Shown: piece by piece, positions 1 to 64,000 of the stretch
Numbering within the stretch: the stretch's first letter is position 1
Layout: every line of letters starts with the position of its first letter
Assembly (NCBI GenBank): GCA_902777325.1
Contig: CACYTH010000023.1
Location: 1 to 64,000 of the forward strand
DNA length: 64,000 bases
Origin: an uncultured Coriobacteriaceae bacterium
Lineage (GTDB): Bacteria > Actinomycetota > Coriobacteriia > Coriobacteriales > Atopobiaceae
Direction: 5' to 3'
Notes under the pieces: generated by a model
Told to the model about the DNA's origin: nothing
Database searches by the model: none
What the model saw: the letters and a program-made list of their open reading frames with translations, nothing else
Translations under genes and position numbers: made by a program

Positions 1-2
1 CC

Positions 3-68
3 CTCACCGCCTCCGTCGAGGGAATGCGCGCCGACATACGATTCGGGGCAGCCTTGGACCTCATCTAG
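3..68 (+). CDS. C-terminal end of an unidentified protein (partial)
   Basis: An open frame enters from the left edge and stops at TAG 66-68. The readable tail ends in RFGAALDLI and shows normal codon use for this window. It is too short to assign. It is followed by about 285 bases without a gene, which hold the fructose promoter region, so it belongs to a separate upstream unit. Confidence 0.45.
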   Translation, partial: LTASVEGMRADIRFGAALDLI

Positions 69-200
69 GAGGGGTCACCAACATCAATGCAATGCCGACC
101 TGGGTTGGAACATATCTTCAATCCAGTCCCTTTTCCGTGTTAAATGATTTGAAGTGCAGAAAGATGTGCGCCATCGCATCAAAAGACCGAAAATGGCTCC

Positions 201-345
201 TGTTTGCGCGAATCTGACGGTAAACGAGCGAAAGTGCCAAATTGGCATGAAAGAACTGGTGGTAAACGACCAAATTTGTTTGAATACTGAAAGTAAAGCG
301 TGTATTCTATCCTTAACGCGCAAAATCAGTCACTAACGCTCAAAG
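201..345 (+). promoter_or_regulatory. promoter and repeated operator half-sites of the fructose operon
   Basis: A candidate promoter has TTGAAT at 280-285, a 17-base spacer and TATTCT at 303-308. Around it are repeated boxes: TAAACGAGCGAAAG at 221 and TAAACGACCAAATT at 263 (42 bases apart), and TAACGCGCAAAA at 314 and TAACGCTCAAAG at 334 (20 bases apart). A reverse-strand GCGCAAA lies near 204. Spacing close to whole helical turns fits a DeoR-family repressor binding on one face. The natural candidate is the regulator encoded just downstream. Seen: the repeats. Inferred: the binding protein. Confidence 0.45.
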
Positions 346-355
346 GAGGTCATGG

Positions 356-1114
356 GTGATAGCCGAGGAGCGGCGTTCACGCATCGTCGATCTGGTTAAC
401 GAGAATGGCAGCATGTCCGTGACGGACCTGATGCAGATTCTCGACACCTCCGAGTCAACCATCAGACGCGATCTTTCTGTGCTGCATCGCGCGGGACGCC
501 TTCGCCGCGTGCACGGCGGGGCAACAAAGATCTCCCAGGCCGAGTTCGTCATGTCCGACCAGTCGTTCGCGGGTCGCCAGGAGCTGCACGTCGAGGAGAA
601 GCGTGCCATCGGCGCCTATGCGGCGACCCTCATTGGTCCGGACGACTTCGTCTTCATCGACGGCGGCACCACGACCGAGTGCCTTGTCGACGCGATAACG
701 CAGACCGACGCAATCTTCCTCACCAACTCGCTTCCGCATGCGCAGAAGCTGCTCGCCAAGGGTTGTCGCACGATCTTGCCGGGCGGCGAGGTCAAGCAGT
801 CCACCGAGGTTCTCGTTGGTGCAGAGACGGTCAACCACATTCGCCGCTACCATTTCACGATCGGTTTTTGGGGCACAAACGGTGTCGGGCTCGAAAGTGG
901 CTACACCACACCCGAGTTTGGCGAGGCGGCCGTCAAACAAATTGCCCTTGAGCATACCGTTCGTCCTTTTGTGCTGTGCGATTCGAGTAAGTTCTCTAAA
1001 GTTTCTCTTATAACCTTTGCGGACTACGACGCGGCCACGCTCATCACTGACCGTATCGTTGAACCCGTGTATAGGCAGTCAGGCAACATAGTGGAAGTGG
1101 GGCAGCAGCAATGA
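356..1114 (+). CDS. fruR: DeoR-family transcriptional regulator of fructose use
   Basis: This is a 252-residue DeoR/GlpR-type repressor. The N-terminal winged helix-turn-helix (residues 1-57) carries the family signature SESTIRRDLSVL followed by RVHGGA. The C-terminal DeoRC sensor domain (about 75-235) has the FIDGGTTT phosphosugar-binding loop. The start is GTG at 356, because AAAGGAGG at 341-348 is well spaced from it; the nearby ATG at 352 is in another frame. Its stop overlaps the start of fruK (ATGA), so it is translationally coupled to the genes it probably controls. Fructose 1-phosphate is the likely inducer, by analogy with FruR/LacR relatives. Confidence 0.85.
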   Translation: MIAEERRSRIVDLVNENGSMSVTDLMQILDTSESTIRRDLSVLHRAGRLRRVHGGATKISQAEFVMSDQSFAGRQELHVEEKRAIGAYAATLIGPDDFVFIDGGTTTECLVDAITQTDAIFLTNSLPHAQKLLAKGCRTILPGGEVKQSTEVLVGAETVNHIRRYHFTIGFWGTNGVGLESGYTTPEFGEAAVKQIALEHTVRPFVLCDSSKFSKVSLITFADYDAATLITDRIVEPVYRQSGNIVEVGQQQ

Positions 1115-2013
1115 TTTACACAGTCACTTTTAATCCGTCGCTCGACTACATCATTCGTGTTGACAACCTTACCCTCGGCAAGGTCAATCGTGTCAACTAC
1201 GAGAACATCCTGCCGGGAGGCAAGGGCATCAACGTCTCCATCGTGCTGGGCAACCTCGGCCACAAGAGCGTGGCTCTTGGCTTCACCGCCGGCTTCACGG
1301 GCCGCGAGATCGAGCGCCGCATGCGCGAGTACGGTGCCGACTGCGACTTCATCGACGTTGCCGAGGGCATGAGCCGCATCAACGTGAAGGTCAAGTCCAA
1401 CGAGGAGTCCGAGATCAACGGTCTTGGCCCCAACATCACCGAGGCCGACGTCGACGCCCTGTTTGCCAAGCTCGACGCCCTCGAGGCTGGCGACTATCTG
1501 GTCATCGCCGGTAGCGTCCCCTCCATGCTGCCCTCCGACATGTACGAGCGCATCATGGAGCGCCTGGACGGCCGTGGCATCAACATCGCCGTCGACGCCG
1601 AGCGTGACCTGCTCACGCGCGTCCTGCAGTATCATCCGTTCGTCATCAAGCCCAACAACCATGAGCTCGGCGACATCTTTGGTGTCACGCTGAAGACGCG
1701 CGAGGAGGTCGTGCCCTATGCCAAGAAGCTCCAGGAGCAGGGTGCACGCAACGTGATCATCTCCATGGCCGGCGAGGGCGCCGTGTTCGTGTCCGAGGAG
1801 GGCGAGGTCGCCATGAGCGAGGCCCCCAAGGGCACCGTCGTCAACTCCGTTGGCGCTGGCGACTCCATGGTCGCCGGCTTTGTCGCGGGCGTCATCGAGA
1901 CCGGCGACATGGCCAAGGCATTCCGTATGGGTCTGTGCACTGGTTCGGCGAGCGCCTTCTCGCCCGATCTGGCCACCAGGCCCGAGGTGGAGGCCCTCCT
2001 TGCAACGCTCTAG
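1111..2013 (+). CDS. fruK: 1-phosphofructokinase
   Basis: A 300-residue PfkB/ribokinase-family kinase. It starts MIYTVTFNPSLDY, typical of FruK/LacC. It has the GGKGINVS substrate loop near residue 36 and the catalytic GAGDSMVAGF motif near the C-terminus, whose Asp is the general base. It phosphorylates fructose 1-phosphate, delivered by the PTS, to fructose 1,6-bisphosphate in the cytoplasm. It overlaps the regulator upstream by four bases and lies 62 bases before fruA, giving the classic fruRKA order. Tagatose-6-phosphate kinase (LacC) is the alternative, but the adjacent fructose EII makes FruK much more likely. Confidence 0.93.
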   Translation: MIYTVTFNPSLDYIIRVDNLTLGKVNRVNYENILPGGKGINVSIVLGNLGHKSVALGFTAGFTGREIERRMREYGADCDFIDVAEGMSRINVKVKSNEESEINGLGPNITEADVDALFAKLDALEAGDYLVIAGSVPSMLPSDMYERIMERLDGRGINIAVDAERDLLTRVLQYHPFVIKPNNHELGDIFGVTLKTREEVVPYAKKLQEQGARNVIISMAGEGAVFVSEEGEVAMSEAPKGTVVNSVGAGDSMVAGFVAGVIETGDMAKAFRMGLCTGSASAFSPDLATRPEVEALLATL

Positions 2014-2075
2014 GCGTTGTAGGGTCTTAATAGCACGTACGTAAGGTAAGGAAGGAAAAGAAAGGGGAGCAGTCG

Positions 2076-4034
2076 ATGAAGATTACAGACTTGCTCAAGC
2101 CTGAGGGCATCAAGGTGGGCGCAGCTGCCGCCAGCCAGATGGATGCCATCGACCAGCTTGTTGCGCTGCAGGATGCAAGCGGCAACATCAGCGACAAGGC
2201 AGGCTACAAGGAGGGCATTCTCGCTCGCGAGGCAGAGTTCTCCACCGCGGTCGGCGACGGCATCGCCATCCCGCACGCCAAGGTTGCCGCCGTCAAGAAG
2301 CCGGGCCTCGCTGCCATGACCGTTCCTGGTGGCGTTGACTGGAGCGCTCCTGACGGACAGCCGGCGGACCTCATGTTCATGATCGCCGCCCCCGAGGGCG
2401 AGGCCAACACGCACCTCGAGATGCTGGCAAACCTCTCCGCCATGCTCATGCATGCCGACTTCGCCAACGCCCTTCGCGCCGCAAAGACACCGGAGGAGTT
2501 CCTCAAGGTCATCGACGACGCCGAGGCAGCTCGCGACGCCGAGGCCGCCAGCAAGGCAGCGGCAGCGGCAGCACAGGCCAGCGCTGGCAACTTCCCCAAG
2601 ATCCTTGCTATCACCGCTTGCCCGACTGGCATCGCCCACACCTACATGGCCGCCGAGAACCTCGAGAAGAAGGCCGCCGAGATGGGCATCCAGCTCAAGG
2701 CCGAGACCCAGGGCTCCGCTGGCGCCAAGAACGTTCTGACCGCCGAGGAGATCGCTCACGCCGAGGGCATCATCATTGCCGCCGACAAGAACGTCGACCG
2801 CGCTCGCTTTGCTGGTAAGCAGGTCTACTCCACCAACGTCTCCGCTGGCATCAACGATCCCGAGCGCCTCATCAACATCATCCTCAACCATGAGGCTCCC
2901 GTGCAGGAGGGCACCGTGGTCGAGGCCGGCGCTGCCGCCGAGACCGAGTCCGTCGGCTCCCAGATCTACAAGCACCTCATGAACGGCGTCAGCCACATGC
3001 TGCCGTTCGTCATCGGTGGCGGCATCCTGACCGCCCTCGCGTTCCTCTTCGACATGGGTGCCGCCGGCACTGGCGCCTACGGCTCCAGCACCTTCATCGC
3101 CGCCTTCTTCAAGAAGATCGGCGAGGAGGCCTTCGGCATGATGCTCCCGATCCTCGCGGGCTACATCGCCATGTCCATCGCCGACCGTCCTGGCCTGGCC
3201 CCCGGTGTCGTCGGCGGCCTCATGGCCAAGTCCGGCATCAACCTGGCCTTCCTGCAGAGCGCTCCCGAGTTCGACTCCAGCGTCTGCGTCTCCGGTGGCT
3301 TCATCGCCGCTCTGGCTGCTGGCTTCCTCGCTGGCTACCTGACCAACTTCATCAAGAAGGCCTGCGACAACCTGCCTGATTCCCTCGAGGGCATCAAGCC
3401 GATTCTGCTCTACCCGGTGTGCGGCATTCTCGTGACCGGTGCTGTCATGTATGTCCTGAACCCGATCTTCGGTGCTCTCAACACCGCCATGAACAACTTC
3501 CTCGGCGGCATGCAGGGTGCCAACATCATCCTGCTCGGCGCCATCGTCGGCGGCATGATGTCCATCGACTTCGGCGGCCCCTTCAACAAGGCCTCCTACG
3601 TCTTCTCCACCGGCCTGCTTGCTGATGCCGCCCTCGGCGGCCCCGGCCAGGTTGTCATGGCTGCCTGCATGGCTGGCGGCATGGTTCCGCCCATCGTCGT
3701 TGCCCTCTCCACCACCTTCTTCAAGAACAAGTGGAGCAAGGCTGACCGCGACGCTGGTCTGGTCAACTACATCATGGGCCTGTCCTTCATCTCCGAGGGT
3801 GCCATCCCGTTCGCGGCTGCTGACCCCGGTCACATCATCCCGACCTGCGTCATCGGCTCCGCCATCGCCGGTGCCATGTCCGCCGCCTTCGGTTGCTACA
3901 GCCCCGCTCCTCACGGCGGCGCTTGGGTGCTCCCGGTCATCGGCAACCCCGTGATGTGGATCGCTGCCATCCTCGTCGGCTCCGTTGTCGGCGCTGTTAT
4001 CCTGTCCTTCTGGAAGAAGCCTGTCGAGGAGTAA
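2076..4034 (+). CDS. fruA: PTS fructose transporter EIIABC
   Basis: A 652-residue fused fructose permease. The EIIA domain (residues 1-150) has the phosphorylated His67 in GIAIPHAK. An Ala-rich linker (150-172) leads to EIIB (173-270) with phosphocysteine C182 in ITACPTGIAHTYMA. The EIIC membrane domain (about 290-645) contains multiple hydrophobic segments. It imports fructose and phosphorylates it to fructose 1-phosphate for FruK. It has no HPr-like FPr part, so general HPr from elsewhere must supply phosphate. A GGGGAGC ribosome site precedes ATG 2076. It is the last gene of the operon, and a strong hairpin follows at 4065. Confidence 0.95.
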   Translation: MKITDLLKPEGIKVGAAAASQMDAIDQLVALQDASGNISDKAGYKEGILAREAEFSTAVGDGIAIPHAKVAAVKKPGLAAMTVPGGVDWSAPDGQPADLMFMIAAPEGEANTHLEMLANLSAMLMHADFANALRAAKTPEEFLKVIDDAEAARDAEAASKAAAAAAQASAGNFPKILAITACPTGIAHTYMAAENLEKKAAEMGIQLKAETQGSAGAKNVLTAEEIAHAEGIIIAADKNVDRARFAGKQVYSTNVSAGINDPERLINIILNHEAPVQEGTVVEAGAAAETESVGSQIYKHLMNGVSHMLPFVIGGGILTALAFLFDMGAAGTGAYGSSTFIAAFFKKIGEEAFGMMLPILAGYIAMSIADRPGLAPGVVGGLMAKSGINLAFLQSAPEFDSSVCVSGGFIAALAAGFLAGYLTNFIKKACDNLPDSLEGIKPILLYPVCGILVTGAVMYVLNPIFGALNTAMNNFLGGMQGANIILLGAIVGGMMSIDFGGPFNKASYVFSTGLLADAALGGPGQVVMAACMAGGMVPPIVVALSTTFFKNKWSKADRDAGLVNYIMGLSFISEGAIPFAAADPGHIIPTCVIGSAIAGAMSAAFGCYSPAPHGGAWVLPVIGNPVMWIAAILVGSVVGAVILSFWKKPVEE

Positions 4035-4064
4035 GCCTCTCCCCGATACGGAACCCCTCCCTCA

Positions 4065-4096
4065 GCGCCCGGGCCAGCTTCGGCTGTCCCGGGCGC
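4065..4096 (+). terminator. terminator hairpin after fruA
   Basis: A stem GCGCCCGGG (4065-4073) pairs with CCCGGGCGC (4088-4096). An inner CAGC/GCTG extension closes on a TTCG tetraloop. It lies 30 bases after the fruA stop. Only a weak T-rich tail follows. Confidence 0.65.
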
Positions 4097-4151
4097 ACCC
4101 TTGTCTGTGGGCGCGGTTTGGCAGGCGATGGACCAGCGTTGGCCCCGATGA

Positions 4152-4349
4152 CGCCACTGGTCCGTCGATTCGACCGGAACGAGCCGCCGTTGCGTCCGCA
4201 GCAGCGGACCAGTCGCCACTGGTCCGTCGATCCGGCCGGAACGAGCCCCCGTTGCGTCCGCAGCAGCGGACCAGTCGGCCAGACGACGCCACGGGTCCGT
4301 CGCGAGAGCTGGAACCAGCCTCCGTTGCGTCCGTAGGGGCGGACCAGTG
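4152..4349. repeat. three tandem copies of a ~62-bp intergenic repeat (family B)
   Basis: Three head-to-tail units lie at 4153-4215, 4216-4277 and a degenerate 4283-4349. Each unit begins CCACTGGTCCG and ends CGGACCAGTCG, so its ends form an inverted repeat. The core is CGGAACGAGCC-N-CCGTTGC. The same element is found at 26841-26970 with the core on the opposite strand. No coding function is likely. The copies resemble a small non-autonomous or structural intergenic repeat. Confidence 0.8.
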
Positions 4350-4425
4350 CCGCGCCAACACCCACCAAGGCCCTCGTCGTGTATCCTGTGGTGGTTCGCG
4401 TTACACCGTGGTTCAAGGAGACACC

Positions 4426-5247
4426 ATGTCCGACTATCGCCTGCTCGCCATCGACATGGACGGCACCCTGCTGACAAGCGACAAGCGCATCTCGCCGCGC
4501 ACTGTCGATGCGCTGCGCAAGGCCGCAGACGCTGGCGTCACCGTTGCGCTCTCCACGGGCCGCACCACCGCGGAGCTGTATGACTATCGCGCCGAGCTGG
4601 ATGGCGTCATCAGCTACGCCGGGCTGGTGAGCGGCGGCGTCGTGCGCAACATGACGACAGGCGAGACTCTCCACGCGCAGAGCCTCGACATCGACGTGGC
4701 TCGCGCGGTCGTGGCGCAGGGCCTCGCCGAGCATGCCATGGTGCAGATCCTGACGCCGGAGTACTCGGTGATGACGCATGCCGACGTGGACCGCATGCCC
4801 GAGCTCGGGCAGGGCATCTACCAGCGTCTTGCCCTGCAGTGGGGTCATCTCGTCGACGATATCGCGGCGTTTTTGGAGGGTCATCCGTCCGATGCCTGCA
4901 AGATCAACCTCCATCACGTGGACCGCGCCTCCTGCGAGCGCACGCACAAGGTGCTCGAGGGGCTGCCGGTGCAGGTGGCGGCGGGGGAGTCCGCGTCGAT
5001 AGAGGTCACGCCCCTTGGAGTGACCAAGGCCCACGGCCTCGAGCTGCTCTCGGAGCACCTGGGGCTGAGCCTCGCCCAGACCATCGTTGTGGGCGACGGC
5101 GACAACGACCTGGATGCGTTCTCCGTGGCAGGCCTGGCCGTGGCCATGGGCAACGCCGTGCCCGAGGTCATGGCCCGGGCGCACGCCGTGGTGGCCGACA
5201 ACGACCACGACGGCATTGCCGAGGCGGTCGAGCGCTGGATTCTCTAG
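4426..5247 (+). CDS. Cof-type HAD-superfamily phosphatase
   Basis: A 273-residue HAD hydrolase of the Cof/YidA (type IIB cap) group. It has motif I DMDGTLL at residues 9-15, motif II Ser/Thr in ALSTGRT, a conserved Lys in VTKAHGL, and motif IV VVGDGDNDLDAF. These enzymes dephosphorylate sugar phosphates or related small molecules in the cytoplasm; the exact substrate cannot be read. The start is ATG 4426, supported by AAGGAG eight bases upstream; the longer open frame would run back through the repeat block. Its stop overlaps the convergent small gene by four bases. Confidence 0.88.
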   Translation: MSDYRLLAIDMDGTLLTSDKRISPRTVDALRKAADAGVTVALSTGRTTAELYDYRAELDGVISYAGLVSGGVVRNMTTGETLHAQSLDIDVARAVVAQGLAEHAMVQILTPEYSVMTHADVDRMPELGQGIYQRLALQWGHLVDDIAAFLEGHPSDACKINLHHVDRASCERTHKVLEGLPVQVAAGESASIEVTPLGVTKAHGLELLSEHLGLSLAQTIVVGDGDNDLDAFSVAGLAVAMGNAVPEVMARAHAVVADNDHDGIAEAVERWIL

Positions 5248-5438
5248 AAGGCGCCTCCGCCTCCGTTGCTGCCGGCACCCTGCCTGGGTGCGTCGTCGCC
5301 CTTCTCGGCCTTGTCGGGCTTCGCCGCATGCACGTGGCCGGCTACCTGCTCGGCCGAGACCTTGCCGGGCTTGCTCTCCTGCAGCTTGGCCACGCCCTCC
5401 TTGAGCTTGTCGAACATCCCAGACTTCTTCTCCGTCAT
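5244..5438 (-). CDS. small Lys/Gly-rich hypothetical protein
   Basis: This 64-residue reading frame starts MTEKKSGMFDKL with AAAGGAG at a good distance upstream, which favours this start over one 18 codons earlier. The first half is a basic amphipathic helix-like stretch (KLKEGVAKLQESKPGKV); the end is a Gly-rich tail (SNGGGGAF). There is no signal peptide or membrane segment. It converges on and overlaps the HAD gene by four bases. No family was recognised, and its small size makes the call moderate. Confidence 0.55.
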   Translation of the reverse strand: MTEKKSGMFDKLKEGVAKLQESKPGKVSAEQVAGHVHAAKPDKAEKGDDAPRQGAGSNGGGGAF

Positions 5439-5580
5439 GCCAGCTCCTTTGTCGCGTGGCCGTGCGTCGCCTGTGGTCTGTGCTGACCACATTGTACGTG
5501 CAGTGTCGCGGCCTGGTCATGGGCATGCCGTCGATGTGAGATAATCGGCGCATCGACAGCGTTGGCAGGGATGGTGTGCG

Positions 5581-6441
5581 TTGGGCTTTCTCTGGGTTCT
5601 CCTGGGCATCATAGTGGTTGGCAACCTTGGGGTCGTCGGCGGCCTCTTTTTGCTGAGTCGGCATGCGGTCCGCGTGGGCAGGCGCCTGATTGGCAACGCG
5701 CGCAGACGCCTTGAGCTCGATGGCGAGTCGCAGGCGCCGTCACGGGAGGCCGAGGACGTGACCGTGGAGACCATGGACGAGCAACCGCGCACGTCGTCGG
5801 GCAAGCGTCCCAAGGCCCCGGCTGGCGCCTCGGCACCTGCGTCCGGCGCATCCGCCTCCGCCAACCACCACGGCTACACGCGCCTCGACGTCGACGCCGG
5901 CGCCACGGCCGAGACGATCTCTGCCGTCATGCGCAACTACGTGAACGACCCAGTGCTCGGCAGGCGTGCCCGCGGGGTGATCGAGACGCTCGAAAGTGCC
6001 GACCACCGGCGCGAGAGCCTCTTTGCCGAGCTCGATGGCACCTTCCAGCGCGGCACCATCAGCTGGGACAAGTTCGCCGGGCCCGCCTACGCCGCGCTCG
6101 ACTCCGTGCTGCGCAACTCCGCGCTTCTGGCCAACCGCATCCAGGCGTTCGACTCCGCCGGCTACCTGCGCCTTCGCGAGGACCTTGCGGCCGAGGCCGA
6201 GGACGGCGAGGCGCACCACAGCGAGACGCGCCAGCGCCGCCTGCAGCTCTATCGCGAGATGCTGGAGTCGCTGGACACCCTGCAGGACACCAACGAGGGG
6301 CTTCTCCTGGAGCTGGACAAGCTGGTGACCGAGCTCTCAACCATCAACGGCCCTGGCCAGGGCGAGAAGAGCGACCAGATCATCGACGAGATCCGCCGCC
6401 TGGTCGACGAGGCAAAGTACTATCGGCAGATAGGGCAGTAA
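5581..6441 (+). CDS. membrane-anchored helical protein, possibly XpaC-like
   Basis: A 286-residue protein with one N-terminal membrane segment (about residues 2-25). A linker rich in Ala, Pro and Ser (55-95) is followed by a long, mainly helical charged domain (100-286). The helical part resembles the 5-bromo-4-chloroindolyl phosphate hydrolysis (XpaC) family in layout, but I saw no decisive motif. The start is TTG 5581, which places the hydrophobic segment at the N-terminus. The gene ends four bases before the editing enzyme downstream, so the two are probably co-transcribed. Confidence 0.6.
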   Translation: MGFLWVLLGIIVVGNLGVVGGLFLLSRHAVRVGRRLIGNARRRLELDGESQAPSREAEDVTVETMDEQPRTSSGKRPKAPAGASAPASGASASANHHGYTRLDVDAGATAETISAVMRNYVNDPVLGRRARGVIETLESADHRRESLFAELDGTFQRGTISWDKFAGPAYAALDSVLRNSALLANRIQAFDSAGYLRLREDLAAEAEDGEAHHSETRQRRLQLYREMLESLDTLQDTNEGLLLELDKLVTELSTINGPGQGEKSDQIIDEIRRLVDEAKYYRQIGQ

Positions 6442-6445
6442 GACC

Positions 6446-6958
6446 ATGACAGAGAGCGAGCTCTATGCCCTGCTCGACGAGCGGGGCGTTTCGTACGAGG
6501 TGTTTCACCACAGGGCGGTCGAGACGGTGGCAGAGGCTGACGCCATCGTGCCGCGCCTGGCCATCCCCACCAAGAACCTCTTCCTGCGCGACGCCAAGAA
6601 GCGCGACTTCTTTTTGGTGGTGGCCGCCGAGGACACCGACATCGACCTCAAGCGCCTCCACAGGCAGCTGGACACCAGACGCCTCTCCTTTGCCAGCTCA
6701 GAGATGCTGATGGAGAAGCTCGGTCTCGTGCAGGGGTCGGTCACGCCCTTTGGCATCCTCAACGACACCACGCGCGAGGTGACCCTGGTCTTTGACGAGA
6801 AGCTCGCGCACGAGCGCTTTGACGCGCATCCCATGGTCAACACGGCAACGATGTTCATACACATGGACGAGGTCCTGCCCCTGCTCGAGGAGCACGGAAA
6901 CCCCGTGGTGTTCTGCGACCTCACCTGCCAGACGGGCCCTGCGGCACAGGATCGCTAG
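6446..6958 (+). CDS. prdX: prolyl-tRNA editing protein (ProXp-ala/PrdX, YbaK fold)
   Basis: A 170-residue single-domain YbaK/EbsC-like protein. It has the conserved KNLFLRDAKKRDFFLVV stretch (residues 48-64) typical of PrdX. A Lys there binds the tRNA phosphate. GSVTPFGILND near residue 94 forms the substrate pocket. It hydrolyses Ala mis-attached to tRNA-Pro in trans. This compensates for prolyl-tRNA synthetases that lack their own editing insert. It sits four bases after the previous gene, with which it shares no obvious function. Confidence 0.9.
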   Translation: MTESELYALLDERGVSYEVFHHRAVETVAEADAIVPRLAIPTKNLFLRDAKKRDFFLVVAAEDTDIDLKRLHRQLDTRRLSFASSEMLMEKLGLVQGSVTPFGILNDTTREVTLVFDEKLAHERFDAHPMVNTATMFIHMDEVLPLLEEHGNPVVFCDLTCQTGPAAQDR

Positions 6959-7055
6959 TCTGCCCGTGACACCAAAAGGCGTTCGGGCATGCCCCAACAC
7001 AACGATGTTGCCCCTCTGAAGTCCTGCTTTGCGACTTGCATGGCAGCATTTGCGC

Positions 7056-7074
7056 GACTAAAGTAAGCCTAGTC
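7056..7074. promoter_or_regulatory. possible operator upstream of the ABC operon
   Basis: An inverted repeat GACTA-N9-TAGTC lies 29 bases before the ABC ATPase start, in a short AT-rich stretch with the centre AAGTAAGCC. It may be a repressor site. Resemblance to DtxR-type boxes is weak. Confidence 0.3.
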
Positions 7075-7102
7075 AAACTTATGTCTGTTACGGGGTGCAT
7101 GT

Positions 7103-7813
7103 ATGGCACAGCAGGGCTTTCTTTCCATCCGCGACCTCACCAAGAGCTACGGCAATGGCGAGGCGCGCGTTCAGGTGCTCAAGGGCATTTCCACCGAGAT
7201 AAACCGCGGCGAGATCTGCGTTCTGTTTGGTCCCTCCGGATCGGGCAAGTCCACCTTCCTCAACATGGTGGGCGGCCTCGAGCCGGCCGACAGCGGCTCT
7301 ATCCGCGTGGGCGACGTGGACATAACCACGCTCAAGGACCGTGAGCTGGTGGAGTACCGCCGTCGCGAGCTGGGCTTCATCTTCCAGTTCTACAACCTCG
7401 TGCCCGACCTCACCATCCGCGAGAACATCGAGGTCTGCCAGTACCTCTCCAAGGACCCGCTGCCCATCGACGACCTCATCCACTCGCTGGGTCTGTGGGA
7501 GCATCGCGGGAAGTTCCCCAACCAGGTGTCCGGCGGCCAGCAGCAGCGCTGCGCGATCGGCCGCGCGCTGGTCAAGAACCCGAGCCTGCTGCTGTGCGAT
7601 GAGCCCACTGGTGCGCTCGACTATCACACCTCCAAGGAGATTCTCGAGCTCATGGAGCGCGTCAACCAGGAGTACGGCTCTACGATGGTCATCGTCACGC
7701 ACAACGACGCCATCCGCCACATGTCCCACCACATCCTGCGCCTGCGCGACGGCGAGCTCTCCGAGGACGTGCTCAACGAGCATCTGCTGCCCGCGCGCGA
7801 GCTCACCTGGTAG
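7103..7813 (+). CDS. ABC transporter ATPase, MacB/LolD/FtsE type
   Basis: A 236-residue ATPase with Walker [10 protein letters not shown] (about residue 47), Q-loop in [13 protein letters not shown], signature VSGGQQQR, Walker [13 protein letters not shown] and H-loop VTHND. The Y-N-L-V-P-D-L Q-loop and the PTGALD form are typical of ATPases that drive FtsX-like permeases. Six bases separate it from the permease gene, which has the matching type. Such pairs act on lipids, peptides or lipoproteins by mechanotransmission or efflux. The substrate is not known here. Confidence 0.92.
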
Positions 7814-7819
7814 GCGCGC

Positions 7820-10264
7820 ATGTCTCCGCTCAACAAGCGCCTGCCGCGCGACTTCCGCAACAACCTAGGCAAGTACCTGGGCATCTTCCTGCTCTTTCTG
7901 TTTGCCATCGCCATGGGCTCCGGCTACCTGTCTGCCGCGCACAGCATCGAGGTGATACAGGACGGCCTGCACGAGCGCGCCAACGTGGAGGACTTCCACT
8001 TTGCCACGCAGTTCGAGATGGCCAAGAGCTCTCTCGAGGCCGTGGAGGAGATGGGCTGTACCATCTACCCGGACTTCACGGCCGACGTCCCCATGCACGT
8101 GTCCGGCGACGAGCGCGACATGAACTGCCGCCTCATCAACCAGGACAATCGCGTGGAGGTCAACAAGGGCTACTACTTTGAGGGGCGCGCGCCCAAGACC
8201 GACGGCGAGATTGCCGTCGATCGCGTCTGGAGCACCAACAACGACGTGCGCGTGGGCGACACGCTCGACATCAACGGGCGCGACGCCCAGGTGGTGGGCA
8301 TCATGTCGATGTCCGACTACGAGTGCCTGATGGAGAAGAACACCGACATGCTGTTCAACTCCACCACCTTCACGATCGCCCTGGTCACCCCCGAGGGATT
8401 CCAGGCGTTTGCGGGCAGCAAGAGGGACTATCGCTATGACGGCGTGCTTGACGACCGCACGATGGACTTGGTGGCGCACACCGACTTCGAGCGTGACATG
8501 GCCGACCTGCTTGCCGACAAGGGCGAGGTGCTGACCGACCTCGTGGACTACGAGTTTGACAACAAGGCGATCTTCTTTGCCGCAGACGACGTGGAGAGCG
8601 ACCAGGTGATGTGGCAGGTGCTGGTGGGCCTGCTGGTGGTGATCATGGCCTTTGTCTTCGTGGTGCTCACCAACGCCACCATCGAGCAGGAGTCTGCCGT
8701 CATCGGCACGCTGCTTGCCTCGGGCTACCGCAAGCGCGAGATCATCGGCCACTACATGGTGCTGCCCACCATCATCGGCGTTCTGGGCTGTGCGGCGGGC
8801 AACGTCTTGGGTCTCACCTACATGAGCGGGCCGATGCAGCGCCTGTACTATGGCTCGTACAGCCTGCCGCCCTACGAGTACAGCTTCAGCCCCGACGTGT
8901 TTGTCTTCACCACGATCGTCCCCTTCCTGCTGCTCGAGGTGGTTACGCTGATCGGGCTCATGCGCAAGCTGCGCTTTACCCCGCTGGCGTTCCTGCGTCG
9001 CGAGATCGCGAGCCGCAGCCGACGCAACACCCTTCCGCTGCCCGAGTTCTTGGGCTTTGTGCACCGCTTCCAGCTGCGCGTGTTCCTGCGCAACCTCAGC
9101 CACTTTGTGGTGCTGTTCTTTGGCATCTCGTTCTGCAGCCTCTTTCTGCTGTTTGGCCTGTGCCTCATGCCCGTGATCAGGCACTACACCGAGATGCTCA
9201 CCTCCGACGTGGTGGCCAACCACATCTACCTGCTCAAGGCCCCGCTCGAGCTGGAGGGCACCGAGGAGCAGCGCCGGGCCTACGCTGCGGTGGAGCAGCT
9301 GATGGAGACCGACGACCCGCTGAACGACCTCGGCTTTGTGGGCTACGCCCGCTCTATCCTGCGCACGATGGACATCGACGAGGACGCCCATCCCGTCAAC
9401 ACCACCGACAATGGCGCCGAGAGAATCGCCCAGGCGGAGAAGTTCGCCGCCATGTCGCTTGAGGTCAAGCATGTGGTCACCGACAGCTCGGAGGAGATCA
9501 CCGTCTATGGCATCGACCAGGGGTCGCGCTACTGGGGCGATGTCGACGTGAGCGACGGCGCCGTGGTGGTGGGCACCGGACTCTCGCAGAAGTGCCGCCT
9601 CAAGCCCGGCGACACGCTGACCCTCACCGATAAGTACACCAACAAGGCCTACGAGCTCACCGTGACGAGCATCTGGGGCAGCTCGGCCAACATGAACGTG
9701 TACATGGACCGCATTGCCCTCAACCGGATGATTGACGAGGACGACGACAGCTTTGCCGGCTATGCGAGCGACGAGGAGCTGGCCATCGATGCCCGCTACC
9801 TTGCCACCGACATCACGCCGGAGGCCATGAGCTCCTCGGCCGACCAGATGGAGCGCTCCTTTGGCGACATGATGGGCATGGTGGTGGCCTTTGCCATCCC
9901 GGTCTACCTCATCCTCGTGTACCTGCTGACCAAGACGGTCATCGACCGCTCAAGCCGTTACATCAGCTACATGAAGGTCTTTGGTTACCACGACGGAGAG
10001 ATCTCGCGCCTGTACGTGCGCGCCATCACGGTGACGGTCATGGTGAGCCTGGTGGCGAGCCTGCCGTTTGTCATCTGGCTCTGCGACGTGTTTGTCGGCC
10101 TGGTGATGGACCGCTACTCGGGCAACCTCGAGCTCTACATCGAGCCGTCGCTGATGGCGGAGGTCGTGGCCATTGGCGCCGTGGCGTACCTGGTGGTGGC
10201 TGCGGCTCACATCTGGCACATCCGGCGCGTCAGCCTCTCGGAGGCCATGAAGGTGCAGGAGTAG
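7820..10264 (+). CDS. FtsX-like ABC transporter permease
   Basis: An 814-residue permease. It has an N-terminal membrane segment (about 20-40), a large extracytoplasmic domain (45-250), a first FtsX block of three segments (about 260-390), then a further segment near 425. A second extracytoplasmic domain (450-690) follows, and a final FtsX block (695-805). This is the long duplicated form common in Gram-positive anaerobes. It is the partner of the ATPase just upstream (6-base gap) and completes the operon. A palindromic repeat follows directly. Confidence 0.88.
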   Translation: MSPLNKRLPRDFRNNLGKYLGIFLLFLFAIAMGSGYLSAAHSIEVIQDGLHERANVEDFHFATQFEMAKSSLEAVEEMGCTIYPDFTADVPMHVSGDERDMNCRLINQDNRVEVNKGYYFEGRAPKTDGEIAVDRVWSTNNDVRVGDTLDINGRDAQVVGIMSMSDYECLMEKNTDMLFNSTTFTIALVTPEGFQAFAGSKRDYRYDGVLDDRTMDLVAHTDFERDMADLLADKGEVLTDLVDYEFDNKAIFFAADDVESDQVMWQVLVGLLVVIMAFVFVVLTNATIEQESAVIGTLLASGYRKREIIGHYMVLPTIIGVLGCAAGNVLGLTYMSGPMQRLYYGSYSLPPYEYSFSPDVFVFTTIVPFLLLEVVTLIGLMRKLRFTPLAFLRREIASRSRRNTLPLPEFLGFVHRFQLRVFLRNLSHFVVLFFGISFCSLFLLFGLCLMPVIRHYTEMLTSDVVANHIYLLKAPLELEGTEEQRRAYAAVEQLMETDDPLNDLGFVGYARSILRTMDIDEDAHPVNTTDNGAERIAQAEKFAAMSLEVKHVVTDSSEEITVYGIDQGSRYWGDVDVSDGAVVVGTGLSQKCRLKPGDTLTLTDKYTNKAYELTVTSIWGSSANMNVYMDRIALNRMIDEDDDSFAGYASDEELAIDARYLATDITPEAMSSSADQMERSFGDMMGMVVAFAIPVYLILVYLLTKTVIDRSSRYISYMKVFGYHDGEISRLYVRAITVTVMVSLVASLPFVIWLCDVFVGLVMDRYSGNLELYIEPSLMAEVVAIGAVAYLVVAAAHIWHIRRVSLSEAMKVQE

Positions 10265-10393
10265 CTACGCTCGGGAACGGTGCGGGAACCCGCTTCCCTC
10301 ATCGGGACAACATGTTGGGAAACAGTGGAACAAAGGACCCATTTTCCCGTGAAGGGAGACGGGTACCTGTCTCCTGTTTCCCGAGCGTGGTAG
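10265..10393. repeat. palindromic intergenic repeat (family A, diverged)
   Basis: The ends form an imperfect inverted repeat: CTACGCTCGGGAAC at 10265 against GTTTCCCGAGCGTGGTAG ending at 10393. Inside is a second hairpin, GGAGAC (10355-10360) with GTCTCC (10369-10374), built around GGTACC. It fills the gap between the permease gene and the next HAD gene. The GGGAACAGGTACCTG style resembles REP-like hairpin elements. A terminator role for the ABC operon is possible. Confidence 0.6.
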
Positions 10394-10426
10394 GGTTGTC
10401 AGAGTAGCCAAACAGAGAGGATCCCC

Positions 10427-11281
10427 ATGATCAAGCTGGCGCTCACCGACCTCGATGACACGCTTATCCGCAACGGCCTGCCCAGCGCAACCGACCACGC
10501 CATCGCCGGCATCAACGCGATGCTTGCGGAGGGGCTGCACTTTGGCCCCGTCTCCGGCCGCATCCCCAACGACATGGACTGGATGTTCGCCGGCCACAAG
10601 GAGTGCTATGCCACCGGCGCCTACTGCAACGGGCAGATGATCTACGTCGACGGCGAGCTGGTGCGCGAGGAGCAGGTTGCCGCCGAGGAGCTCAACCGTC
10701 TGGCCGACTGGCTCGCGCGCACCGACCGCGGCATTCTCACGATGTTCGACGTGCACCATGGCGACATCAAGACGGCCGGCTACTTTGTCACGCCCGATGA
10801 CGCGCACGCCGAGCGGATGCTCGGCAGCTTTGGCGCCGCCAAGCGCTACGTGCACCGCCTGGACGAGCCGGCCTACACCAAGGCCAACATCCACGTGACG
10901 GGAGACCGCGCCCGCCAGACCGAGACGCGCGACATCATGCGCGAGCAGTTTACCGAGATGGACTTCGTCTTTCCCAGCCTGACGGCCCCGCTGGTGGACA
11001 TCTCCCCGCACGGCTGGAGCAAGGGCAGTGCCGTGGAGGTCCTGGTGGAGGAGCTGGGGATCACGATGGACGAGGTCGCCACCTTTGGCGACTCGGAGAA
11101 CGACCTCTCCATGATTGAGGGCATTCCCAACAGCGTGGCGGTGGCAAACGCGGGCGAGCAGATCAAGAAGGCGGCGCGCTGGCACATTGGCGCGAGCGCC
11201 GACGATGCCGTGGCGGATGCCCTGTTTGACATCGCCGCGGCTGCCAAGACGGGTTCGATGCCGTCATTTATGCAGGCGTAG
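10427..11281 (+). CDS. Cof-type HAD-superfamily phosphatase
   Basis: A 284-residue HAD hydrolase. Motif I is degenerate in spacing but intact (DLDDTLI, residues 7-13). The type IIB cap carries VTGDRARQTETRDI. Motif III Lys lies in SPHGWSKGSAV, and motif IV is FGDSENDLSMIEG. It probably removes phosphate from a sugar phosphate or a flavin/pyridoxal-type metabolite. It is related in sequence to the HAD gene at 32370 (same NGxxxYVDGEL stretch). It starts well downstream of the repeat with GAGAGGA before ATG. A membrane protein follows ten bases later, likely in the same transcript. Confidence 0.88.
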   Translation: MIKLALTDLDDTLIRNGLPSATDHAIAGINAMLAEGLHFGPVSGRIPNDMDWMFAGHKECYATGAYCNGQMIYVDGELVREEQVAAEELNRLADWLARTDRGILTMFDVHHGDIKTAGYFVTPDDAHAERMLGSFGAAKRYVHRLDEPAYTKANIHVTGDRARQTETRDIMREQFTEMDFVFPSLTAPLVDISPHGWSKGSAVEVLVEELGITMDEVATFGDSENDLSMIEGIPNSVAVANAGEQIKKAARWHIGASADDAVADALFDIAAAAKTGSMPSFMQA

Positions 11282-11291
11282 GAGGCAAGGC

Positions 11292-11801
11292 ATGGGTATG
11301 GGCAGCAAGGTGGCCAAGGCATACGACTGGGCGCGGGACCTGGCACACAGAAGGCGGACCTTCTTTATCACGGTGGCCAGCGCAATCGCCGTGAGCCTGG
11401 TTCTGCAGGCGGTCACCATCGCGCGCAACAACTACAACCTGTGGCGCCTCTCCTTTATGGCGATCGAGCTTTCCGTCGCGTTGGTCTCGTCGTTTGCGGC
11501 CAACTACGTGCGCGGCATCGACGAGCGTGCAAGGGCCTGGGCGAGGGGCTACGTGCCCAGCGAGTCCGGCTGGCTTTACAAGCTCCTGTCGGTGCTGCCG
11601 GTGGCAACCATGCGCGCGGCAATCATGTGCGCGTGCCTCTCGATTCCCAACGCAACGCTGATACCCATCGTCATCTACCGAGAGACGGTCATGCTGCCTC
11701 CGGTGGCCGTCATCGTGCGCTTTCTGGCGGACCTGCCGCAGTGCGTGATCATCTGCACGGCCGTGACGCTGATTGTCGACTGGCTCGCTGCGCAGGACTA
11801 G
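11292..11801 (+). CDS. four-helix hypothetical membrane protein
   Basis: A 169-residue integral membrane protein with about four hydrophobic segments (near 25-45, 55-72, 100-122 and 130-160). The N-terminus is basic (SKVAKAYDWARDLAHRRR). The start chosen is ATG 11292, after GGAGGCAAGGC. Upstream in-frame sequence would read through the HAD gene. The layout is like small DUF2798-type membrane proteins, but I cannot confirm that. It lies ten bases after the HAD gene. Confidence 0.65.
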   Translation: MGMGSKVAKAYDWARDLAHRRRTFFITVASAIAVSLVLQAVTIARNNYNLWRLSFMAIELSVALVSSFAANYVRGIDERARAWARGYVPSESGWLYKLLSVLPVATMRAAIMCACLSIPNATLIPIVIYRETVMLPPVAVIVRFLADLPQCVIICTAVTLIVDWLAAQD

Positions 11802-11850
11802 GGGAGAGGGTGCGGGATTGCCTTTGGCGCGGACACTCTCTAGATAAGAG

Positions 11851-11885
11851 AAACGGCACGCCTAAGGGGGGATTGCGTGCCGTTT
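11851..11885 (+). terminator. hairpin after the HAD/membrane-protein pair
   Basis: AAACGGCACGC (11851-11861) pairs perfectly with GCGTGCCGTTT (11875-11885). It lies 50 bases after the membrane protein stop. The stem carries its own A and T tracts, so it could stop transcription on either strand. Confidence 0.65.
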
Positions 11886-11933
11886 CGAATGGGACTGTGC
11901 CCGCTTCTCTGTGAGGGGGAGAGGGTCCCTCCG

Positions 11934-12008
11934 TTGAAGTTAACTATAGTTTACTTATAATCTCCCTGAATGCAAGTAGGAATTAGAAAAAAGTTCACCT
12001 AGGTGAAC
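11934..12008 (+). promoter_or_regulatory. strong promoter with two palindromic operators
   Basis: TTGAAG (11934-11939), a 16-base spacer and TATAAT (11956-11961) form a near-ideal promoter. The spacer holds an inverted repeat around AACTATAGTT. Downstream, GTTCACCTAGGTGAAC (11993-12008) is a perfect 16-bp palindrome in the expected 5' leader. Two repressor sites imply tight control. The only gene served is the broken GIY-YIG reading frame that follows, and no regulator gene lies next to it. Confidence 0.65.
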
Positions 12009-12032
12009 AATAAATCTAAAAGAGCAGGTAGA

Positions 12033-12334
12033 ATGCCCAATTACTTTGTGTATATGGTGAGATGTGCGGGAGGCCAGCTCTACACGGGTATCACAACCGA
12101 CATTCGGCGCCGTCTGCGTGAGCATCTGTCGGGAAAGGAGCCCGGGGCCCGCTACACCCGTCTCAACCCACCCGTCGAGTTGGAGGCCCTCTGTCGGCGG
12201 AGGGACGCGCGTCGGCGTCACGCCTGGAGTATCGGATCAAGCGCCTGACTCGTGCGCAAAAGGAGGGTCTTATAGCCGACCCATCCCTCGCGGGTGAAGG
12301 CTACCTGCCGCTCTGGCCGCTCGTACGCCAGTGA
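12033..12334 (+). pseudogene. GIY-YIG endonuclease family protein, frameshifted
   Basis: The frame from ATG 12033 reads YFVYMVRCAGGQLYTGITTD, the start of a UPF0213-type GIY-YIG domain (Tyr and Gly pairs present). It then goes off frame near 12190-12200 and stops at 12248. One base would restore the other frame, which carries the rest of the family pattern (LEYRIKRLTRAQKEGLIAD) to TGA 12332-12334. The join therefore needs a single-base change. The intact product would be a small structure-selective nuclease of about 100 residues. It is either a true pseudogene or a sequencing error. Confidence 0.75.
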
Positions 12335-12338
12335 ATAT

Positions 12339-12411
12339 GCTCCACAGCGGAGTGCTGCCCACCTGCCGCAAAGCGGCGCGCAAGTAACACTCCACATCTG
12401 AGTGCTATACT
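12339..12411 (+). promoter_or_regulatory. promoter and duplicated operator of the toxin-antitoxin pair
   Basis: Two direct copies of CTCCACA-K-C-K-GAGTGCT lie at 12340-12356 and 12389-12405, 49 bases apart. Each is itself an inverted repeat (CTCC/GGAG, CACTC/GAGTG). A TATACT -10 box is at 12406-12411, touching the second copy; no good -35 is visible. The arrangement fits autoregulation by a ribbon-helix-helix antitoxin. Confidence 0.6.
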
Positions 12412-12434
12412 AGCTATACATTCGGAGGTCAGCT

Positions 12435-12866
12435 ATGGATGCTTTGATGACGACAAGAGAGCCATCGGCCGGAACTGTCACGGCTGAATCCCAAAGAGAT
12501 GGAAAGAGGCATAAGACCTTTGTGTCTCAGGTCAACGCTCGAATAGAGACGGCAGTCAAAAGCGAGGCAGACGCCGCCTTTGACCACGCAGGCGTAGCGC
12601 CAAGCGAGGCCATTCGTGCCCTCTATGCACGGGCGGCCGCGCTTGGCAGCTCGCTCAAGTCGGTGGACGATCTGGTCGTGAGCTCTTCTGATGACGCTAA
12701 TGCCGTGAGGTCTCGAGAAGCCGCATTCGAGCGTGCGGCGCATGCCTTCGGGGACATGCTCGAACGCTATGGCTTCTCGGTCGATATCGGGGGCTTTGAG
12801 CCCATGACCGAGGACGAGGTAGAGGATTCGTTCTATCAGGACTATCTGGCAGATGGTGCGTTATGA
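12435..12866 (+). CDS. RelB/DinJ-family antitoxin
   Basis: A 143-residue protein. The N-terminal tail (1-30) is polar. A RelB/DinJ ribbon-helix-helix follows (about 33-75), with VNARIETAVKSEADAAF and VAPSEAIRALYARA. The C-terminal half (80-143) is acidic and probably wraps the toxin. It binds DNA as a dimer and neutralises the PIN protein encoded next, with which it overlaps by four bases (ATGA). It is longer than usual DinJ (about 85 residues). Starts with GGAGGTCAGCT before ATG 12435. Confidence 0.82.
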   Translation: MDALMTTREPSAGTVTAESQRDGKRHKTFVSQVNARIETAVKSEADAAFDHAGVAPSEAIRALYARAAALGSSLKSVDDLVVSSSDDANAVRSREAAFERAAHAFGDMLERYGFSVDIGGFEPMTEDEVEDSFYQDYLADGAL

Positions 12867-13360
12867 CACATGCTGGGGAGCGCGTACTGCTTGACACCAA
12901 TGTCTGGCTCGATGCCTTCCTGCCGGAGCGGGTGGCGCGCAGCGCGGCGCATGAGCTCATATCGCTTGCGCTGCGGCTCGACGTCGACCTTCTTTACCCT
13001 GTGCACATAGTGCCGGACGTGTTCTACCTTTCGCTGATCGACGTCAAGCGCCTTCTTAAGGGGCAGGGTTCCGACGAGCTGGTTGCGCAGGCTGCGCGGT
13101 CCACGGCATGGGAGTACGTCAATGCCATGCGCAATGCGGCTACAGCCGTGGGGGCTGATGGGAGCGACGTGTGGCTTGCAAGCAAGTGGGAGCAGTTGCA
13201 CGACGACATCGAGGACAATCTGGTGCTCGCAGCCGCAAAGCGGGCAAGGGCCGACTATCTGGTGACGAGCGACATAAAACTTCTGACCCATGCCGCGCTC
13301 GCTGGCGTAGCCGCCGTCTCCCCCGAGGACATGCTTGGGGTGCTTGCGCAAGCCAAATGA
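12863..13360 (+). CDS. PIN-domain ribonuclease toxin
   Basis: A 165-residue PIN (VapC-like) protein. The first acidic residue is D11 in VLLDTNVWLDAF. A helical middle is followed by DDIEDNLVLAAAKRA and DYLVTSD, which hold the later metal-binding acidic residues. PIN toxins cut tRNA or rRNA using Mg/Mn. It overlaps the antitoxin gene and has no promoter of its own. Pairing PIN with a RelB/DinJ-type antitoxin, not with VapB, is a less common but recorded combination. Confidence 0.85.
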   Translation: MTHAGERVLLDTNVWLDAFLPERVARSAAHELISLALRLDVDLLYPVHIVPDVFYLSLIDVKRLLKGQGSDELVAQAARSTAWEYVNAMRNAATAVGADGSDVWLASKWEQLHDDIEDNLVLAAAKRARADYLVTSDIKLLTHAALAGVAAVSPEDMLGVLAQAK

Positions 13361-13379
13361 CCCTTGGTGTGGAGCCGCC

Positions 13380-14465
13380 TCAGCCGAGCCCGTACGTCTC
13401 CGCAAGAGCGGGCAAGATCTGTGCGAGCACGTCGCGATGGGCGCAGCTGCCATCGGTGAGGTAGCACACGTTCTGCCTGCGGCACCCTCCGCCGCACAGG
13501 GTCGCGTAGGGGCAGCTGGTGCAAGGCGTGCGCCGGCAATCTTCCTCGTCGATAAAACGCCGCGAGACCTCGCTTGACGTCATGTCGCGCAGCCTGTCGT
13601 GCGCGATGTTGCCCATCCGATACTCGTCCAGGCAATAGAAGTCGCAGGGGTAGACGTCGCCGTTGCCCTCGATCACGTACTGCAGCGTGCAGCGGCCGAT
13701 CATTCCGCACTGGTTGGGGACGTATCCCTCGAGCATGCCCAGCACGTTGTCAAACAGGTTGACGTACACCAGCTGCTCGTGCTGGTAGGCGCGCAGCCAG
13801 GCACGGAAGAACCCCAGATAGAAGCTCCTATAGTCGGCGGGACGCAGGCTCATGCCGTCGTCCGCGCCGCCAAGCGACGGCAGACAGGGGATGAGCTGCA
13901 CGTGCGTGAGGTCGTGGGAGAGGTAGAACTGCATGAGCTGCTTGGGCTTCTGGGCGAGCTGCCGCGTGACCACCGTGAGGATGTTCGGATCGATGTCCAC
14001 GTCCCACAGCATCTCGATGGCGCGCATCGCGCGCTCGTAGGCTCCCTCTCCCGCGCCGTCTCGGCGGAACCGGTCCGTGAGGGACCGCGGCCCATCGAGG
14101 CTTATGCCCACGAGAAAGTCGTGCTCGGCGAGAAACGCGCACCACTCCCTGTCAAGCAGCGTGCCGTTGGTCTGGAGCGCCCAGTGCGGGGTCACGCCTG
14201 GGTAGGTCTCCATCAGCCCTGCGAAGCGCCGGAACCAGTCGAGACCGGCCAGCGTGGGCTCCCCGCCCTGGAAGTTGATGGTCACGTCACCGGCAAACCC
14301 GACGGCCTCGGCGAGTCGTTCCGCCAAGATCTCGCTCATCTCGGACGTCATGATGCCGTGGCTGCCCACTTGGCGCGCTGCGGCCACATCTGCATAAAAG
14401 CAGTAGGCGCACTGCATGTTGCAGGCGGAGGACGCCGGTTTGACCATGACCGATATGCTGCGCAT
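13380..14465 (-). CDS. anaerobic sulfatase-maturating enzyme (radical SAM/SPASM)
   Basis: A 361-residue radical SAM enzyme. The [4Fe-4S]/SAM motif is C15-x3-C19-x2-C22 (CNMQCAYC). The stretch TINFQGGEPTLAG is the SAM-binding GGE. The C-terminal SPASM domain is cysteine rich (CDFYC, CTSCPYATLCGGGC), holding two further clusters. It converts an active-site Cys of a sulfatase to formylglycine without oxygen. The matching Cys-type sulfatase lies 1.2 kb away on the other strand, so the pairing is strong. The start ATG 14465 has AGGAGG just upstream. Confidence 0.92.
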   Translation of the reverse strand: MRSISVMVKPASSACNMQCAYCFYADVAAARQVGSHGIMTSEMSEILAERLAEAVGFAGDVTINFQGGEPTLAGLDWFRRFAGLMETYPGVTPHWALQTNGTLLDREWCAFLAEHDFLVGISLDGPRSLTDRFRRDGAGEGAYERAMRAIEMLWDVDIDPNILTVVTRQLAQKPKQLMQFYLSHDLTHVQLIPCLPSLGGADDGMSLRPADYRSFYLGFFRAWLRAYQHEQLVYVNLFDNVLGMLEGYVPNQCGMIGRCTLQYVIEGNGDVYPCDFYCLDEYRMGNIAHDRLRDMTSSEVSRRFIDEEDCRRTPCTSCPYATLCGGGCRRQNVCYLTDGSCAHRDVLAQILPALAETYGLG

Positions 14466-14703
14466 AGCCCCTCCTCGCGAGAAGGCTCAAGCTGATTGAC
14501 GTCCGACAAGTATACGTGGTGCCGACAGCCGCACGCCGCACGGCATGCGCCGCCATCGCCTCGTGGTGGTAAGCTACCCTTTGGCGTGGCGGCCAAGCGC
14601 ATCCCGCAGCGGGTGATGCGCGATTGTGGTCCTCATGGCGAGGCACCGGTGCCACCGAGCCACCAGCACATGTGCCACAGGTTTAGCGAGAGAGGAACGT
14701 GGC

Positions 14704-15651
14704 ATGGTTTACGACAACATCCTGGAGGCGGTGGGTCACACCCCGCTCGTCCGTCTCAACCACATACCTGGCCCCGACTGTGCCCGCATCCTGGTCAAGT
14801 TCGAGGCCACCAACGTGGGCGGCTCCATCAAGACGCGCACGGCGCTGCAGATGGTGCGCGCCGCCGAGGCCCGCGGCGAGCTCAAGCCGGGCTCCATCAT
14901 CGTCGAGCCCACGAGTGGCAACCAGGGCATTGGCCTGGCGCTCGTGGCGGCAGTCCTTGGCTATCAGGCAAAGATCATCATGCCTGACTCCGTCTCCATC
15001 GAACGCCGCCGCCTGGTGGTGCACTACGGTGCCCAGGTGATCCTTGAGCACGATGACGGCGACATCGGCGAGTGCGTGGACCGCTGCATCAAGCGGGCCC
15101 TTCAGATGGCCGAGGAGGACCCGCGTGTCTACGTTCCGCAGCAGTTCGAGAACGTCGACAACCTGTGGGCGCACCGCGAGCACACGGCGGCAGAGATCAT
15201 TGCCGACGCGGACTCGCGCATCGACGGCTTCTGCTCCGGCATCGGCACCGGTGGCACGCTCACGGGTGTGGGCCACGTGCTGCGCGCGGTCAATCCTGAC
15301 GTGCGCATCTGGGCCGTGGAGCCCGACCAGGCTGCTATTCTCTCCGGCCGCCCGGTGGGCACGCACCTGCAGATGGGCATTGGCGACGGCATCATCCCCG
15401 AGATCCTGGATACCAAGATCTACGACGACATCTGCATCGTGACCGACATCGAGGCGCTGGAGATGGCGCGCCGGCTCGCGCGCGAGGAGGGCCTGATGTG
15501 CGGCATCTCCTCCGGCACCAACGTGGTGGCCGCGCTCAAGATGGCCAAGGAGCTGGGGCCTGGCAAGACTGTCGTCACCATCGCGCCCGACACCGGCGAG
15601 CGCTACATCTCGACAAAGCTCTTCTGTGGTGAGGACGGCCTCGCGTACTAG
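14704..15651 (+). CDS. cysK: cysteine synthase family PLP enzyme
   Basis: A 315-residue fold-type II PLP enzyme. The PLP lysine is K43 in GGSIKTRTAL. The substrate loop PTSGNQGIGLA replaces the usual SGNTGI with SGNQGI. The phosphate loop is GTGGTLTG, and the PLP-nitrogen Ser region is GISSGTNV. It makes cysteine from O-acetylserine and sulfide; the Gln in the loop leaves a related donor possible. The start is ATG 14704 (GAGAGGAACGTGGC before it). The sulfatase gene follows nine bases later, so the two are one transcript. Confidence 0.88.
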   Translation: MVYDNILEAVGHTPLVRLNHIPGPDCARILVKFEATNVGGSIKTRTALQMVRAAEARGELKPGSIIVEPTSGNQGIGLALVAAVLGYQAKIIMPDSVSIERRRLVVHYGAQVILEHDDGDIGECVDRCIKRALQMAEEDPRVYVPQQFENVDNLWAHREHTAAEIIADADSRIDGFCSGIGTGGTLTGVGHVLRAVNPDVRIWAVEPDQAAILSGRPVGTHLQMGIGDGIIPEILDTKIYDDICIVTDIEALEMARRLAREEGLMCGISSGTNVVAALKMAKELGPGKTVVTIAPDTGERYISTKLFCGEDGLAY

Positions 15652-15660
15652 GAGCGCGTC

Positions 15661-17142
15661 ATGTCCAGAAAGCCCAATATCCTGTACTTTGTGGCGGACC
15701 AGATGCGTGCCGACGCGCAGCGCTACCTGGGCAATCGGGCGGCCATCACGCCAAACTTGGACCGCCTGGCAAAAAAGGGCGTGGCCTTCAGAAACGCCTA
15801 CTGCCAGAACCCCGTGTGCGTTCCCAGCCGCTGCAGCTTTCTCTCCGGCCTGTACCCGCACACGACGGGGCACCGCACCATGCACTTTCTGCAGAACGAG
15901 GACGAGCCCAACATCCTGCGCACCATGAAGGAGTCCGGCTACGAGGTCGTCTGGATCGGCCGCAACGATGTGGTTCCGGGCACGCGCCCCAAGACGGCGT
16001 ACTGCAACGAGTACTACGACGGTATCGACCCCAACAACCAGCGGGACGCCTGCATCGACGCCACGGCCGCGGCTGCTCAGGGGCACGGGGCCTCTGGCGA
16101 CGCGCGCGCCAGCTGGGACCCGGACAGCTACTCCTTCTACCTGGGCGAGACGCGGCCCGGCGCCTACGGGCGTGCCGACGAGGGCTGCGTGGAGGTGGCG
16201 CTCGCATACCTCGACCGCTATGCTGCCGGCAATGGCGAGAAGCCCTTCTTTGTGTACTGCTCACTGGCGTTTCCGCACCCACCCTATGGCTGCGACCGAC
16301 CCTGGTACGGCTCCACCGATCGCAACGCCCTGCCGCCGCGCATCCCGCGCCGCGAGGACAGCCCGGCCATGATCGCCGAGACGGTGCGCAAGATGGGCCT
16401 CGACCCGCGCTGGCCAGAGGAGCGCTGGAACGAGCTTCGGGCCACCTACCTGGACATGGTCAGCAAGTTTGACAGCCAGCTGGGGCAGGTTCTGGGCAAG
16501 CTCCAAGAGACGGGGCTCTACGACGACACCTCCGTCTTCGTCTTCTCCGACCACGGGGACTACACCGGGGACTATGGCCTGGTGGAGAAGGTGCAGAACT
16601 GCTTTGAGGACGCGCTCACCAACGTGCCGCTCGTCATCAAGCCCGCGGCGGGCATTGCGTGCAGGCCACGCGTGACCCCCGCGCTGGTGGAGCTGAACGA
16701 CCTCTGCGCCACGCTCGCCGACATGTGCGACATCGACCTCGGCTACGTGCAGTACGGCGCCTCGCTCATGGGGGTGATCGCGGGCGACGACGTGGGCAAG
16801 GACGCCGTGTTCAGCGAGGGAGGCCGCGGCCTCGGCGACCGTCCGTCGATGGAGCTCGGCCACGACGACCCGCATGACGTCTACTGGCCGCGCATCTCCA
16901 CCCAGCACGAGGAGGGCCCCAACCACACGCGCGCCACCATGATTCGCATGGGAAACCTCAAGTACACCATGCGGCTCTACGAGCGAGACACCCTCTACGA
17001 CCTCGACCTTGACCCTCACGAGCAGGTCAACCGCATCGATGACCCAGCCTACGCGGAGCGCGTGGCCGCCATGCGCGACCGTCTGCTCGCCTGGTATCAG
17101 GAGACGGCCGACTGGGTGCCCAATCGCAAGGACCTGCGATAG
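15661..17142 (+). CDS. Cys-type sulfatase (S1 family)
   Basis: A 493-residue alkaline phosphatase-superfamily sulfatase. Metal ligands begin at D13 (FVADQMRAD). The maturation motif is C53-V-P-S-R in NPVCVPSRCSFLSG; C53 becomes formylglycine. FSDHGDYTGDYG supplies further metal ligands. Lack of a signal peptide points to a cytoplasmic enzyme acting on imported sulfated sugars or similar esters. It needs the maturase at 13380. It follows cysK by nine bases, which suggests released sulfate or its reduction product feeds sulfur assimilation. Substrate is unknown. Confidence 0.92.
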   Translation: MSRKPNILYFVADQMRADAQRYLGNRAAITPNLDRLAKKGVAFRNAYCQNPVCVPSRCSFLSGLYPHTTGHRTMHFLQNEDEPNILRTMKESGYEVVWIGRNDVVPGTRPKTAYCNEYYDGIDPNNQRDACIDATAAAAQGHGASGDARASWDPDSYSFYLGETRPGAYGRADEGCVEVALAYLDRYAAGNGEKPFFVYCSLAFPHPPYGCDRPWYGSTDRNALPPRIPRREDSPAMIAETVRKMGLDPRWPEERWNELRATYLDMVSKFDSQLGQVLGKLQETGLYDDTSVFVFSDHGDYTGDYGLVEKVQNCFEDALTNVPLVIKPAAGIACRPRVTPALVELNDLCATLADMCDIDLGYVQYGASLMGVIAGDDVGKDAVFSEGGRGLGDRPSMELGHDDPHDVYWPRISTQHEEGPNHTRATMIRMGNLKYTMRLYERDTLYDLDLDPHEQVNRIDDPAYAERVAAMRDRLLAWYQETADWVPNRKDLR

Positions 17143-17200
17143 GTGCCATGCGCTACAGTGCTGAGTTGCAACGGTTGCCGGCGGCTGCGGGAGGTGGCAC

Positions 17201-17761
17201 GTGAGTCGGGCGCAAAAGCTCTGGGTCCTCTTCTCGACCTCATTTGCCATAAGCTCCATGGCCAACTCGGGCTTTGCCATCCTCGCCCTGATGAAGCGCA
17301 GCTTTGTGACCCGCTACGGCTGGTTTACCGAGGAGGAGATGGACGACTACGTGGCGCTCGTGCAGGGGGCGCCTGGCCCCATGGGCGTCAACGCGGCGCT
17401 CATCGTGGGGTACCAGGTGGCGGGTGCCGCCGGGGCGCTCTGCGCGGTGGTGGGCTGTATCGTGCCGGCGCTGGCCATCATGCTGCTGGTGACGTACTTC
17501 TACGAGTACGTGATCTCCTACGAGTACGTGCGCGTCTTCATGCGCGGGATGCAGATGGGCGTCATCGCCATGCTGCTTGACGTGCTGTTGGGGCTGCTCT
17601 CGGGCATCTGGGGCAAGCGCAGGCCGCATCTGGTGGTGCTCGTGGTGCTGGCGTTCTGCTATGTGCGCTTTACCAGACTCTCCCTGCTCTACCTGGCGCT
17701 GGCCTGCGTGGCGGTGGGCCTCGTGCGCGCCCGTGCGCTTGCGGGGGAGGTGCGGAAGTGA
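17201..17761 (+). CDS. CHR (chromate-type) transporter, first half-size subunit
   Basis: A 186-residue short-chain CHR family membrane protein. It has the hallmark VQGAPGPMGVNAALIVGY (FxxPGP-like motif) near residues 50-67 and about five or six hydrophobic segments. The start is GTG 17201 with GGGAGG eight to twelve bases upstream. Its stop overlaps the second half gene (GTGA). Paired short CHR proteins act as heterodimers with opposite topology. They carry chromate or possibly sulfate; near a sulfatase, an oxyanion role in sulfur metabolism is plausible but inferred. Confidence 0.85.
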   Translation: MSRAQKLWVLFSTSFAISSMANSGFAILALMKRSFVTRYGWFTEEEMDDYVALVQGAPGPMGVNAALIVGYQVAGAAGALCAVVGCIVPALAIMLLVTYFYEYVISYEYVRVFMRGMQMGVIAMLLDVLLGLLSGIWGKRRPHLVVLVVLAFCYVRFTRLSLLYLALACVAVGLVRARALAGEVRK

Positions 17762-18318
17762 GCCTTCTTCTGCAGATCGTCCTGAGCTTCATGAAGATAG
17801 GCGCGCTGGCCTTTGGCGGCGGCTATGCCGCGGTCCCGCTGGTGGAGCGGGAGGTCGTGGAGGTGCAGGGCTGGATGAGCTATGCGGAGTTCGCCAACCT
17901 CATGGCCATCGACGAGGTGACGCCCGGCCCCATCATCATCAACTGCGCGACCTTCGTGGGCATGCGGGTAGCGGGGATCGCGGGGGCCCTTGCGGCCACC
18001 ATCGCCTGCATCATTCCCCCGTGCATCGTGTCGTTCTGCCTCATCCTCGCCTATCGGAGGTTCCGCCGCATGAGCGCGATGAACGAGGTCATCGAGGCGC
18101 TCAAGTGCATGGCCTGCGGCCTTATCGCCTCCACGCTCATCAGGCTGTTCGTCAGCCTGGTGCTGCCGGAGGGCGTGCTCTCGCAGCCCGACCTGACGGC
18201 GCTCGCGGTGAGCGTTGGGGCCTTTGTGGTCATGCGAAAGACCGAGCTTAGCCCCATCCTGGTGCTCTTCTGCTGCGGCGCCTGCGTGCTGGGCTTGCAT
18301 CTGGCGCTCGGCATCTGA
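17758..18318 (+). CDS. CHR (chromate-type) transporter, second half-size subunit
   Basis: A 186-residue partner of the preceding protein. Its N-terminus shows FMKIGALAFGGGYAAVPL and the second motif VTPGPIIINCATFVG, the family's conserved PGP block. Six hydrophobic segments follow. The four-base overlap with the first gene indicates coupled synthesis of a two-subunit transporter. Known members export chromate; the natural substrate in anaerobes is unclear. Confidence 0.88.
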   Translation: MSLLLQIVLSFMKIGALAFGGGYAAVPLVEREVVEVQGWMSYAEFANLMAIDEVTPGPIIINCATFVGMRVAGIAGALAATIACIIPPCIVSFCLILAYRRFRRMSAMNEVIEALKCMACGLIASTLIRLFVSLVLPEGVLSQPDLTALAVSVGAFVVMRKTELSPILVLFCCGACVLGLHLALGI

Positions 18319-18427
18319 TCGACGCGGCTCCATGCGGGTCGTTTTGCTATTGTGAGCGTACGGATGCCTGGGGCATGAGGGAAGGCGGTGGCGGGCCCTG
18401 TTGCCGTCAAAGAGAGGGGAGTCGCTA

Positions 18428-18751
18428 ATGGTTACCATCCGACTGTTCTGCGCAGGTGGCATGTCCACCAGCCTGCTCGTCACCAAGATGCGCGAGGCTG
18501 CTGCAGCCGCGGGCGTCGAGGCCGACATCGAGGCCCATGGCGTGGGCTCCGTCGACCGCCGCGTCGACGAGAAGACCGACGTCGTGCTGCTGGGGCCGCA
18601 GGTGGGCTACCAGGCCAAGCAGATGCGTGAGAAGGTCGCCAAGTACGACATTCCGTGCGAGGTCATTCCCATGACCGACTACGGCATGGTCAACGGCAAG
18701 GCCGTGTTCGAGCTGGCCCTCAAGCTGGCTCGCGAGGCAGGGCGCATCTAG
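18428..18751 (+). CDS. orphan PTS EIIB, lactose/cellobiose family
   Basis: A 107-residue protein matching a stand-alone EIIB of the Lac family. The phosphorylated Cys is in LFCAGGMSTSLLVTKM (residues 6-21). TDVVLLGPQVGYQ is the second conserved block. It would pass phosphate from EIIA to a sugar at an EIIC, but neither an EIIA nor an EIIC of this family is encoded in the window. The start is ATG 18428 after AGAGGGGAGT. It may serve a distant EIIC or be regulatory. Confidence 0.88.
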   Translation: MVTIRLFCAGGMSTSLLVTKMREAAAAAGVEADIEAHGVGSVDRRVDEKTDVVLLGPQVGYQAKQMREKVAKYDIPCEVIPMTDYGMVNGKAVFELALKLAREAGRI

Positions 18752-18771
18752 CCGGTCGAGGGGCACGCGAC

Positions 18772-19065
18772 ATGGACTACGAGTACAAGAACCACGAGGG
18801 CGATATGATCCTGCGCGACTACCTGGCCTACGACAGGACCAAGTTCGCGCTCCTGCGTACGTTTTTGTCCATCGAGCGCACGGCGCTGGGGCTTCTTGCC
18901 TCCGGCGCAGGCCTCGTCATCCTGCAGACGTCCGCAACGCTGGTCAGCATCGGATACGCGCTGGTAGTGGTGGCCTTTGTCGTGTTCGTGGCCGGAGGCG
19001 TGTACGCCGCGCGGGCAAAGAGGCGCCTCGATGGGCTCAAGGACAGCCCGGCGCTGCGAGACTAA
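18772..19065 (+). CDS. DUF202-family small membrane protein
   Basis: A 97-residue protein with a charged N-terminus and RDYLAYDRTKFALLRTFLSIERTALG, the DUF202 pattern (xRxxLAxxRTxLAxxRT). Two membrane segments follow (about 40-60 and 63-84) and a basic tail. DUF202 proteins have no proven function. It lies 20 bases after the EIIB gene and may share its transcript. It converges on the TauE/SafE gene. Confidence 0.75.
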   Translation: MDYEYKNHEGDMILRDYLAYDRTKFALLRTFLSIERTALGLLASGAGLVILQTSATLVSIGYALVVVAFVVFVAGGVYAARAKRRLDGLKDSPALRD

Positions 19066-19087
19066 TCGGGCCATAGCTCGGCGGCCG

Positions 19088-19885
19088 CTACATCAGCAGA
19101 TACTTGATGGCTATCAGCGCGCCACCGCATACGACCAGCACCACGCCGGTGACAAGGCTCACCGTACGGGCGCTCACCCTGTTGGCAAACTGAGCCGAGA
19201 CGAGTGATGCCGCCGTCGTCACGGCGGCACACACGAGCAGGGCGTCCCAGCGCTCCGCTACGATGCTCGGCTCGATGACCATGTGGCTCACGCTGGCGAT
19301 AAGCGCGGTGAAGGTCATGATGAAGGTGCTCGTGCCGACGGCAGTCTTGTGGTTCATGCCCAGCATGAAGGTAAAGACCACCAGCATCATCATGCCGCCG
19401 CCCGTGCCCACAAAGCCTGTGCCAAAGCCGATGGTCAGGCCAAAGAAGAGCGATATGGCAACGTCGCGCGGGGTGAGCCTGCTGCCGCGCTCCGGTGCGT
19501 CCTCGCGCGCGGACTCTGGCTTGACCAAAAAGCGGATGCCGATGCAGAAGGTCAGAAAGAGCGAGAAGCCGCCAAGCACCACGTTGCCCGCCCGATGCGC
19601 GGCGAGGCTTCCCGCCACGCACATGCTCACGATGCAGGCGAACATGATCCAGCCGCGCCTGAGGTCGATGTTCTTGTAGCGGATGTAGGTCCAGGTGGTG
19701 ATGGCCGAGCCAAGGATGTCGGAGGCAAGCGCGATGGCCGTGGCCTGGTAGGCGCCCGCCTCGCCCCCAAACGAGGGGCAGAGCACGTACAGGATGGGAA
19801 CCATCACGGTTGCAGCGGAAAGGCCCGCAAGCCCCGTGCCGATGCCCGCGCCCAGTGCGGCTATGACGTACCAAAGGTATTCCAC
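19088..19885 (-). CDS. TauE/SafE-family permease (putative sulfite/organosulfonate exporter)
   Basis: A 265-residue membrane protein with about eight hydrophobic segments in two related halves. The N-terminal half has the family pattern GAGIGTGLAGLSAATVMVP and the second half GFGTGFVGTGGGMMMLVV. Members move sulfite, sulfoacetate or similar anions. Its place near a sulfatase, cysteine synthase and a CHR transporter supports a sulfur anion role, though the family is broad. The start ATG 19885 has GGGGAGG upstream. Confidence 0.85.
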   Translation of the reverse strand: MEYLWYVIAALGAGIGTGLAGLSAATVMVPILYVLCPSFGGEAGAYQATAIALASDILGSAITTWTYIRYKNIDLRRGWIMFACIVSMCVAGSLAAHRAGNVVLGGFSLFLTFCIGIRFLVKPESAREDAPERGSRLTPRDVAISLFFGLTIGFGTGFVGTGGGMMMLVVFTFMLGMNHKTAVGTSTFIMTFTALIASVSHMVIEPSIVAERWDALLVCAAVTTAASLVSAQFANRVSARTVSLVTGVVLVVCGGALIAIKYLLM

Positions 19886-19973
19886 AAAGACCTCCCCACC
19901 CGATAGAGGCAGCGTAGCGCTTTGCCTGTCTGTGGGTGGGGAGGGGAGGAACTAGTTTTTGGGATATGGTGAG

Positions 19974-20408
19974 TTAGGCGAGTGCGGCGTAGTCGTCGGC
20001 GTCCACTGGCTCCAGCCACTCGTTCCAGGCCTCGGTGCCGGAGACCTCGACGGCCACGTGGCTGAACCAGCTGTCGGCCTTTGCGCCATGCCAGTGCTTG
20101 ACGTTTGCGGGGATGGTGATGACGGTGCCCGGCGTCAGGCTCACGGCCGGCTTGCCCCACTCCTGGTACCAGCCCTCGCCTGCGGTGCAGATGAGCACCT
20201 GCCCGCCGCCCTCGGTAGCGTGGTGTACGTGCCAGTTGTTGCGGCAGCCGGGGGTGAAGGTCACGTTGAAGACCGGCGTGGAGCAGCCCTCGTCGGTCAG
20301 CACCTTCAGGTAGGTCTTGCCCTGGAAGTACTGCTGGGCAGGGTTGTCGTCGCCGATGCCAAAGGCATCCATCTGCTCGAACTCTGTGCGGTCCATCGTC
20401 TTTGCCAT
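19974..20408 (-). CDS. cupin-domain protein
   Basis: A 144-residue single cupin. Metal ligands are seen in NNWHVHHATEGGGQVL (motif 1) and IPANVKHWHGAKAD (motif 2). The C-terminus is rich in Trp and acidic residues. It starts at ATG 20408 after AGGGAGGGAAC, in preference to an upstream Met. Similar small cupins near carboxymuconolactone decarboxylase-like proteins act as isomerases or oxygen-independent lyases; no partner is present here, so the role is open. Confidence 0.8.
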   Translation of the reverse strand: MAKTMDRTEFEQMDAFGIGDDNPAQQYFQGKTYLKVLTDEGCSTPVFNVTFTPGCRNNWHVHHATEGGGQVLICTAGEGWYQEWGKPAVSLTPGTVITIPANVKHWHGAKADSWFSHVAVEVSGTEAWNEWLEPVDADDYAALA

Positions 20409-20537
20409 GATGTTCCCTCCCTTGACGTTGACTGATGACATCGTAACCCGCTGCAAGAGGCATAACAAATGCCAATTGCATATTCATGTGCATGCATCTG
20501 GCGCATGGATATGGCGCGGGTGAGACTTCTTGACCGA

Positions 20538-21203
20538 CTACTTCTGGCCGATCATGAGCTGCGCGAGCAGCTGTGCCGCAAAGTCGCGACCGATGAGGTC
20601 GGTGTTGATCATGAGGTCGTAGGTGGCGGGCTCTCCCCAGGTGGTCCCGTCGTCTGCAAGCGCATGCCAGCTGCGGCGGTGCGCGTTCTCGTATGCGATC
20701 GCCGCGTCGAGCTCAGCATCGTCCGTGAGTTCTGCGTACAGCGGCGAGACTTTGGCGCGCACGCGCATGGCAGGGCGGTCGCTCGCGTAGGTCATGGCGC
20801 TTGCACAGGTCTTGCCCAGGCCTTCCACAAAAGCCTTGCCCACGCGCTCGTGGATGAGGCAGGGACCCTCGGCGAGCGCGCGCTCGGCTGCCAGGCGATA
20901 GGCTCCGATGATGCGCTGGTACTCGTCTGTAGCACGCAGAGCGTCGAGGTCCGCATTAGGTGCGGCGGACTTGGCCTCAAAGGCGTCCACATCGTCTGCC
21001 GTCACGCCGCACTCGGGTACGAGGCCGAGCAGGGTCACGGTGTCGTGATATGCCCAACCCGCGGCCTTGCAGGCGCGCAGGGCGATCATCCGGCCCATCG
21101 AGCAATAGGCGGAGTCGAGCACCACGCAGTCGGGCACCGCGTAGCCACGCTCGAACTCGCTCATGCCCTTGGTGCTCAGTGTGCTGCTCATGTCCTCTGC
21201 CAC
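20538..21203 (-). CDS. cytidylate kinase-like protein with altered P-loop
   Basis: A 221-residue protein of the cytidylate kinase-like (AAA_26) family. The family's N-terminal GSGG phosphate loop is replaced by DSAYCSMGRMIA. A helical lid region is followed by the family's R-x-R stretch (PAMRVRAKVSPLY) and a C-terminal YDLMINTD block typical of the group. The start is GTG 21203, eight bases after AAAGGAG; an ATG five codons in is the alternative. It may bind nucleotides weakly or have a regulatory role. It stands alone. Confidence 0.7.
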   Translation of the reverse strand: MAEDMSSTLSTKGMSEFERGYAVPDCVVLDSAYCSMGRMIALRACKAAGWAYHDTVTLLGLVPECGVTADDVDAFEAKSAAPNADLDALRATDEYQRIIGAYRLAAERALAEGPCLIHERVGKAFVEGLGKTCASAMTYASDRPAMRVRAKVSPLYAELTDDAELDAAIAYENAHRRSWHALADDGTTWGEPATYDLMINTDLIGRDFAAQLLAQLMIGQK

Positions 21204-21447
21204 CGCTGCTCCTTTCGGTTGGATGGGATGCACCGCCTATACCCAAGGTTGGCCAAGGTTTGGTGCAGTGCCGCGCGTTTTCCGCCATTGGCGCGGGATT
21301 GCCGTATCGGCACTCATTATCCGCCCAACCTCCGTCGCAATGACCAACAAAGGCACGCCTTTTGCCGCGCACGACATGGTCCGCTTGGTGAGCACGTGGG
21401 TAGCTGGCGTATCGTAGGGGCAACGACCCCGCGGCAAGGAGGCACCC

Positions 21448-23175
21448 ATGCAACGTACACGCTGGTACAAGGACGCGGTCTTCTATCAGATCTGGCCTAG
21501 GAGCTTCTGCGACGGCAACGGCGACGGCATTGGCGACCTGTGGGGCGTGCTCGGCAAGCTCGACTACATTGCCAGCCTGGGCGTCACGGGCATCTGGTTC
21601 AGCCCGCTCTACCCCAGCCCGCAGGCCGACTTTGGCTACGACATCGCCGACTACTACGACATCAATCCCGAGTACGGTACGCTCGAGGTCTTCAGGCAGG
21701 TGCTGGACGGGGCCCACGAGCGCGGGCTCAAGGTGATCATGGACCTCGTGGTCAACCACTCCTCGGACGAGTGCGCCTGGTTTGCCGAGAGTCGCAGCTC
21801 GCGTGACAACCGCTATGCCGACTGGTACATCTGGCGCGACGGCAAGACGCCTGGCTCGCCGGAGGAGGGCGGCACCCCGCCCAACAACTGGGACAGCCTC
21901 TTCGAGGGCAAGGCGTGGGAGTACGAGCCTGCCCGCGACCAATGGTACCTGCACATCTTTGCCAAGAAGCAGCCTGACCTCAACATGGACAACCCCGAGG
22001 TCCGCGCCGAAGTGGAGCGCATCATGCGCTTCTGGCTCGACATGGGCGTGGACGGCTTCCGCGAGGACGTTATCACCTACATCAGCAAGGTAGAGGGATT
22101 GCCCGACGACAATCCGCTCAAACCGGCCGCGCGCGGCATGCAGTTCTATGACCACGGCCCGCACGTGCACGAGTACCTGCGGCAGTTCCGCCGCGATGTG
22201 CTCGACGACTACGACTGCATGACGGTGGGCGAGGCTCCCATGATCAGCGCGGAGAAGGCACTGGAGTACGCGGAGGAGGGTCCGGACCAGGAGCTCGACA
22301 TGCTCTTTACCTTCGAGCACATGGGCGCTGACTGCCTCTTTACCGACTGGATCCCAAGGCCCTTCGACCTGCGCTCGTACAAGCAGGCGCTCGGCAGCTG
22401 GCAGACGGGCCTGGGCGGTCGCGCGTGGAACGCCCTCTACATCGAGAACCACGACCATCCGCGCATCATCAGCCGCTACGGCAGCGAGTCGTACCGCGTG
22501 GAGAGCGGCAAGTCGCTTGCCTGCAGCTATCTCTTCCTGCGCGGTACGCCCTTCGTGTACCAGGGCCAGGAGATCGGCATGACCAACACGCACCTGGCGA
22601 GCGTGGACGAGTCCGCCGACGTGTCTACCTTCAACCAGCATCGTCTCGTGAGGGAGATGGGCCTCTCGGAGAAGGCCGCCCTCTGGCTGGTCAACCGCGC
22701 CACGCGCGACCACGCGCGCACGCCCGTGCAGTGGAGCTCGGCGCCGGGCGCGGGTTTTGTGGGTGGTGACGGGACGGCCGAGCCGTGGTATCCCATCAAC
22801 CCAAACTACCCCGTCATCAACGTGGCGGCCGCCGAGGCCGACCCGCACTCGCTTCTGGCCTTCTACCGTGCGGCCATCGCCCTGCGCCGGCGCCTGCCGG
22901 TGGTGCGCGAGGGCGGCTATCGCGAGCTCAAGCGCGCGAGTGGGCAGCTTTACGCCTACGTGCGCGAGGGGGCGGGGCAGCGGCTGCTGGTGGTGTGCTC
23001 GCTCAGCCCAAAGACTGCGTACTTCTCGGCACCTGCCGACCTCGACCTTGCCGCGGGCGAGCTCTGCCTCTGCGGCTACGAGGACGCGCCGCTCGAGGGC
23101 AACGCCTTCTTCCTGCGGCCTTACGAGTGCCGCGTGTACCTCTGGGAGGATGCAGGGGAGGAGCAGGTCTGCTAG
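21448..23175 (+). CDS. malL: GH13 alpha-glucosidase (oligo-1,6-glucosidase-like)
   Basis: A 575-residue GH13 enzyme of the oligo-1,6-glucosidase/trehalose-6-phosphate hydrolase group. It has the N-terminal YQIWPRSFCDGNGDGIGDL block, nucleophile D207 in GFREDVI, acid/base E262 in TVGEAP and transition-state D336 in ENHDHPR. It has no signal peptide, so it splits imported isomalto- or malto-oligosaccharides, or a phosphorylated disaccharide, in the cytoplasm. It is monocistronic with GGAGG before ATG 21448, and overlaps the end of the convergent DMT gene by four bases. Confidence 0.88.
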   Translation: MQRTRWYKDAVFYQIWPRSFCDGNGDGIGDLWGVLGKLDYIASLGVTGIWFSPLYPSPQADFGYDIADYYDINPEYGTLEVFRQVLDGAHERGLKVIMDLVVNHSSDECAWFAESRSSRDNRYADWYIWRDGKTPGSPEEGGTPPNNWDSLFEGKAWEYEPARDQWYLHIFAKKQPDLNMDNPEVRAEVERIMRFWLDMGVDGFREDVITYISKVEGLPDDNPLKPAARGMQFYDHGPHVHEYLRQFRRDVLDDYDCMTVGEAPMISAEKALEYAEEGPDQELDMLFTFEHMGADCLFTDWIPRPFDLRSYKQALGSWQTGLGGRAWNALYIENHDHPRIISRYGSESYRVESGKSLACSYLFLRGTPFVYQGQEIGMTNTHLASVDESADVSTFNQHRLVREMGLSEKAALWLVNRATRDHARTPVQWSSAPGAGFVGGDGTAEPWYPINPNYPVINVAAAEADPHSLLAFYRAAIALRRRLPVVREGGYRELKRASGQLYAYVREGAGQRLLVVCSLSPKTAYFSAPADLDLAAGELCLCGYEDAPLEGNAFFLRPYECRVYLWEDAGEEQVC

Positions 23176-24089
23176 CTGGCGCTTTCTGCCGATTGCAGCG
23201 TCACCAGGACGATGGTTGCCACCATCAGCACCAAGCCGGCCCAGTCCGCCCAGGAGAAGGCCGTGTGGAGCATGAGCGCCGTCAGCACGGTGGCGCTCAC
23301 GGGCTCGGCAGCACCGAGCATGTTGCCGCGCACGGGGCCGACGATGGATATGCCATGCAGGAAGAGCCCGTAGGCGCCAAAGGTACCCACAAAAGAAACG
23401 ATGCCCAGCACGACCCAACAGTCGAGGCCAAGCACGGGAAACCCGCCGCTTAGCCCACGCGTGAGGAACCAGAACGCCAGGCCACTCACACCCGCGACCG
23501 ACATGCCGATGCCAGTGGTGGCGAGGCTGCCCCAGCGCTCGAAGAGCGGCTTGGGGTAGGTAGTGTAGAAGACCGACGCGGCAGCCGTGGCCACACCAAA
23601 GACCAGGCCCAGAATGGGAAGGCTCAGGGTGCTGGGGTCACCGCCCGTTGCGATGAGGAAGGTGGCCAGCGCCGCGCAGGCGAGGGCCGCCACCTCGAGC
23701 CCGCGCGGCAGGCGGCGCTCCATGAGGCAGGCCAGTGCCAGTACCATGGGGACGTTCAGGCTCTGCAGGACGGTTGCCGTGCCCGCGTTGGTGTAGCTGA
23801 TGGTGGTGGCGTAGAGCGTCGAGTTGAGGAAGAGGCCAGCCGTGCCAAAGATCAGCAGCCGGCGGCGCGTGTCGGCGTCGGCGGCCATGGCCTTGAGCTG
23901 CGGGCGCTGCAGCACGAGGAGCGTGATCATGAACATGATGCCGGCGCCCACCTGGCGCAGGGCCGTGAGCAGCAGCGAGTCGATGGCACTGTGCGCAAAC
24001 AGGTACTGCACGCAGGTGCCCGATGCTCCCCAGGAGATCGCCCCTGCGAGCGTCGAGGCGACGCCTATGATCAGTCTCTTGCGGTCCAT
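23172..24089 (-). CDS. DMT-superfamily (EamA) permease
   Basis: A 305-residue membrane protein with ten hydrophobic segments in two EamA repeats (about 1-145 and 150-300). The start is ATG 24089 after GGAGGGTTGG; eight extra codons upstream lack a ribosome site. EamA proteins export amino acids or metabolites, or import nucleotide sugars; nothing here fixes the substrate. A second, related EamA gene lies at 29633. Confidence 0.85.
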   Translation of the reverse strand: MDRKRLIIGVASTLAGAISWGASGTCVQYLFAHSAIDSLLLTALRQVGAGIMFMITLLVLQRPQLKAMAADADTRRRLLIFGTAGLFLNSTLYATTISYTNAGTATVLQSLNVPMVLALACLMERRLPRGLEVAALACAALATFLIATGGDPSTLSLPILGLVFGVATAAASVFYTTYPKPLFERWGSLATTGIGMSVAGVSGLAFWFLTRGLSGGFPVLGLDCWVVLGIVSFVGTFGAYGLFLHGISIVGPVRGNMLGAAEPVSATVLTALMLHTAFSWADWAGLVLMVATIVLVTLQSAESAS

Positions 24090-24292
24090 CCAACCCTCCG
24101 TTTTGTCGACCACCCATCATAGCGCTAAGCGCTCGCGTTGAGTGGGGGCGACGGGCGCTGGCGTGGGGAGGGGCTTCTCGCCAGCGCATGGTGACCGACG
24201 AATCGCAAACGCCAGCAGTGCCGGTGGGCTTTGCCAGCGGTGGCAATGGTAGGCTGAATCCAGCCAAAGGATTACGAGGGAAAGGGTGGACT

Positions 24293-25192
24293 ATGGCTCA
24301 GTATCTGGTTCTCGACATCGGTGGCACCTTCGTCAAGTACGCCATCATGGACGGTGACGGCGCGTTCATCAAGCAGGGCAAGGTGCCTGCCAACACCACG
24401 TCCGAGGCGCACATGCTCGAGTCGCTCGAGGAGGTGCACAAGGTCGTCGGAGACGACTACGAGGGCGTGGCCATCTCCATGCCGGGCCGCATCGACACCA
24501 AGCGCGGCTGGGCCTACACCGGTGGCGCCTTCACGTGGCTGCATGACTATCCGGCTGCCGAGAAGTACGGCGCCGTGTTTGGCAAGCCCTGCACGATCGC
24601 CAACGACGGCAAGTGCGCCGCCATCGCCGAGAGCTGGTCGGGCGCCCTCTCCGACGTGGACTCCGGTGCCGTGCTGGTGCTGGGCACCGGCGTCGGTGGC
24701 GGCATCGTGCTCAACGGCAAGGTGTGGATGGGCTGCTCCGGCGGCGCCGGCGAGCTGTCGTGGCTGGTCTGCGACTATCCCGCCATCCACGAGGGCCATG
24801 CGGGCAGCGCCATCTGGGCCGGCAAGATTGCCGCAGGGGCCATCGTTCCCAAGTTTGGCCTGGCCAAGGGCCTTGCCAACGCCGACGGCATCATGCTCTT
24901 TGACGCCTACGAGGCGGGCGACCCCGACGCCGTGGCCGTCATGGACGAGTACGCCATGTGGGCCTCCTCAGGCATCGTGTGCCTGCAAGCCGTGCTCGAT
25001 CTGCCGCGCTACGCCATCGGCGGCGGCATCAGCGCGCGTCCCGAGGCCACCTCGCTCATCCGCGACGCCGTGGACAAGCTCTACGAGATCCACCCGTACC
25101 TGCCGTTCTCCAAGCCCGAGATCGTCACCTGCAGGTACGGCAACGAGGCCAACCTCATCGGTGCCCTGGCCTTCCACCTCGACCAGGTGTAA
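24293..25192 (+). CDS. ROK-family sugar kinase without the zinc motif
   Basis: A 299-residue ROK protein. The ATP-binding DxGGT appears in VLDIGGTFVKYA (residues 7-18), the catalytic Asp in ANDGKCAAIAE, and the second phosphate loop in LGTGVGGGIVLNG. It has no helix-turn-helix, so it is a kinase and not a NagC-type repressor. The usual zinc-binding CGxxGCxE motif is missing; WMGCSGGAGELSW stands in its place, as in the glucokinase/beta-glucoside kinase subgroup of many Firmicutes. The start is ATG 24293 after GGGAAAGGGTGG. A terminator follows. Confidence 0.88.
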   Translation: MAQYLVLDIGGTFVKYAIMDGDGAFIKQGKVPANTTSEAHMLESLEEVHKVVGDDYEGVAISMPGRIDTKRGWAYTGGAFTWLHDYPAAEKYGAVFGKPCTIANDGKCAAIAESWSGALSDVDSGAVLVLGTGVGGGIVLNGKVWMGCSGGAGELSWLVCDYPAIHEGHAGSAIWAGKIAAGAIVPKFGLAKGLANADGIMLFDAYEAGDPDAVAVMDEYAMWASSGIVCLQAVLDLPRYAIGGGISARPEATSLIRDAVDKLYEIHPYLPFSKPEIVTCRYGNEANLIGALAFHLDQV

Positions 25193-25226
25193 GGCGCGCC
25201 ATAGGGTGACGCTCTGACGCATGCGC

Positions 25227-25258
25227 GAGGCGCGGCAGGCGAAGGCTTGCCGCGCCTC
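25227..25258 (+). terminator. terminator after the ROK kinase
   Basis: A 14-bp stem (25227-25240 with 25245-25258, one G-T pair) closes on a GAAG tetraloop and is followed by TGTCATCT. It sits 35 bases past the kinase stop. Confidence 0.75.
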
Positions 25259-25347
25259 TGTCATCTGGGTGAGGAGCCCTAAGCGCGCTGCCACGCGGAA
25301 AGATCCGTTGGATAATGTTGCCGTAGCCAATCAGAAAGGTGTCCGCC

Positions 25348-26190
25348 ATGCTCGCCGACTATCACGTTCACTGCATGTTCTCAGACGACTCCTGGTACGC
25401 TCCCGAGCGCGTCGTGGCCGATGCCTGGAAACAGAACCTCGACGAGATCTGCTTTACCGATCACGTTGACTACGGCATCAAGCCCGACTGGGACGAGGCG
25501 CTTACCGCCAAGGTGATGGAGGGGCAGCGTGTGGTCAACGTGGACTACGACGCGTACTTCCCCTGCATCGAGGCGCTGCGTGACGAGTGGGCCGACCGCA
25601 TCACCATCAAGCGCGGCCTGGAGTTTGGCGTGCAGACCCACACCATCCCGCAGTTCAACGCGCTGTGGGACAAGTGGCAGGAGCATCTGGACTTCACGCT
25701 CCTCTCCATCCATCAGGTGGGCGACCTCGAGTTCTGGACCGGCGAGTTCCAGGAGGGGCGTACCCAGGAGAAGTACAACCGCGCCTACTACCAGGAGCTC
25801 TACGACGTGACGACGAGTTTCGAGCACTGGAGCGTGCTCGCGCACCTCGACCTCATCAAGCGCTATGACCCTGCGGGCATCCTTGGCTTCCCGGTCAACC
25901 GCGACCTCGTGGCAGCCACGCTCGAGCACGTGATCAAGGCGGGCAAGGGCATCGAGCTCAACACCTCGTCCGTGCGCTACGGGCTCAAGGACAGCCAGCC
26001 GGCGCGCGAGATCCTGGAGCTGTACCGCGACCTCGGCGGCAAGATTATCACGCTGGGCTCCGACAGCCACGCGCCTGAGCATCTCGGCGCCTACCTGCGC
26101 CACTTCCAGAGATACCTGGCGAGCCTTGGCTTTGAGGGCTTTTGCACCTACGATCGCATGGTACCCACGTTCCACCCGTTTGATGTGTAA
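25348..26190 (+). CDS. PHP-domain histidinol-phosphatase family protein
   Basis: A 280-residue PHP-fold metal phosphoesterase. The first metal motif is YHVHCMFSDDS (H-x-H, residues 5-15). Others are FTDHVDYG, KRGLEFG (Glu), LSIHQVGD, LAHLDLI and GSDSHAPE, covering the whole trinuclear site. Members of the HisK family remove phosphate from histidinol phosphate, but no his genes lie nearby and stand-alone copies often act on other substrates. The start is ATG 25348 with AGAAAGG ahead; GTG 25339 is an alternative. The acetyltransferase gene follows ten bases later. Confidence 0.85.
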   Translation: MLADYHVHCMFSDDSWYAPERVVADAWKQNLDEICFTDHVDYGIKPDWDEALTAKVMEGQRVVNVDYDAYFPCIEALRDEWADRITIKRGLEFGVQTHTIPQFNALWDKWQEHLDFTLLSIHQVGDLEFWTGEFQEGRTQEKYNRAYYQELYDVTTSFEHWSVLAHLDLIKRYDPAGILGFPVNRDLVAATLEHVIKAGKGIELNTSSVRYGLKDSQPAREILELYRDLGGKIITLGSDSHAPEHLGAYLRHFQRYLASLGFEGFCTYDRMVPTFHPFDV

Positions 26191-26200
26191 GGAGACCTTG

Positions 26201-26824
26201 ATGTCAGACGAAACCCGCGCCCGTGTGGCCGCGATGACCGCCTCGACTGCAGGAAAGCTCTACGACGCGAACTTCGACCTCGCCGTGACGGGCGCTGTGG
26301 CCGAGTGCAAGGACCTCTGCTGGGAGTACAACCAGCTCAGACCCACCGACTTTGCCGCGCGCACGGCGCTGATCGACCGCATCATCGGCAGCCATGGCGA
26401 GAGCTTCACCTTTGTCCAGCCGTTCTGGTGCGACTACGGCAAGAACATCCACGTGGGGGAGAACTTCTACTGCAACCACGGGATGGTCGTGCTCGACGGC
26501 GCGCCGGTCACCTTTGGGCATGACGTCTACATTGCGCCCAACTGCGTGTTCTCGACGGCGGGACATCCCGTGGACACCAAGCGGCGAAACGCGGGCCTGG
26601 AGTACGCGCTGCCCATCACGGTGGGCGACAACGTCTGGTTTGGCATGGGCGTGCTGGTGTGCCCGGGAGTGACCATCGGCTCCAACGTGGTCATTGGCGC
26701 TGGGAGTGTGGTCACCAAGGACATCCCGTCGGGCGTGGTCGCTGTGGGCAACCCCTGCCGCGTGCTGCGCGAGATTGGCCCCGCGGACGCCGCTCGCTAC
26801 GAGCTCTACCAGCCGCAGGCATAG
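26201..26824 (+). CDS. maltose/galactoside O-acetyltransferase (LacA/Maa type)
   Basis: A 207-residue left-handed beta-helix acyltransferase. The N-terminal Mac domain (about 15-65) is followed by hexapeptide repeats ending in VTIGSNVVIGAGSVVTKDI. The catalytic His is in FSTAGHPVD, and the C-terminus has VVAVGNPCRVLREI. It transfers acetyl from acetyl-CoA to a sugar hydroxyl. It sits ten bases after the PHP gene with AAGGAG before ATG 26201. Family-B repeats follow immediately. Confidence 0.9.
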   Translation: MSDETRARVAAMTASTAGKLYDANFDLAVTGAVAECKDLCWEYNQLRPTDFAARTALIDRIIGSHGESFTFVQPFWCDYGKNIHVGENFYCNHGMVVLDGAPVTFGHDVYIAPNCVFSTAGHPVDTKRRNAGLEYALPITVGDNVWFGMGVLVCPGVTIGSNVVIGAGSVVTKDIPSGVVAVGNPCRVLREIGPADAARYELYQPQA

Positions 26825-26840
26825 GTCCTGCGGACGTGTG

Positions 26841-26970
26841 GACGCCACTGGTCCGCTCCGAGAGACGCAACGGGGGCTCGTTCCGTCCATTACGACGGAC
26901 GAGTCGCCACTGGTCCGCTCCGGGAGACGCAACGGGGACTCGTTCCGTCCAGATCGACGGACCAGTCGTC
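26841..26970. repeat. two copies of intergenic repeat family B, opposite orientation
   Basis: Two units lie at 26845-26906 and 26907-26968. Each starts CCACTGGTCCG and ends in GGAC(C)AGTCG or a close variant. The core GACGCAACGGGG-N-CTCGTTCCG is the reverse complement of the core at 4152-4349. The outer ends read the same on both strands because they are inverted repeats. Confidence 0.8.
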
Positions 26971-26974
26971 GCAC

Positions 26975-27241
26975 CTATGCTTTGCCGGCATCTTCTCGTG
27001 CGTACGTGCCCAGCCTGTGTCGATCGATAAGGCCGGTAGCCAAGGTGCCGACGCCCGTTGCAAGCGTGACGGGGATGGCGAGCTTTGATTTCTGGCGTGC
27101 GAGCCAGGTACCCATTGCGGTGCCGACAACGGCGATGCCTGCCCGAACAAAGACCCGGTCATAGGGGGTGTCGTCAGGGTCCGATGCTGCGGCGTAGCCA
27201 TACCAAGTGCCCATGAGGGCCAACGGGATGACAGGATGCAT
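26975..27241 (-). CDS. small hypothetical membrane protein
   Basis: An 88-residue protein with two likely membrane segments (about 3-20 and 33-50) and a third weaker one (54-70), ending in a charged tail (DRHRLGTYAREDAGKA). It starts at ATG 27241 with GGAGAGGAGTCGC upstream. No family was recognised. It sits between two repeat elements and shares no operon. Confidence 0.6.
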   Translation of the reverse strand: MHPVIPLALMGTWYGYAAASDPDDTPYDRVFVRAGIAVVGTAMGTWLARQKSKLAIPVTLATGVGTLATGLIDRHRLGTYAREDAGKA

Positions 27242-27301
27242 GCGACTCCTCTCCAGCGTTGTGCGGCCTTGATACGTCGGAGGGGCACGCGCCGTCTCAC
27301 T

Positions 27302-27372
27302 CGTGGCGGGAAACAGGTGCCTGTCCCTGTCCCAAGCGGTGGGACACTAACACGTCCCCTGTCCCGCCCACG
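27302..27372. repeat. diverged palindromic repeat (family A)
   Basis: CGTGGCGGG at 27302 pairs with CCCGCCCACG ending at 27372. The inside carries GGTGCCTGTCCCTGTCCC and CACGTCCCCTGTCCC, the same wording as the large palindromes at 30525 and 43617 but with decayed pairing. The rest of the 279-base gap to the GH1 gene shows no other clear feature beyond GAGGGAGAG before its start. Confidence 0.6.
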
Positions 27373-27460
27373 TTTCCCCGGCTCGTCCTATCACCGAGTA
27401 ACGGCGAGCGCTTGCGCCAGTGTGCCAAGAAAACCGCACGTAAGCGGCCTCGTCATTTGA

Positions 27461-28945
<1,485 letters not shown>

Positions 28946-28983
28946 GTCCGGCATTCGCGCCTCGGCGCGGTTGAGTGACACGA

Positions 28984-29017
28984 GCGGCGGTGGCGCGGTC
29001 CGGCGAGCCACCGCCGC
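28984..29017 (+). terminator. terminator after the GH1 gene
   Basis: GCGGCGGTGGC (28984-28994) pairs perfectly with GCCACCGCCGC (29007-29017). It lies 39 bases after the stop. The following bases are only weakly T-rich. Confidence 0.7.
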
Positions 29018-29031
29018 ATTGAGGGGGAACC

Positions 29032-29556
29032 ATGGGAGACAAAAGCAGGTTGATGGCCCTTGCGCTTGCGGCTGCGCTGGCAGTGAGTCCGCTTGTGGGC
29101 TGCGGCGGGTCAAGCTCTGGCGAGGCTGCGCCGGCGGAGGCGGGGCAGGCCGAGGGCACGGGTGTGGCCAACCCCTTTGTGGACTGCGAGTCTGCCTACG
29201 ACGCCGCCCAGCTTGCGGGCTTTGACGTCACCTTCCCCGAGTCCGTCCCTGGGTATACGGAGCGCACCTATCAGGCGATCGAGGGCGAGCTCGTGCAGTG
29301 CCTCTACAGCGAGGGCGAGAGCCGGGTGCTCGTGCGCAAGGGCGTCGACGACGGGTCGGGAGACATCAGCGGCAACTACAACGAGTATGCCGAGACCTTC
29401 ACAGCGAGCATCGGCGATGTCGAGGTGACCGAGCGCGGCGAGAACGGCCTGGTGTTTGTCGCCACTTGGGCGCGCGACGGATACGCGTTTGCCATCGATG
29501 CGGACGAGGGACTTGACCCCGAGACGGTCGAGCAGCTGGTGGCCGCGATTCTCTAG
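29032..29556 (+). CDS. hypothetical lipoprotein
   Basis: A 174-residue secreted protein. A basic start and hydrophobic core lead to the lipobox LVGC (Cys24), so the mature protein is lipid-anchored outside the membrane. A Gly/Ser/Ala-rich spacer (25-45) precedes a compact acidic domain (50-174) with mixed strands, e.g. VEVTERGENGLVFVATW. No family was recognised; the layout is like small DUF4367-type extracytoplasmic domains. GGGGGAACC precedes ATG 29032. Confidence 0.75.
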   Translation: MGDKSRLMALALAAALAVSPLVGCGGSSSGEAAPAEAGQAEGTGVANPFVDCESAYDAAQLAGFDVTFPESVPGYTERTYQAIEGELVQCLYSEGESRVLVRKGVDDGSGDISGNYNEYAETFTASIGDVEVTERGENGLVFVATWARDGYAFAIDADEGLDPETVEQLVAAIL

Positions 29557-29632
29557 TGCCGGCAAAGCCACGCACCTGCGACAGGGAGGCCAAATTGTCG
29601 TATCCTGTTGGCCCGCGAGAGGAGCTGATGGG

Positions 29633-30520
29633 ATGACGACAAGGTCGCAGGAGCAAGGCGCAACGATACGACTGGTGGCCTCGGAGGTCATCTTTGGCAC
29701 GCTTGGGCTGTTCGTGCGGCTCATCCCGCTGTCGTCCACGGCGCTCGCCTGCGCGCGCGGCATCGTTGGGTCGCTTTTGCTCTGCGGTTTTCTGCGTCTG
29801 ACGGGGAGGTCGCTGCATCTGCCCACGAGCCGTCGCAGGATGCTGCTCCTGCTTGTCTCCGGCGTCTGCCTGACGCTCAACTGGGCCTTTCTCTTTGAGG
29901 CGTATCGGCTGACGACGCTTGCCACCGCCGAGCTGGCCTACGAGATGGCGCCGGTGATGGTGATCGTCGTCTCGCCCTTCGTGCTGGGCGAGCACCTCAC
30001 GCGCACGCGCATGGTCTGCCTGTGCCTGGCACTGGTGGGCATTGTCTGCGTTTCTGGTGTGCTCGAGCCCGGGGCTGCCGTGGGGGTCACCCTGCAGGGC
30101 GTGGGGCTGGGCCTTGTTGCGGCCTGCTTCTATGCTGCGGTGATGGTGCTCAGCCAGTTTATGGGCGAGATCGACCCTTACACCAAGACCATCGTGCAGC
30201 TGGGCGTTGCGGGTCTAGCGCTTCTGCCGCAGGTGATGCTGGCGGGCATCTCGCCGTGGCTGGCCTTGGGGCTGCGTGAGGTGCTGCTTTTGGCGGTGGT
30301 CTGCCTGGCGCACACGGGCCTGGCCTTCATCCTGTGGTTCTCGTCGCTGCACGAGCTGCCGGCCCAGAAGGTGGCCGTCTTCAACTACATCGATCCCGCA
30401 GTGGCACTGCTCTCGTCGGCGCTCGTGCTGGGCGAGCACATGACGCTGCTTGCGACCGTGGGCGCCGTACTTATCCTTGGGTCAACGCTTGCCAGCGAGC
30501 TTTTGGACTCGAGAGAATAG
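29633..30520 (+). CDS. DMT-superfamily (EamA) permease
   Basis: A 295-residue membrane protein with about ten hydrophobic segments and two EamA repeats. The first repeat has IFGTLGLFVRLIPLSS; the second ends FSSLHELPAQKVAVFNYIDPAVALL, the conserved EamA tail. The start is ATG 29633 after GAGAGGAGCTGATGGG; a longer frame upstream overlaps the lipoprotein gene and is not coding. Export of metabolites or amino acids is the usual role. A giant palindrome follows five bases after the stop. Confidence 0.85.
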   Translation: MTTRSQEQGATIRLVASEVIFGTLGLFVRLIPLSSTALACARGIVGSLLLCGFLRLTGRSLHLPTSRRRMLLLLVSGVCLTLNWAFLFEAYRLTTLATAELAYEMAPVMVIVVSPFVLGEHLTRTRMVCLCLALVGIVCVSGVLEPGAAVGVTLQGVGLGLVAACFYAAVMVLSQFMGEIDPYTKTIVQLGVAGLALLPQVMLAGISPWLALGLREVLLLAVVCLAHTGLAFILWFSSLHELPAQKVAVFNYIDPAVALLSSALVLGEHMTLLATVGAVLILGSTLASELLDSRE

Positions 30521-30524
30521 CTTC

Positions 30525-30726
30525 GGCCCCGGGACTGGGGGCTCGGACGGGATGTGACGGGGCGTGGGACAGGGGACTGGGACAGGGTGGGACAGGGGAC
30601 GTGCCTGGTGTCCCACCCGCTTTGCGGGAAGCGGGTGGGACACCAGGCACGTCCCCTGTCCCACCCTGTCCCAGTCCCCTGTCCCACGCCCCGTCACATC
30701 CCGTCCGAGCCCCCAGTCCCGGGGCC
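30525..30726. repeat. perfect 97-bp-arm palindrome (family A repeat)
   Basis: The left arm 30525-30621 and right arm 30630-30726 are exact reverse complements over 97 bases, with an 8-base centre. The arms contain repeated GTGGGACAGG-type words and the core GACGTGCCTGGTGTCCCACC, shared with the element at 43617. It fills the gap between two convergent genes. The reading frames across it on both strands are by-products of the symmetry. No transposase is present. Confidence 0.92.
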
Positions 30727-30741
30727 ACAGATGACCGGCGA

Positions 30742-32190
30742 TTACACCGTGACGCAGGGGTAGGCAGGCACGCTCACGCCCAGCACCTGCGAGAGGCCGC
30801 GTACAATCAGCTCATGATCGAGTCCCTCGTGAAGGCCGCTCACGCAGACGGTCGCCACCTGCTCGTCGCCCACCCGGATGGGGAATGCGCCGGCCACGGG
30901 CATGTCCCCGTTGGAGAAGAGCTCGTCCGCCGTGCCGTCCAGCTGGGCCTTCGTCCAGCCCCACAGGCTGCAGTGCCCCAGGCGCAGCGCGGCCCTGCGC
31001 TTGCCGTCGGCATAGTCGTAGTTGGCGGGGCGCTTGCCGTCGGCGCCCCAGCGGAAGAGGTCGTAGCCGTCGGACTCGCGCACGATGCGGACGACGTAGC
31101 CAAGGTCGTAGTCGCCAGCAAGGCCGCGGATGGCGGCGCCGAGCTCAAAGGCATCGTCCGCGTCGAACTTCTCCGCGTAGCGCAGCACGCGCTCCTGCTC
31201 GTCGAGCACCTCCAGCGCCTGCGGCGTGACAGTGTAGGCCGGACGGATGGTGTCGAGGATGAGCGCGCAGTGGACGGAGTCCTTGAGCGGCATGACGGGC
31301 GACTCCTTCTCGCCTGCAAGGACCAGCTGGTTGAAGTGGCTCACCTCTCCGTAGAAGTCGTCCACCACGTAGGGGGTGTCAAACTCCTCCACCGTGCCAT
31401 CGGCGAGGGTGAGCACGGCGTGCTGGGGGCGGTGCAGCTCGTCTACCCTGATGCTGCCCTTGGTTCCCACGATCGTGGCGGTGCGGGGCTTGGCGCGGTC
31501 GAAGGCGCACTCGAGGCGCGCGTCGATGCCACCGTGCGAGAGGCGCGCGTCCGCGTAGGTGTCGATGCCGTCCTTGGTTGCGCCGGCAATTGAGACGAGC
31601 GTCGGCACACCCGGGCAGAAGTCCTCGATCCAGCTCGCGCAGTAGGTGCCGCAGTCCAGAAGCACTCCTGCGCCCGGGCCGGGCGTCATGTGATAGCTGC
31701 CCGAGCCCTCCACAAAGCCGAGCATGTCGTTGCAGAGGGTCGCCTCCACGCGCGTGATGTCGCCGATGCGCTGGACGGCCCTCATGACCTGCGCATACAG
31801 GGGCACGAAGCGCGGCTTCATGGCCTCCATAAAGAGGCAACCCGTCTCGTGGGCGACGTCTGCGACCTCGGCCATCTCGGCGGCCGTCAGCATGGCCGGC
31901 TTCTCGCAGAGCACCGCCTTGCCGGCACGCAGGGCCTTGATGGCCCACTCGTGGTGGAACTGATGAGGGAGGGCGAGGTAGATGGCGTCAACCTCAGGGT
32001 CGGCGAGCAGCGCGTCGTGGCCGGCGTAGGCGCGGGCGCCTTCCGCGCAGGTCACCTCGGCGAGAAAGGCTTCGGCCTTCTCGCGCGTGCGGCAGCTGGC
32101 GGCCACCAGCTCGGCGTCGGCGACGTGTGCGAGGCTCGCCGCAAAGCGATGCGCGATGTTTCCTGCTCCCAAGATTGCCCAACGGACCAT
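30742..32190 (-). CDS. Gfo/Idh/MocA oxidoreductase fused to an HbpS-like (UPF0303) domain
   Basis: A 482-residue two-domain protein. Residues 1-120 form a Rossmann NAD(P) fold (WAILGAGNIAHRF) with the family's CEKPA motif near residue 95; residues 125-320 are the MocA substrate domain. From about 325 to the end the sequence matches UPF0303/HbpS-like 'haem-degrading' proteins, with LFRWGADGKRPANYDY and GAFPIRV followed by VCVSGLHEGLDHELIV. The two are normally separate genes. The start is ATG 32190 after GGAGGGCATC. The oxidoreductase part probably acts on a sugar or cyclitol; the fusion's role is unknown. Confidence 0.85.
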   Translation of the reverse strand: MVRWAILGAGNIAHRFAASLAHVADAELVAASCRTREKAEAFLAEVTCAEGARAYAGHDALLADPEVDAIYLALPHQFHHEWAIKALRAGKAVLCEKPAMLTAAEMAEVADVAHETGCLFMEAMKPRFVPLYAQVMRAVQRIGDITRVEATLCNDMLGFVEGSGSYHMTPGPGAGVLLDCGTYCASWIEDFCPGVPTLVSIAGATKDGIDTYADARLSHGGIDARLECAFDRAKPRTATIVGTKGSIRVDELHRPQHAVLTLADGTVEEFDTPYVVDDFYGEVSHFNQLVLAGEKESPVMPLKDSVHCALILDTIRPAYTVTPQALEVLDEQERVLRYAEKFDADDAFELGAAIRGLAGDYDLGYVVRIVRESDGYDLFRWGADGKRPANYDYADGKRRAALRLGHCSLWGWTKAQLDGTADELFSNGDMPVAGAFPIRVGDEQVATVCVSGLHEGLDHELIVRGLSQVLGVSVPAYPCVTV

Positions 32191-32369
32191 GATGCCCTCC
32201 AAACGACGTGTCCCTGCCTACACACTACCCTAAGCTGCCGCTCTCGATGTCGCATGCGCCGATGTGTGGAAACGAGTTTCACTAAATGGCTCGCAGGCAA
32301 GGACGGGGTGATGCGTCAGGCACAGATGATAGGATGGATTGGTCAAAGGACGCACCCAAGGAGAATCTC

Positions 32370-33389
32370 ATGATCAAGCTCGTGCTATCTGACATGGACG
32401 GAACGCTTCTGCCCAAGGGCGGCGAGCACGTGTCGTACCGCACCGTGACGGCCATCCGCGAGCTGGTGGAGGCCGGCGTGCGCTTTGCGCCGGCAACGGG
32501 CAGGCAGGCATACGAGCTTGACCAGCGCTTCTTTGGCGCGCGCGAGTGCTACCAGACGGCAATCACGGCAAACGGAAAGCGCGTGTACGTGGACGGCGAG
32601 CTGCGCCACGAGGTGCTGATGGACCGCAACGTGCTGGTGCGCGTCGAGCAGACCCTCACCGACATACCGAACGCCTTTCTCGTCGTCGAGCCGGCGATAA
32701 ACCCCAAGGGCGCGCGCACGTGGCCGTGCGTTGGCGCCCGCAAGGGCGACGCCGAGTGGTTTGGCAAGAACGTGGGCTTTCCCGCCGAGGCGGTGGACGC
32801 CCTGCCCGACGAGGAGTTCATCTCGGCGGAGGTGGCCTGCGCCGGAAGTGACGAGCAGTACGAGGAGATAATCGAGCAGCTGAAGGCCCTCGCCCCCGAG
32901 TGCGACTTCGTGACCTCGCAGACGCACTGGTGCGACATCCTGCCCAAGGGCTCCAACAAGGGGACGGCGCTCATGGCACTGCTCGACGAGCTGGGCATAA
33001 GCGTCGACGAGGCCGTATTCTTCGGCGACATGGAGAACGACCTCGCACTGATGGAGCTCGTGCCAGACTCCGTGGCCGTCGCAAACGCGACCCCGGCCGC
33101 GGCCAAGGCGGCGCGTTGGCATGTGGGTGACGTGGCCGACGAAGGTACGACCGTGGCCATCGAGCAGATCACGGAGGCCGTCAGGACGGGCGGGACCCCC
33201 GCCTTCATGCTGCAGGAGTCGTGGACGCCGGACGCGGCGGAGGCGGAGACCGAGGAGGCCGACGAGCCCTACGAGGACGAGGGTCCTCTCTCGTCAGAGG
33301 CGATCCGCGCGCTCCTAGCGGCCAAACTTGGCCCAGAATTTGGTGGAGAGGCTGGCACGGTGGGTGGTGCCGGTGCTGATGCCCTGTAG
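32370..33389 (+). CDS. Cof-type HAD phosphatase with acidic C-terminal extension
   Basis: A 339-residue HAD hydrolase. Motif I is LSDMDGTLL (residues 6-14), motif III Lys in GSNKGTALM, and motif IV FFGDMENDLALME. The core ends near residue 280, the normal family length. A further 60 residues are acidic and Gly-rich (AEAETEEADEPYEDEG, then SSEAIRALLAAKLG). The last 75 bases overlap the 3' end of plsY on the other strand. The start is ATG 32370 after AAGGAGAATCTC. Substrate unknown, sugar phosphates being usual. Confidence 0.87.
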   Translation: MIKLVLSDMDGTLLPKGGEHVSYRTVTAIRELVEAGVRFAPATGRQAYELDQRFFGARECYQTAITANGKRVYVDGELRHEVLMDRNVLVRVEQTLTDIPNAFLVVEPAINPKGARTWPCVGARKGDAEWFGKNVGFPAEAVDALPDEEFISAEVACAGSDEQYEEIIEQLKALAPECDFVTSQTHWCDILPKGSNKGTALMALLDELGISVDEAVFFGDMENDLALMELVPDSVAVANATPAAAKAARWHVGDVADEGTTVAIEQITEAVRTGGTPAFMLQESWTPDAAEAETEEADEPYEDEGPLSSEAIRALLAAKLGPEFGGEAGTVGGAGADAL

Positions 33390-33938
33390 CTTGGACCAGT
33401 GCGTGAGCACCTGCAGGGCCGTAAAGAAGAGCGAGATCAGCGCGCAGTCAAACGGCAGCGTGAAGGCAGTGGCTATCGTGTAGAAGAGCATGGCCACGAC
33501 GGCGGCCACGCTCAGGTATCCCGAGACGATGATGGTGCCCACGCCCACGACGCCTGCCAGGATGCCCCAGAGGGGGTTCATGAGGATGATGGTGGAGGCG
33601 ATGGTGGTGACGCCCTTGCCGCCGCGGAAGTTGTGCCAGAGGGGCCAGATGTGGCCCAAGGTGGTGCCAAGGCCTGTCCATCCCGTGACAACGGCCCAAC
33701 CGAGCGAGCCGAACAGGCGACTCAAGACCAGCACGGGCACCAAGGTCTTGAGGATGTCGCCGGCAAGGCAGACGAGCGCTGCGGGCGTGCCGAGCTCGTG
33801 GCCCACGTTGGCCATGCCGGGGTTGCCGTCGCCCAGCTCGAAGATGGAGCGCTTTGCCACGTGACGCGCGACGATATCAGCCGTGAGAAGGCACCCGCAG
33901 AGATATCCCACCAGCAGGCAGAGCAGTCGTTGAATCAT
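33315..33938 (-). CDS. plsY: acyl-phosphate:glycerol-3-phosphate acyltransferase
   Basis: A 207-residue PlsY. Signature motifs are GDGNPGMANVG (residues 34-44, usually GSGNPGATNV), GHIWPLWHNFRGGKGVTT and a conserved final block. Five or more membrane segments are evident. It makes lysophosphatidic acid from acyl-phosphate and glycerol 3-phosphate, the first step of phospholipid synthesis in Gram-positives. The motif I change (S to D, AT to MA) is a departure from typical PlsY and could mean a paralogue. The start is ATG 33938 with TTGGAG upstream. It converges on the HAD gene with a 75-base overlap. Confidence 0.82.
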   Translation of the reverse strand: MIQRLLCLLVGYLCGCLLTADIVARHVAKRSIFELGDGNPGMANVGHELGTPAALVCLAGDILKTLVPVLVLSRLFGSLGWAVVTGWTGLGTTLGHIWPLWHNFRGGKGVTTIASTIILMNPLWGILAGVVGVGTIIVSGYLSVAAVVAMLFYTIATAFTLPFDCALISLFFTALQVLTHWSKLQGISTGTTHRASLSTKFWAKFGR

Positions 33939-34013
33939 GGGAGGCTCCAATCTCTACGCATGTCAACACCAAGGGTGGCACTCAGGCAAGCAGCCGAACT
34001 CTCCTCAAGGGCC

Positions 34014-34472
34014 TTACTCCAGCTCGCCGAGCATCTGCGCGGCGTTGTCCTTGGCCTTGACCTTGCCAAATGCGCGCGTGATGACGCCCTCCTCGTCGAT
34101 GAGGTAGGTGCTGCGGATGGTCCGGCGCGACACGTTGCCAGCCTTGGTGGTGCCCACCTGCAGCGCTCCGTAGGCCTCGATGACCCTCATCTCGGGGTCG
34201 GACAGCAGCGTGAACGGCAGGCCGTGCTTCTCCTCGAAGCGCTTGTGCGAGGCCACGGTGTCCTTGCTCACGCCCAGCACGACGGCGCCCTTCTCGCGGA
34301 ACTGCGGATAGAGCTCGCCAAACGAGCAGGCCTGGCTCGTGCAGCCCGCCGTCATGTCCTTGGGATAGAAGTACAGCACCACCTTCTGGCCGCGGTAGTC
34401 GGCGAGGCTCCTCTCGACGCCATTCTGGTCGGGAAGGGTGAACTCCGGTGCCTTGGTTCCGACTTCGAGCAT
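34014..34472 (-). CDS. bcp: thiol peroxidase of the BCP/PrxQ family
   Basis: A 152-residue peroxiredoxin. The peroxidatic C44 and resolving C49 lie in KDMTAGCTSQACSF, the alpha-2 type PrxQ/Bcp arrangement. The VVLYFYPKDMTAGCT stretch is diagnostic. It reduces hydrogen and organic peroxides in the cytoplasm with thioredoxin. This suits an anaerobe meeting traces of oxygen. It starts at ATG 34472 with AAGGAGG before it and stands alone. Confidence 0.93.
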   Translation of the reverse strand: MLEVGTKAPEFTLPDQNGVERSLADYRGQKVVLYFYPKDMTAGCTSQACSFGELYPQFREKGAVVLGVSKDTVASHKRFEEKHGLPFTLLSDPEMRVIEAYGALQVGTTKAGNVSRRTIRSTYLIDEEGVITRAFGKVKAKDNAAQMLGELE

Positions 34473-34566
34473 ACGATCTCCTCCTTGGGCGATGGTCTGA
34501 CCTCTCTATTGTGCCACCTTTGCGGGGGCTGGCTGCAGCCGGCTGGCAGGTGGAATGCAGAGAAAA

Positions 34567-34600
34567 GCGCCCGGCGTCGTCACAAGACGAGGCCGGGCGC
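34567..34600 (-). terminator. terminator of the first GH32 gene
   Basis: On the reverse strand GCGCCCGGC pairs with GCCGGGCGC (34592-34600 with 34567-34575) and is followed by TTTTCT, a proper intrinsic terminator 22 bases after the GH32 stop. Confidence 0.85.
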
Positions 34601-34621
34601 AGACGTGCGGGTGAGCGGGCG

Positions 34622-36151
34622 CTAGCAGACGTTGAGGAAGGTGAAGCGGCCCATCTCGTAGGCGTAGGTCTCGGCTGCCTGGAACGTGGAGGTGACGTTC
34701 AGGTTGGTGATCTCCTGCGGCCACCAGCGGGTGCTCATGGTCTTCTCGCCGCCGTTGATGTAGATCTCGATGGCGGAGGTGTCGACGACCATGCGGACGT
34801 CCTCGAGCTTGCCGGCAGAAAGCTCGGACACGGGGAGGCGGCGCACGGTGCGGTAGCCGCCTGCGATGCCATGGAACGCCAGCTCGATCATGTCGCCGAT
34901 GACGACGAGCTCGAGGTCGCCGTTGAGCATGAGGCGACCCTCGCCCTCGATGCCCTTGAGGTACACGTCGGCCGTGCCGTTGGCAAACTTGGCGCCCTTG
35001 GCCCCGCAGATGCAGAAGGCGTCATAGTTGCTGGAACCGAGCTTGCCGCAGGAGTCTGCCGCTCCCTCGGGCGTGAACTCCACGCGCTCGCCGTGCAGGT
35101 CGTCGTACTCGGGCAGCGGCCACTGGCAGATCTTGCCGGCGTCGTTGAGCGAGAGCTCGCGCAGCCAGGTGAGGGTGTGCAGCCACTCGTAGGTGGGCAC
35201 CTGGTACTGCATCTCGATATCGGGCAGGCCCATCCAGCCCTCGAGGATCTGGCGGCCCTTCTCGTCGGTAAAGACCTGCGGCGCGTAGAAGTCGAAGCCG
35301 TAGTCAAGCTCCACGAAGGTGTTCTCGTCGATGCAGCCATAGGGCTTCTCGGCGTCCATGAGCTCCTTGTCGCCGGAGAGCAGGTCGATGACCGTGCCCT
35401 CGACGGGGAAGTAGCCGCTGTTGAAGTTGTTCTGGAACTTGGTCACCTGGCTCGGCACGCCCTGCGGGCACACGAAGAAGAACTCCTTGCCACCCAGGCT
35501 CACGATGTTGGGGCACTCCCACATGTAGCCAAAGGGCTCGCCAGAGATGGTGGTGCAGCTGCCGGCAAGCTTCCAGTCGTTGACGCCGTCGGGGCTCTGG
35601 TAGAGGAGCATGGCGGGGTGGTCGTCCATCGTGCGGGCGCCCAGCAGCATGTTCCAAGTGTCGTTCTGCCACCAGACCTTGGGGTCGCGCACGTGGCAGC
35701 TGCAATAGTCGGGATAGCCGTCGTTGCCCAGCACGAGCTTGCGGTCGGAGAAGGTGCGGCCGTCCTCGCTGATGACGAGGGTCTCGTTTGCCTGACGGCC
35801 CTCGTAGTCGTAGTTGTCGTGGCCGGGCTCAAGTACGTTGCCGGTGTAGTAGCACCACATCTGGCCGTCACGCACCACGGCGGAGCCGGAGTAGCTGCCG
35901 TTCTTGTCGAGCTCCATCTCGGGGATGATGGCGCCGCGGTGGAACTCCCAGGTGGTCAGGTCGCGACTGGTCCAGTGACCCCAGCCATGGCCGGCCCACG
36001 GCCAGCGCGGGGCGTACTGGTGGAAGATGTGGTACTCGCCGTTGAACTGGCAGAGGCCGTTGGGATCGGAGAGCCAGCCCACGGCGGTCTGCAGGTGGAA
36101 TCCGAGCCTCCAGTTATGCTGGCGGTAGTCGAGGTTGACGTGCATTTGCAT
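34622..36151 (-). CDS. GH32 beta-fructofuranosidase / sucrose-6-phosphate hydrolase
   Basis: A 509-residue GH32 enzyme. The nucleophile is D29 in WLSDPNG, the transition-state D156 in HVRDPKV, and acid/base E212 in MWECPN. The C-terminal beta-sandwich (about 370-509) ends in the usual AMEIYINGG-like stretch (SAIEIYINGGEKTM). There is no signal peptide, so it cuts sucrose 6-phosphate or short fructans inside the cell. A perfect GAGAACGTTCTC operator lies 38 bases before its start. It is closely similar in layout to the GH32 at 59031. Confidence 0.92.
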   Translation of the reverse strand: MQMHVNLDYRQHNWRLGFHLQTAVGWLSDPNGLCQFNGEYHIFHQYAPRWPWAGHGWGHWTSRDLTTWEFHRGAIIPEMELDKNGSYSGSAVVRDGQMWCYYTGNVLEPGHDNYDYEGRQANETLVISEDGRTFSDRKLVLGNDGYPDYCSCHVRDPKVWWQNDTWNMLLGARTMDDHPAMLLYQSPDGVNDWKLAGSCTTISGEPFGYMWECPNIVSLGGKEFFFVCPQGVPSQVTKFQNNFNSGYFPVEGTVIDLLSGDKELMDAEKPYGCIDENTFVELDYGFDFYAPQVFTDEKGRQILEGWMGLPDIEMQYQVPTYEWLHTLTWLRELSLNDAGKICQWPLPEYDDLHGERVEFTPEGAADSCGKLGSSNYDAFCICGAKGAKFANGTADVYLKGIEGEGRLMLNGDLELVVIGDMIELAFHGIAGGYRTVRRLPVSELSAGKLEDVRMVVDTSAIEIYINGGEKTMSTRWWPQEITNLNVTSTFQAAETYAYEMGRFTFLNVC

Positions 36152-36188
36152 GGGTGAGCTCCTCTCGCTGACGCCGTGCTGAGGTTAC

Positions 36189-36200
36189 GAGAACGTTCTC
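36189..36200. promoter_or_regulatory. LacI-type operator before GH32
   Basis: GAGAACGTTCTC is a perfect 12-bp palindrome upstream of the GH32 start at 36151. It shares the AACG centre with sites at 39322, 43443, 45843 and 60598, all before sucrose genes. Confidence 0.6.
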
Positions 36201-36389
36201 AGTATGGCATGCGAGCGCGATAGTTGCCTGCAAGCTGCCGCTTTCGCGCCCATCTCGTCGGTAGGTGCGCGGTTGTGGCGGAAGCTTCTGGCGGCTCGGC
36301 TGAGGGTCCCTTGTGCCGGCGTGCGGCCTGCTTTGGGCAAGCGGTTACAATCGCCTTAAAATCTTGAGGTGAACAGTCTTGTAGACGCC

Positions 36390-36418
36390 TTGAGACGTGC
36401 ATGGGCGGTGGGTAAAGT
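36390..36418 (+). promoter_or_regulatory. promoter of the Y RNA cluster
   Basis: TTGAGA (36390-36395), a 17-base spacer and TAAAGT (36413-36418) give a good housekeeping promoter. The expected start near 36425 falls directly before the first Y RNA candidate. No comparable promoter lies before the second RNA or rsr. Confidence 0.6.
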
Positions 36419-36424
36419 ATTGCT

Positions 36425-36545
36425 CAAGCGGGATGCGCCGAAGCAATGGGATACTTCGTGACCATTCTTTCATCCTGACTTTCACGGGTCAGGCGGGTGC
36501 CTGCGTCAGCAGCCCTGTAATGAACCCCATTGCGCTCCATGCCGT
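36425..36545 (+). ncRNA. candidate Y RNA 1 (no tRNA-like module)
   Basis: The Ro-binding motif GCCGAAG is at 36437-36443. The strand after it, GCAATGGG (36443-36450), pairs perfectly with CCCATTGC (36526-36533). Outside the motif GGA-T-GC (36431-36436) pairs with GCTCC (36534-36538). The motif thus sits as a bulge between two helices, the Y RNA plan. An internal hairpin CCTGAC/GTCAGG (36474-36493) forms part of the loop domain. It aligns with RNA 2 over GCGCCGAAGC and TACTTC. Ends are approximate. The region shows no credible coding frame. Confidence 0.7.
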
Positions 36546-36564
36546 CCCGCCCTCTCGTACCCTC

Positions 36565-36707
36565 GAGGGTGGCGCGCCGAAGCGGCGGGTTACTTCTTAA
36601 CGTGGTGGCAGCCGGTTCGACTCCGGCAGGGGCAAGCCCCTTAGCTCAACGGTAGAGCGCCATGGGGCCTGCGCCCGTCTCCCGTCGCGCCACATGCCGC
36701 CACCCTC
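36565..36707 (+). ncRNA. candidate Y RNA 2, YrlA-like, with tRNA-like module
   Basis: GCCGAAG is at 36576-36582. GCGGCGGG (36582-36589) pairs with CCCGTCGC (36681-36688), and outside the motif GTGGC (36569-36573) pairs with GCCAC (36689-36693). An alternative longer end pairing is GAGGGTGGCG with CGCCACCCTC (36698-36707). The loop domain is a permuted tRNA-like module (36605-36663). This combination defines bacterial YrlA RNAs, which bind Rsr and can tether it to a nuclease such as PNPase. It lies 27 bases before the rsr start. Confidence 0.85.
36605..36663 (+). other. circularly permuted tRNA-like module
   Basis: In order: GTGGC (36605-36609, anticodon-stem position); T-arm GCCGG-TTCGACT-CCGGC (36611-36627); acceptor 3' strand AGGGGC (36628-36633); a two-base AA link; acceptor 5' strand GCCCCT (36636-36641); TA as positions 8-9; D-arm GCTC-AACGGTA-GAGC (36644-36658); then GCCAT (36659-36663), which pairs back to GTGGC. 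The T-loop (TTCGA) and D-loop (GG) have the tRNA bases needed for elbow contacts. It cannot be a normal tRNA, since the acceptor ends are joined and there is no anticodon loop. Confidence 0.88.
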
Positions 36708-36733
36708 ACGGATGCCAGGTAAGGAGGTATACC

Positions 36734-38200
36734 ATGGCACGTCTCAACCTATCCGCTCGCGGACTCAACAAGACCTACAACATCAGTGGTCATGCGGCCT
36801 ATGCGATGGACGACAAGACCAAGCTGGCAACCATGGCGCTCACCACGCTCTTTGGCGAGGACAAGTTCTACGGCGACAACTCTGCGGAGCTGATCAGCCT
36901 GGCTGCGCGGCTCTGCCAGCGAGGCGATGGCCTCTATGTGGCAAAGCTTGCCGTGTGGGCGCGCACCCAGGGTAACCTCCGCACCGTGAGCCATGTGCTT
37001 GCAGCGGTGGTCGCGCACGAGTGCTCGGGCGAGGGCTTTGTCCGCCCCATGGTTCGCACCATCGCCACCCAGCGTGGCGACGACGGCACGGAGATGCTGG
37101 CTGCGCATGCGGCGCTCTATGGCACCAAGGTCCGCTGGCCCCACGCCCTGCAGCGTGGTGTCCGCGATGCCCTAGAGCAGATGGACGCCTACCAGATCGC
37201 CAAGTACCAGTCGGCGCACCGCGAGTTCAAGATGCGCGACACGCTGCGCATCTGCCACCCGGTGGCGCGCTCCGTCGAGGCTGCCGAGGCCATGGACGCC
37301 TGCGTGGCTCGCACGCTTGCCGTGCCCAAGGGCTGGGAGAGCGAGCTGTCCCAGCGCGGCAACACGGCCGAGGTCTGGAACGAGCTCGTCTCCGAGGGTC
37401 GTCTGGGCTACATGGCGATGCTCCGCAACCTGCGCAACGTCATCGCCTCTGGTGCCGACGTGGCGCCGGTGCTCGGCATGCTGGGCAACCCCTCTGCCGT
37501 GCGTCGTTCCCGTCAGCTGCCCTTCCGCTTCTACAGCGCCTGGCGCGAGCTGAAGGCGGCCGGCCTTCTCACCACGCGCGTCACGCGCGCGCTGGACCAG
37601 GCGCTTGCGCTGTCGTGCGACAACGTCGAGCCGCTGCATGGACGTACGGCCGTGCTGGTGGACACCTCGGGCTCCATGGGCTTCTGCCTGAGCGGACGCT
37701 CCAAGGTCAGCTGCCGCGACACGGCTGCAGTGCTGGCGGCACTGCTTGCCCACATCAGCGACGACGCGTGGGTGTGCCGCTTTGACACCACGGCGTCGCC
37801 GCTTGCCTTCACGGGCACGAGCGTGCTGGCTGACATCGAGTCGGTGCCCGCATCGGGTGGTGGCACCAACATGGCCGCGGGCTTCGATTGCCTCATGGAG
37901 AGCGGCTTTGACGCAGACCGCGTGGTGGTGCTCTCCGACAACGAGGTAAACGGTCACTCGTGGATGACCAAGGACTTCGGATACAAGACGATACAGTCCA
38001 AGCTGGACGAGTATCGTGCGAAGGTTGGCCACGACGTGTGGTGCCACGCGATCGACCTGCAGGGCTACGGCACGCAGCAGTTCATGGGCGCCATGGTCAA
38101 CGTCATGGGCGGCTGGAGCGAGCAGGTGCTGCGCTTTGTGGCGCTGGCGGAGCAGGGCCTTGGCGGCCTGGTGGACGAGGTCGAGTCCCTGGCGCTGTAG
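36734..38200 (+). CDS. rsr: Ro60 orthologue (TROVE + vWA domain)
   Basis: A 488-residue Ro sixty-related protein. The TROVE ring of helical repeats covers residues 10-300 (KLAVWARTQGNLRTVSHVLAA is typical). The vWA domain (305-485) has an intact MIDAS motif D310-T-S-G-S. The protein forms a ring that binds Y RNA outside and misfolded RNA ends in the hole; in bacteria it aids RNA decay and rRNA maturation with exonucleases. The start is ATG 36734 after AAGGAGG. Two Y RNA candidates lie immediately upstream on the same strand. No RtcB or nuclease gene is adjacent. Confidence 0.93.
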   Translation: MARLNLSARGLNKTYNISGHAAYAMDDKTKLATMALTTLFGEDKFYGDNSAELISLAARLCQRGDGLYVAKLAVWARTQGNLRTVSHVLAAVVAHECSGEGFVRPMVRTIATQRGDDGTEMLAAHAALYGTKVRWPHALQRGVRDALEQMDAYQIAKYQSAHREFKMRDTLRICHPVARSVEAAEAMDACVARTLAVPKGWESELSQRGNTAEVWNELVSEGRLGYMAMLRNLRNVIASGADVAPVLGMLGNPSAVRRSRQLPFRFYSAWRELKAAGLLTTRVTRALDQALALSCDNVEPLHGRTAVLVDTSGSMGFCLSGRSKVSCRDTAAVLAALLAHISDDAWVCRFDTTASPLAFTGTSVLADIESVPASGGGTNMAAGFDCLMESGFDADRVVVLSDNEVNGHSWMTKDFGYKTIQSKLDEYRAKVGHDVWCHAIDLQGYGTQQFMGAMVNVMGGWSEQVLRFVALAEQGLGGLVDEVESLAL

Positions 38201-38247
38201 ATGGCACATGTGATGGCCGGGCCACACCAACAGCTAACAGACAAAGA

Positions 38248-38285
38248 TCCGCCCCCATTGTCCAAGACAGGGCAATGGGGGCGGA
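38248..38285. terminator. bidirectional terminator between rsr and fructokinase
   Basis: TCCGCCCCCATTG (38248-38260) pairs perfectly with CAATGGGGGCGGA (38273-38285). It lies between two convergent genes and can serve both. Confidence 0.8.
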
Positions 38286-38330
38286 CGCGTCCTACGACGT
38301 CAGCTGACGGGGTGGCGTACAGGCTCGCGA

Positions 38331-39299
38331 CTATGCCTGGTCGGCTGCGACGGCGAGAACCTCCTCGACGTCCTTGCGCTCAGGCATGGCGGGGATGGCG
38401 CCACGGTTGCGGACGCACAGGCTTGCCACGGCGTTGCCGAAGCGCACGAACTGCGCGGCGCGCGAGATGCTGACCTCCTTGGGAGAGAGCCCGCTCTCGA
38501 CGAAGGCGGTAAGGAAGCCACCCCAGAAGGAGTCGCCGGCGCCGGTGGTGTCAACGGCCTCGACGCGGAAGCTCGGCACCATGCGGGAGCCGTCCTTGGT
38601 GGCCACAAAGGCGCCGTCGGCGTCGAGGGTGACGACGACGATGCTGGCGCCCTGCTCGAGCAGCTTGGCAGCCGCGGCCTCGGGCTTGGTCTCGTCGGTC
38701 ATCAGCGGGCACTCCTCAGCGGAGATCTTGATGAGGTCCATGTACTTGATGAGGGAGCGCATCTGCTCGGAAGCAGCCTCGGCGGAGGTCCAGAGGGAGT
38801 CGCGGTAGTTGGGGTCATAGCTCATGACGCAACCGGCCTGCTTGGCAGCCTCGAGGGCGGCGATGGTGGCGGAGCGAGCAGGCTCGTCGGTGAGGGAGAG
38901 GGAGCCCACATGGAAGACCTTGCTGTCCTTGATGATGTCGAGGGGCAGGTCGCTGGCCTTGAGCTGGGTGTCCGCGCCGGGCTTGCGGGCGAAGGAGAAG
39001 GAGCGGTCGCCATTCTCGTCCAGGGCGACGAAGGCGAGCGTGGTGAAGAAGTCGGGGTCGGAGATGAGGCCGGTGCAGTCGATGCCGTTGCTCTCGAGGG
39101 TCTCGCGCAGGAAGTCGCCGTGCATGTCCTTGCCGACCTTGCCGATGAAGGCGACGTCATGGCCGAGCTTCTTGAGGGCGACCAGCACGTTGGCGGGGGC
39201 GCCACCGGGGTTGCGCTCGAAGAGCTTCTGGCCAGCGGCGGAGAGGCCAGCGTCCGTGAAGTCGATGAGGACCTCGCCGAGAGCGGTAACAGAAATCAT
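38331..39299 (-). CDS. scrK: fructokinase (PfkB family)
   Basis: A 322-residue PfkB kinase. It starts VTALGEVLIDF, has the GGAPANVLVALKKLG substrate loop (residues 32-46) and the catalytic DTTGAGDSFWGGFL (D of GAGD as base). These match ScrK/Frk fructokinases. It phosphorylates the free fructose released by GH32 from sucrose 6-phosphate or fructans. An operator-like GGAACGATTCC lies 23 bases before the start, matching the sucrose gene sites. AAAGGAG precedes ATG 39299. Confidence 0.92.
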   Translation of the reverse strand: MISVTALGEVLIDFTDAGLSAAGQKLFERNPGGAPANVLVALKKLGHDVAFIGKVGKDMHGDFLRETLESNGIDCTGLISDPDFFTTLAFVALDENGDRSFSFARKPGADTQLKASDLPLDIIKDSKVFHVGSLSLTDEPARSATIAALEAAKQAGCVMSYDPNYRDSLWTSAEAASEQMRSLIKYMDLIKISAEECPLMTDETKPEAAAAKLLEQGASIVVVTLDADGAFVATKDGSRMVPSFRVEAVDTTGAGDSFWGGFLTAFVESGLSPKEVSISRAAQFVRFGNAVASLCVRNRGAIPAMPERKDVEEVLAVAADQA

Positions 39300-39321
39300 G
39301 AGAGGGCTCCTTTCGGATGAG

Positions 39322-39332
39322 GGAACGATTCC
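39322..39332. promoter_or_regulatory. LacI-type operator before fructokinase
   Basis: GGAACGATTCC is an inverted repeat (GGAA/TTCC) upstream of the kinase start. On the reverse strand GTGGAATCGTTCCC closely follows the sites at 43443 and 60598. Confidence 0.6.
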
Positions 39333-39431
39333 ACATAGGTAGAGACAGCATACGTCATTAAAGCAATTTGATTGGCTGTGGCTACGCGACCGCCTGAAAT
39401 CACTAGGTGAGGGGGCAATTCTAAGTATGTG

Positions 39432-39540
39432 CTTGGCAAATGCACACTACGTATGTCCGAGGGACGTATCTAGCGTTACATTGACCACGGGGTTTATGGT
39501 GCTGTAACCATGAGCCCATGTATTACGCATAATGTAATTG
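39432..39540 (+). promoter_or_regulatory. regulatory region before the small protein at 39568
   Basis: A half-conserved GGCA-AA-TGCACAC site (to 39447) resembles the ABC operon operator. An inverted repeat around GTATGTCC-GAG-GGACGTAT follows (39449-39470). TTGACC (39481-39486) with TGTAAC (39503-39508), 16 bases apart, is a possible promoter. ATTAC-N7-GTAAT lies at 39522-39538. The region is AT-rich compared with its surroundings. Confidence 0.4.
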
Positions 39541-39567
39541 GGCGTACCGAGGAAGGGGTGAGGGGGA

Positions 39568-39846
39568 ATGAAGGTAGTCATCCAGCCGGTGAATCCGGTG
39601 TTCAGCGAGTATGTGCTCCAATATGTGTCCGAGATTGAGGAACCACGCTACGAGTATGTGGGCGAGGAGGGCTTTAACACGTACGTGTTCGAGTGCTCGT
39701 CAGACGATCCCTGGGCTGCGGTTGACGGAATTAAGCAGGCTACGAGACGCGCTCCTTTGGGTAACGCCATGTTCTGCCAGGTAAAGCCCTACGGCATGCC
39801 GACATGGCCGCCTCTCTTTGACAAGGACAAGTATTCGCGTTCGTAG
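39568..39846 (+). CDS. small hypothetical protein
   Basis: A 92-residue acidic, soluble protein with no signal peptide or membrane segment. The first half is strand-like (MKVVIQPVNPVFSEYVLQYV); the second carries DDPWAAVDGIKQATRR, a likely helix, and a Pro-rich end (YGMPTWPPLFDKDKY). GAGGGGGA precedes ATG 39568. It stands alone behind a long, structured promoter region. No family was recognised. Confidence 0.65.
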   Translation: MKVVIQPVNPVFSEYVLQYVSEIEEPRYEYVGEEGFNTYVFECSSDDPWAAVDGIKQATRRAPLGNAMFCQVKPYGMPTWPPLFDKDKYSRS

Positions 39847-39906
39847 GCGCATTGCCAGATCGCATCACGGGGCCAAAGCAGTCTGGCACAGCGCGGCATG
39901 ACAAGA

Positions 39907-39938
39907 AGGGGGCGGCCGCATCGCTGCAACCGCCCCCT
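39907..39938 (-). terminator. terminator of the anchored HAD gene
   Basis: AGGGGGCGG (39907-39915) pairs with CCGCCCCCT (39930-39938). Read on the reverse strand it ends in TTCTTGT. Its loop and inner stem are nearly the same as in the terminator at 41304. Confidence 0.75.
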
Positions 39939-39977
39939 GGCAGTACCTGATAGTCAGATGGCGAGCTAGCGCATGGC

Positions 39978-41174
39978 CTACGCGGCCTCGGCGAGCTCCT
40001 CCTCGGCGCCGATGTAGGTGACGCCCTCGCCGTAGATGGTGCTCCAGTCATCCTTCATGGAGACGGGCACATAGCCAAACTCCTCGCACTGGGCGCGCAT
40101 CTCCTCGGCCTTCTCGGGCTTGCCGTTCTCGCGCTCGACGTCGTCGCAGCACAGCTGGAAGGCGGCGGAGCGGTAGTCGGGGTTGCTGAGCGCATAGTTG
40201 TCCATGGAGAAGTCGCCAGAGCTGTTGCCAAAGGAGAGCACCGGCTGCTTGGCAACCTCGCGCTGGATGATGTAGCACTTGTTCTCCTTGAGGGTCTTCA
40301 TGTAGAAGTCTCCACCAAGCACGAGCTCCTCGTCCTGGCTGAAGGTGTAGTCAAGGCCGTCGGCGTCCTCTTGGTTGGAGCCCACCAGAGACTCGTCGGA
40401 GCCCAGGATGTGGTCCAGCGGAATCTCGAGGGGGCAGAGCTCCGAGCTGAAGAGGCCGCGCATGATGAGACGGTCGGTGCCGGACATCATGTAGACGTCG
40501 AAGTCATTGGCCTGCAGGTACTTGACCACCTGCACCATGGGCTGATAGAAGGCCTCTCCGCGCTTCATGCCCTCGTAGCTGGGCATGTCGGACTCGGCAA
40601 ACTCGTGCACGTAGTCGTAGAACTCGTCCACGGTCAGGCCCTCGAAGGCGCTGGCCACGGCCTGACCATGCTCGACAGGAAGCTCCTCGTACTTGGTGCC
40701 ATTCTCGTTCTGGTCGACGATCTTGTTGGCCACGGACTTCTCGAAGTCGGAAGCCTTGTCCTTGTAGTCGGGGTCCTCGAGCACACGGTGCACCAGCAGC
40801 ATGTAGTCGAAGTAGTTGGGGTCGGTCTCGTTGATGAGGGTGCCGTCGACGTCAAAGGTGGCGACGCGGTCCTCTGCGGGGATGAAGTCGGGGGACGACT
40901 CGTCGGTTACGGCCTCGACGTAGGCCACGAGCTCCTTCTTGAGCGGAGCGTCATCGCTCCAAAGGCTCAGGGGATCCTCCGCGTCCTCAGCAGCACCCTC
41001 GGTCGTGGTCTCGTCGGTGCTATCGTCGCTGGCCTGAGCGGCAGTCTCCTCGGCGGGGGCGCTCGTCGCGGCAGGCTTGGAGAGGAACAGTGCGCCAAGC
41101 ACCAGGCAGGCGCAGAGGGCGGCTATCGCTACGATGCGCCAGACGCTTGGAACAAGCTTCTTGGAATCTTCCAT
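39978..41174 (-). CDS. membrane-anchored extracytoplasmic HAD phosphatase
   Basis: A 398-residue protein. A single N-terminal membrane segment (about residues 11-31) is followed by an acidic, Thr/Ala/Glu-rich linker (33-70). The HAD domain (75-390) has motif I ATFDVDGTL, motif II VYMMSGTDR, and motif IV FGNSSGDFSMDNYAL, in a phosphoserine-phosphatase-like arrangement. The topology puts the enzyme outside the membrane, where it could release phosphate from organic esters. It lies between fructokinase and the PTS genes but has its own terminator. AGGGATTTG-like weak ribosome site before ATG 41174. Confidence 0.82.
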   Translation of the reverse strand: MEDSKKLVPSVWRIVAIAALCACLVLGALFLSKPAATSAPAEETAAQASDDSTDETTTEGAAEDAEDPLSLWSDDAPLKKELVAYVEAVTDESSPDFIPAEDRVATFDVDGTLINETDPNYFDYMLLVHRVLEDPDYKDKASDFEKSVANKIVDQNENGTKYEELPVEHGQAVASAFEGLTVDEFYDYVHEFAESDMPSYEGMKRGEAFYQPMVQVVKYLQANDFDVYMMSGTDRLIMRGLFSSELCPLEIPLDHILGSDESLVGSNQEDADGLDYTFSQDEELVLGGDFYMKTLKENKCYIIQREVAKQPVLSFGNSSGDFSMDNYALSNPDYRSAAFQLCCDDVERENGKPEKAEEMRAQCEEFGYVPVSMKDDWSTIYGEGVTYIGAEEELAEAA

Positions 41175-41303
41175 AGGGCAAATCCCTCCAAATAATTCGT
41201 TGTTTCACATGGCACTAACTAACTATACGTGCCCATGTGCCGATGCGTCTCATACTTTTTAAGTATTTCCGTTTTGGAGAGAAACCGACGATCGACAGAA
41301 GAA

Positions 41304-41333
41304 GAGGGCGGCCGCATCGTTGCGACCGCCCTC
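41304..41333 (-). terminator. terminator of the first EIIBCA gene
   Basis: GAGGGCGG (41304-41311) pairs with CCGCCCTC (41326-41333); the reverse strand continues TTCTTCTG. It lies 25 bases past the PTS stop. Confidence 0.75.
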
Positions 41334-41358
41334 CGGAAGTGCTGGGTAGTCCAGGTGA

Positions 41359-43359
41359 CTACTTGGTGCAGGTGACGAGCTTGGCGCCTGCGGTGGTCGG
41401 GCCGATGACGGGCTCGACGGAGGCGTAGTCGTCGGTGTTGGTGACGATGACCATGGTGGCCGTCGGCTTGCCAGCCTCGGTGATGGCGTCGAGGTCGGCG
41501 GTAATCAGCAGCTGACCAGCCTTGACGGTGTCGCCAGCGGCAACGTGGGCCTCGAAGGGGCCACCGGCGAGCTCGACGGTGTCGACGCCGATGTGGATGA
41601 GGACCTCGGTGCCGTCAGCACCAGCCAGGCCGATGGCATGCTTGGTGTCGAACAGCATGGTGACGGTGCCGTCGATGGGGGAGTAGACCTCACCGGCGGT
41701 GGGCTCGACAACGGCGCCGTTGCCCATTGCCAGGGACGCGAAGACGGCGTCGGGGGCATCGGTCATGGCGATGGCGTTGCCGGTCATGGGGCTGGCGAGA
41801 ACGCCAGGCTCGGAGACGGCGTCGACCTGGGTCGGGGCTGCGGGAGCGGCGGCCTTCTCGGCCTCGCGGGCAGCGGCGGCCTTGGTCTTCTCGTCGTCAG
41901 CGTAGAGCACGAAGGTGACGGCGAAGGAGACGGCGAAGGCGACGGCGACGACGATGGTGTACTTGACGGGGTCAGCGGTGATCAGGTAGCCGAAGACACC
42001 GGTGATGCCGTAAGCGATGGAGTACAGGCCGAGCCAAGCGGAGATCAGGCCGCCGGCAGCAGCGCCGCAGATGGCGCCGATGAACGGCTTGACGGCAGGC
42101 AGGTTAACGCCGTAGATGGCGGGCTCGGTGATGCCGAGGAGCGAGGAGATGCCGGACGGAAGAGCGAGGCCCTTCTTCTTGGCGGAAGCGGTCTTGATGA
42201 AGACAGCCAGGCAGGCGGCACCCTGCGCAACGTTGGCAGCAGAGATGATGGGGTTGAAGGCGTCGGCGCCCTGAGCGACCAGGCCAGCCTCAAGAGCGTT
42301 GAACATGTGGTGCACGCCGAGAACGACGGTCAGCGGGTAGATGGCGCCAGCGAGTGCGCCGCCCAGGCCGAACGGGATGCCCAGCAGGAACTGGAAGAAG
42401 GCCATGACGCCCTCCTCGACCCAGGAGAAGATCGGGCCGATGACGACCATGGTGAGCAGGCCGGTGACGAGAACGGTCACGAGCGGGGTCACGAAGAGGT
42501 CGAACATATCAGGCACATGCTCGTGGAGCCACTTCTCAAGCTTGCACATGAAGAAGACGGCGACCACGACGGGGATGACGTGGCCCTGATAGCCCTGCAG
42601 GGGCACGGCGCCCAGCAGCGGGAGGCCCGGGATGAGGGCGACCTGCGGCAGGTAGTTGGCGCTCATGATGGCACCAGCGGTAGCCTCGGCAGCGGAGCTA
42701 AGGCCGAGGGTCTGGGCGGCAGCGTCGCTACCGACGATGAGGGAGCCCAGGGAGCCGGGGATGGACCAGGCGTTCATGAGGCCGGTGTGGTTCATGATCA
42801 TGCCGATGACGCCACCGAGGAACTCGTTGCCGCCGAAGACGCGAGCAGCGGAGAAGCCGATGAGGATCTGCAGGAAGACGAACGAGGCGTTAGAGAACGT
42901 GTGAATCAGGACGTACCAGGGGTTGAGGTCGAGAGCGCCGCCCATGGCGTTGTTGATGCCCTCGGTGAGACCCATCATCAGGCCGGAGGCCACGATGGCG
43001 GGAATGATGGGGACGAAGACGTCGCCCAGTGCCTTGGTGGCACGCTGGATGGGGTTGCCCTTGGCGGCTGCTGCGGCCTTGGCGTCATCGGTGGAGCCCA
43101 CCTTGATGTTGCCCTGAGCGCAGAACTCGTCGAAGACCTTGTTGACGGTGCCAGTGCCGTAGATGACCTGAAGCTGGCCAGCGGCCTGGAAGTTGCCCTT
43201 GGCGAGCGTGGCGTCCTCGACGGCGTCCATGTTCACCTTGGAGTCGTCTGCGATGACGAGACGCAGACGGGTTGCGCAGTGAGCGGCCGAGACGACGTTC
43301 TCAGCACCACCGACTGCAGCGAGGATTTCCTTGGCTGCCTGTGCGTGTTCAGCTGCCAT
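41359..43359 (-). CDS. scrA: PTS EIIBCA, sucrose/beta-glucoside type (copy 1)
   Basis: A 666-residue permease. EIIB (1-90) has phosphocysteine C28 in AAHCATRLRL. EIIC (about 105-490) contains LGITEPAIYGVNLP, typical of the sucrose/trehalose group. EIIA of the glucose type (515-666) has the active His589 in VLIHIGVDTVEL. The protein imports and phosphorylates a disaccharide, most likely sucrose given the GH32, fructokinase and LacI genes near by. An operator lies 84 bases before the start. It is paralogous to the gene at 43854. Confidence 0.9.
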   Translation of the reverse strand: MAAEHAQAAKEILAAVGGAENVVSAAHCATRLRLVIADDSKVNMDAVEDATLAKGNFQAAGQLQVIYGTGTVNKVFDEFCAQGNIKVGSTDDAKAAAAAKGNPIQRATKALGDVFVPIIPAIVASGLMMGLTEGINNAMGGALDLNPWYVLIHTFSNASFVFLQILIGFSAARVFGGNEFLGGVIGMIMNHTGLMNAWSIPGSLGSLIVGSDAAAQTLGLSSAAEATAGAIMSANYLPQVALIPGLPLLGAVPLQGYQGHVIPVVVAVFFMCKLEKWLHEHVPDMFDLFVTPLVTVLVTGLLTMVVIGPIFSWVEEGVMAFFQFLLGIPFGLGGALAGAIYPLTVVLGVHHMFNALEAGLVAQGADAFNPIISAANVAQGAACLAVFIKTASAKKKGLALPSGISSLLGITEPAIYGVNLPAVKPFIGAICGAAAGGLISAWLGLYSIAYGITGVFGYLITADPVKYTIVVAVAFAVSFAVTFVLYADDEKTKAAAAREAEKAAAPAAPTQVDAVSEPGVLASPMTGNAIAMTDAPDAVFASLAMGNGAVVEPTAGEVYSPIDGTVTMLFDTKHAIGLAGADGTEVLIHIGVDTVELAGGPFEAHVAAGDTVKAGQLLITADLDAITEAGKPTATMVIVTNTDDYASVEPVIGPTTAGAKLVTCTK

Positions 43360-43442
43360 AACACCCTCCCTTTCGTGTTGTTCCTACCATTTCCACAGAA
43401 GTGCTTAGTGGGGGTGAAGACCCAGCTCGCGGCCAACTCGCT

Positions 43443-43458
43443 GTGAAATCGTTCCCAC
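43443..43458. promoter_or_regulatory. LacI-type operator before EIIBCA copy 1
   Basis: GTGAAATCGTTCCCAC is an imperfect palindrome with the ATCGTT centre shared by four other sites in the sucrose region. Confidence 0.65.
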
Positions 43459-43616
43459 AGAGTCCGATTCTACCGTCTCTTGAAGGATTTGTGAACGAGA
43501 AATGGCGAAATGATGTGTAAAGGCTGCTTAAACGTGCTTGCCAATGCGGGAATGTGTGCCAAACGGAATGTCGGGCGACGCCGGGACAGTGTGGGAGCCA
43601 GGGCCGGGACAGGGGA

Positions 43617-43719
43617 CTGCGTGGGACAGGGTGGGACAGGGGACGTGCCTGGTGTCCCACCTTGGTTTCGCCAAGGTGGGACACCAGGCACGTCCCCTGT
43701 CCCACCCTGTCCCACGCAG
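43617..43719. repeat. perfect 49-bp-arm palindrome (family A repeat)
   Basis: Arms 43617-43665 and 43671-43719 are exact reverse complements with a TTTCG centre. The inner core GACGTGCCTGGTGTCCCACC and the GTGGGACAGG words are the same as in the palindrome at 30525, but the tip (CTTGG/CCAAG here, CGCT/AGCG there) differs. It sits between the operator of EIIBCA copy 1 and the terminator of copy 2. Confidence 0.9.
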
Positions 43720-43735
43720 CCCGTGTGCATGCAAG

Positions 43736-43773
43736 AAAAAACGGGGGACCCGACGTTTGTCGGATCCCCCGTT
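43736..43773 (-). terminator. terminator of the second EIIBCA gene
   Basis: A 14-bp stem (43740-43753 with 43760-43773, one mismatch) closes on GTTT-type loop bases. On the reverse strand it runs into TTTTTTC, a textbook intrinsic terminator. Confidence 0.9.
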
Positions 43774-43853
43774 GGTGGGTCCTGTGGAAATGGTAGGAAG
43801 GGAAGGCTTGGCCGCGCTACCCCCAGCACGTCACCCACCAGGACGATCACTGG

Positions 43854-45764
43854 CTACTTGGCAACCGTGACCAGCTTCTCGCCAGCCTTGACGGCGCCGA
43901 CCTCGGGAGTGACGGAGGCGTAGTCGTCGGTGTTGGTGACGATGACCATGGTTGCGGTGGGCTTGCCGGCTGCCTTGATGGCATCGAGGTCGGCGGTGAT
44001 CAGCAGATCGCCGGCCTTAACGGCGTCGCCAGCGGCCACGTGGGCCTCAAACGGGGCACCGGCGAGCTCGACGGTGTCGACGCCGATGTGGATGAGGACC
44101 TCGGTGCCGTCGTCAGCGGCGAGGCCGACGGCGTGCTTGGTGTCGAACAGCATCGTGACGGTGCCGCTGACGGGGGAGTAGACCTCGCCAGAGACCGGCT
44201 CGATGACGGCGCCGTTGCCCATGGCAAGGGAGGCGAAGACGGCGTCGGGGGCGTCGGACATGGCCTTGGCGTTGCCGGTCATCGGAGCGGCCAGGATGCC
44301 AGCGGCGTCGATGGCGTCGACCTTGGCGGGGGCGGCGGGAGCGGCAGCCTTGGGCGCGCGCTGCTTGTCGGGCTCGTCAGAGTAGAGCACCCAAGTGAGG
44401 GCGAACGCGACGCCGAAGGCGGCGGCAAACATGACGCAGTATGCGATGGGCTGGTTGATGCAGAGGAGGATGCCGAAGATGCCAGTGACGCCGGTGCCGG
44501 AAGCGCCGAGGTGCGTGAGCGAGCAGATGAAGGCGCCCACGGCTGCGCCGGCCATGCCGGCAATGAAGGGCTTGAACTTGGGGAGGTTCACACCGAAGAT
44601 GGCGGGCTCGGTGATGCCCAGCAGGCAGGAGATGCCGGAGGGCACGGCCAGGGCCTTGGTCTTCTCGGACTTGGTCTTGAGGGCCACGGCCAGGCAGGCA
44701 CCGCCCTGGGCGATGTTGGCGGCAGAGGCGATCGGCAGCCAGTAGGTCACGCCATACTGGCCGAGCATCGAGACGTCGATGGTGGTGTACATCTGATGCA
44801 GGCCGGTGACGACGGAGGGCGAGTAGATGAGTCCGATGAGGATGTAGCCCAGGCCCAGAGGAACAGAGAGCAGTGCGGTGAGCAGGCCGAGGATGGCGTT
44901 CTCGAGCCAGACGAAGATCGGGCCGATGAACAGGATGGTGATGTAGGCGGCGCCTGCGACGGACACAAGCGGGGTCACGAAGAGGTCAAACATGTCGGGC
45001 ACGATCTGATGCATCTTCTTCTCGATGGTGCACAGGATCCAGGTGCCGACCAGGATGGGAATGACATGGCCCTGATAGCCGATCCACTCGATGCTGTAGA
45101 GGCCGGGGATGACGTCGAGGGTGATCATCGTGCCATTGGCGATGGCGTCAGCTGCGCCCCAGGCGTTGATGAAGCTGCCGCTGATGAGCAGTGCACCGAA
45201 GGAGGCGCCGAGGTAGGGGTTGCCGCCAAAGACGGTAGCGGCGGAGAAGCCCAGCAGGATCTGCAGGTTGGCAAGAGCGCAGGCGTTGATGAGGCCGGCG
45301 ATACGCCACCACACGCCGTTGGTGTCAATGGTGATCATGCCGGAGTTGGACATGAACTCGAGAGCGCCCATGATGCCCATGAGCATACCGGAGGCGACGA
45401 TGGCCGGGATGATGGGGACGAAGACGTCCGAAAGGACCTTGATGGCGGCCATGAACTTGTTCTGGTTGCCAGCGGCGACGTCCTTGAGCTCCTCCTTGGA
45501 GACTGCGGAGATGTTGCCCTGCTTGCAGAATTCGTCGTAGACCTTGTTGACGGTACCGGTGCCGTAGATGATCTGCAGCTGACCAGAGGCCTGGAAGTTG
45601 CCCTTGGCGCCGAGTGCGTCCTCCACGGCATCCTTGTCTACCTTCGAATCGTCGGCGATGACCAGACGCAGACGCGTAGCGCAGTGCGCTGCCGAGACAA
45701 CGTTCTCGGGGCCACCGACCGCAGCAAGGATTTCCCTCGCTGCCTGAGCAGAATCGAGTGCCAT
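43854..45764 (-). CDS. scrA: PTS EIIBCA, sucrose/beta-glucoside type (copy 2)
   Basis: A 636-residue permease with the same order as copy 1: EIIB with C28, EIIC (about 105-460) with LLGITEPAIFGVNLP, and EIIA with active His559. EIIB and EIIA are nearly the same as in copy 1, while EIIC differs much more, e.g. PYLGASFGALLISGSFINAW here, which is closer to classical ScrA. This copy is the better sucrose candidate. It lies downstream of a LacI gene on the same strand, with an operator at 45843. AGGAAAGGAAGGG precedes ATG 45764. Confidence 0.92.
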   Translation of the reverse strand: MALDSAQAAREILAAVGGPENVVSAAHCATRLRLVIADDSKVDKDAVEDALGAKGNFQASGQLQIIYGTGTVNKVYDEFCKQGNISAVSKEELKDVAAGNQNKFMAAIKVLSDVFVPIIPAIVASGMLMGIMGALEFMSNSGMITIDTNGVWWRIAGLINACALANLQILLGFSAATVFGGNPYLGASFGALLISGSFINAWGAADAIANGTMITLDVIPGLYSIEWIGYQGHVIPILVGTWILCTIEKKMHQIVPDMFDLFVTPLVSVAGAAYITILFIGPIFVWLENAILGLLTALLSVPLGLGYILIGLIYSPSVVTGLHQMYTTIDVSMLGQYGVTYWLPIASAANIAQGGACLAVALKTKSEKTKALAVPSGISCLLGITEPAIFGVNLPKFKPFIAGMAGAAVGAFICSLTHLGASGTGVTGIFGILLCINQPIAYCVMFAAAFGVAFALTWVLYSDEPDKQRAPKAAAPAAPAKVDAIDAAGILAAPMTGNAKAMSDAPDAVFASLAMGNGAVIEPVSGEVYSPVSGTVTMLFDTKHAVGLAADDGTEVLIHIGVDTVELAGAPFEAHVAAGDAVKAGDLLITADLDAIKAAGKPTATMVIVTNTDDYASVTPEVGAVKAGEKLVTVAK

Positions 45765-45842
45765 TGAACCCTTCCTTTCCTAAATGAAATCCTTTTCATG
45801 CCTAACAACTGGTGTGAGTGTGGCATGAACAGCCGAAAAAAC

Positions 45843-45858
45843 TGTAATCGATTTCACA
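45843..45858. promoter_or_regulatory. LacI-type operator before EIIBCA copy 2
   Basis: TGTAATCGATTTCACA is a near-perfect palindrome centred on ATCGAT, between the regulator gene and the PTS gene it probably controls. Confidence 0.7.
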
Positions 45859-45964
45859 TTGATTGGCAATAAATGACCTGCGGAAATTTGAGAATGGCGA
45901 GAGAGCTTGGTGGACGGTAGCCAAAGGGCTTGCGAGAGGGGCCGCCTTGGCGTGTCATAAGGCC

Positions 45965-46942
45965 CTACACTCCTACGACCTGATAGCCCAACACGAGGCT
46001 CTTGGGGGAGTTTGTGCCCTCCTTGAGCAGGTCAACCATGAGCTCCGCCGCCTTGATGCCGCATTCTTCGTAGTCGAAGGAGACGGTGGGCAGAGGGCCC
46101 GCGACGGCCTGCAGTATGGGATCGTTGCCAAAGCCGCTCACCTTTGGGGCGCGGGCGTGGGAGAGCGATCCGTAGCGCTCGCGAATGGCTTTGATGGCTC
46201 CTGCGGCAATGGTGTCTGTGGCGCAGGATATGCAATCGAATACAGCTCTGCCGGCGAGAAGGTCATGCACGGTGCGGTATCCGTGCTCCACCGAGAATCC
46301 CGACGTGCGCACCGAGATGCGGCTCTCGTCGATGCCGAGGCGCTCCAGGCCGGCAAGGAAGCCCTTGCGACGGTCGGCGCCAAAGGACCGATAGAGCCCC
46401 GAGGCATCGATGTATGCCACGCGGCTCTCGGGCTTGCAGCCAAGGGACGAGGCAAGGTCGTAGGCTGCGCCAAAGTTGTCAAAGCGAACGCAGCTCATGT
46501 CACGGACGTGCTGGCCCACGACAACCACCGGCACGCGGGCACGTTCGTAGAGCTCGATGTCGCCGGGGATGGGAGCGGAGCTCACCAGGATGATGCCGTC
46601 GATCTGGCGCTCGAGGAGCGAACGCATGGTCTTGGCCTGCTCTTTGACGTCGTCGCCCACATACGCCAACGAGGTGCCCAGCTCACCAGCGAAAAAGTAC
46701 TTCTCGATGCCCGCAACGACGCCGCTCATGGCATTCTCGTCGGCCCTGGTGAGGATGACGCCCACAGTGTTGGACTTCTTCAGGCGTAGGATGCGCGCAT
46801 TTGCGCTTGGTACGTACCCAGTCTGCTCGATGGCAGCGGCTATGCGCTCGCGCTTCTCGTCCGAGAGGTAGCCCCCGTTGAGAAAACGGGAGACGGCAGC
46901 GCTCGAGACGCCAGCTAGCTCCGCTACTTCCTTGTTGGTCAT
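45965..46942 (-). CDS. scrR: LacI-family regulator, sucrose repressor-like
   Basis: A 325-residue LacI/GalR repressor. The helix-turn-helix and hinge (1-55) read EVAELAGVSSAAVSRFLNGG and YVPSANARILRLKKS. The periplasmic-binding-like sensor domain (58-325) includes GIILVSSAPIPG and VSGFGNDPI. It lies directly upstream of EIIBCA copy 2. The five similar operators in the region are its likely targets; a sugar phosphate or free fructose is the likely inducer. The assignment to sucrose rests on context. Confidence 0.85.
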   Translation of the reverse strand: MTNKEVAELAGVSSAAVSRFLNGGYLSDEKRERIAAAIEQTGYVPSANARILRLKKSNTVGVILTRADENAMSGVVAGIEKYFFAGELGTSLAYVGDDVKEQAKTMRSLLERQIDGIILVSSAPIPGDIELYERARVPVVVVGQHVRDMSCVRFDNFGAAYDLASSLGCKPESRVAYIDASGLYRSFGADRRKGFLAGLERLGIDESRISVRTSGFSVEHGYRTVHDLLAGRAVFDCISCATDTIAAGAIKAIRERYGSLSHARAPKVSGFGNDPILQAVAGPLPTVSFDYEECGIKAAELMVDLLKEGTNSPKSLVLGYQVVGV

Positions 46943-47126
46943 GGGTACCGTCCGTCCAAAGGGTAAAGGTGGACATAAGTTTAACCCCTATTGGCGCTCT
47001 TGGGGATGGGGATGTGTCGCTGATGGCGTGGGGCTCGGTCACGGACGGTCCTGCTCCATTTGCGTCTTACTTTTGACCGCTTATCCTTTTGACAAAGTGC
47101 AAATGACAACTGAAATCGAATACATG

Positions 47127-47155
47127 TTGACCTATGCCAAACAGCGAAATATAGT
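47127..47155 (+). promoter_or_regulatory. promoter of the carbohydrate ABC operon
   Basis: TTGACC (47127-47132), a 17-base spacer and TATAGT (47150-47155) form a strong promoter. The start near 47162 leaves a 90-base leader that carries the operators at 47185-47236. Confidence 0.75.
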
Positions 47156-47184
47156 GCAAAAATAGGTAAGTTCTGTATCGGCAT

Positions 47185-47236
47185 TGTGCAGATGCACACT
47201 ATCGAGAGGTGCAACTACACAAATGCACACAGAGGG
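47185..47236 (+). promoter_or_regulatory. operator sites in the ABC operon leader
   Basis: TTGTGCA-GA-TGCACAC (47185-47199) is an almost complete copy of the palindrome GTGTGCA-N2-TGCACAC found at 56357. A second, half-conserved copy, ACA-AA-TGCACAC, ends near 47230. Both lie downstream of the promoter, where a bound repressor would block elongation. Confidence 0.65.
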
Positions 47237-47252
47237 GAGAGGAGGACTTGTC

Positions 47253-48200
47253 ATGACCAACGCGACAACTGCTGGCAGCAAGGCAAATGAGGGAGGTGGA
47301 AAGTTCCGCAATACGATGCTCTATGTGCGTCAGCATTGGCAGCTCTACGTGCTGTTCATCATGCCGGCGTTTCTGATGACGATCATCTTCAGGTATATCC
47401 CCATGGGCGGCGTCCTCATTGCATTCGAGGAGTACAACCCCTTCCGTGGCATCCTGGGCAGCCAATGGGTGGGCCTCGCGCACTTCCAGCGATTCCTATC
47501 GTCGCCTGACTTCATGCGTTATCTGACCAACACGCTCAAGCTGAGTGTATTCGGGTTGCTCTGGGGCTTCCCCGCACCGATTCTTCTGGCTTTCCTGCTT
47601 AACCGCGTGCTGAGCACCAAGCTCAAGCAGAAGATCCAGCTCATCCTGTATATGCCCAACTTCATCTCGGTCATCGTTCTCTGCGGTATCGTCCGCATCC
47701 TGCTTTCGCCCACGGGCCTCATCAACATGGCACTGGGCACCAACTGGAACTTCATGACCATGCCTGCGGCCTTCCGTACCATCTACATCGCTTCTGGTAT
47801 CTGGCAAGGCGCTGGCTGGGGCTCCATCATCTACACCGCCGCACTCTCCAACGCCAGCACTGATCTGAAGGAGGCCGCGGTTATCGACGGCGCCAACATC
47901 ATCCAGCAGATCAAGGCCGTCGAGTGGCCCGCCATCAAGGACACCGTCCTCATCCAGTTCATCATGAGCGTCGGCAACATCATGAGCGTCGGCTTCGAGA
48001 AGGCCTACGCCCTCCAGACCGACCTCAACCTCGCCAGCTCCGAGATCATCTCGACCTACGTGTACAAGGTCGGTCTCTTGGACGGCAACTACGGCTTCTC
48101 CACGGCCGTCGGCCTGTTCAACACCGTCATCAACGTCATCCTCCTGATCTCGATGAACGAGATCGTCAAGCGGATGAACGATGGCAAGGGCATGTACTAG
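47253..48200 (+). CDS. carbohydrate ABC transporter permease, LplB/UgpA type
   Basis: A 315-residue membrane protein with six hydrophobic segments after a charged 30-residue N-terminus. The EAA loop is DLKEAAVIDGANIIQQIKAVEWP, which contacts the ATPase. It matches the LplB (CUT1 polysaccharide) permeases. The start is ATG 47253 after GAGAGGAGG. It heads an operon of permease, permease, binding protein, GH32 and ATPase, so it imports a fructose-containing oligosaccharide. Confidence 0.92.
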   Translation: MTNATTAGSKANEGGGKFRNTMLYVRQHWQLYVLFIMPAFLMTIIFRYIPMGGVLIAFEEYNPFRGILGSQWVGLAHFQRFLSSPDFMRYLTNTLKLSVFGLLWGFPAPILLAFLLNRVLSTKLKQKIQLILYMPNFISVIVLCGIVRILLSPTGLINMALGTNWNFMTMPAAFRTIYIASGIWQGAGWGSIIYTAALSNASTDLKEAAVIDGANIIQQIKAVEWPAIKDTVLIQFIMSVGNIMSVGFEKAYALQTDLNLASSEIISTYVYKVGLLDGNYGFSTAVGLFNTVINVILLISMNEIVKRMNDGKGMY

Positions 48201-48213
48201 AGGGGAGGACACC

Positions 48214-49119
48214 ATGGCAAAAAAGAAAAAGAGCGAGTTCGGTAGGCTCCCCGTCGAGGACAAGATCCTCACCTCTATCGGCTACTTCGTCCTGGGCGTC
48301 TTCTGCCTGGCCATCATCATTCCGATGGTCTATATCATCCTGGCATCGTTCATCGACCCGGTGACTCTGCAGAACCAGGGCCTTACCTTTGACTTCAGCA
48401 AGTGGACGACCACTGCGTACCAGCGCGTCCTCTCCAACGCGCAGATCTGGGTGGGCTTCAAGAACGCCCTGCTCTACTCGGTCCTGTTCACCGTCATCTC
48501 GCTGGTGGTCACCCTGCTCGCCGCGTATCCCATGAGCCGAGACGACTTCAAGGGCAAGGGTTTCTTCAACCTGCTCTTCATGATCACCATGTTCTTCGGC
48601 GGCGGCCTGATCCCGACCTACTTGCTCATCAGCAAGCTGCACATGCTTGACAGCATGTGGGCCGTCATCATCCCGCCCGCCTTTGGCGTCTACAACATGA
48701 TCATTGCGCGCACCTACTACCAGGGCATCCCCAAGGACCTTCAGGAGGCCGCCGAGATCGATGGCGCCAACGAGATGGTCTACTTCTTCCGCGTTCTGCT
48801 GCCGGTCTGCACGCCCATCATCGCCACCATCGCCATGTGGAACTTCGTGGGCATGTGGAACAGCTACTTCGATGCGATGATCTACCTCAACAGCGCATCC
48901 AAGCAGCCGCTGCAGCTCGTCCTTCGCTCCATCCTGATTCAGAGTCAGCCGGAGCCGGGCATGGTTGCCGACACGCAGTCCACCGCTCAGCGCGCCCAGC
49001 TCGCCGAGCTCCTCAAGTACGCAACCATCATCATCTCGAGCATCCCGCTGCTGATCATGTACCCGTTCTTCCAGCGCTACTTCGACAGTGGCATCATGGC
49101 CGGCGCCGTCAAGGGCTAG
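48214..49119 (+). CDS. carbohydrate ABC transporter permease, YtcP/LplC type
   Basis: A 301-residue partner permease. A lysine-rich start (MAKKKKSEFGRL) precedes six membrane segments. The EAA loop is DLQEAAEIDGANEMVYFFRVLLP. FMITMFFGGGLIPTYLL is typical of YtcP-like proteins. It follows the first permease by 13 bases (AGGGGAGGACACC ribosome site). Confidence 0.92.
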   Translation: MAKKKKSEFGRLPVEDKILTSIGYFVLGVFCLAIIIPMVYIILASFIDPVTLQNQGLTFDFSKWTTTAYQRVLSNAQIWVGFKNALLYSVLFTVISLVVTLLAAYPMSRDDFKGKGFFNLLFMITMFFGGGLIPTYLLISKLHMLDSMWAVIIPPAFGVYNMIIARTYYQGIPKDLQEAAEIDGANEMVYFFRVLLPVCTPIIATIAMWNFVGMWNSYFDAMIYLNSASKQPLQLVLRSILIQSQPEPGMVADTQSTAQRAQLAELLKYATIIISSIPLLIMYPFFQRYFDSGIMAGAVKG

Positions 49120-49165
49120 GCCGCGAATCATCACGCGTTAGATTTCATCTGAAAGGGAGAAACAC

Positions 49166-50863
49166 ATGAGCACTTCCATGAATCGTCGTTCGTTCCTGAC
49201 CATGTCCGCGGCTGCGACCGCTGCCTCCCTCGCTGCCTGTGGTGGCGGTGGCGGTGCCGCTGGCGGCGAGGTCGACACCTCCGTCGATCCCGCAAGCCTG
49301 GCTTTCCCCCTGGCCGAGACCGCTGAGCTCAACGGCCTGACCGACTATCCCGTGGGCACCGAGTCCGAGCCCAACAACCGCACCATCTTCAAGCGCCTCG
49401 AGGAGGCCACCAACGTCCACATCAACTGGAAGACCATCCAGGCCGACCAGTGGGGCGACAAGATCAGCCTCGAGATGTCCAACGCCAACACGCTGCCCGA
49501 CTTCATCTTCAACGCCAGGTTTGGCGACACCGACCTGCTGAAGTATGCCGAGCAGGGCGCACTGCTCAACCTCGAGGAGCTCATCGACACCTACATGCCC
49601 AACCTGCAGAAGGTCTTCGAGCAGGCCCCCGAGTATCGCGGCATGTGCGAGGACGCCGACGGCCACATCTGGGCTCTGCCTTGGATCGAGCAGCTCGGCT
49701 ACGAGAAGACCGCCATCCAGACCGTCGGCAACATGCCCTTCATCAACAAGTGGTGGCTCGACTTCCTGAAGCTCGACGTCCCCACCACGGTTGACGAGTT
49801 CGAGCAGGTCCTCATTGCCTTCAAGGACAACGCCGACGCCCTGAAGAAGGAGTTCAACATCGAGGGCGAGATCATCCCGATGTCCTGCATCCTCAACGAC
49901 GGCGACCAGGACTGCTACGCCCTGATCAACGGATTCGGCGAGGGCTACGGCGACCCCGACAAGGGCAAGCACATTGCCGTGACCGATGACGGCGAGGTCA
50001 TCTGCGTCGCTCAGACCGAGGGCTTCAAGAAGGGCACCGAGTGGCTGAACAAGCTCTACAAGGAGGGCCTGATCGACAAGGAGGCCTTCACCCAGGAGTG
50101 GAGCACCTACGTGGCCAAGGGCAAGAGCGGCCGTTATGGCGTCTGCTTCAGCTGGGACGTCGCCAACGTCGCCCAGGTCAGCATGGACGAGCTCATCGCC
50201 GGCGAGGGCTGGGTGCCCCTGCCCGCACTGCAGGCCGACACCAAGAACATCACCCCGCAGACCAACTCCTACACCTCCGGCTTCGATCTGGGCCGCTGCG
50301 TCATCACCGTCAAGTGCTCCAACCCGCCGCTGTGCGCTGCTTGGCTCGACCAGATGTATGATCCTCTGCAGAGCGCGCAGAACAACTGGGGCACCTACGG
50401 CGAGGACGACGACTTCGACATCTTCGAGATGAGCGAGAACGACAAGGGCGAGCCGATGCTCAAGCATGCTCCTCTTGGCGACGCCTCCCCGGTCGAGGTC
50501 CGCGAGGCCGAGTGCGTCGGTGGCCCGCTCGCCATTCTCGACAGCTACTACGGCGTGTACGTGACCTGTCCGGACGACGCCCAGTATCGTCTCAACTGGA
50601 TCAAGGACATCTATACCCCCGACATGACCCACAAGTATTGCTACCCCAGGGTGTTCATGTCCACTGAGGACACCAAGCAGGTCTCCAACCTCCAGGCTGA
50701 CATCCAGAAGTGCATCAACACCTTCAAGTCCAACAGCATCATGAAGGGCTTCGACGACGCTGCTTGGGACAAGCTCCAGTCCGACCTCGAGGCCTACGGC
50801 CTGCCCGAGTTCCTCGAGATCCATCAGCGCTACCTGACCGCCTACCTCGACGCCCAGGCGTAA
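49166..50863 (+). CDS. extracellular oligosaccharide-binding lipoprotein
   Basis: A 565-residue LplA/type-1-like binding protein. The signal has a twin-arginine-like NRRSFLTM followed by the lipobox LAAC (Cys24), then a Gly-rich tether. The mature part (about 40-565) is two-lobed and rich in aromatic residues that usually stack on sugars. It is long for the family (most are 420-560). It captures the oligosaccharide for the permeases encoded before it. A GC-rich hairpin follows 20 bases after its stop. Confidence 0.9.
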   Translation: MSTSMNRRSFLTMSAAATAASLAACGGGGGAAGGEVDTSVDPASLAFPLAETAELNGLTDYPVGTESEPNNRTIFKRLEEATNVHINWKTIQADQWGDKISLEMSNANTLPDFIFNARFGDTDLLKYAEQGALLNLEELIDTYMPNLQKVFEQAPEYRGMCEDADGHIWALPWIEQLGYEKTAIQTVGNMPFINKWWLDFLKLDVPTTVDEFEQVLIAFKDNADALKKEFNIEGEIIPMSCILNDGDQDCYALINGFGEGYGDPDKGKHIAVTDDGEVICVAQTEGFKKGTEWLNKLYKEGLIDKEAFTQEWSTYVAKGKSGRYGVCFSWDVANVAQVSMDELIAGEGWVPLPALQADTKNITPQTNSYTSGFDLGRCVITVKCSNPPLCAAWLDQMYDPLQSAQNNWGTYGEDDDFDIFEMSENDKGEPMLKHAPLGDASPVEVREAECVGGPLAILDSYYGVYVTCPDDAQYRLNWIKDIYTPDMTHKYCYPRVFMSTEDTKQVSNLQADIQKCINTFKSNSIMKGFDDAAWDKLQSDLEAYGLPEFLEIHQRYLTAYLDAQA

Positions 50864-50880
50864 GTACTACGGGGAACGGT

Positions 50881-50910
50881 GCCCGCCCCTCCTCTCTCCC
50901 GGGGGCGGGC
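50881..50910 (+). terminator. hairpin inside the ABC operon
   Basis: GCCCGCCCC (50881-50889) pairs with GGGGCGGGC (50902-50910). There is no T-run. It may act as a partial terminator or a 3' stabiliser that keeps binding-protein mRNA in excess over the genes that follow. Confidence 0.55.
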
Positions 50911-50966
50911 CCTCCTCGGACATGTAGATCCTGACGAACGTACCGCACGAAGGAGATAAGAAGGTC

Positions 50967-52478
50967 ATGGAGGGTTTCTTCGAGAGCGCACCGCTTGCCG
51001 AAGCTCGTGACTACGAGCGTCGGATGGAGTCGTACATCGACCCAGAGTCGCGGCCGTGCTTTCACCTGACTCCCCGCGCAGGATGGATGAACGACCCCAA
51101 CGGCTTCTCGTACTACCAGGGAGCCTATCATCTGTTCTACCAGTACAACCCCTATGCGACCGCATGGGCTGCCATGCATTGGGGACATGCGGTAAGCAAG
51201 GACCTGCTGCATTGGGAGTACCTGCCTGCAGCCCTTGCTCCTGACGAGCCTTACGATGACAAGAGCGGATGCTTCTCGGGGAGTGCCATCGAGCTGCCCG
51301 ATGGCCGCCAGCTCTTGGTCTATACCGGTGTCGGCGCAGGTGGACGTAAGCCTGACGGGCGCATGGGTGACCGTCAGACGCAGTGCCTCGCGATCGGCGA
51401 TGGTGTCGACTATGTCAAGTACGAGGACAATCCTGTCATAGGCAGTGAGAACCTTGCACCCGGTGCCAGCATCGAGCATTTCCGCGATCCCAAGATCTGG
51501 CAATGCGAGGACGGCTCCTATCGCTGCGTAGCCGGCGCGACAAACGCCGAGGGCAGCGGAGAGATTCTGCTGTTTGCCAGCGACGATGCGTTCTCGTGGC
51601 GCAAGCTGGGCGTGCTTGCGGAAAACAATGACCGCTATGGCACCATGTGGGAGTGCCCGGACTTCTTCGAGCTCGACGGCAAGAGCGTCCTTCTCGTGAG
51701 TCCGCAGTTCATGCTCCCCGAAGGACACGAGTTCTATAGCGGTAACGGCACGCTCTGCATCATCGGCCATGTCGACGAGCAGACGGGCAAACTGGTGGAG
51801 GAGAGTCTTCACACCATTGATAACGGCATCGACTTCTACGCCACGCAGACCATGCTGACGCCTGATGGCCGACGGGTCATGATTGCCTGGATGCAGAACT
51901 GGGACACCATCACCGAGTCGCCTGTCGCAAAGGGCTTCAAGGGCTGGTATGGCCAGATGACGCTTCCTCGCGAGCTCTCGCTGCGGGATGGCAGGCTCTG
52001 CCAGTGGCCCGTGCGCGAGATTGAGGCCCTGCGCCACGACCGCGTCAGCTATGCGGATGTGCCGGTCGAGGGCAAGGTTGCCCTCGAGGGCGTGAGCGGT
52101 CGCGTGATCGATATGCGTGTGAAGGTTCGTGCCCAGGACGAGGCTGATCCCTATCGTGAGTTCACTCTCTGGTTTGCCCAGGACGAGCGCTTCCACTGCT
52201 CCCTCAGGTACCGCCCCAAGACGGGCACCCTCAAGATCAACCGCATCCATTCTGGTAGCCGCCGCGCATACGTGCACCATCGCAAGTGCGACATTCCTGG
52301 CGCGCCCTGCACCTTGGACATGCGCCTCATCATGGATAAGAACAGCGTCGAAGTCTTCATCAATGGTGGCACGCAAGCCATGACCATGACCATTCCGACC
52401 GATCTGTCGGCAGATGCCATCACGTTCTTCGCAGAAGGCAAGGTCGTGATGGACGTTGAGAAATACGACCTTGCCTAG
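50967..52478 (+). CDS. GH32 fructan hydrolase of the ABC operon
   Basis: A 503-residue GH32 enzyme. Nucleophile D43 is in WMNDPNG, D174 in HFRDPKI and acid/base E229 in TMWECPD. The C-terminal beta-sandwich ends in SVEVFINGGTQAMT. It lacks a signal peptide. Its sequence is clearly distinct from the other two GH32 proteins and closer to classical sucrose/inulo-oligosaccharide beta-fructosidases. Position after the binding protein suggests it splits unphosphorylated oligosaccharides (kestose, inulin-type) brought in by the ABC system. AAGGAG precedes ATG 50967 with somewhat long spacing. Confidence 0.92.
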   Translation: MEGFFESAPLAEARDYERRMESYIDPESRPCFHLTPRAGWMNDPNGFSYYQGAYHLFYQYNPYATAWAAMHWGHAVSKDLLHWEYLPAALAPDEPYDDKSGCFSGSAIELPDGRQLLVYTGVGAGGRKPDGRMGDRQTQCLAIGDGVDYVKYEDNPVIGSENLAPGASIEHFRDPKIWQCEDGSYRCVAGATNAEGSGEILLFASDDAFSWRKLGVLAENNDRYGTMWECPDFFELDGKSVLLVSPQFMLPEGHEFYSGNGTLCIIGHVDEQTGKLVEESLHTIDNGIDFYATQTMLTPDGRRVMIAWMQNWDTITESPVAKGFKGWYGQMTLPRELSLRDGRLCQWPVREIEALRHDRVSYADVPVEGKVALEGVSGRVIDMRVKVRAQDEADPYREFTLWFAQDERFHCSLRYRPKTGTLKINRIHSGSRRAYVHHRKCDIPGAPCTLDMRLIMDKNSVEVFINGGTQAMTMTIPTDLSADAITFFAEGKVVMDVEKYDLA

Positions 52479-52517
52479 CTGAGGTACGCGACTCTGTGAG
52501 CTAAAGAAAGGAACATC

Positions 52518-53672
52518 ATGTCAGAAGTCATTCTGAAGGACATTAAGAAGGTATATGAGAACGGCTACGTCGGCACGCACGACGTGAACATCAAGATCAA
52601 GGACAAGGAGTTCATCGTCCTGGTCGGTCCGTCGGGCTGCGGCAAGTCCACCACGCTGCGCATGGTCGCCGGCCTCGAGGAGATCACAGACGGTGAGCTC
52701 TACATCGACGGCCAGCTCATGAACGACGTCGCTCCGAAGGACCGCGACATCGCCATGGTCTTCCAGAGCTACGCACTGTACCCGCAGATGACGGTGTACC
52801 AGAACATGGCCTTCTCCCTTGAGCTGCGCAAGCTGCCCAAGGACGAGATTGACCAGAAGGTGCGCGAGGCTGCCGAGATCCTGGGCATCACCCAGTTCCT
52901 CGACCGCAAGCCCGCCGCCCTCTCCGGTGGCCAGCGCCAGCGCGTGGCTATCGGCCGCGCCATGGTCCGCGACCCCAAGGTCTTCCTCATGGACGAGCCT
53001 CTGTCCAACCTTGACGCCAAGCTGCGTAACCAGATGCGCGCCGAGATCATCAAGCTGCGCCAGCGCATCAACACCACGTTCATGTACGTCACGCACGACC
53101 AGACTGAGGCCATGACCCTTGGTGACCGCATCGTCATCATGAAGGACGGCTACGTCAACCAGATCGGTACGCCGGTCGAGGTCTTCAACAAGCCCGTCAA
53201 CCTGTTTGTCGCAGGCTTCATCGGCATGCCTGTCATGAACTTCTTCGACAACTGCAAGCTGCTGCTCGAGGACGGCGTGTACTATGCCGAGATCCGCGGC
53301 GTCAAGTTCAAGCTCTCCGACTTCCAGCAGAAGGCCCTCAAGGCCAATGGCCAGCAGGCGTGCGATATCATCGCTGGCATCCGTCCGCAGCACATCAGCG
53401 TGGGCGAGGGCGAGCTGACCGCCAAGGTCGAGGTCTCCGAGATGATGGGCTCCGAGTACAACATTCATGCCCGCTCGCATGATGACGAGGTCGTCATGGT
53501 CGTTCCGACCGTCGGCCTGGATACCGACGTCTCGATGGGCGCCACGGTGCAGTTCACCACCGAGCCGGACCTGATCCAGCTCTTCGACAAGGAGTCTGGC
53601 AACAACCTCATCTGGTACGACGAGGCCTCCGTCGCCGCTAACGAGCCGGTGTGCAAGTCCTACGACTTCTAA
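52518..53672 (+). CDS. msmK: carbohydrate ABC transporter ATPase (MsmK/UgpC type)
   Basis: A 384-residue ATPase. Walker A is GPSGCGKST, signature LSGGQRQR, Walker [13 protein letters not shown] and H-loop [11 protein letters not shown]. The C-terminal TOBE/MalK-like regulatory domain (about 235-384) includes GIRPQHI. Such an enzyme energises CUT1 importers and may serve several of them. LplB-type operons often lack an ATPase, so its presence here makes the system self-contained. It ends the operon; two hairpins follow. Confidence 0.93.
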
Positions 53673-53691
53673 GAGTCGTCCAGCCTCTGGC

Positions 53692-53770
53692 GAGACGGTG
53701 CACGGCCTGTACAAAGGCACCGTCTCTCCAGCGTCTCCCTTCCTTTTGGCCCCGCCTTTCAGGCGGGGCC
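53692..53770 (+). terminator. double hairpin terminator of the ABC operon
   Basis: A 10-bp perfect stem GAGACGGTGC/GCACCGTCTC (53692-53726) is followed by GGCCCCGCCT/AGGCGGGGCC (53748-53770) with a TTC loop and TTTTGTT. The second is a standard intrinsic terminator. Confidence 0.9.
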
Positions 53771-53831
53771 TTTTGTTAGGCGCAGGTGGAGAGTCCAGTG
53801 GCACACCAACTCCCACGGAGAAAATGTGCCA

Positions 53832-54569
53832 CTAGTCCGTTTCTACTACGTATTGGAGATAGGCGAGCGACTCGTCCAGACGTGGCGTATTGGCGATGAT
53901 GCCCAGGTAGAAGGACTCGTCTTCAGGGTAGTCCGCAAAGAGGGGGAGGGCGGTCACATCGAGGGCGTTGACCTGCTCGATGGTCTCGGCCTCGTACTCG
54001 TCTGCCTCGTTGAGCTCGACCTCGACGCTGTTGTCCGAGAGCACGACGGTGTTGGACACGAGCAGGGGCTCCTCCTCGTCCGTCATCGACTGCGCTACGG
54101 CTTGCGCATCCTCCAGGTCGAGGAGGTAGCCGCTTGCGGAGAGCAGGTCGTAGGCCTCCTGATTCATGAGCACCACGTCGAGCTGCTCGGCGTCCACGGC
54201 AGCCATGACCTTAAGCTTGGAGGCATAGGCATACTGGTGGGACTGCTGGTCGGTGTCGCGCGACAAGTAGATCTCGCGGAAGCACACGACCTCGCACCTG
54301 CGGGGGCTCTTTCCCTCGGCCTCGACGAAGTCCGTGGTCAAGGTCTTGTCCAGACGCTCGTCAGGCACCACGTTGACGTACGCGACGTAGAGGAGCGGCT
54401 CCTTGTGAGTGATTAGCCAGCGCGTGACAGAGGCAAACGCGACGATCGCGACAAGCGCCAACACGAGCGGGAGCTTGTAGTAGGCAAAGATGTACTCAGC
54501 CTTGTCCCGCAGATTCATCGCACGGAAGGCAGCGCGATTCGCGGCCTTCTCCTTCTCCGAGAGCCTCAT
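53832..54569 (-). CDS. membrane-anchored hypothetical protein of the YesL module
   Basis: A 245-residue protein. A basic N-terminal part (1-33) is followed by one membrane segment (about 34-52) and an acidic extracytoplasmic domain. That domain shows strand/helix alternation and LNQEAYDLL-type stretches reminiscent of a binding-protein lobe. The start is ATG 54569, overlapping the stop of the YesL gene (ATGA). Similar proteins accompany YesL and oligosaccharide ABC genes in clostridia; the function is unknown. A frame further upstream is a shadow of YesL. Confidence 0.7.
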   Translation of the reverse strand: MRLSEKEKAANRAAFRAMNLRDKAEYIFAYYKLPLVLALVAIVAFASVTRWLITHKEPLLYVAYVNVVPDERLDKTLTTDFVEAEGKSPRRCEVVCFREIYLSRDTDQQSHQYAYASKLKVMAAVDAEQLDVVLMNQEAYDLLSASGYLLDLEDAQAVAQSMTDEEEPLLVSNTVVLSDNSVEVELNEADEYEAETIEQVNALDVTALPLFADYPEDESFYLGIIANTPRLDESLAYLQYVVETD

Positions 54570-55228
54570 CGTCCGTTGCGCGCGGCAAACTCTGCCATGT
54601 CGCCCTCCTCGCGCGTGACCAGTCTGAGGACCGGCGCGAGAAGGTAGGAGCTGAGCAGTGCGCACACGCCCTCGCCCAGCACGATGGCGGGGGTGAAGAT
54701 GTTGATGATGACGAGCGCCATGGCCACATGGATGGTAAAGGTGCAGATGGTGCACGAGAGGTAGCGGATGCTCATGAGCAGGGCGTTTCTGAGCATCGCG
54801 CGGTTGGTGTTCTCCACGCGTGCCAAGAGGGCAAAGACGTAGGGCATCACCATGACGTAGGCGACGGTGGCGATGATGACTATGGCAAGGACCAGGGTCA
54901 GAGCAACGGCAAGCGCGCCTGAGGTCGCGGCGGTCAGGTGACGCAGGACGTAGATGTCAGTGCCCAGTACCACGCCAAGGACCAACAGGACGAGCCACAG
55001 CTGCGTTGCCTGCTTGAAGTTCGCGCGGAAGGAGCGGAAGAACTGCTGCGTGATGTCACCCTCCCGGTTTTCGGCAATCTTGAGGGTCACGTAGTAGAGG
55101 GCGGTGGTTGAGGCGCCGATGGTGATGATGGGTAGCGAGCAGATGGTCCAGAGGAGATTGAGATAGCAACCCCAGGCAAGGCGCGACATAATCCTGCTGA
55201 ACTTGCTCTCGGGTGTGAAGATGGCCAT
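54566..55228 (-). CDS. yesL: YesL-family (DUF624) membrane protein
   Basis: A 220-residue protein with five or six membrane segments. LLWTICSLPIITIGASTTALYYV (about 25-47) is the DUF624 hallmark, followed by FFRSFRANFKQAT. YesL proteins sit beside LplBC-type sugar ABC operons and are thought to aid transport or sensing, without proof. It starts three bases after the LacI gene stop and overlaps the next gene, giving a LacI-YesL-anchored protein operon. Confidence 0.88.
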   Translation of the reverse strand: MAIFTPESKFSRIMSRLAWGCYLNLLWTICSLPIITIGASTTALYYVTLKIAENREGDITQQFFRSFRANFKQATQLWLVLLVLGVVLGTDIYVLRHLTAATSGALAVALTLVLAIVIIATVAYVMVMPYVFALLARVENTNRAMLRNALLMSIRYLSCTICTFTIHVAMALVIINIFTPAIVLGEGVCALLSSYLLAPVLRLVTREEGDMAEFAARNGR

Positions 55229-55231
55229 GTC

Positions 55232-56287
55232 TTACTGTTCCCCTTCCGTACGCTCGGTGGACTGACGATAGATCAGGTCAGTCTGCACGTACATGCGGCG
55301 ATACTCGAGCGTCGGCTCGTGGATGCGGGACATCAGAAGCTCCATGGCGTTATAGGCCATCGCCTGCGTGTGAATGTGAATGGTCGTGAAGGATGGCATC
55401 CAGCTGCGCGACTCGGACGAGTCATCAAAGCCGGCAAGCAGGACGTCGCGGGGAACGTCGAACCCCTGCTTGCGAAGAGGTCTCAGCACGTCGATGAGCA
55501 CGAAGTCGTTGGCACAGACAAAGAGCTCCGGCAACTCTTCCAGTGCGGCAAGGCGGGAGCCAATCGAGGTCACCTTGTTATGCCTAATGCAATAGCGCTC
55601 GTCAATGGGGAGGCCTGCAAGATGCATGGCGTTGCGGAAGGCGAGGTAGCGCTCGAAGAACGACTGGCAGTGGGTCCAATCACCCACAAAGCCGATGCGC
55701 TCTATGCCGCGCTTGGCCATGTCATCGACGAGTTGCATGATGCCGGCTGTGTTGTCCATGAGGAGCTGGTCGGAGTTCAGGCTGAACCCGTGCAGCCTTG
55801 CCGGTCCGTCGAAAAAGAGTGTGGGGATGCCCAAATCACAGATAAAGCTGCAGTAGTCGGGGTCAAACATCTCGATGCAGATGATTGCAGCAGTGTTCTC
55901 GAGCCTGAGCGTAAGGGGCAGCTCGCATGCGGCCAGCTGATCGTGGCTGACACGGTGGGTGTTGAGCACGTAGCCACGCTGGGAAAGCTCATATTGCAGC
56001 GCGTCGAGCGTGAGTGAGGCGAAGTGCGAGCGATCGATGAAGACGGTAGTGAGCAGGGCAATCTCGTTTGGCCCCTCGACTACGGAAGTGGTCTCATCCT
56101 TTGGTTTGAGGTCCTGAATGGCGCCCATGAACGCGAACTGCTTGTAGCCCATCTCCATGGCGGTCTTCAGAATGAGCTCGCGCGTGGAGTCCGAGAGGCC
56201 CGCAACATTGTTCAGCGCTTTTGAGACGGTGTTGCGCGAGAGACCAAGCCTGTCGGCAATGTCTTGGATTGTTACCCGTTTACCCAT
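55232..56287 (-). CDS. LacI-family regulator of the ABC operon (candidate)
   Basis: A 351-residue LacI-type repressor. The DNA-binding domain is typical (TIQDIADRLGLSRNTVSKALNN), but the hinge region after it is atypical. The sensor domain (65-345) includes RIGFVGDWTHCQSF and VLLAGFDDSSESR. The perfect GTGTGCATTTGCACAC palindrome 70 bases before its start suggests autoregulation, and near-copies lie at the ABC promoter. It leads the YesL operon. Confidence 0.87.
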   Translation of the reverse strand: MGKRVTIQDIADRLGLSRNTVSKALNNVAGLSDSTRELILKTAMEMGYKQFAFMGAIQDLKPKDETTSVVEGPNEIALLTTVFIDRSHFASLTLDALQYELSQRGYVLNTHRVSHDQLAACELPLTLRLENTAAIICIEMFDPDYCSFICDLGIPTLFFDGPARLHGFSLNSDQLLMDNTAGIMQLVDDMAKRGIERIGFVGDWTHCQSFFERYLAFRNAMHLAGLPIDERYCIRHNKVTSIGSRLAALEELPELFVCANDFVLIDVLRPLRKQGFDVPRDVLLAGFDDSSESRSWMPSFTTIHIHTQAMAYNAMELLMSRIHEPTLEYRRMYVQTDLIYRQSTERTEGEQ

Positions 56288-56356
56288 GTTACCTCGCTTT
56301 CGTTATGTCCATGGTAGCATGGAACATCTTGTTCCCTGTGCATAAAGGACAAATCG

Positions 56357-56372
56357 GTGTGCATTTGCACAC
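56357..56372. promoter_or_regulatory. palindromic operator GTGTGCA-TT-TGCACAC
   Basis: Both 7-base arms are exact inverted repeats. The site lies between two LacI genes, 70 bases before one start, and shares its sequence with sites at 47185 and, in part, 39432. Confidence 0.75.
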
Positions 56373-56399
56373 TAAGCGAGGACTCTCCGTCTTCTGGTC

Positions 56400-57383
56400 T
56401 TACCTGGTGGAGTTGCGTCCGTAGATCTCGAAGCCCATCTTGATCTGGCGAGGAATCTCGTCGCCCTTGTCCATGGCGTCGAGCAGAATCTTTGCCGCCT
56501 CGCGGCCGCTAGTCTTGAAGAAGAGGTGCGCGGAGGTGAGCGAGGGAACGAGGATGCGCGAGAGCTCCGAGTCGCCGATGCCCGTGACCTGCACGTCTTC
56601 GGGAACGCGATGCCCATACTCACGTAGGCAGGTGATTGCCCCGTAGGCCATGTCATCTGAGGCGCAGACGATCGTGTCCACATCGAGCACGTTGTCCATG
56701 ATCTGCTCGCAGCAGAGGTAGCCCGACTCGACGGTGAAGTCGCCCGTAGCGAAGGCGTCCGGCTCCGGCTCGATTCCTGCGGCATGGCAGGCGTCCACAA
56801 AGCCACGACGACGCATCTCACCTGCGGCTACGTCATCCTCGCGCACGCCGATGAAGCCGGGCTTGCGACCCTTCTTCAGCGCGAGCTTGGCAATCTCAAA
56901 GGTGGCCCGATAGTCGTCGTTGTACACGCAGCAGAAGCCATCGAGCTGTTGGCCGAGGATCACGACTGGCGCACTGATTGCCTTCAGGGCCTTGAGATGC
57001 TCGGCAGTGATGACCGTTGCTATGAGAATGATGCCGTCCACACGCGGGCGCTCGGAGAGCACGTGCAGGCAGCGGACTTCCTCGGAGGGGTCGTTGTTTG
57101 TGTTGGACAGGATGGTGTGGTAGTTGGTGCCGACAAACTCCTCGGTGATGCCTGCGAGCATGCGCGAGACCGACTGCGAGTACACCTTGGGGATGATGAT
57201 GCCCACGAGGCTCGTCTTGCCGGTACGCAGCTGCTGGGCGGACTGCGAGGGGACGTAGCCCGTCTCCTGGATGACGCGGCTGATCAGGCGGCGCTTCTCC
57301 TGGCTGACATAGCCGTTGTTGAGGTAGCGCGAGACGGTTGCGCGCGAGACGCCTGCGAGGCGTGCGATTTCGTTGATGTCCAT
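56400..57383 (-). CDS. LacI-family regulator
   Basis: A 327-residue LacI repressor. The helix-turn-helix is INEIARLAGVSRATVSRYLNNGYVS, and YVPSQSAQQLRTGKTSLVGII marks the hinge. The sensor domain has FCCVYNDDYRATFEIAK and ITGIGDSELSRIL-like blocks. Its DNA-reading helix resembles that of the regulator at 45965 (AVSRFLNGGYLS versus TVSRYLNNGYVS), so both may recognise AACGATT-type sites. The start is ATG 57383 after GGAGC. It lies upstream of, and divergent in role from, the YesL operon. Confidence 0.87.
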   Translation of the reverse strand: MDINEIARLAGVSRATVSRYLNNGYVSQEKRRLISRVIQETGYVPSQSAQQLRTGKTSLVGIIIPKVYSQSVSRMLAGITEEFVGTNYHTILSNTNNDPSEEVRCLHVLSERPRVDGIILIATVITAEHLKALKAISAPVVILGQQLDGFCCVYNDDYRATFEIAKLALKKGRKPGFIGVREDDVAAGEMRRRGFVDACHAAGIEPEPDAFATGDFTVESGYLCCEQIMDNVLDVDTIVCASDDMAYGAITCLREYGHRVPEDVQVTGIGDSELSRILVPSLTSAHLFFKTSGREAAKILLDAMDKGDEIPRQIKMGFEIYGRNSTR

Positions 57384-57558
57384 GCAATCAGCTCCGGTGG
57401 TCGGCACCCTTTGTACGTGGCAGCCCGAAGTCGTGTGCACGCCTCAGTACACCCGCAGTTGGAAGGGGTGGTTGCAAGGGGGCACAATCACCATTGTAAC
57501 TAAAAGGGAGGCGGAGCATGGCGCCCCGCCTCCCGCGCGGATCTCTGTTGCCCGTCGC

Positions 57559-58918
57559 CTACGAGCAGGTGATCTCGTAGGTGTGGTCCTTGAGGTTGGC
57601 GTCGAGCTGTGCCCAGGCGTCACCGGAGGTGCGGCGGATGGTGAAGGCGCCGTCCTCGCCGCAGGTGATCTCGAGGTCGCCCTCGACGTCAAAGGCGGGA
57701 TGGCTGTTGCGCAGCTCCATCATGCGGATGAGCTCCTTGACCACCGGACGCTCGACCTCGGAGGCGATCTCCTCGCGGCTGTAGTAGTGGCGGTTGATGT
57801 TGCGGCCTTCCTTGGTGCTCTCGAGCAGCTCGAGGTCGTTCTTGCCGGCGAGCAGGCCCACGTAGTAGACCATGGGGATGCCGCGGGCAAACATCTGGAT
57901 GGCGCGGGCCAGGTCGTAGGCCGCGTCGTCGTTGCCCAGCGCGCTGTAGTAGGTGGTGTTGACCTGGTAGATGTCGAGGTTGTTGTAGGCCTCGGTGTTG
58001 TAGGGGCAGCAGGTCCTTGACGTCGACGATGCCCAGGCCGTCGTGGGTGTCGAGCGTGGTGAACTGGTGCTTGGGGCTCATCTCCATCCAGCGCTTGAGG
58101 TACTGGCCGTCGCCGGAGTACAGGGCGTGGAGGGTGAGCACGGGCAGCGCGAAGTCGTACACCCAGTAGCCCATCTCGGAGACCTTGAACTGCATGGTGT
58201 AGTGCTCGTGGATCTCGGGCAGTACCATGATGTCGGCGCCGAGGACGTCCTGCATGGCGTCGAGCAGGTTGCTCGTGTCAGGCTGCTCGAAGAAGCAGCT
58301 GCCGCCGGCGCGCTTGCAGGCGTAGGCAAAGGCGTCCAGGCGGATGATGGAGGCGCCGTTGTCGGCCATGTTGCGCAGGGTCTCGTCAAAGAAGCGCTGG
58401 GCACGCTCGGACTTGACGTTGATGTCGATCTGCTCCTCGCCAAAGGTGCACCAGACCTTCTCGGTGGTGCCGTCGGCAAACTCGGCCTCCACGTAGGGAG
58501 CGCGCGGCTTGCGCTTGTAGATGGCGTCGACCTGCTCGTCGGTGGGGAAGCCACCCTCGGCAGCCCAGAAGTCCTTGTAGCGGATGAAGAAGTCGGCAAA
58601 CTCGCTGTCGTCCTTCTTGGCCAGGAAGTCCTGGAAGTAGGGGGACTGGCGCGAGATGTGGTTGATCATGAAGTCGAACATCAGGTAGCGCTTGTCGCCG
58701 ATGGTCTTGACGTCGTCCCAGTCGCCGAAGTCGGGGTCGACGATGTCGTAGCGCATGGGGGCAAAGCCGCGGTCGGCAGAGCTGGGGAAGAAGGGCAGGA
58801 TGTGCACGCCGCCGATGGCATCGGCAAAGTGGGCGTCCAGCACCTCGTCGAGGTCCTTGAGATTGTTGCCGAGGCTGTCGGCGTAGGTGATGAGCATGCA
58901 CTTGTTGCTGAGCTTCAT
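57559..58918 (-). pseudogene. gtfA: sucrose phosphorylase, internal deletion and frameshift
   Basis: The N-terminal part (from ATG 58918) matches GH13 subfamily 18 sucrose phosphorylase, with IIRLDAFAYACK (nucleophile Asp) and LPEIHEHY (acid/base Glu) up to LDTHDGLGIVDVKDLL. The matching frame then ends near 58005. The remainder continues in another frame, YNTEAYNNLDIYQVNTTYYS to the end (stop 57559-57561). Compared with streptococcal GtfA, about 20-25 residues are missing at the join. The intact enzyme would split sucrose with phosphate to glucose 1-phosphate and fructose. It follows the GH32 gene on the same strand. Confidence 0.85.
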
Positions 58919-59030
58919 GTGGTCGATCTCCTCCTCGAGGGACAAAGGCGACGGCTCCTTTGCCTGGGTATGGTTGCTTGTGGCTCGGGTGAGGGGGCCG
59001 TCCCCCTCGCCTTGGTTGATGCTTCGGACG

Positions 59031-60527
59031 TTAGTGGGGGACGGTCTCGTTCCAGCCGGGCAGCTCGAGCGTGGGCGCCTTGCCCGCGGCGTCCGCGTAC
59101 ATCTCGGCCATCAGGTTTGCCATGGGATAGGCGACGCCGGCTGTCGCGAAGTCGTTCTTGATGGCCAGGCCTGCCTTCTCGGGGCAGAACCAGCGCGAGG
59201 CAAAGGTCTCCGCGCCGCCGTTGGCAAAGATCTCGACGGCCGAACCATCAACGAGAATGCGCAGTTCGCTGAGGGTGTCGAGCGGGATGGAGCGGTCCTT
59301 GCGGCCAGCCGCAGCGCTCTCGTCCAGATAGTGGATGCCCAGGCGTCCGTCCTCGTAGAAGACCTGGAAGCTCTCGTCAAGCGTGAGCGCGCCCTCGCCC
59401 TCGATGCCTGTGAGCACGATGTCGGCAAGGCGCCCGTCGAGCGCGGCAGTGCCGGCTGCGGGCAGCGCGGCAGCCTCGCCACGCAGCGCCTCAAGCTCGG
59501 GTGCCGGACTCTGCAGGAGACGGCCGTCGGCGCGACGCGTGACCACGCGCGGCACCGTCATGCAGTGCCACCAGTCGAGGCCGTCGGGCACGGAGCTGTA
59601 GTAGTCGTCGAAGGTGCCCATCCAGCCCACCAGCATGGTGCGGCCGGCGTCGTCCACAAAGGTCTGCGGCGCATAGAAGTCGTGACCGAAGTCCCACTGC
59701 ACAAAGGTGCGCTCGTCGATGACGTCGGTGTCGATCACGCGCTGGCCCTCGGGCAGCTCGAAGTAGCCCGGCGTCCAGCGGTTGAACCAGCGGTCCTGCA
59801 GGCGCGGCAGGCCCTGCGGGGAGATGGCCAGGTACTCGCGTCCGTCGAGGCGCACGATGTTGGGGCACTCCCACACGAAGCCGAAGGAGTACTCGGAGTT
59901 GATGGCGCGGCGGAGGGTCCAGTCGATGCCGTTCTCGGAGTCGTAGACCAGGCAGAGGCCACGCGTGTCAATGTGGCGCCCGCCAAGGAGCATGTGGCGG
60001 CAGCCGTCCTGCTCCCAGACCTTCGGGTCGCGCACGTGGCAGCTCAGGTGGTCGGGGTAGTCGCTGTTGCGCATGAGCACCTGCTTGGGGCCGAGCTTCA
60101 GCATCCCGGTCGCAGGGTCAAGCTCCGCGAGGCAGGTGAGGGTGTTCTGCTCGCGTCCGGCATAGACGTAGTCGAAGTCCTTGGGGCTGTGGCCGGGCAC
60201 GGGGGCCACGACATTGCCGGTGTAGTACAGGCGCAGGAGGTCCTCTCCGTCCTTGCCGGCGCCGCGCTCCACAAAGGCGGAACCGCTGAAGACGCCGTGC
60301 CTGTCCTCGGGGATGGACGGCTGCAGGGGGACGCCCTCGTAGGTCCAGTGCAGCAGGTCGGGGGAGGAGAAGAGGCCCCAGGCCTTCTGGTCAACCGTCG
60401 GCCAGTCGTGATCGTACTGATAGAAGAAGTAGTAGCGTCCGCGGAACTGGCAGAGGCCGTTGGGGTCGTTCAGCCAGTTGCGGGGGGAGCGGAGGTGGAA
60501 GCCGACCTCCCAGCTCTTGTTGGGCAT
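59031..60527 (-). CDS. GH32 beta-fructofuranosidase / sucrose-6-phosphate hydrolase
   Basis: A 498-residue GH32 enzyme. D21 in WLNDPNG is the nucleophile, D168 in HVRDPKV stabilises the transition state, and E220 in VWECPN is acid/base. The C-terminal sandwich contains SAVEIFANGGAETF. No signal peptide is present. It is the closest relative of the protein at 34622 within this window. The start is ATG 60527 after AGAAAGGCAG; a longer frame upstream is unlikely. An operator lies 71 bases before the start, and the broken gtfA follows downstream as a likely operon partner. Confidence 0.92.
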   Translation of the reverse strand: MPNKSWEVGFHLRSPRNWLNDPNGLCQFRGRYYFFYQYDHDWPTVDQKAWGLFSSPDLLHWTYEGVPLQPSIPEDRHGVFSGSAFVERGAGKDGEDLLRLYYTGNVVAPVPGHSPKDFDYVYAGREQNTLTCLAELDPATGMLKLGPKQVLMRNSDYPDHLSCHVRDPKVWEQDGCRHMLLGGRHIDTRGLCLVYDSENGIDWTLRRAINSEYSFGFVWECPNIVRLDGREYLAISPQGLPRLQDRWFNRWTPGYFELPEGQRVIDTDVIDERTFVQWDFGHDFYAPQTFVDDAGRTMLVGWMGTFDDYYSSVPDGLDWWHCMTVPRVVTRRADGRLLQSPAPELEALRGEAAALPAAGTAALDGRLADIVLTGIEGEGALTLDESFQVFYEDGRLGIHYLDESAAAGRKDRSIPLDTLSELRILVDGSAVEIFANGGAETFASRWFCPEKAGLAIKNDFATAGVAYPMANLMAEMYADAAGKAPTLELPGWNETVPH

Positions 60528-60597
60528 GGGCTGCCTTTCTCTTGGCGTGCGCGTGCTAGGCTGAGCATATGCCTTACAGGTGTCCGTTGAGCCGTGC

Positions 60598-60611
60598 GAG
60601 AACGATTTCAC
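60598..60611. promoter_or_regulatory. LacI-type operator before GH32
   Basis: GAGAACGATTTCAC matches the left half of the site at 36189 and the right half of the site at 45843. It lies 71 bases upstream of the GH32 start. Confidence 0.65.
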
Positions 60612-60756
60612 ACGATTTGTTCGGAGAGCGGACGCCCTGTGCATTGGCGTGGCAATTGCACCTTGCCTTGGATGGCAAAAGCATTGGTCTACCGCGCCGT
60701 GGCATGACCCGTTGCGCTACGATGACGGTTGTCCGAGAGCGGGGATGGAGGCGCGC

Positions 60757-61695
60757 ATGATCGAGCTGTACCGGTCCTATTGGCGTGAGATGCGTGCGGT
60801 GGACGAGATCGTGCCGGGCACCTGGGTGGAGCTCACCAGCCCCACGGCCGAGGAGGCCGCGCAGGTGGCCGAAGCCCTGGGCGTCGACCAGGACGACATC
60901 CTGGCAGCCATCGACCCGGAGGAGCGCTCGCGCGTCCAGACCGAGGACGACTACACCCTCATCGTCGTCGACCTGCCCGCGCGCGAGGAGCGCCACCACG
61001 AGCAGGCCTACAACACCATTCCGCTGGGCGTCATCATCACCGACGAGAACGTCATCACCGTGTGCTCCGAGGAGACCTCAGTCCTGAGCTCGCTGCACGC
61101 AGCGCGCATCCGCGACCTCTCCACCGAGAACCGCCTCGCCTTCGTCTACCGCATCATGCTGCGCATCGCCCTGCGCTACCAGCAGGTTCTGGTGGGCATC
61201 GACCGCACGCGCATCGAGTTCGAGGAGCACATCGAGGACCTCAAGGGAGAGCACGACCTCATCCAGTTGCACGAGCTCGAGTCGACGCTCGTCTACCTGT
61301 CGACGTCGCTGCGCGGCAATGCCAACGTGCTCAGCCGCCTCGGCCGCTATGGGCACCTGCAGCAGCCCGAGGACCGCGACATCCTGGACGACGCCATCGT
61401 GGAGAACCAGCAGGCCATCGAGATGGCCCAGATCTACCGCGAGGTCATCGACGGCACCCGCGAGCTGGTGAGCAACCTCATGGACTCACGGCTGAACCAT
61501 GTGATGGAGCGCCTGACCTCGCTGACCATCATCCTCTCCATCCCTACGGTCATCTCTGGCGCATACGGCATGAACGTGGCGGGTCAGTGGATGCCGCTCT
61601 CCGACGCGGCGCACGGCTTTACGATCATCAACCTCATAACGATCTTCGCCTGTCTGGCGCTCGCCCTTGTCCTGCGCAAACGCCGCCTTTTGTAG
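60757..61695 (+). CDS. corA: CorA-family divalent metal transporter
   Basis: A 312-residue CorA protein. The cytoplasmic funnel domain (1-240) ends in a long helix; two C-terminal membrane segments (about 250-270 and 285-307) flank the signature Y-G-M-N (SGAYGMNVAG). It conducts Mg2+ or Co2+ as a pentamer. The start is ATG 60757, with GGAGG six bases upstream. A nearby ATG at 60745 has no such site. The periplasmic loop after GMN is short and less acidic than in classical CorA (MPLSDAAHGF). Confidence 0.92.
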   Translation: MIELYRSYWREMRAVDEIVPGTWVELTSPTAEEAAQVAEALGVDQDDILAAIDPEERSRVQTEDDYTLIVVDLPAREERHHEQAYNTIPLGVIITDENVITVCSEETSVLSSLHAARIRDLSTENRLAFVYRIMLRIALRYQQVLVGIDRTRIEFEEHIEDLKGEHDLIQLHELESTLVYLSTSLRGNANVLSRLGRYGHLQQPEDRDILDDAIVENQQAIEMAQIYREVIDGTRELVSNLMDSRLNHVMERLTSLTIILSIPTVISGAYGMNVAGQWMPLSDAAHGFTIINLITIFACLALALVLRKRRLL

Positions 61696-61734
61696 AGACT
61701 GGCCTACAATTGGGCGGAGTAGGGAGGAGGCGCC

Positions 61735-63429
61735 ATGAGCTCATCGGTTGGGGACCATCGTCAGGATGCCGGCTTTGCGGGGACGCCCCCTGACCCTACG
61801 AGGCCCCCTGAGAGAAAGCGTGGCCTCTGGTGGAAGATCCTCGCCGCGCTCGGGTTGGTGGGCGGCGGCTGTGCGGCGCTGAGCGTCATCTCGGGCATCA
61901 TAGTCATGGGTACGCTGACGGTCAGCCTTGCCACGTGCAACACGTCCTGCTCGGACAAGCCCATAGGCGATTCTCGCGCCGACACGGCGTTCATCTCCAG
62001 CCGGGAGGTCACGACTCGCGACATCGAGACCTTTGACGCCCTGCGCGGCGCACTGGACTCGCTGTATAAGGGACAGGAGGCGAGCCTGGCCGATAGCTCC
62101 CTGCCCAAGACGCCGGACGAGCTGCGCGCGACTCTCGTGCGGGGGAGCTGGCCCAAGGGCATCCGCGACGTGATGGGCGAGTCGCGCAACCCCCAGACCT
62201 GGATCCGTCTGTCAGAGCTTGCCGAGACCTACCTCGAGGAGGAGACCGGCGAGGACTGGCAGGTGGTGGACTTTGCCTATCCCTTCCCAGACAACGGGCC
62301 CATTCCCGTGCCGGCTGTGCGTGACGAGGGCGACTCCGCGGACACGCGCCTGCTCTGCGTTGAGGGCGAGGACGAGGGCCTGTACGCCTTGGTCAGGTAC
62401 TACCGCTGGAGGAAGCTGGCAGAGTACGACAACGACCTATCCGACGCGCGCGAGAGCCGCGCAGAGCTCCTCGAGGCATCCGAGCAGCTGTCGGCTACGG
62501 GGCTTCTCGGTTCGCGTGACTACGTGATCTCGCAGGGTGACCTGTACGTATGGGCGACGGGCGACAACGACGAGCTGCGTGACCCGGAGACGTTTCTGGC
62601 CTTTGCCAACCAGCTGACGGAGGGGCACGGGAACTACTTCCGCGTGACCCTGCTTGAGCAGGACACGCCCTGCCACATTGGCTACGACGCGCTCTCGTAC
62701 CGCTATCCCAACGAGCGGCCGCTGGAGGAGATGAGCCGCGAGCAGGCGCGGGAGCTGCTGCTCGATGACGATTACATACACTATCTCGACACGGCGGACG
62801 AGGACGAGCTGCTTTGCGGCTATCGCCGTGACGCGGAGGTCGAGATCGCCCTCGAGGAGCTCGAGGGCGTGCTTGCCCCCGTGCAACCGAAGGACTACAA
62901 AAACCCGTGGCGCTCGCCTGACAAGGGAAGCGCCTTTGACGAGGCCCTAGCCGAGGCGGTAGCCGAGCGCGTGGGCGGCATCGACGCAAGCTCGATGATT
63001 GCCACGAGTGTGCGTGAGGCGGACGAGCGTGGGCAGGAGGCGAACGTGTGGATCGTCCTGCCGCGTGGCTCGGTGCCCGAGACCCCACAGGCGTTCTGTG
63101 ACCTTGCCAACGGGCTCCGTGACACGGTATGGGACCAGATGGGATTTGGGGGTGGCCCCGCCAGCTGTTACGTGCACGTGTTTGTCGTCGAGCCGGAGGG
63201 AATCGGGGGACCTTCGGGTGAGGTATGGAGCTTCGCTGACATGCGAGCGGCGGTGGTAGCGGACCCGCAGGTGCTAGGGAACTGCACCGTCGACGTGTCG
63301 CTCTCTGCGTATCCGTCAGCGACGCTCTGGTCGGATGGCGAGACCCGCCAAGACTACGACTGCTATAAAACCGACGTGGGCGGACGATTTTCTCGCACAC
63401 GCGCATGGCGCTACGACTCGGAGGGGTAA
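61735..63429 (+). CDS. membrane-anchored hypothetical protein
   Basis: A 564-residue protein. A Pro/Arg-rich cytoplasmic start (1-30) is followed by a membrane segment (about 36-62, GGGCAALSVISGIIVMGTL) and a large acidic domain outside. That domain contains three similar-looking blocks, each with a fairly conserved YxxxQGDLYVWATGDN/ANVWIVLPRG/sequence-like strand and an FCDLANGLRD/FLAFANQLTE helix. So it may be built from repeats of one fold of about 150 residues. No family was recognised. GGAGGAGGCGCC precedes ATG 61735. Codon use is like its neighbours. Confidence 0.7.
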   Translation: MSSSVGDHRQDAGFAGTPPDPTRPPERKRGLWWKILAALGLVGGGCAALSVISGIIVMGTLTVSLATCNTSCSDKPIGDSRADTAFISSREVTTRDIETFDALRGALDSLYKGQEASLADSSLPKTPDELRATLVRGSWPKGIRDVMGESRNPQTWIRLSELAETYLEEETGEDWQVVDFAYPFPDNGPIPVPAVRDEGDSADTRLLCVEGEDEGLYALVRYYRWRKLAEYDNDLSDARESRAELLEASEQLSATGLLGSRDYVISQGDLYVWATGDNDELRDPETFLAFANQLTEGHGNYFRVTLLEQDTPCHIGYDALSYRYPNERPLEEMSREQARELLLDDDYIHYLDTADEDELLCGYRRDAEVEIALEELEGVLAPVQPKDYKNPWRSPDKGSAFDEALAEAVAERVGGIDASSMIATSVREADERGQEANVWIVLPRGSVPETPQAFCDLANGLRDTVWDQMGFGGGPASCYVHVFVVEPEGIGGPSGEVWSFADMRAAVVADPQVLGNCTVDVSLSAYPSATLWSDGETRQDYDCYKTDVGGRFSRTRAWRYDSEG

Positions 63430-63488
63430 AAGGCTGGTAAGGGCCTATAGTGTGCGCATGGATCGCACAAGTTGAGAGGGGACGTCTG

Positions 63489-64000
63489 ATGGAGCGCAAG
63501 AGCACCGATCTGGCAGAGGTCCGCGAGCAGGACGAGCGGCTCGCCTACGGCCAGGACTTCTCCCAACCGCAAAACGAGGGGCGCACGCGAATCGCTCTCG
63601 CGGTGCTTGCTGTGGTGGTGGCCCTGGTGTCGTTCTTTGTGCTGGGGAGCTTCTTCACCAACCCGGACACCTTCAAGGGCGTCATGGAGACGCTCGACCA
63701 AAAGAAGAGCAGCGTCATGAGCCTGATGGGTGCCTCCACGGGCTCGTCTGCCGCGATCTCGCTTCTGCCGGGAGACGCCGGGACGCCCATCGCGGAGAAG
63801 CTCGTAGATCTGAGTTCGGACTTTCTGATTGTGCTCGCGGCCATCTACCTCGAGAAGTACCTGCTCACCATCCTCGGCTTCGCGGCCTTCAAGGTGCTCG
63901 TGCCCGTGAGCTGCGCGCTTCTCCTTCTGGCCGTCGTTGCCTGGCGCCAGCCGCAGGCGCGCGCCGTGATCCTGCGCATCGCCATGAAGATGGCGCTCTT
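63489..64000 (+). CDS. multi-pass membrane protein, 3' end outside the window (partial)
   Basis: The frame is open from ATG 63489 (GAGAGGGGACGTCTG upstream) to the window end, giving 170 residues. A charged N-terminus (1-33) is followed by a membrane segment (about 35-58), an extracytoplasmic stretch (60-115, with MGASTGSSAAISLL) and two further hydrophobic segments (about 115-155). The protein continues beyond 64000. No family was recognised. Confidence 0.75.
   Translation, partial: MERKSTDLAEVREQDERLAYGQDFSQPQNEGRTRIALAVLAVVVALVSFFVLGSFFTNPDTFKGVMETLDQKKSSVMSLMGASTGSSAAISLLPGDAGTPIAEKLVDLSSDFLIVLAAIYLEKYLLTILGFAAFKVLVPVSCALLLLAVVAWRQPQARAVILRIAMKMAL

Follow-up and report, generated by a model that had tools for sequence, protein, structure and literature searches.

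A divergent Ro60 gene with tandem Y RNAs in a Coriobacteriia genome and its probable WYL-controlled link to RtcB and ROOL RNA

We found a gene for a divergent Ro60 protein, preceded by two tandem Y RNAs, in the window, i.e., the whole 64-kb stretch of Coriobacteriia DNA that was analyzed (Table 1). It is highly probable, in our judgment, that this locus is the Ro60/Y RNA part of an inducible RNA-damage response whose genes are scattered over the genome and switched by a WYL-type regulator, with the RNA ROOL probably included. This view draws on the genes themselves, on covarying RNA folds, on an operator and -10 box architecture common to several transcription units, and on the co-occurrence of these units with one WYL gene. 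The Rsr/Y RNA/RtcB repair system as such is already known; what is probably new is its splitting over the chromosome, its likely WYL switch, and its link to ROOL.

Table 1. Features of the Ro60/Y RNA locus in the window and of the regulator gene on another contig (C4) of the window genome (G000)
Feature	Position	Strand or orientation	Basis and remarks
Palindromic operator, 24 bp, ATCGCCTTAAAATCTTGAGGTGAA	36350..36373	+	Consensus ATCACCTCAAAATATTGAGGTGAT; predicted WYL-regulator site
-10 hexamer TAAAGT	36413..36418	+	Promoter alignment; 63 bases from palindrome start
Y RNA 1, short type, without tRNA module	36424..36550	+	Sequence, fold, covariation, motif scan
Y RNA 1 outer helix	36428-36435/36543-36550	+	Sequence
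Y RNA 1 Ro60 motif GCCGAAG	36437-36443	+	Sequence, motif scan
Y RNA 1 upper helix	36444-36450/36526-36532	+	Followed by ATACTTC; hairpins replace tRNA module
Y RNA 2, YrlA-like	36565..36707	+	Sequence, fold, covariation
Y RNA 2 outer helix	36565-36574/36698-36707	+	Sequence
Y RNA 2 interior loop with CGCCGAAG	36575-36582	+	Ro60 motif GCCGAAG at 36576-36582
Y RNA 2 upper helix	36583-36589/36681-36687	+	TTACTTC present; helix encloses permuted tRNA module
Permuted tRNA module of Y RNA 2	36603..36663	+	Rfam RF02553 match, model 23-86 of 114
Ro60/TROVE plus vWA gene, 488 aa	36734..38200	+	ATG at 36734, stop ends at 38200; Pfam domains
WYL-type regulator gene, 392 aa	G000:C4:154054-155226	Divergent from rtcB	WYL assignment by profiles and predicted fold

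The Ro60 protein exceeded the curated Pfam cut-offs for both domains of the family, with 97.8 bits for TROVE (cut-off, 23) and 30.0 bits for vWA_Ro60 (cut-off, 27.7), in agreement with the intact TROVE and vWA gene that an earlier, sequence-only reading of this DNA had proposed. PHROG 850 also matched the protein (130 bits). Its nearest solved structures were the TROVE proteins 9l5y and 9kop, followed by Rsr of Deinococcus radiodurans (2nvo) and vertebrate Ro60. The score against the NCBIfam Rsr equivalog model NF041674 was 29.7 bits, compared with the required 900, and the protein is therefore a divergent Ro60 relative and not an Rsr equivalog. In D. radiodurans, a Y RNA tethers Rsr to PNPase (PMC7790460); our locus resembles that system in having Y RNAs encoded alongside a Ro60 protein, although the Coriobacteriia protein matched 2nvo with only 34.5 bits. 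Ro60 was detected in 13 of 398 Coriobacteriia genomes (1 of the 13 being a marginal match) and in 5 of the 18 genomes of the window's genus, so that the locus is a new instance in a group where such loci are rare.

By sequence, fold, and covariation, the two RNAs upstream of ro60 are tandem Y RNAs, and binding of both by Ro60 is predicted. They have in common an outer helix, an interior loop with CGCCGAAG, an upper helix, and then WTACTTC, and the pattern GCCGNAG-N7-WTACTTC occurs exactly twice in the 64 kb, both times upstream of ro60. For the covariation test, the Y modules of 13 RNAs from relatives were set out in rows of equal length comprising the outer helix, the motif, the upper helix, WTACTTC, the 3' strands, and the linker, one linker base being removed in two rows to hold the columns in register. 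Over 15 base pairs and 195 cells, 97.4% of the pairs were standard, and double changes occurred in 13 of the 15 pairs (43 cells in total); none of these values was attained in 500 shuffles, and the signal was lost when the partner strands were slid against each other. A covarying GCCGAAG interior-loop module adjoining a Ro60 gene, by which we recognize a bacterial Y RNA, is thus present, and the placing of GCCGAAG between two helices, as first read from the letters, is upheld: the pairing is retained in relatives that carry the gene. Besides, the fold of Y RNA 1 had a z of -3.9 (0 of 200 shuffles as stable) and that of Y RNA 2 a z of -3.5 (1 of 200), the minimum free energy structure of the latter including the outer and upper helices. 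The two-helix fold was obtained with a 144-nt stretch of the YrlA-like RNA, whereas a shortened 139-nt stretch, folded without constraint, favored an alternative 5' hairpin by ~2.5 kcal/mol; since the fold depends on the length of the stretch, we relied on the covariation. The sequence-only reading had described one Y RNA here. That RNA (Y RNA 2) is real, and what had been missed is Y RNA 1 together with the promoter, whose predicted start site agrees with the 5' end of Y RNA 1.

Both Y elements lie between this promoter and ro60 on the same strand, an arrangement that would also suit a structured 5' leader acting on ro60 in cis instead of separate small RNAs. We consider this very unlikely, because the conserved part is a module of the Ro60-binding type with closed outer helices and because the Y copies vary in number (1, 2, or 3), in order, and in the presence of the tRNA module while ro60 stays constant; the bacterial Y RNAs of other systems act in trans (PMC7790460).

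Y RNA 2, taken as a separate Y RNA, carries a permuted tRNA module that consists of an opened anticodon-stem helix, a T-arm (GCCGGTTCGACTCCGGC), a joined acceptor helix (AGGGGC-AA-GCCCCT), TA at positions 8 and 9, and a D-arm (GCTC-AACGGTA-GAGC). All pairs are standard in the alignment to the Rfam YrlA model RF02553, which bears out the circularly permuted tRNA body recognized earlier. The check by covariance model that had been suggested for it gave a match of 41.5 bits (E value of 8.5e-8 in a 601-base search), below the gathering score of 69; no match in the window, and none in the 398 Coriobacteriia genomes, reached that score. The RNA is for this reason named YrlA-like only: it shares the T-arm, joined acceptor helix, and D-arm with the YrlA family and differs from it in the lower score and in matching only model positions 23 to 86. 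A score under the cut-off is not specific by itself, because such matches are widespread (253 of the 398 Coriobacteriia genomes; among the controls, 8 of 14) and the 5 top ones inspected were tRNA-Gly/tRNA-Pro pairs. Hence, we rejected a class-wide YrlA scan as a count of Y RNAs, the inspected top sub-cut-off matches outside Ro60 loci being tRNA pairs. The chance that the module at our locus is itself accidental or such a tRNA-pair artifact, as its low Rfam score and the similar scores of tRNA-Gly/tRNA-Pro pairs might suggest, is practically negligible, and this reading is already contradicted: no tRNA gene was called in the window, the module lies within the covarying Y helix in G000 (the window genome), G002, G003, G012, G008, and G327, and YrlA matches stand upstream of both ro60 genes of G038. 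The Y RNA call was decided by the covariation of the Y module and by the restriction of its pattern to the two places in the window upstream of ro60.

The relatives retrieved by name were MAGs of Coriobacteriaceae/Atopobiaceae, including one from sheep gut, and the locus can indeed be regarded, as had been supposed, as a Coriobacteriia example of a YrlA-like Y RNA beside Ro60. Across the ro60 loci compared, we found three arrangements upstream of the gene: a short Y RNA followed by a YrlA-like one (the window genome, G002, G003, G012, and a phage-like contig of G327), a short Y RNA alone (G366, G283, G288, and the Atopobiaceae MAG JAFWMI), and a YrlA-like RNA alone (G008 and both G038 loci). 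The tRNA module therefore appears to be optional on a constant Ro60-binding base, and the tandem pairs of short and tRNA-type Y RNAs offer a naturally occurring contrast between Ro60 particles that have tRNA mimicry and those that lack it. G012 has an additional (third) YrlA-like copy, the fold of which was no better than those of shuffles (z of -1.0); the D-arm of this copy (L010:5067-5214), GTGGCGAAATTGGCAAACGC, resembles that of tRNA-Leu, and the D-arm of the other copies is generic. On the phage-like contig of G327 (L030:10103-11981, G327:C71), which has a DnaB-like gene and a tRNA cluster, the short Y RNA, an IscB-like gene, the YrlA-like RNA, and Ro60 follow one another, and the chromosomal ro60 of the same genome (C58) is an apparent remnant. 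In G003 (L024) and G012 (L010), we also noticed that Y RNA 1 contains, within its 3' strand, a promoter-like sequence, TTGNG-17-TANNNT, from which the YrlA-like RNA may be transcribed separately; the window copy has a 21-base spacer.

The promoter upstream of Y RNA 1 is one of a family of sites. Its palindrome precedes the predicted Y RNA 1 start by ~60 bp and is centered near -63, a usual location for an upstream activator. With the sites from all genomes aligned, a TANNNT -10 box begins 62 to 64 bases after the start of the ATCACCTCAAAATATTGAGGTGAT palindrome in 25 of 27 sites. A search of the window genome with the consensus gave 5 distinct places and a reversed-pattern control gave 0; the places were the Y RNA/ro60 locus, the gap between rtcB and a divergent regulator gene, a position ~90 bp upstream of a ROOL RNA, and two near an open reading frame (ORF) of 760 amino acids. 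Upstream of Y RNA/ro60, rtcB, and ROOL, the operator was found in several genomes, along with a few other targets. The rtcB gene of the window genome (C4:152721-153923) is a 97% match to the G002 gene (Pfam RtcB, 203 bits). Thus, the earlier statement that no RtcB gene is adjacent is true locally and misleading otherwise, because rtcB stands on another contig behind the same operator and promoter; similarly, the sugar-use region in which the locus had been placed is an incidental setting, the linked genes, including the ROOL RNA, being in trans. In the window's MAG, ro60, rtcB with the WYL gene, and ROOL are on three separate contigs. rtcB, the WYL gene, and ROOL occur together on one contig in G012, which answers the worry that the MAG mixes organisms.

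We rejected rtcB as a constant member of the regulon, since the rtcB gene of the g46 species is without the operator; nor does it adjoin the WYL gene. Operator-like sites in G335 and G016:C149 were set aside, as they had no clear -10 box at the right place or no recognizable target. The operator also precedes the 760-amino-acid ORF (L062:7400-9922, G000:C2), for which Pfam, NCBIfam, PHROGs, and PADLOC gave no match, and a transcript with small ORFs on the same contig (L062:9919-10340). Related genes for a probable coiled-coil protein of 177 to 185 amino acids stand behind it as well (L099:7078-7656 in G012:C10 and L217:4164-4721 in G361:C10); in G361, the site is divergent from the WYL gene, and the coiled-coil gene is a possible further regulon member.

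The regulator gene next to rtcB encodes a WYL-domain protein. Its orthologues in G387 and G400 exceeded the Pfam WYL cut-off, while the window-genome protein scored below it (17.1 versus 21.8) and matched the PADLOC WYL model at 9.4e-12. The predicted structure (mean pLDDT, 80.5; pTM, 0.38) had its best matches with DriD and PafBC, followed by CapW and BrxR; global Foldseek TM-scores were low (0.2 to 0.3), which, together with the pTM, means that the fold match rests on domains, as is expected if the domain packing is uncertain. DriD and PafBC respond to DNA damage. The Coriobacteriia protein is similar to them in predicted fold, and the position of its site suggests a similar role as an activator, whereas the genes associated with it handle RNA. 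Close orthologues (E value of ≤1e-70) were present in 17 of the 398 genomes, among them all 5 genomes with ROOL and 9 of the 12 with Ro60. Hypergeometric P values for the co-occurrence, 8e-8 for ROOL and 8e-12 for Ro60, ignore relatedness and are indications only, being too small because the ROOL genomes (5 of 398) are related. Relative to ROOL, the WYL gene is in divergent orientation in G391, immediately upstream in G012, and ~3 kb distant in G242, and it adjoins or lies near ro60 in G366, G283, G288, G400, and G387.

The binding of this protein to the palindrome is a prediction, and distant WYL paralogues are common (154 of the 398 genomes); the palindrome might therefore be real and yet be read by another regulator, or be a repressor site, with the WYL gene as a mere frequent neighbor. 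We judge this unlikely, given that a close WYL orthologue stands beside the operator in rtcB, ro60, and ROOL arrangements alike, that the operator is likewise missing at ro60 in those Ro60 genomes that have no close orthologue (G008, G327, and G038), and that the palindrome precedes the core promoter by a distance resembling that of activator sites. Switching is thus probably exerted by a WYL activator rather than by RtcR. In keeping with this, we did not find rtcB, rsr, and Y RNA together beside an RtcR gene: ro60 and rtcB are on different contigs, and the gene adjoining rtcB is that of the WYL protein.

In Salmonella Typhimurium, a single operon (rsr-yrlBA-rtcBA) unites rsr and two Y RNAs with rtcBA under the sigma-54 activator RtcR, which is activated when tRNA fragments bind its CARF domain (PMC7790460). 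The system predicted here has the same ingredients, i.e., a Ro60 orthologue, a pair of Y RNAs of which one is of the tRNA-like YrlA type, RtcB, and common control. Instead of one RtcR operon, however, ro60/Y RNA and rtcB are apart and appear to be joined by the operator and the WYL-type protein; besides, Y RNA 1 is without a tRNA module, and ROOL comes in addition. The rtcB neighborhoods examined contained no rtcA. Such a common switch would offer a route to the control of RtcB, Y RNA, and Ro60 without RtcR.

ROOL is an octameric RNA nanocage for which "no function has been described," and it is known mostly from phages and prophages (PMC12286853) and also from a lactobacillus megaplasmid (PMC12286853, PMC5643018); deletion of a ROOL-type RNA in Lactobacillus salivarius revealed no definitive function (PMC5643018). 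Among the 398 Coriobacteriia genomes, 5 had ROOL above the cut-off (G000, G012, G242 with 2 copies, G391, and G400 with 2 copies), with full-length matches of 205 to 257 bits. The copy in the window genome (C2:74781-75351) scored 247.4 bits over positions 1 to 574 of RF03087, exceeding the gathering score of 99.1 over the full model. These genomes belong to three genera in two families and contain six ROOL transcription units, all six of which have the operator and the -10 box at the same distance. A position weight matrix built from 15 promoters of Y RNA and rtcB, with no ROOL promoter among them, scored the ROOL sites at 20 to 35 bits, thereby recovering every ROOL promoter; on shuffled sequence, its best score averaged 7.9 and the highest of 100 shuffles was 16.7. 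In G400 (L096:6735-7932, G400:C242), two ROOL RNAs lie in direct tandem, 36 bases apart, behind one operator.

Because ROOL stands behind the same switch as rtcB and Y RNA/ro60, a role in the same response is suggested, and ROOL is probably a component of it alongside Ro60, Y RNA, and RtcB. More specifically, we see about an even chance that ROOL is a stress-induced part of a WYL-controlled RNA damage and repair regulon with these partners, in which it may, for instance, sequester RNAs, damaged tRNAs among them, or sort them. Since phages and prophages are the main known source of ROOL (PMC12286853) and we found matches in ten viral contigs, it could instead be a phage- or plasmid-derived passenger that is induced from a damage-responsive promoter captured from the host and takes no part in RNA repair. 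That explanation deserves attention and seems to us the less likely one, for ROOL is set among ordinary chromosomal genes in the window genome (recQ/ROK kinase) and, with neighbors named by eye, in G012 (ruvABC region) and G400 (endonuclease-IV-like gene), and the operator has been kept in six units of two families across which ROOL identity is 68 to 81%. The phage ROOL loci inspected contained no operator, WYL, RtcB, or Ro60, and a search of viral contigs for Ro60 and WYL proteins found none. Thus, although the Coriobacteriia copies match RF03087 in full length, they differ from the viral loci checked in sitting behind the RtcB/Y RNA operator; the link is therefore claimed for Coriobacteriia only and may fail for ROOL in general. 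The operator link would give ROOL a concrete regulatory and functional context, the first one as far as the open-access literature searched shows.

Taken together, the system might work as follows. The WYL-type protein, which has a DriD/PafBC-like predicted fold and is encoded on another contig beside rtcB, most likely binds the palindrome (CCTCAAAATATTGAGG) and, by analogy with RtcR, would sense a nucleic-acid damage product and activate the scattered promoters; the palindrome center is ~63 bp upstream of the predicted start, and the -10 box stands at a fixed distance. The transcript of the ro60 locus would contain the two Y RNAs and then ro60, and Ro60 would bind both RNAs at their common GCCGAAG two-helix module. 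The tRNA-shaped module of Y RNA 2 may dock the particle to a tRNA-handling partner or serve as a decoy, and Y RNA 1, without this module, would give rise to a second type of particle. Ro60 and Y RNA would then handle structured or broken RNA, to which the YrlA-like RNA would add tRNA mimicry, and RtcB would reseal the breaks, the ligase and, in some species, the cage-forming ROOL being driven by the same switch.

Two further observations concern other genomes. In G387 (L033:3637-9741), Ro60, two RlaP nucleotidyltransferases, a CCA-adding-type enzyme, and the WYL gene lie within 6 kb, in what looks like a fuller RNA-repair cluster. Besides, we encountered a second kind of YrlA-like permuted-tRNA RNA, with the outer helix GGCAGTC/GACAGCC and without the GCCGAAG motif, at L239:3201-4000 (G004:C129, minus strand), L240:897-961 (G283:C1), and L241 (G327:C139:5500-5579). 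In G004, a genome without a Ro60 match, it forms three tandem units with apparent promoters and terminators of their own, and the array ends, as judged by eye, just 5' of the start codon of a gatC-like gene.
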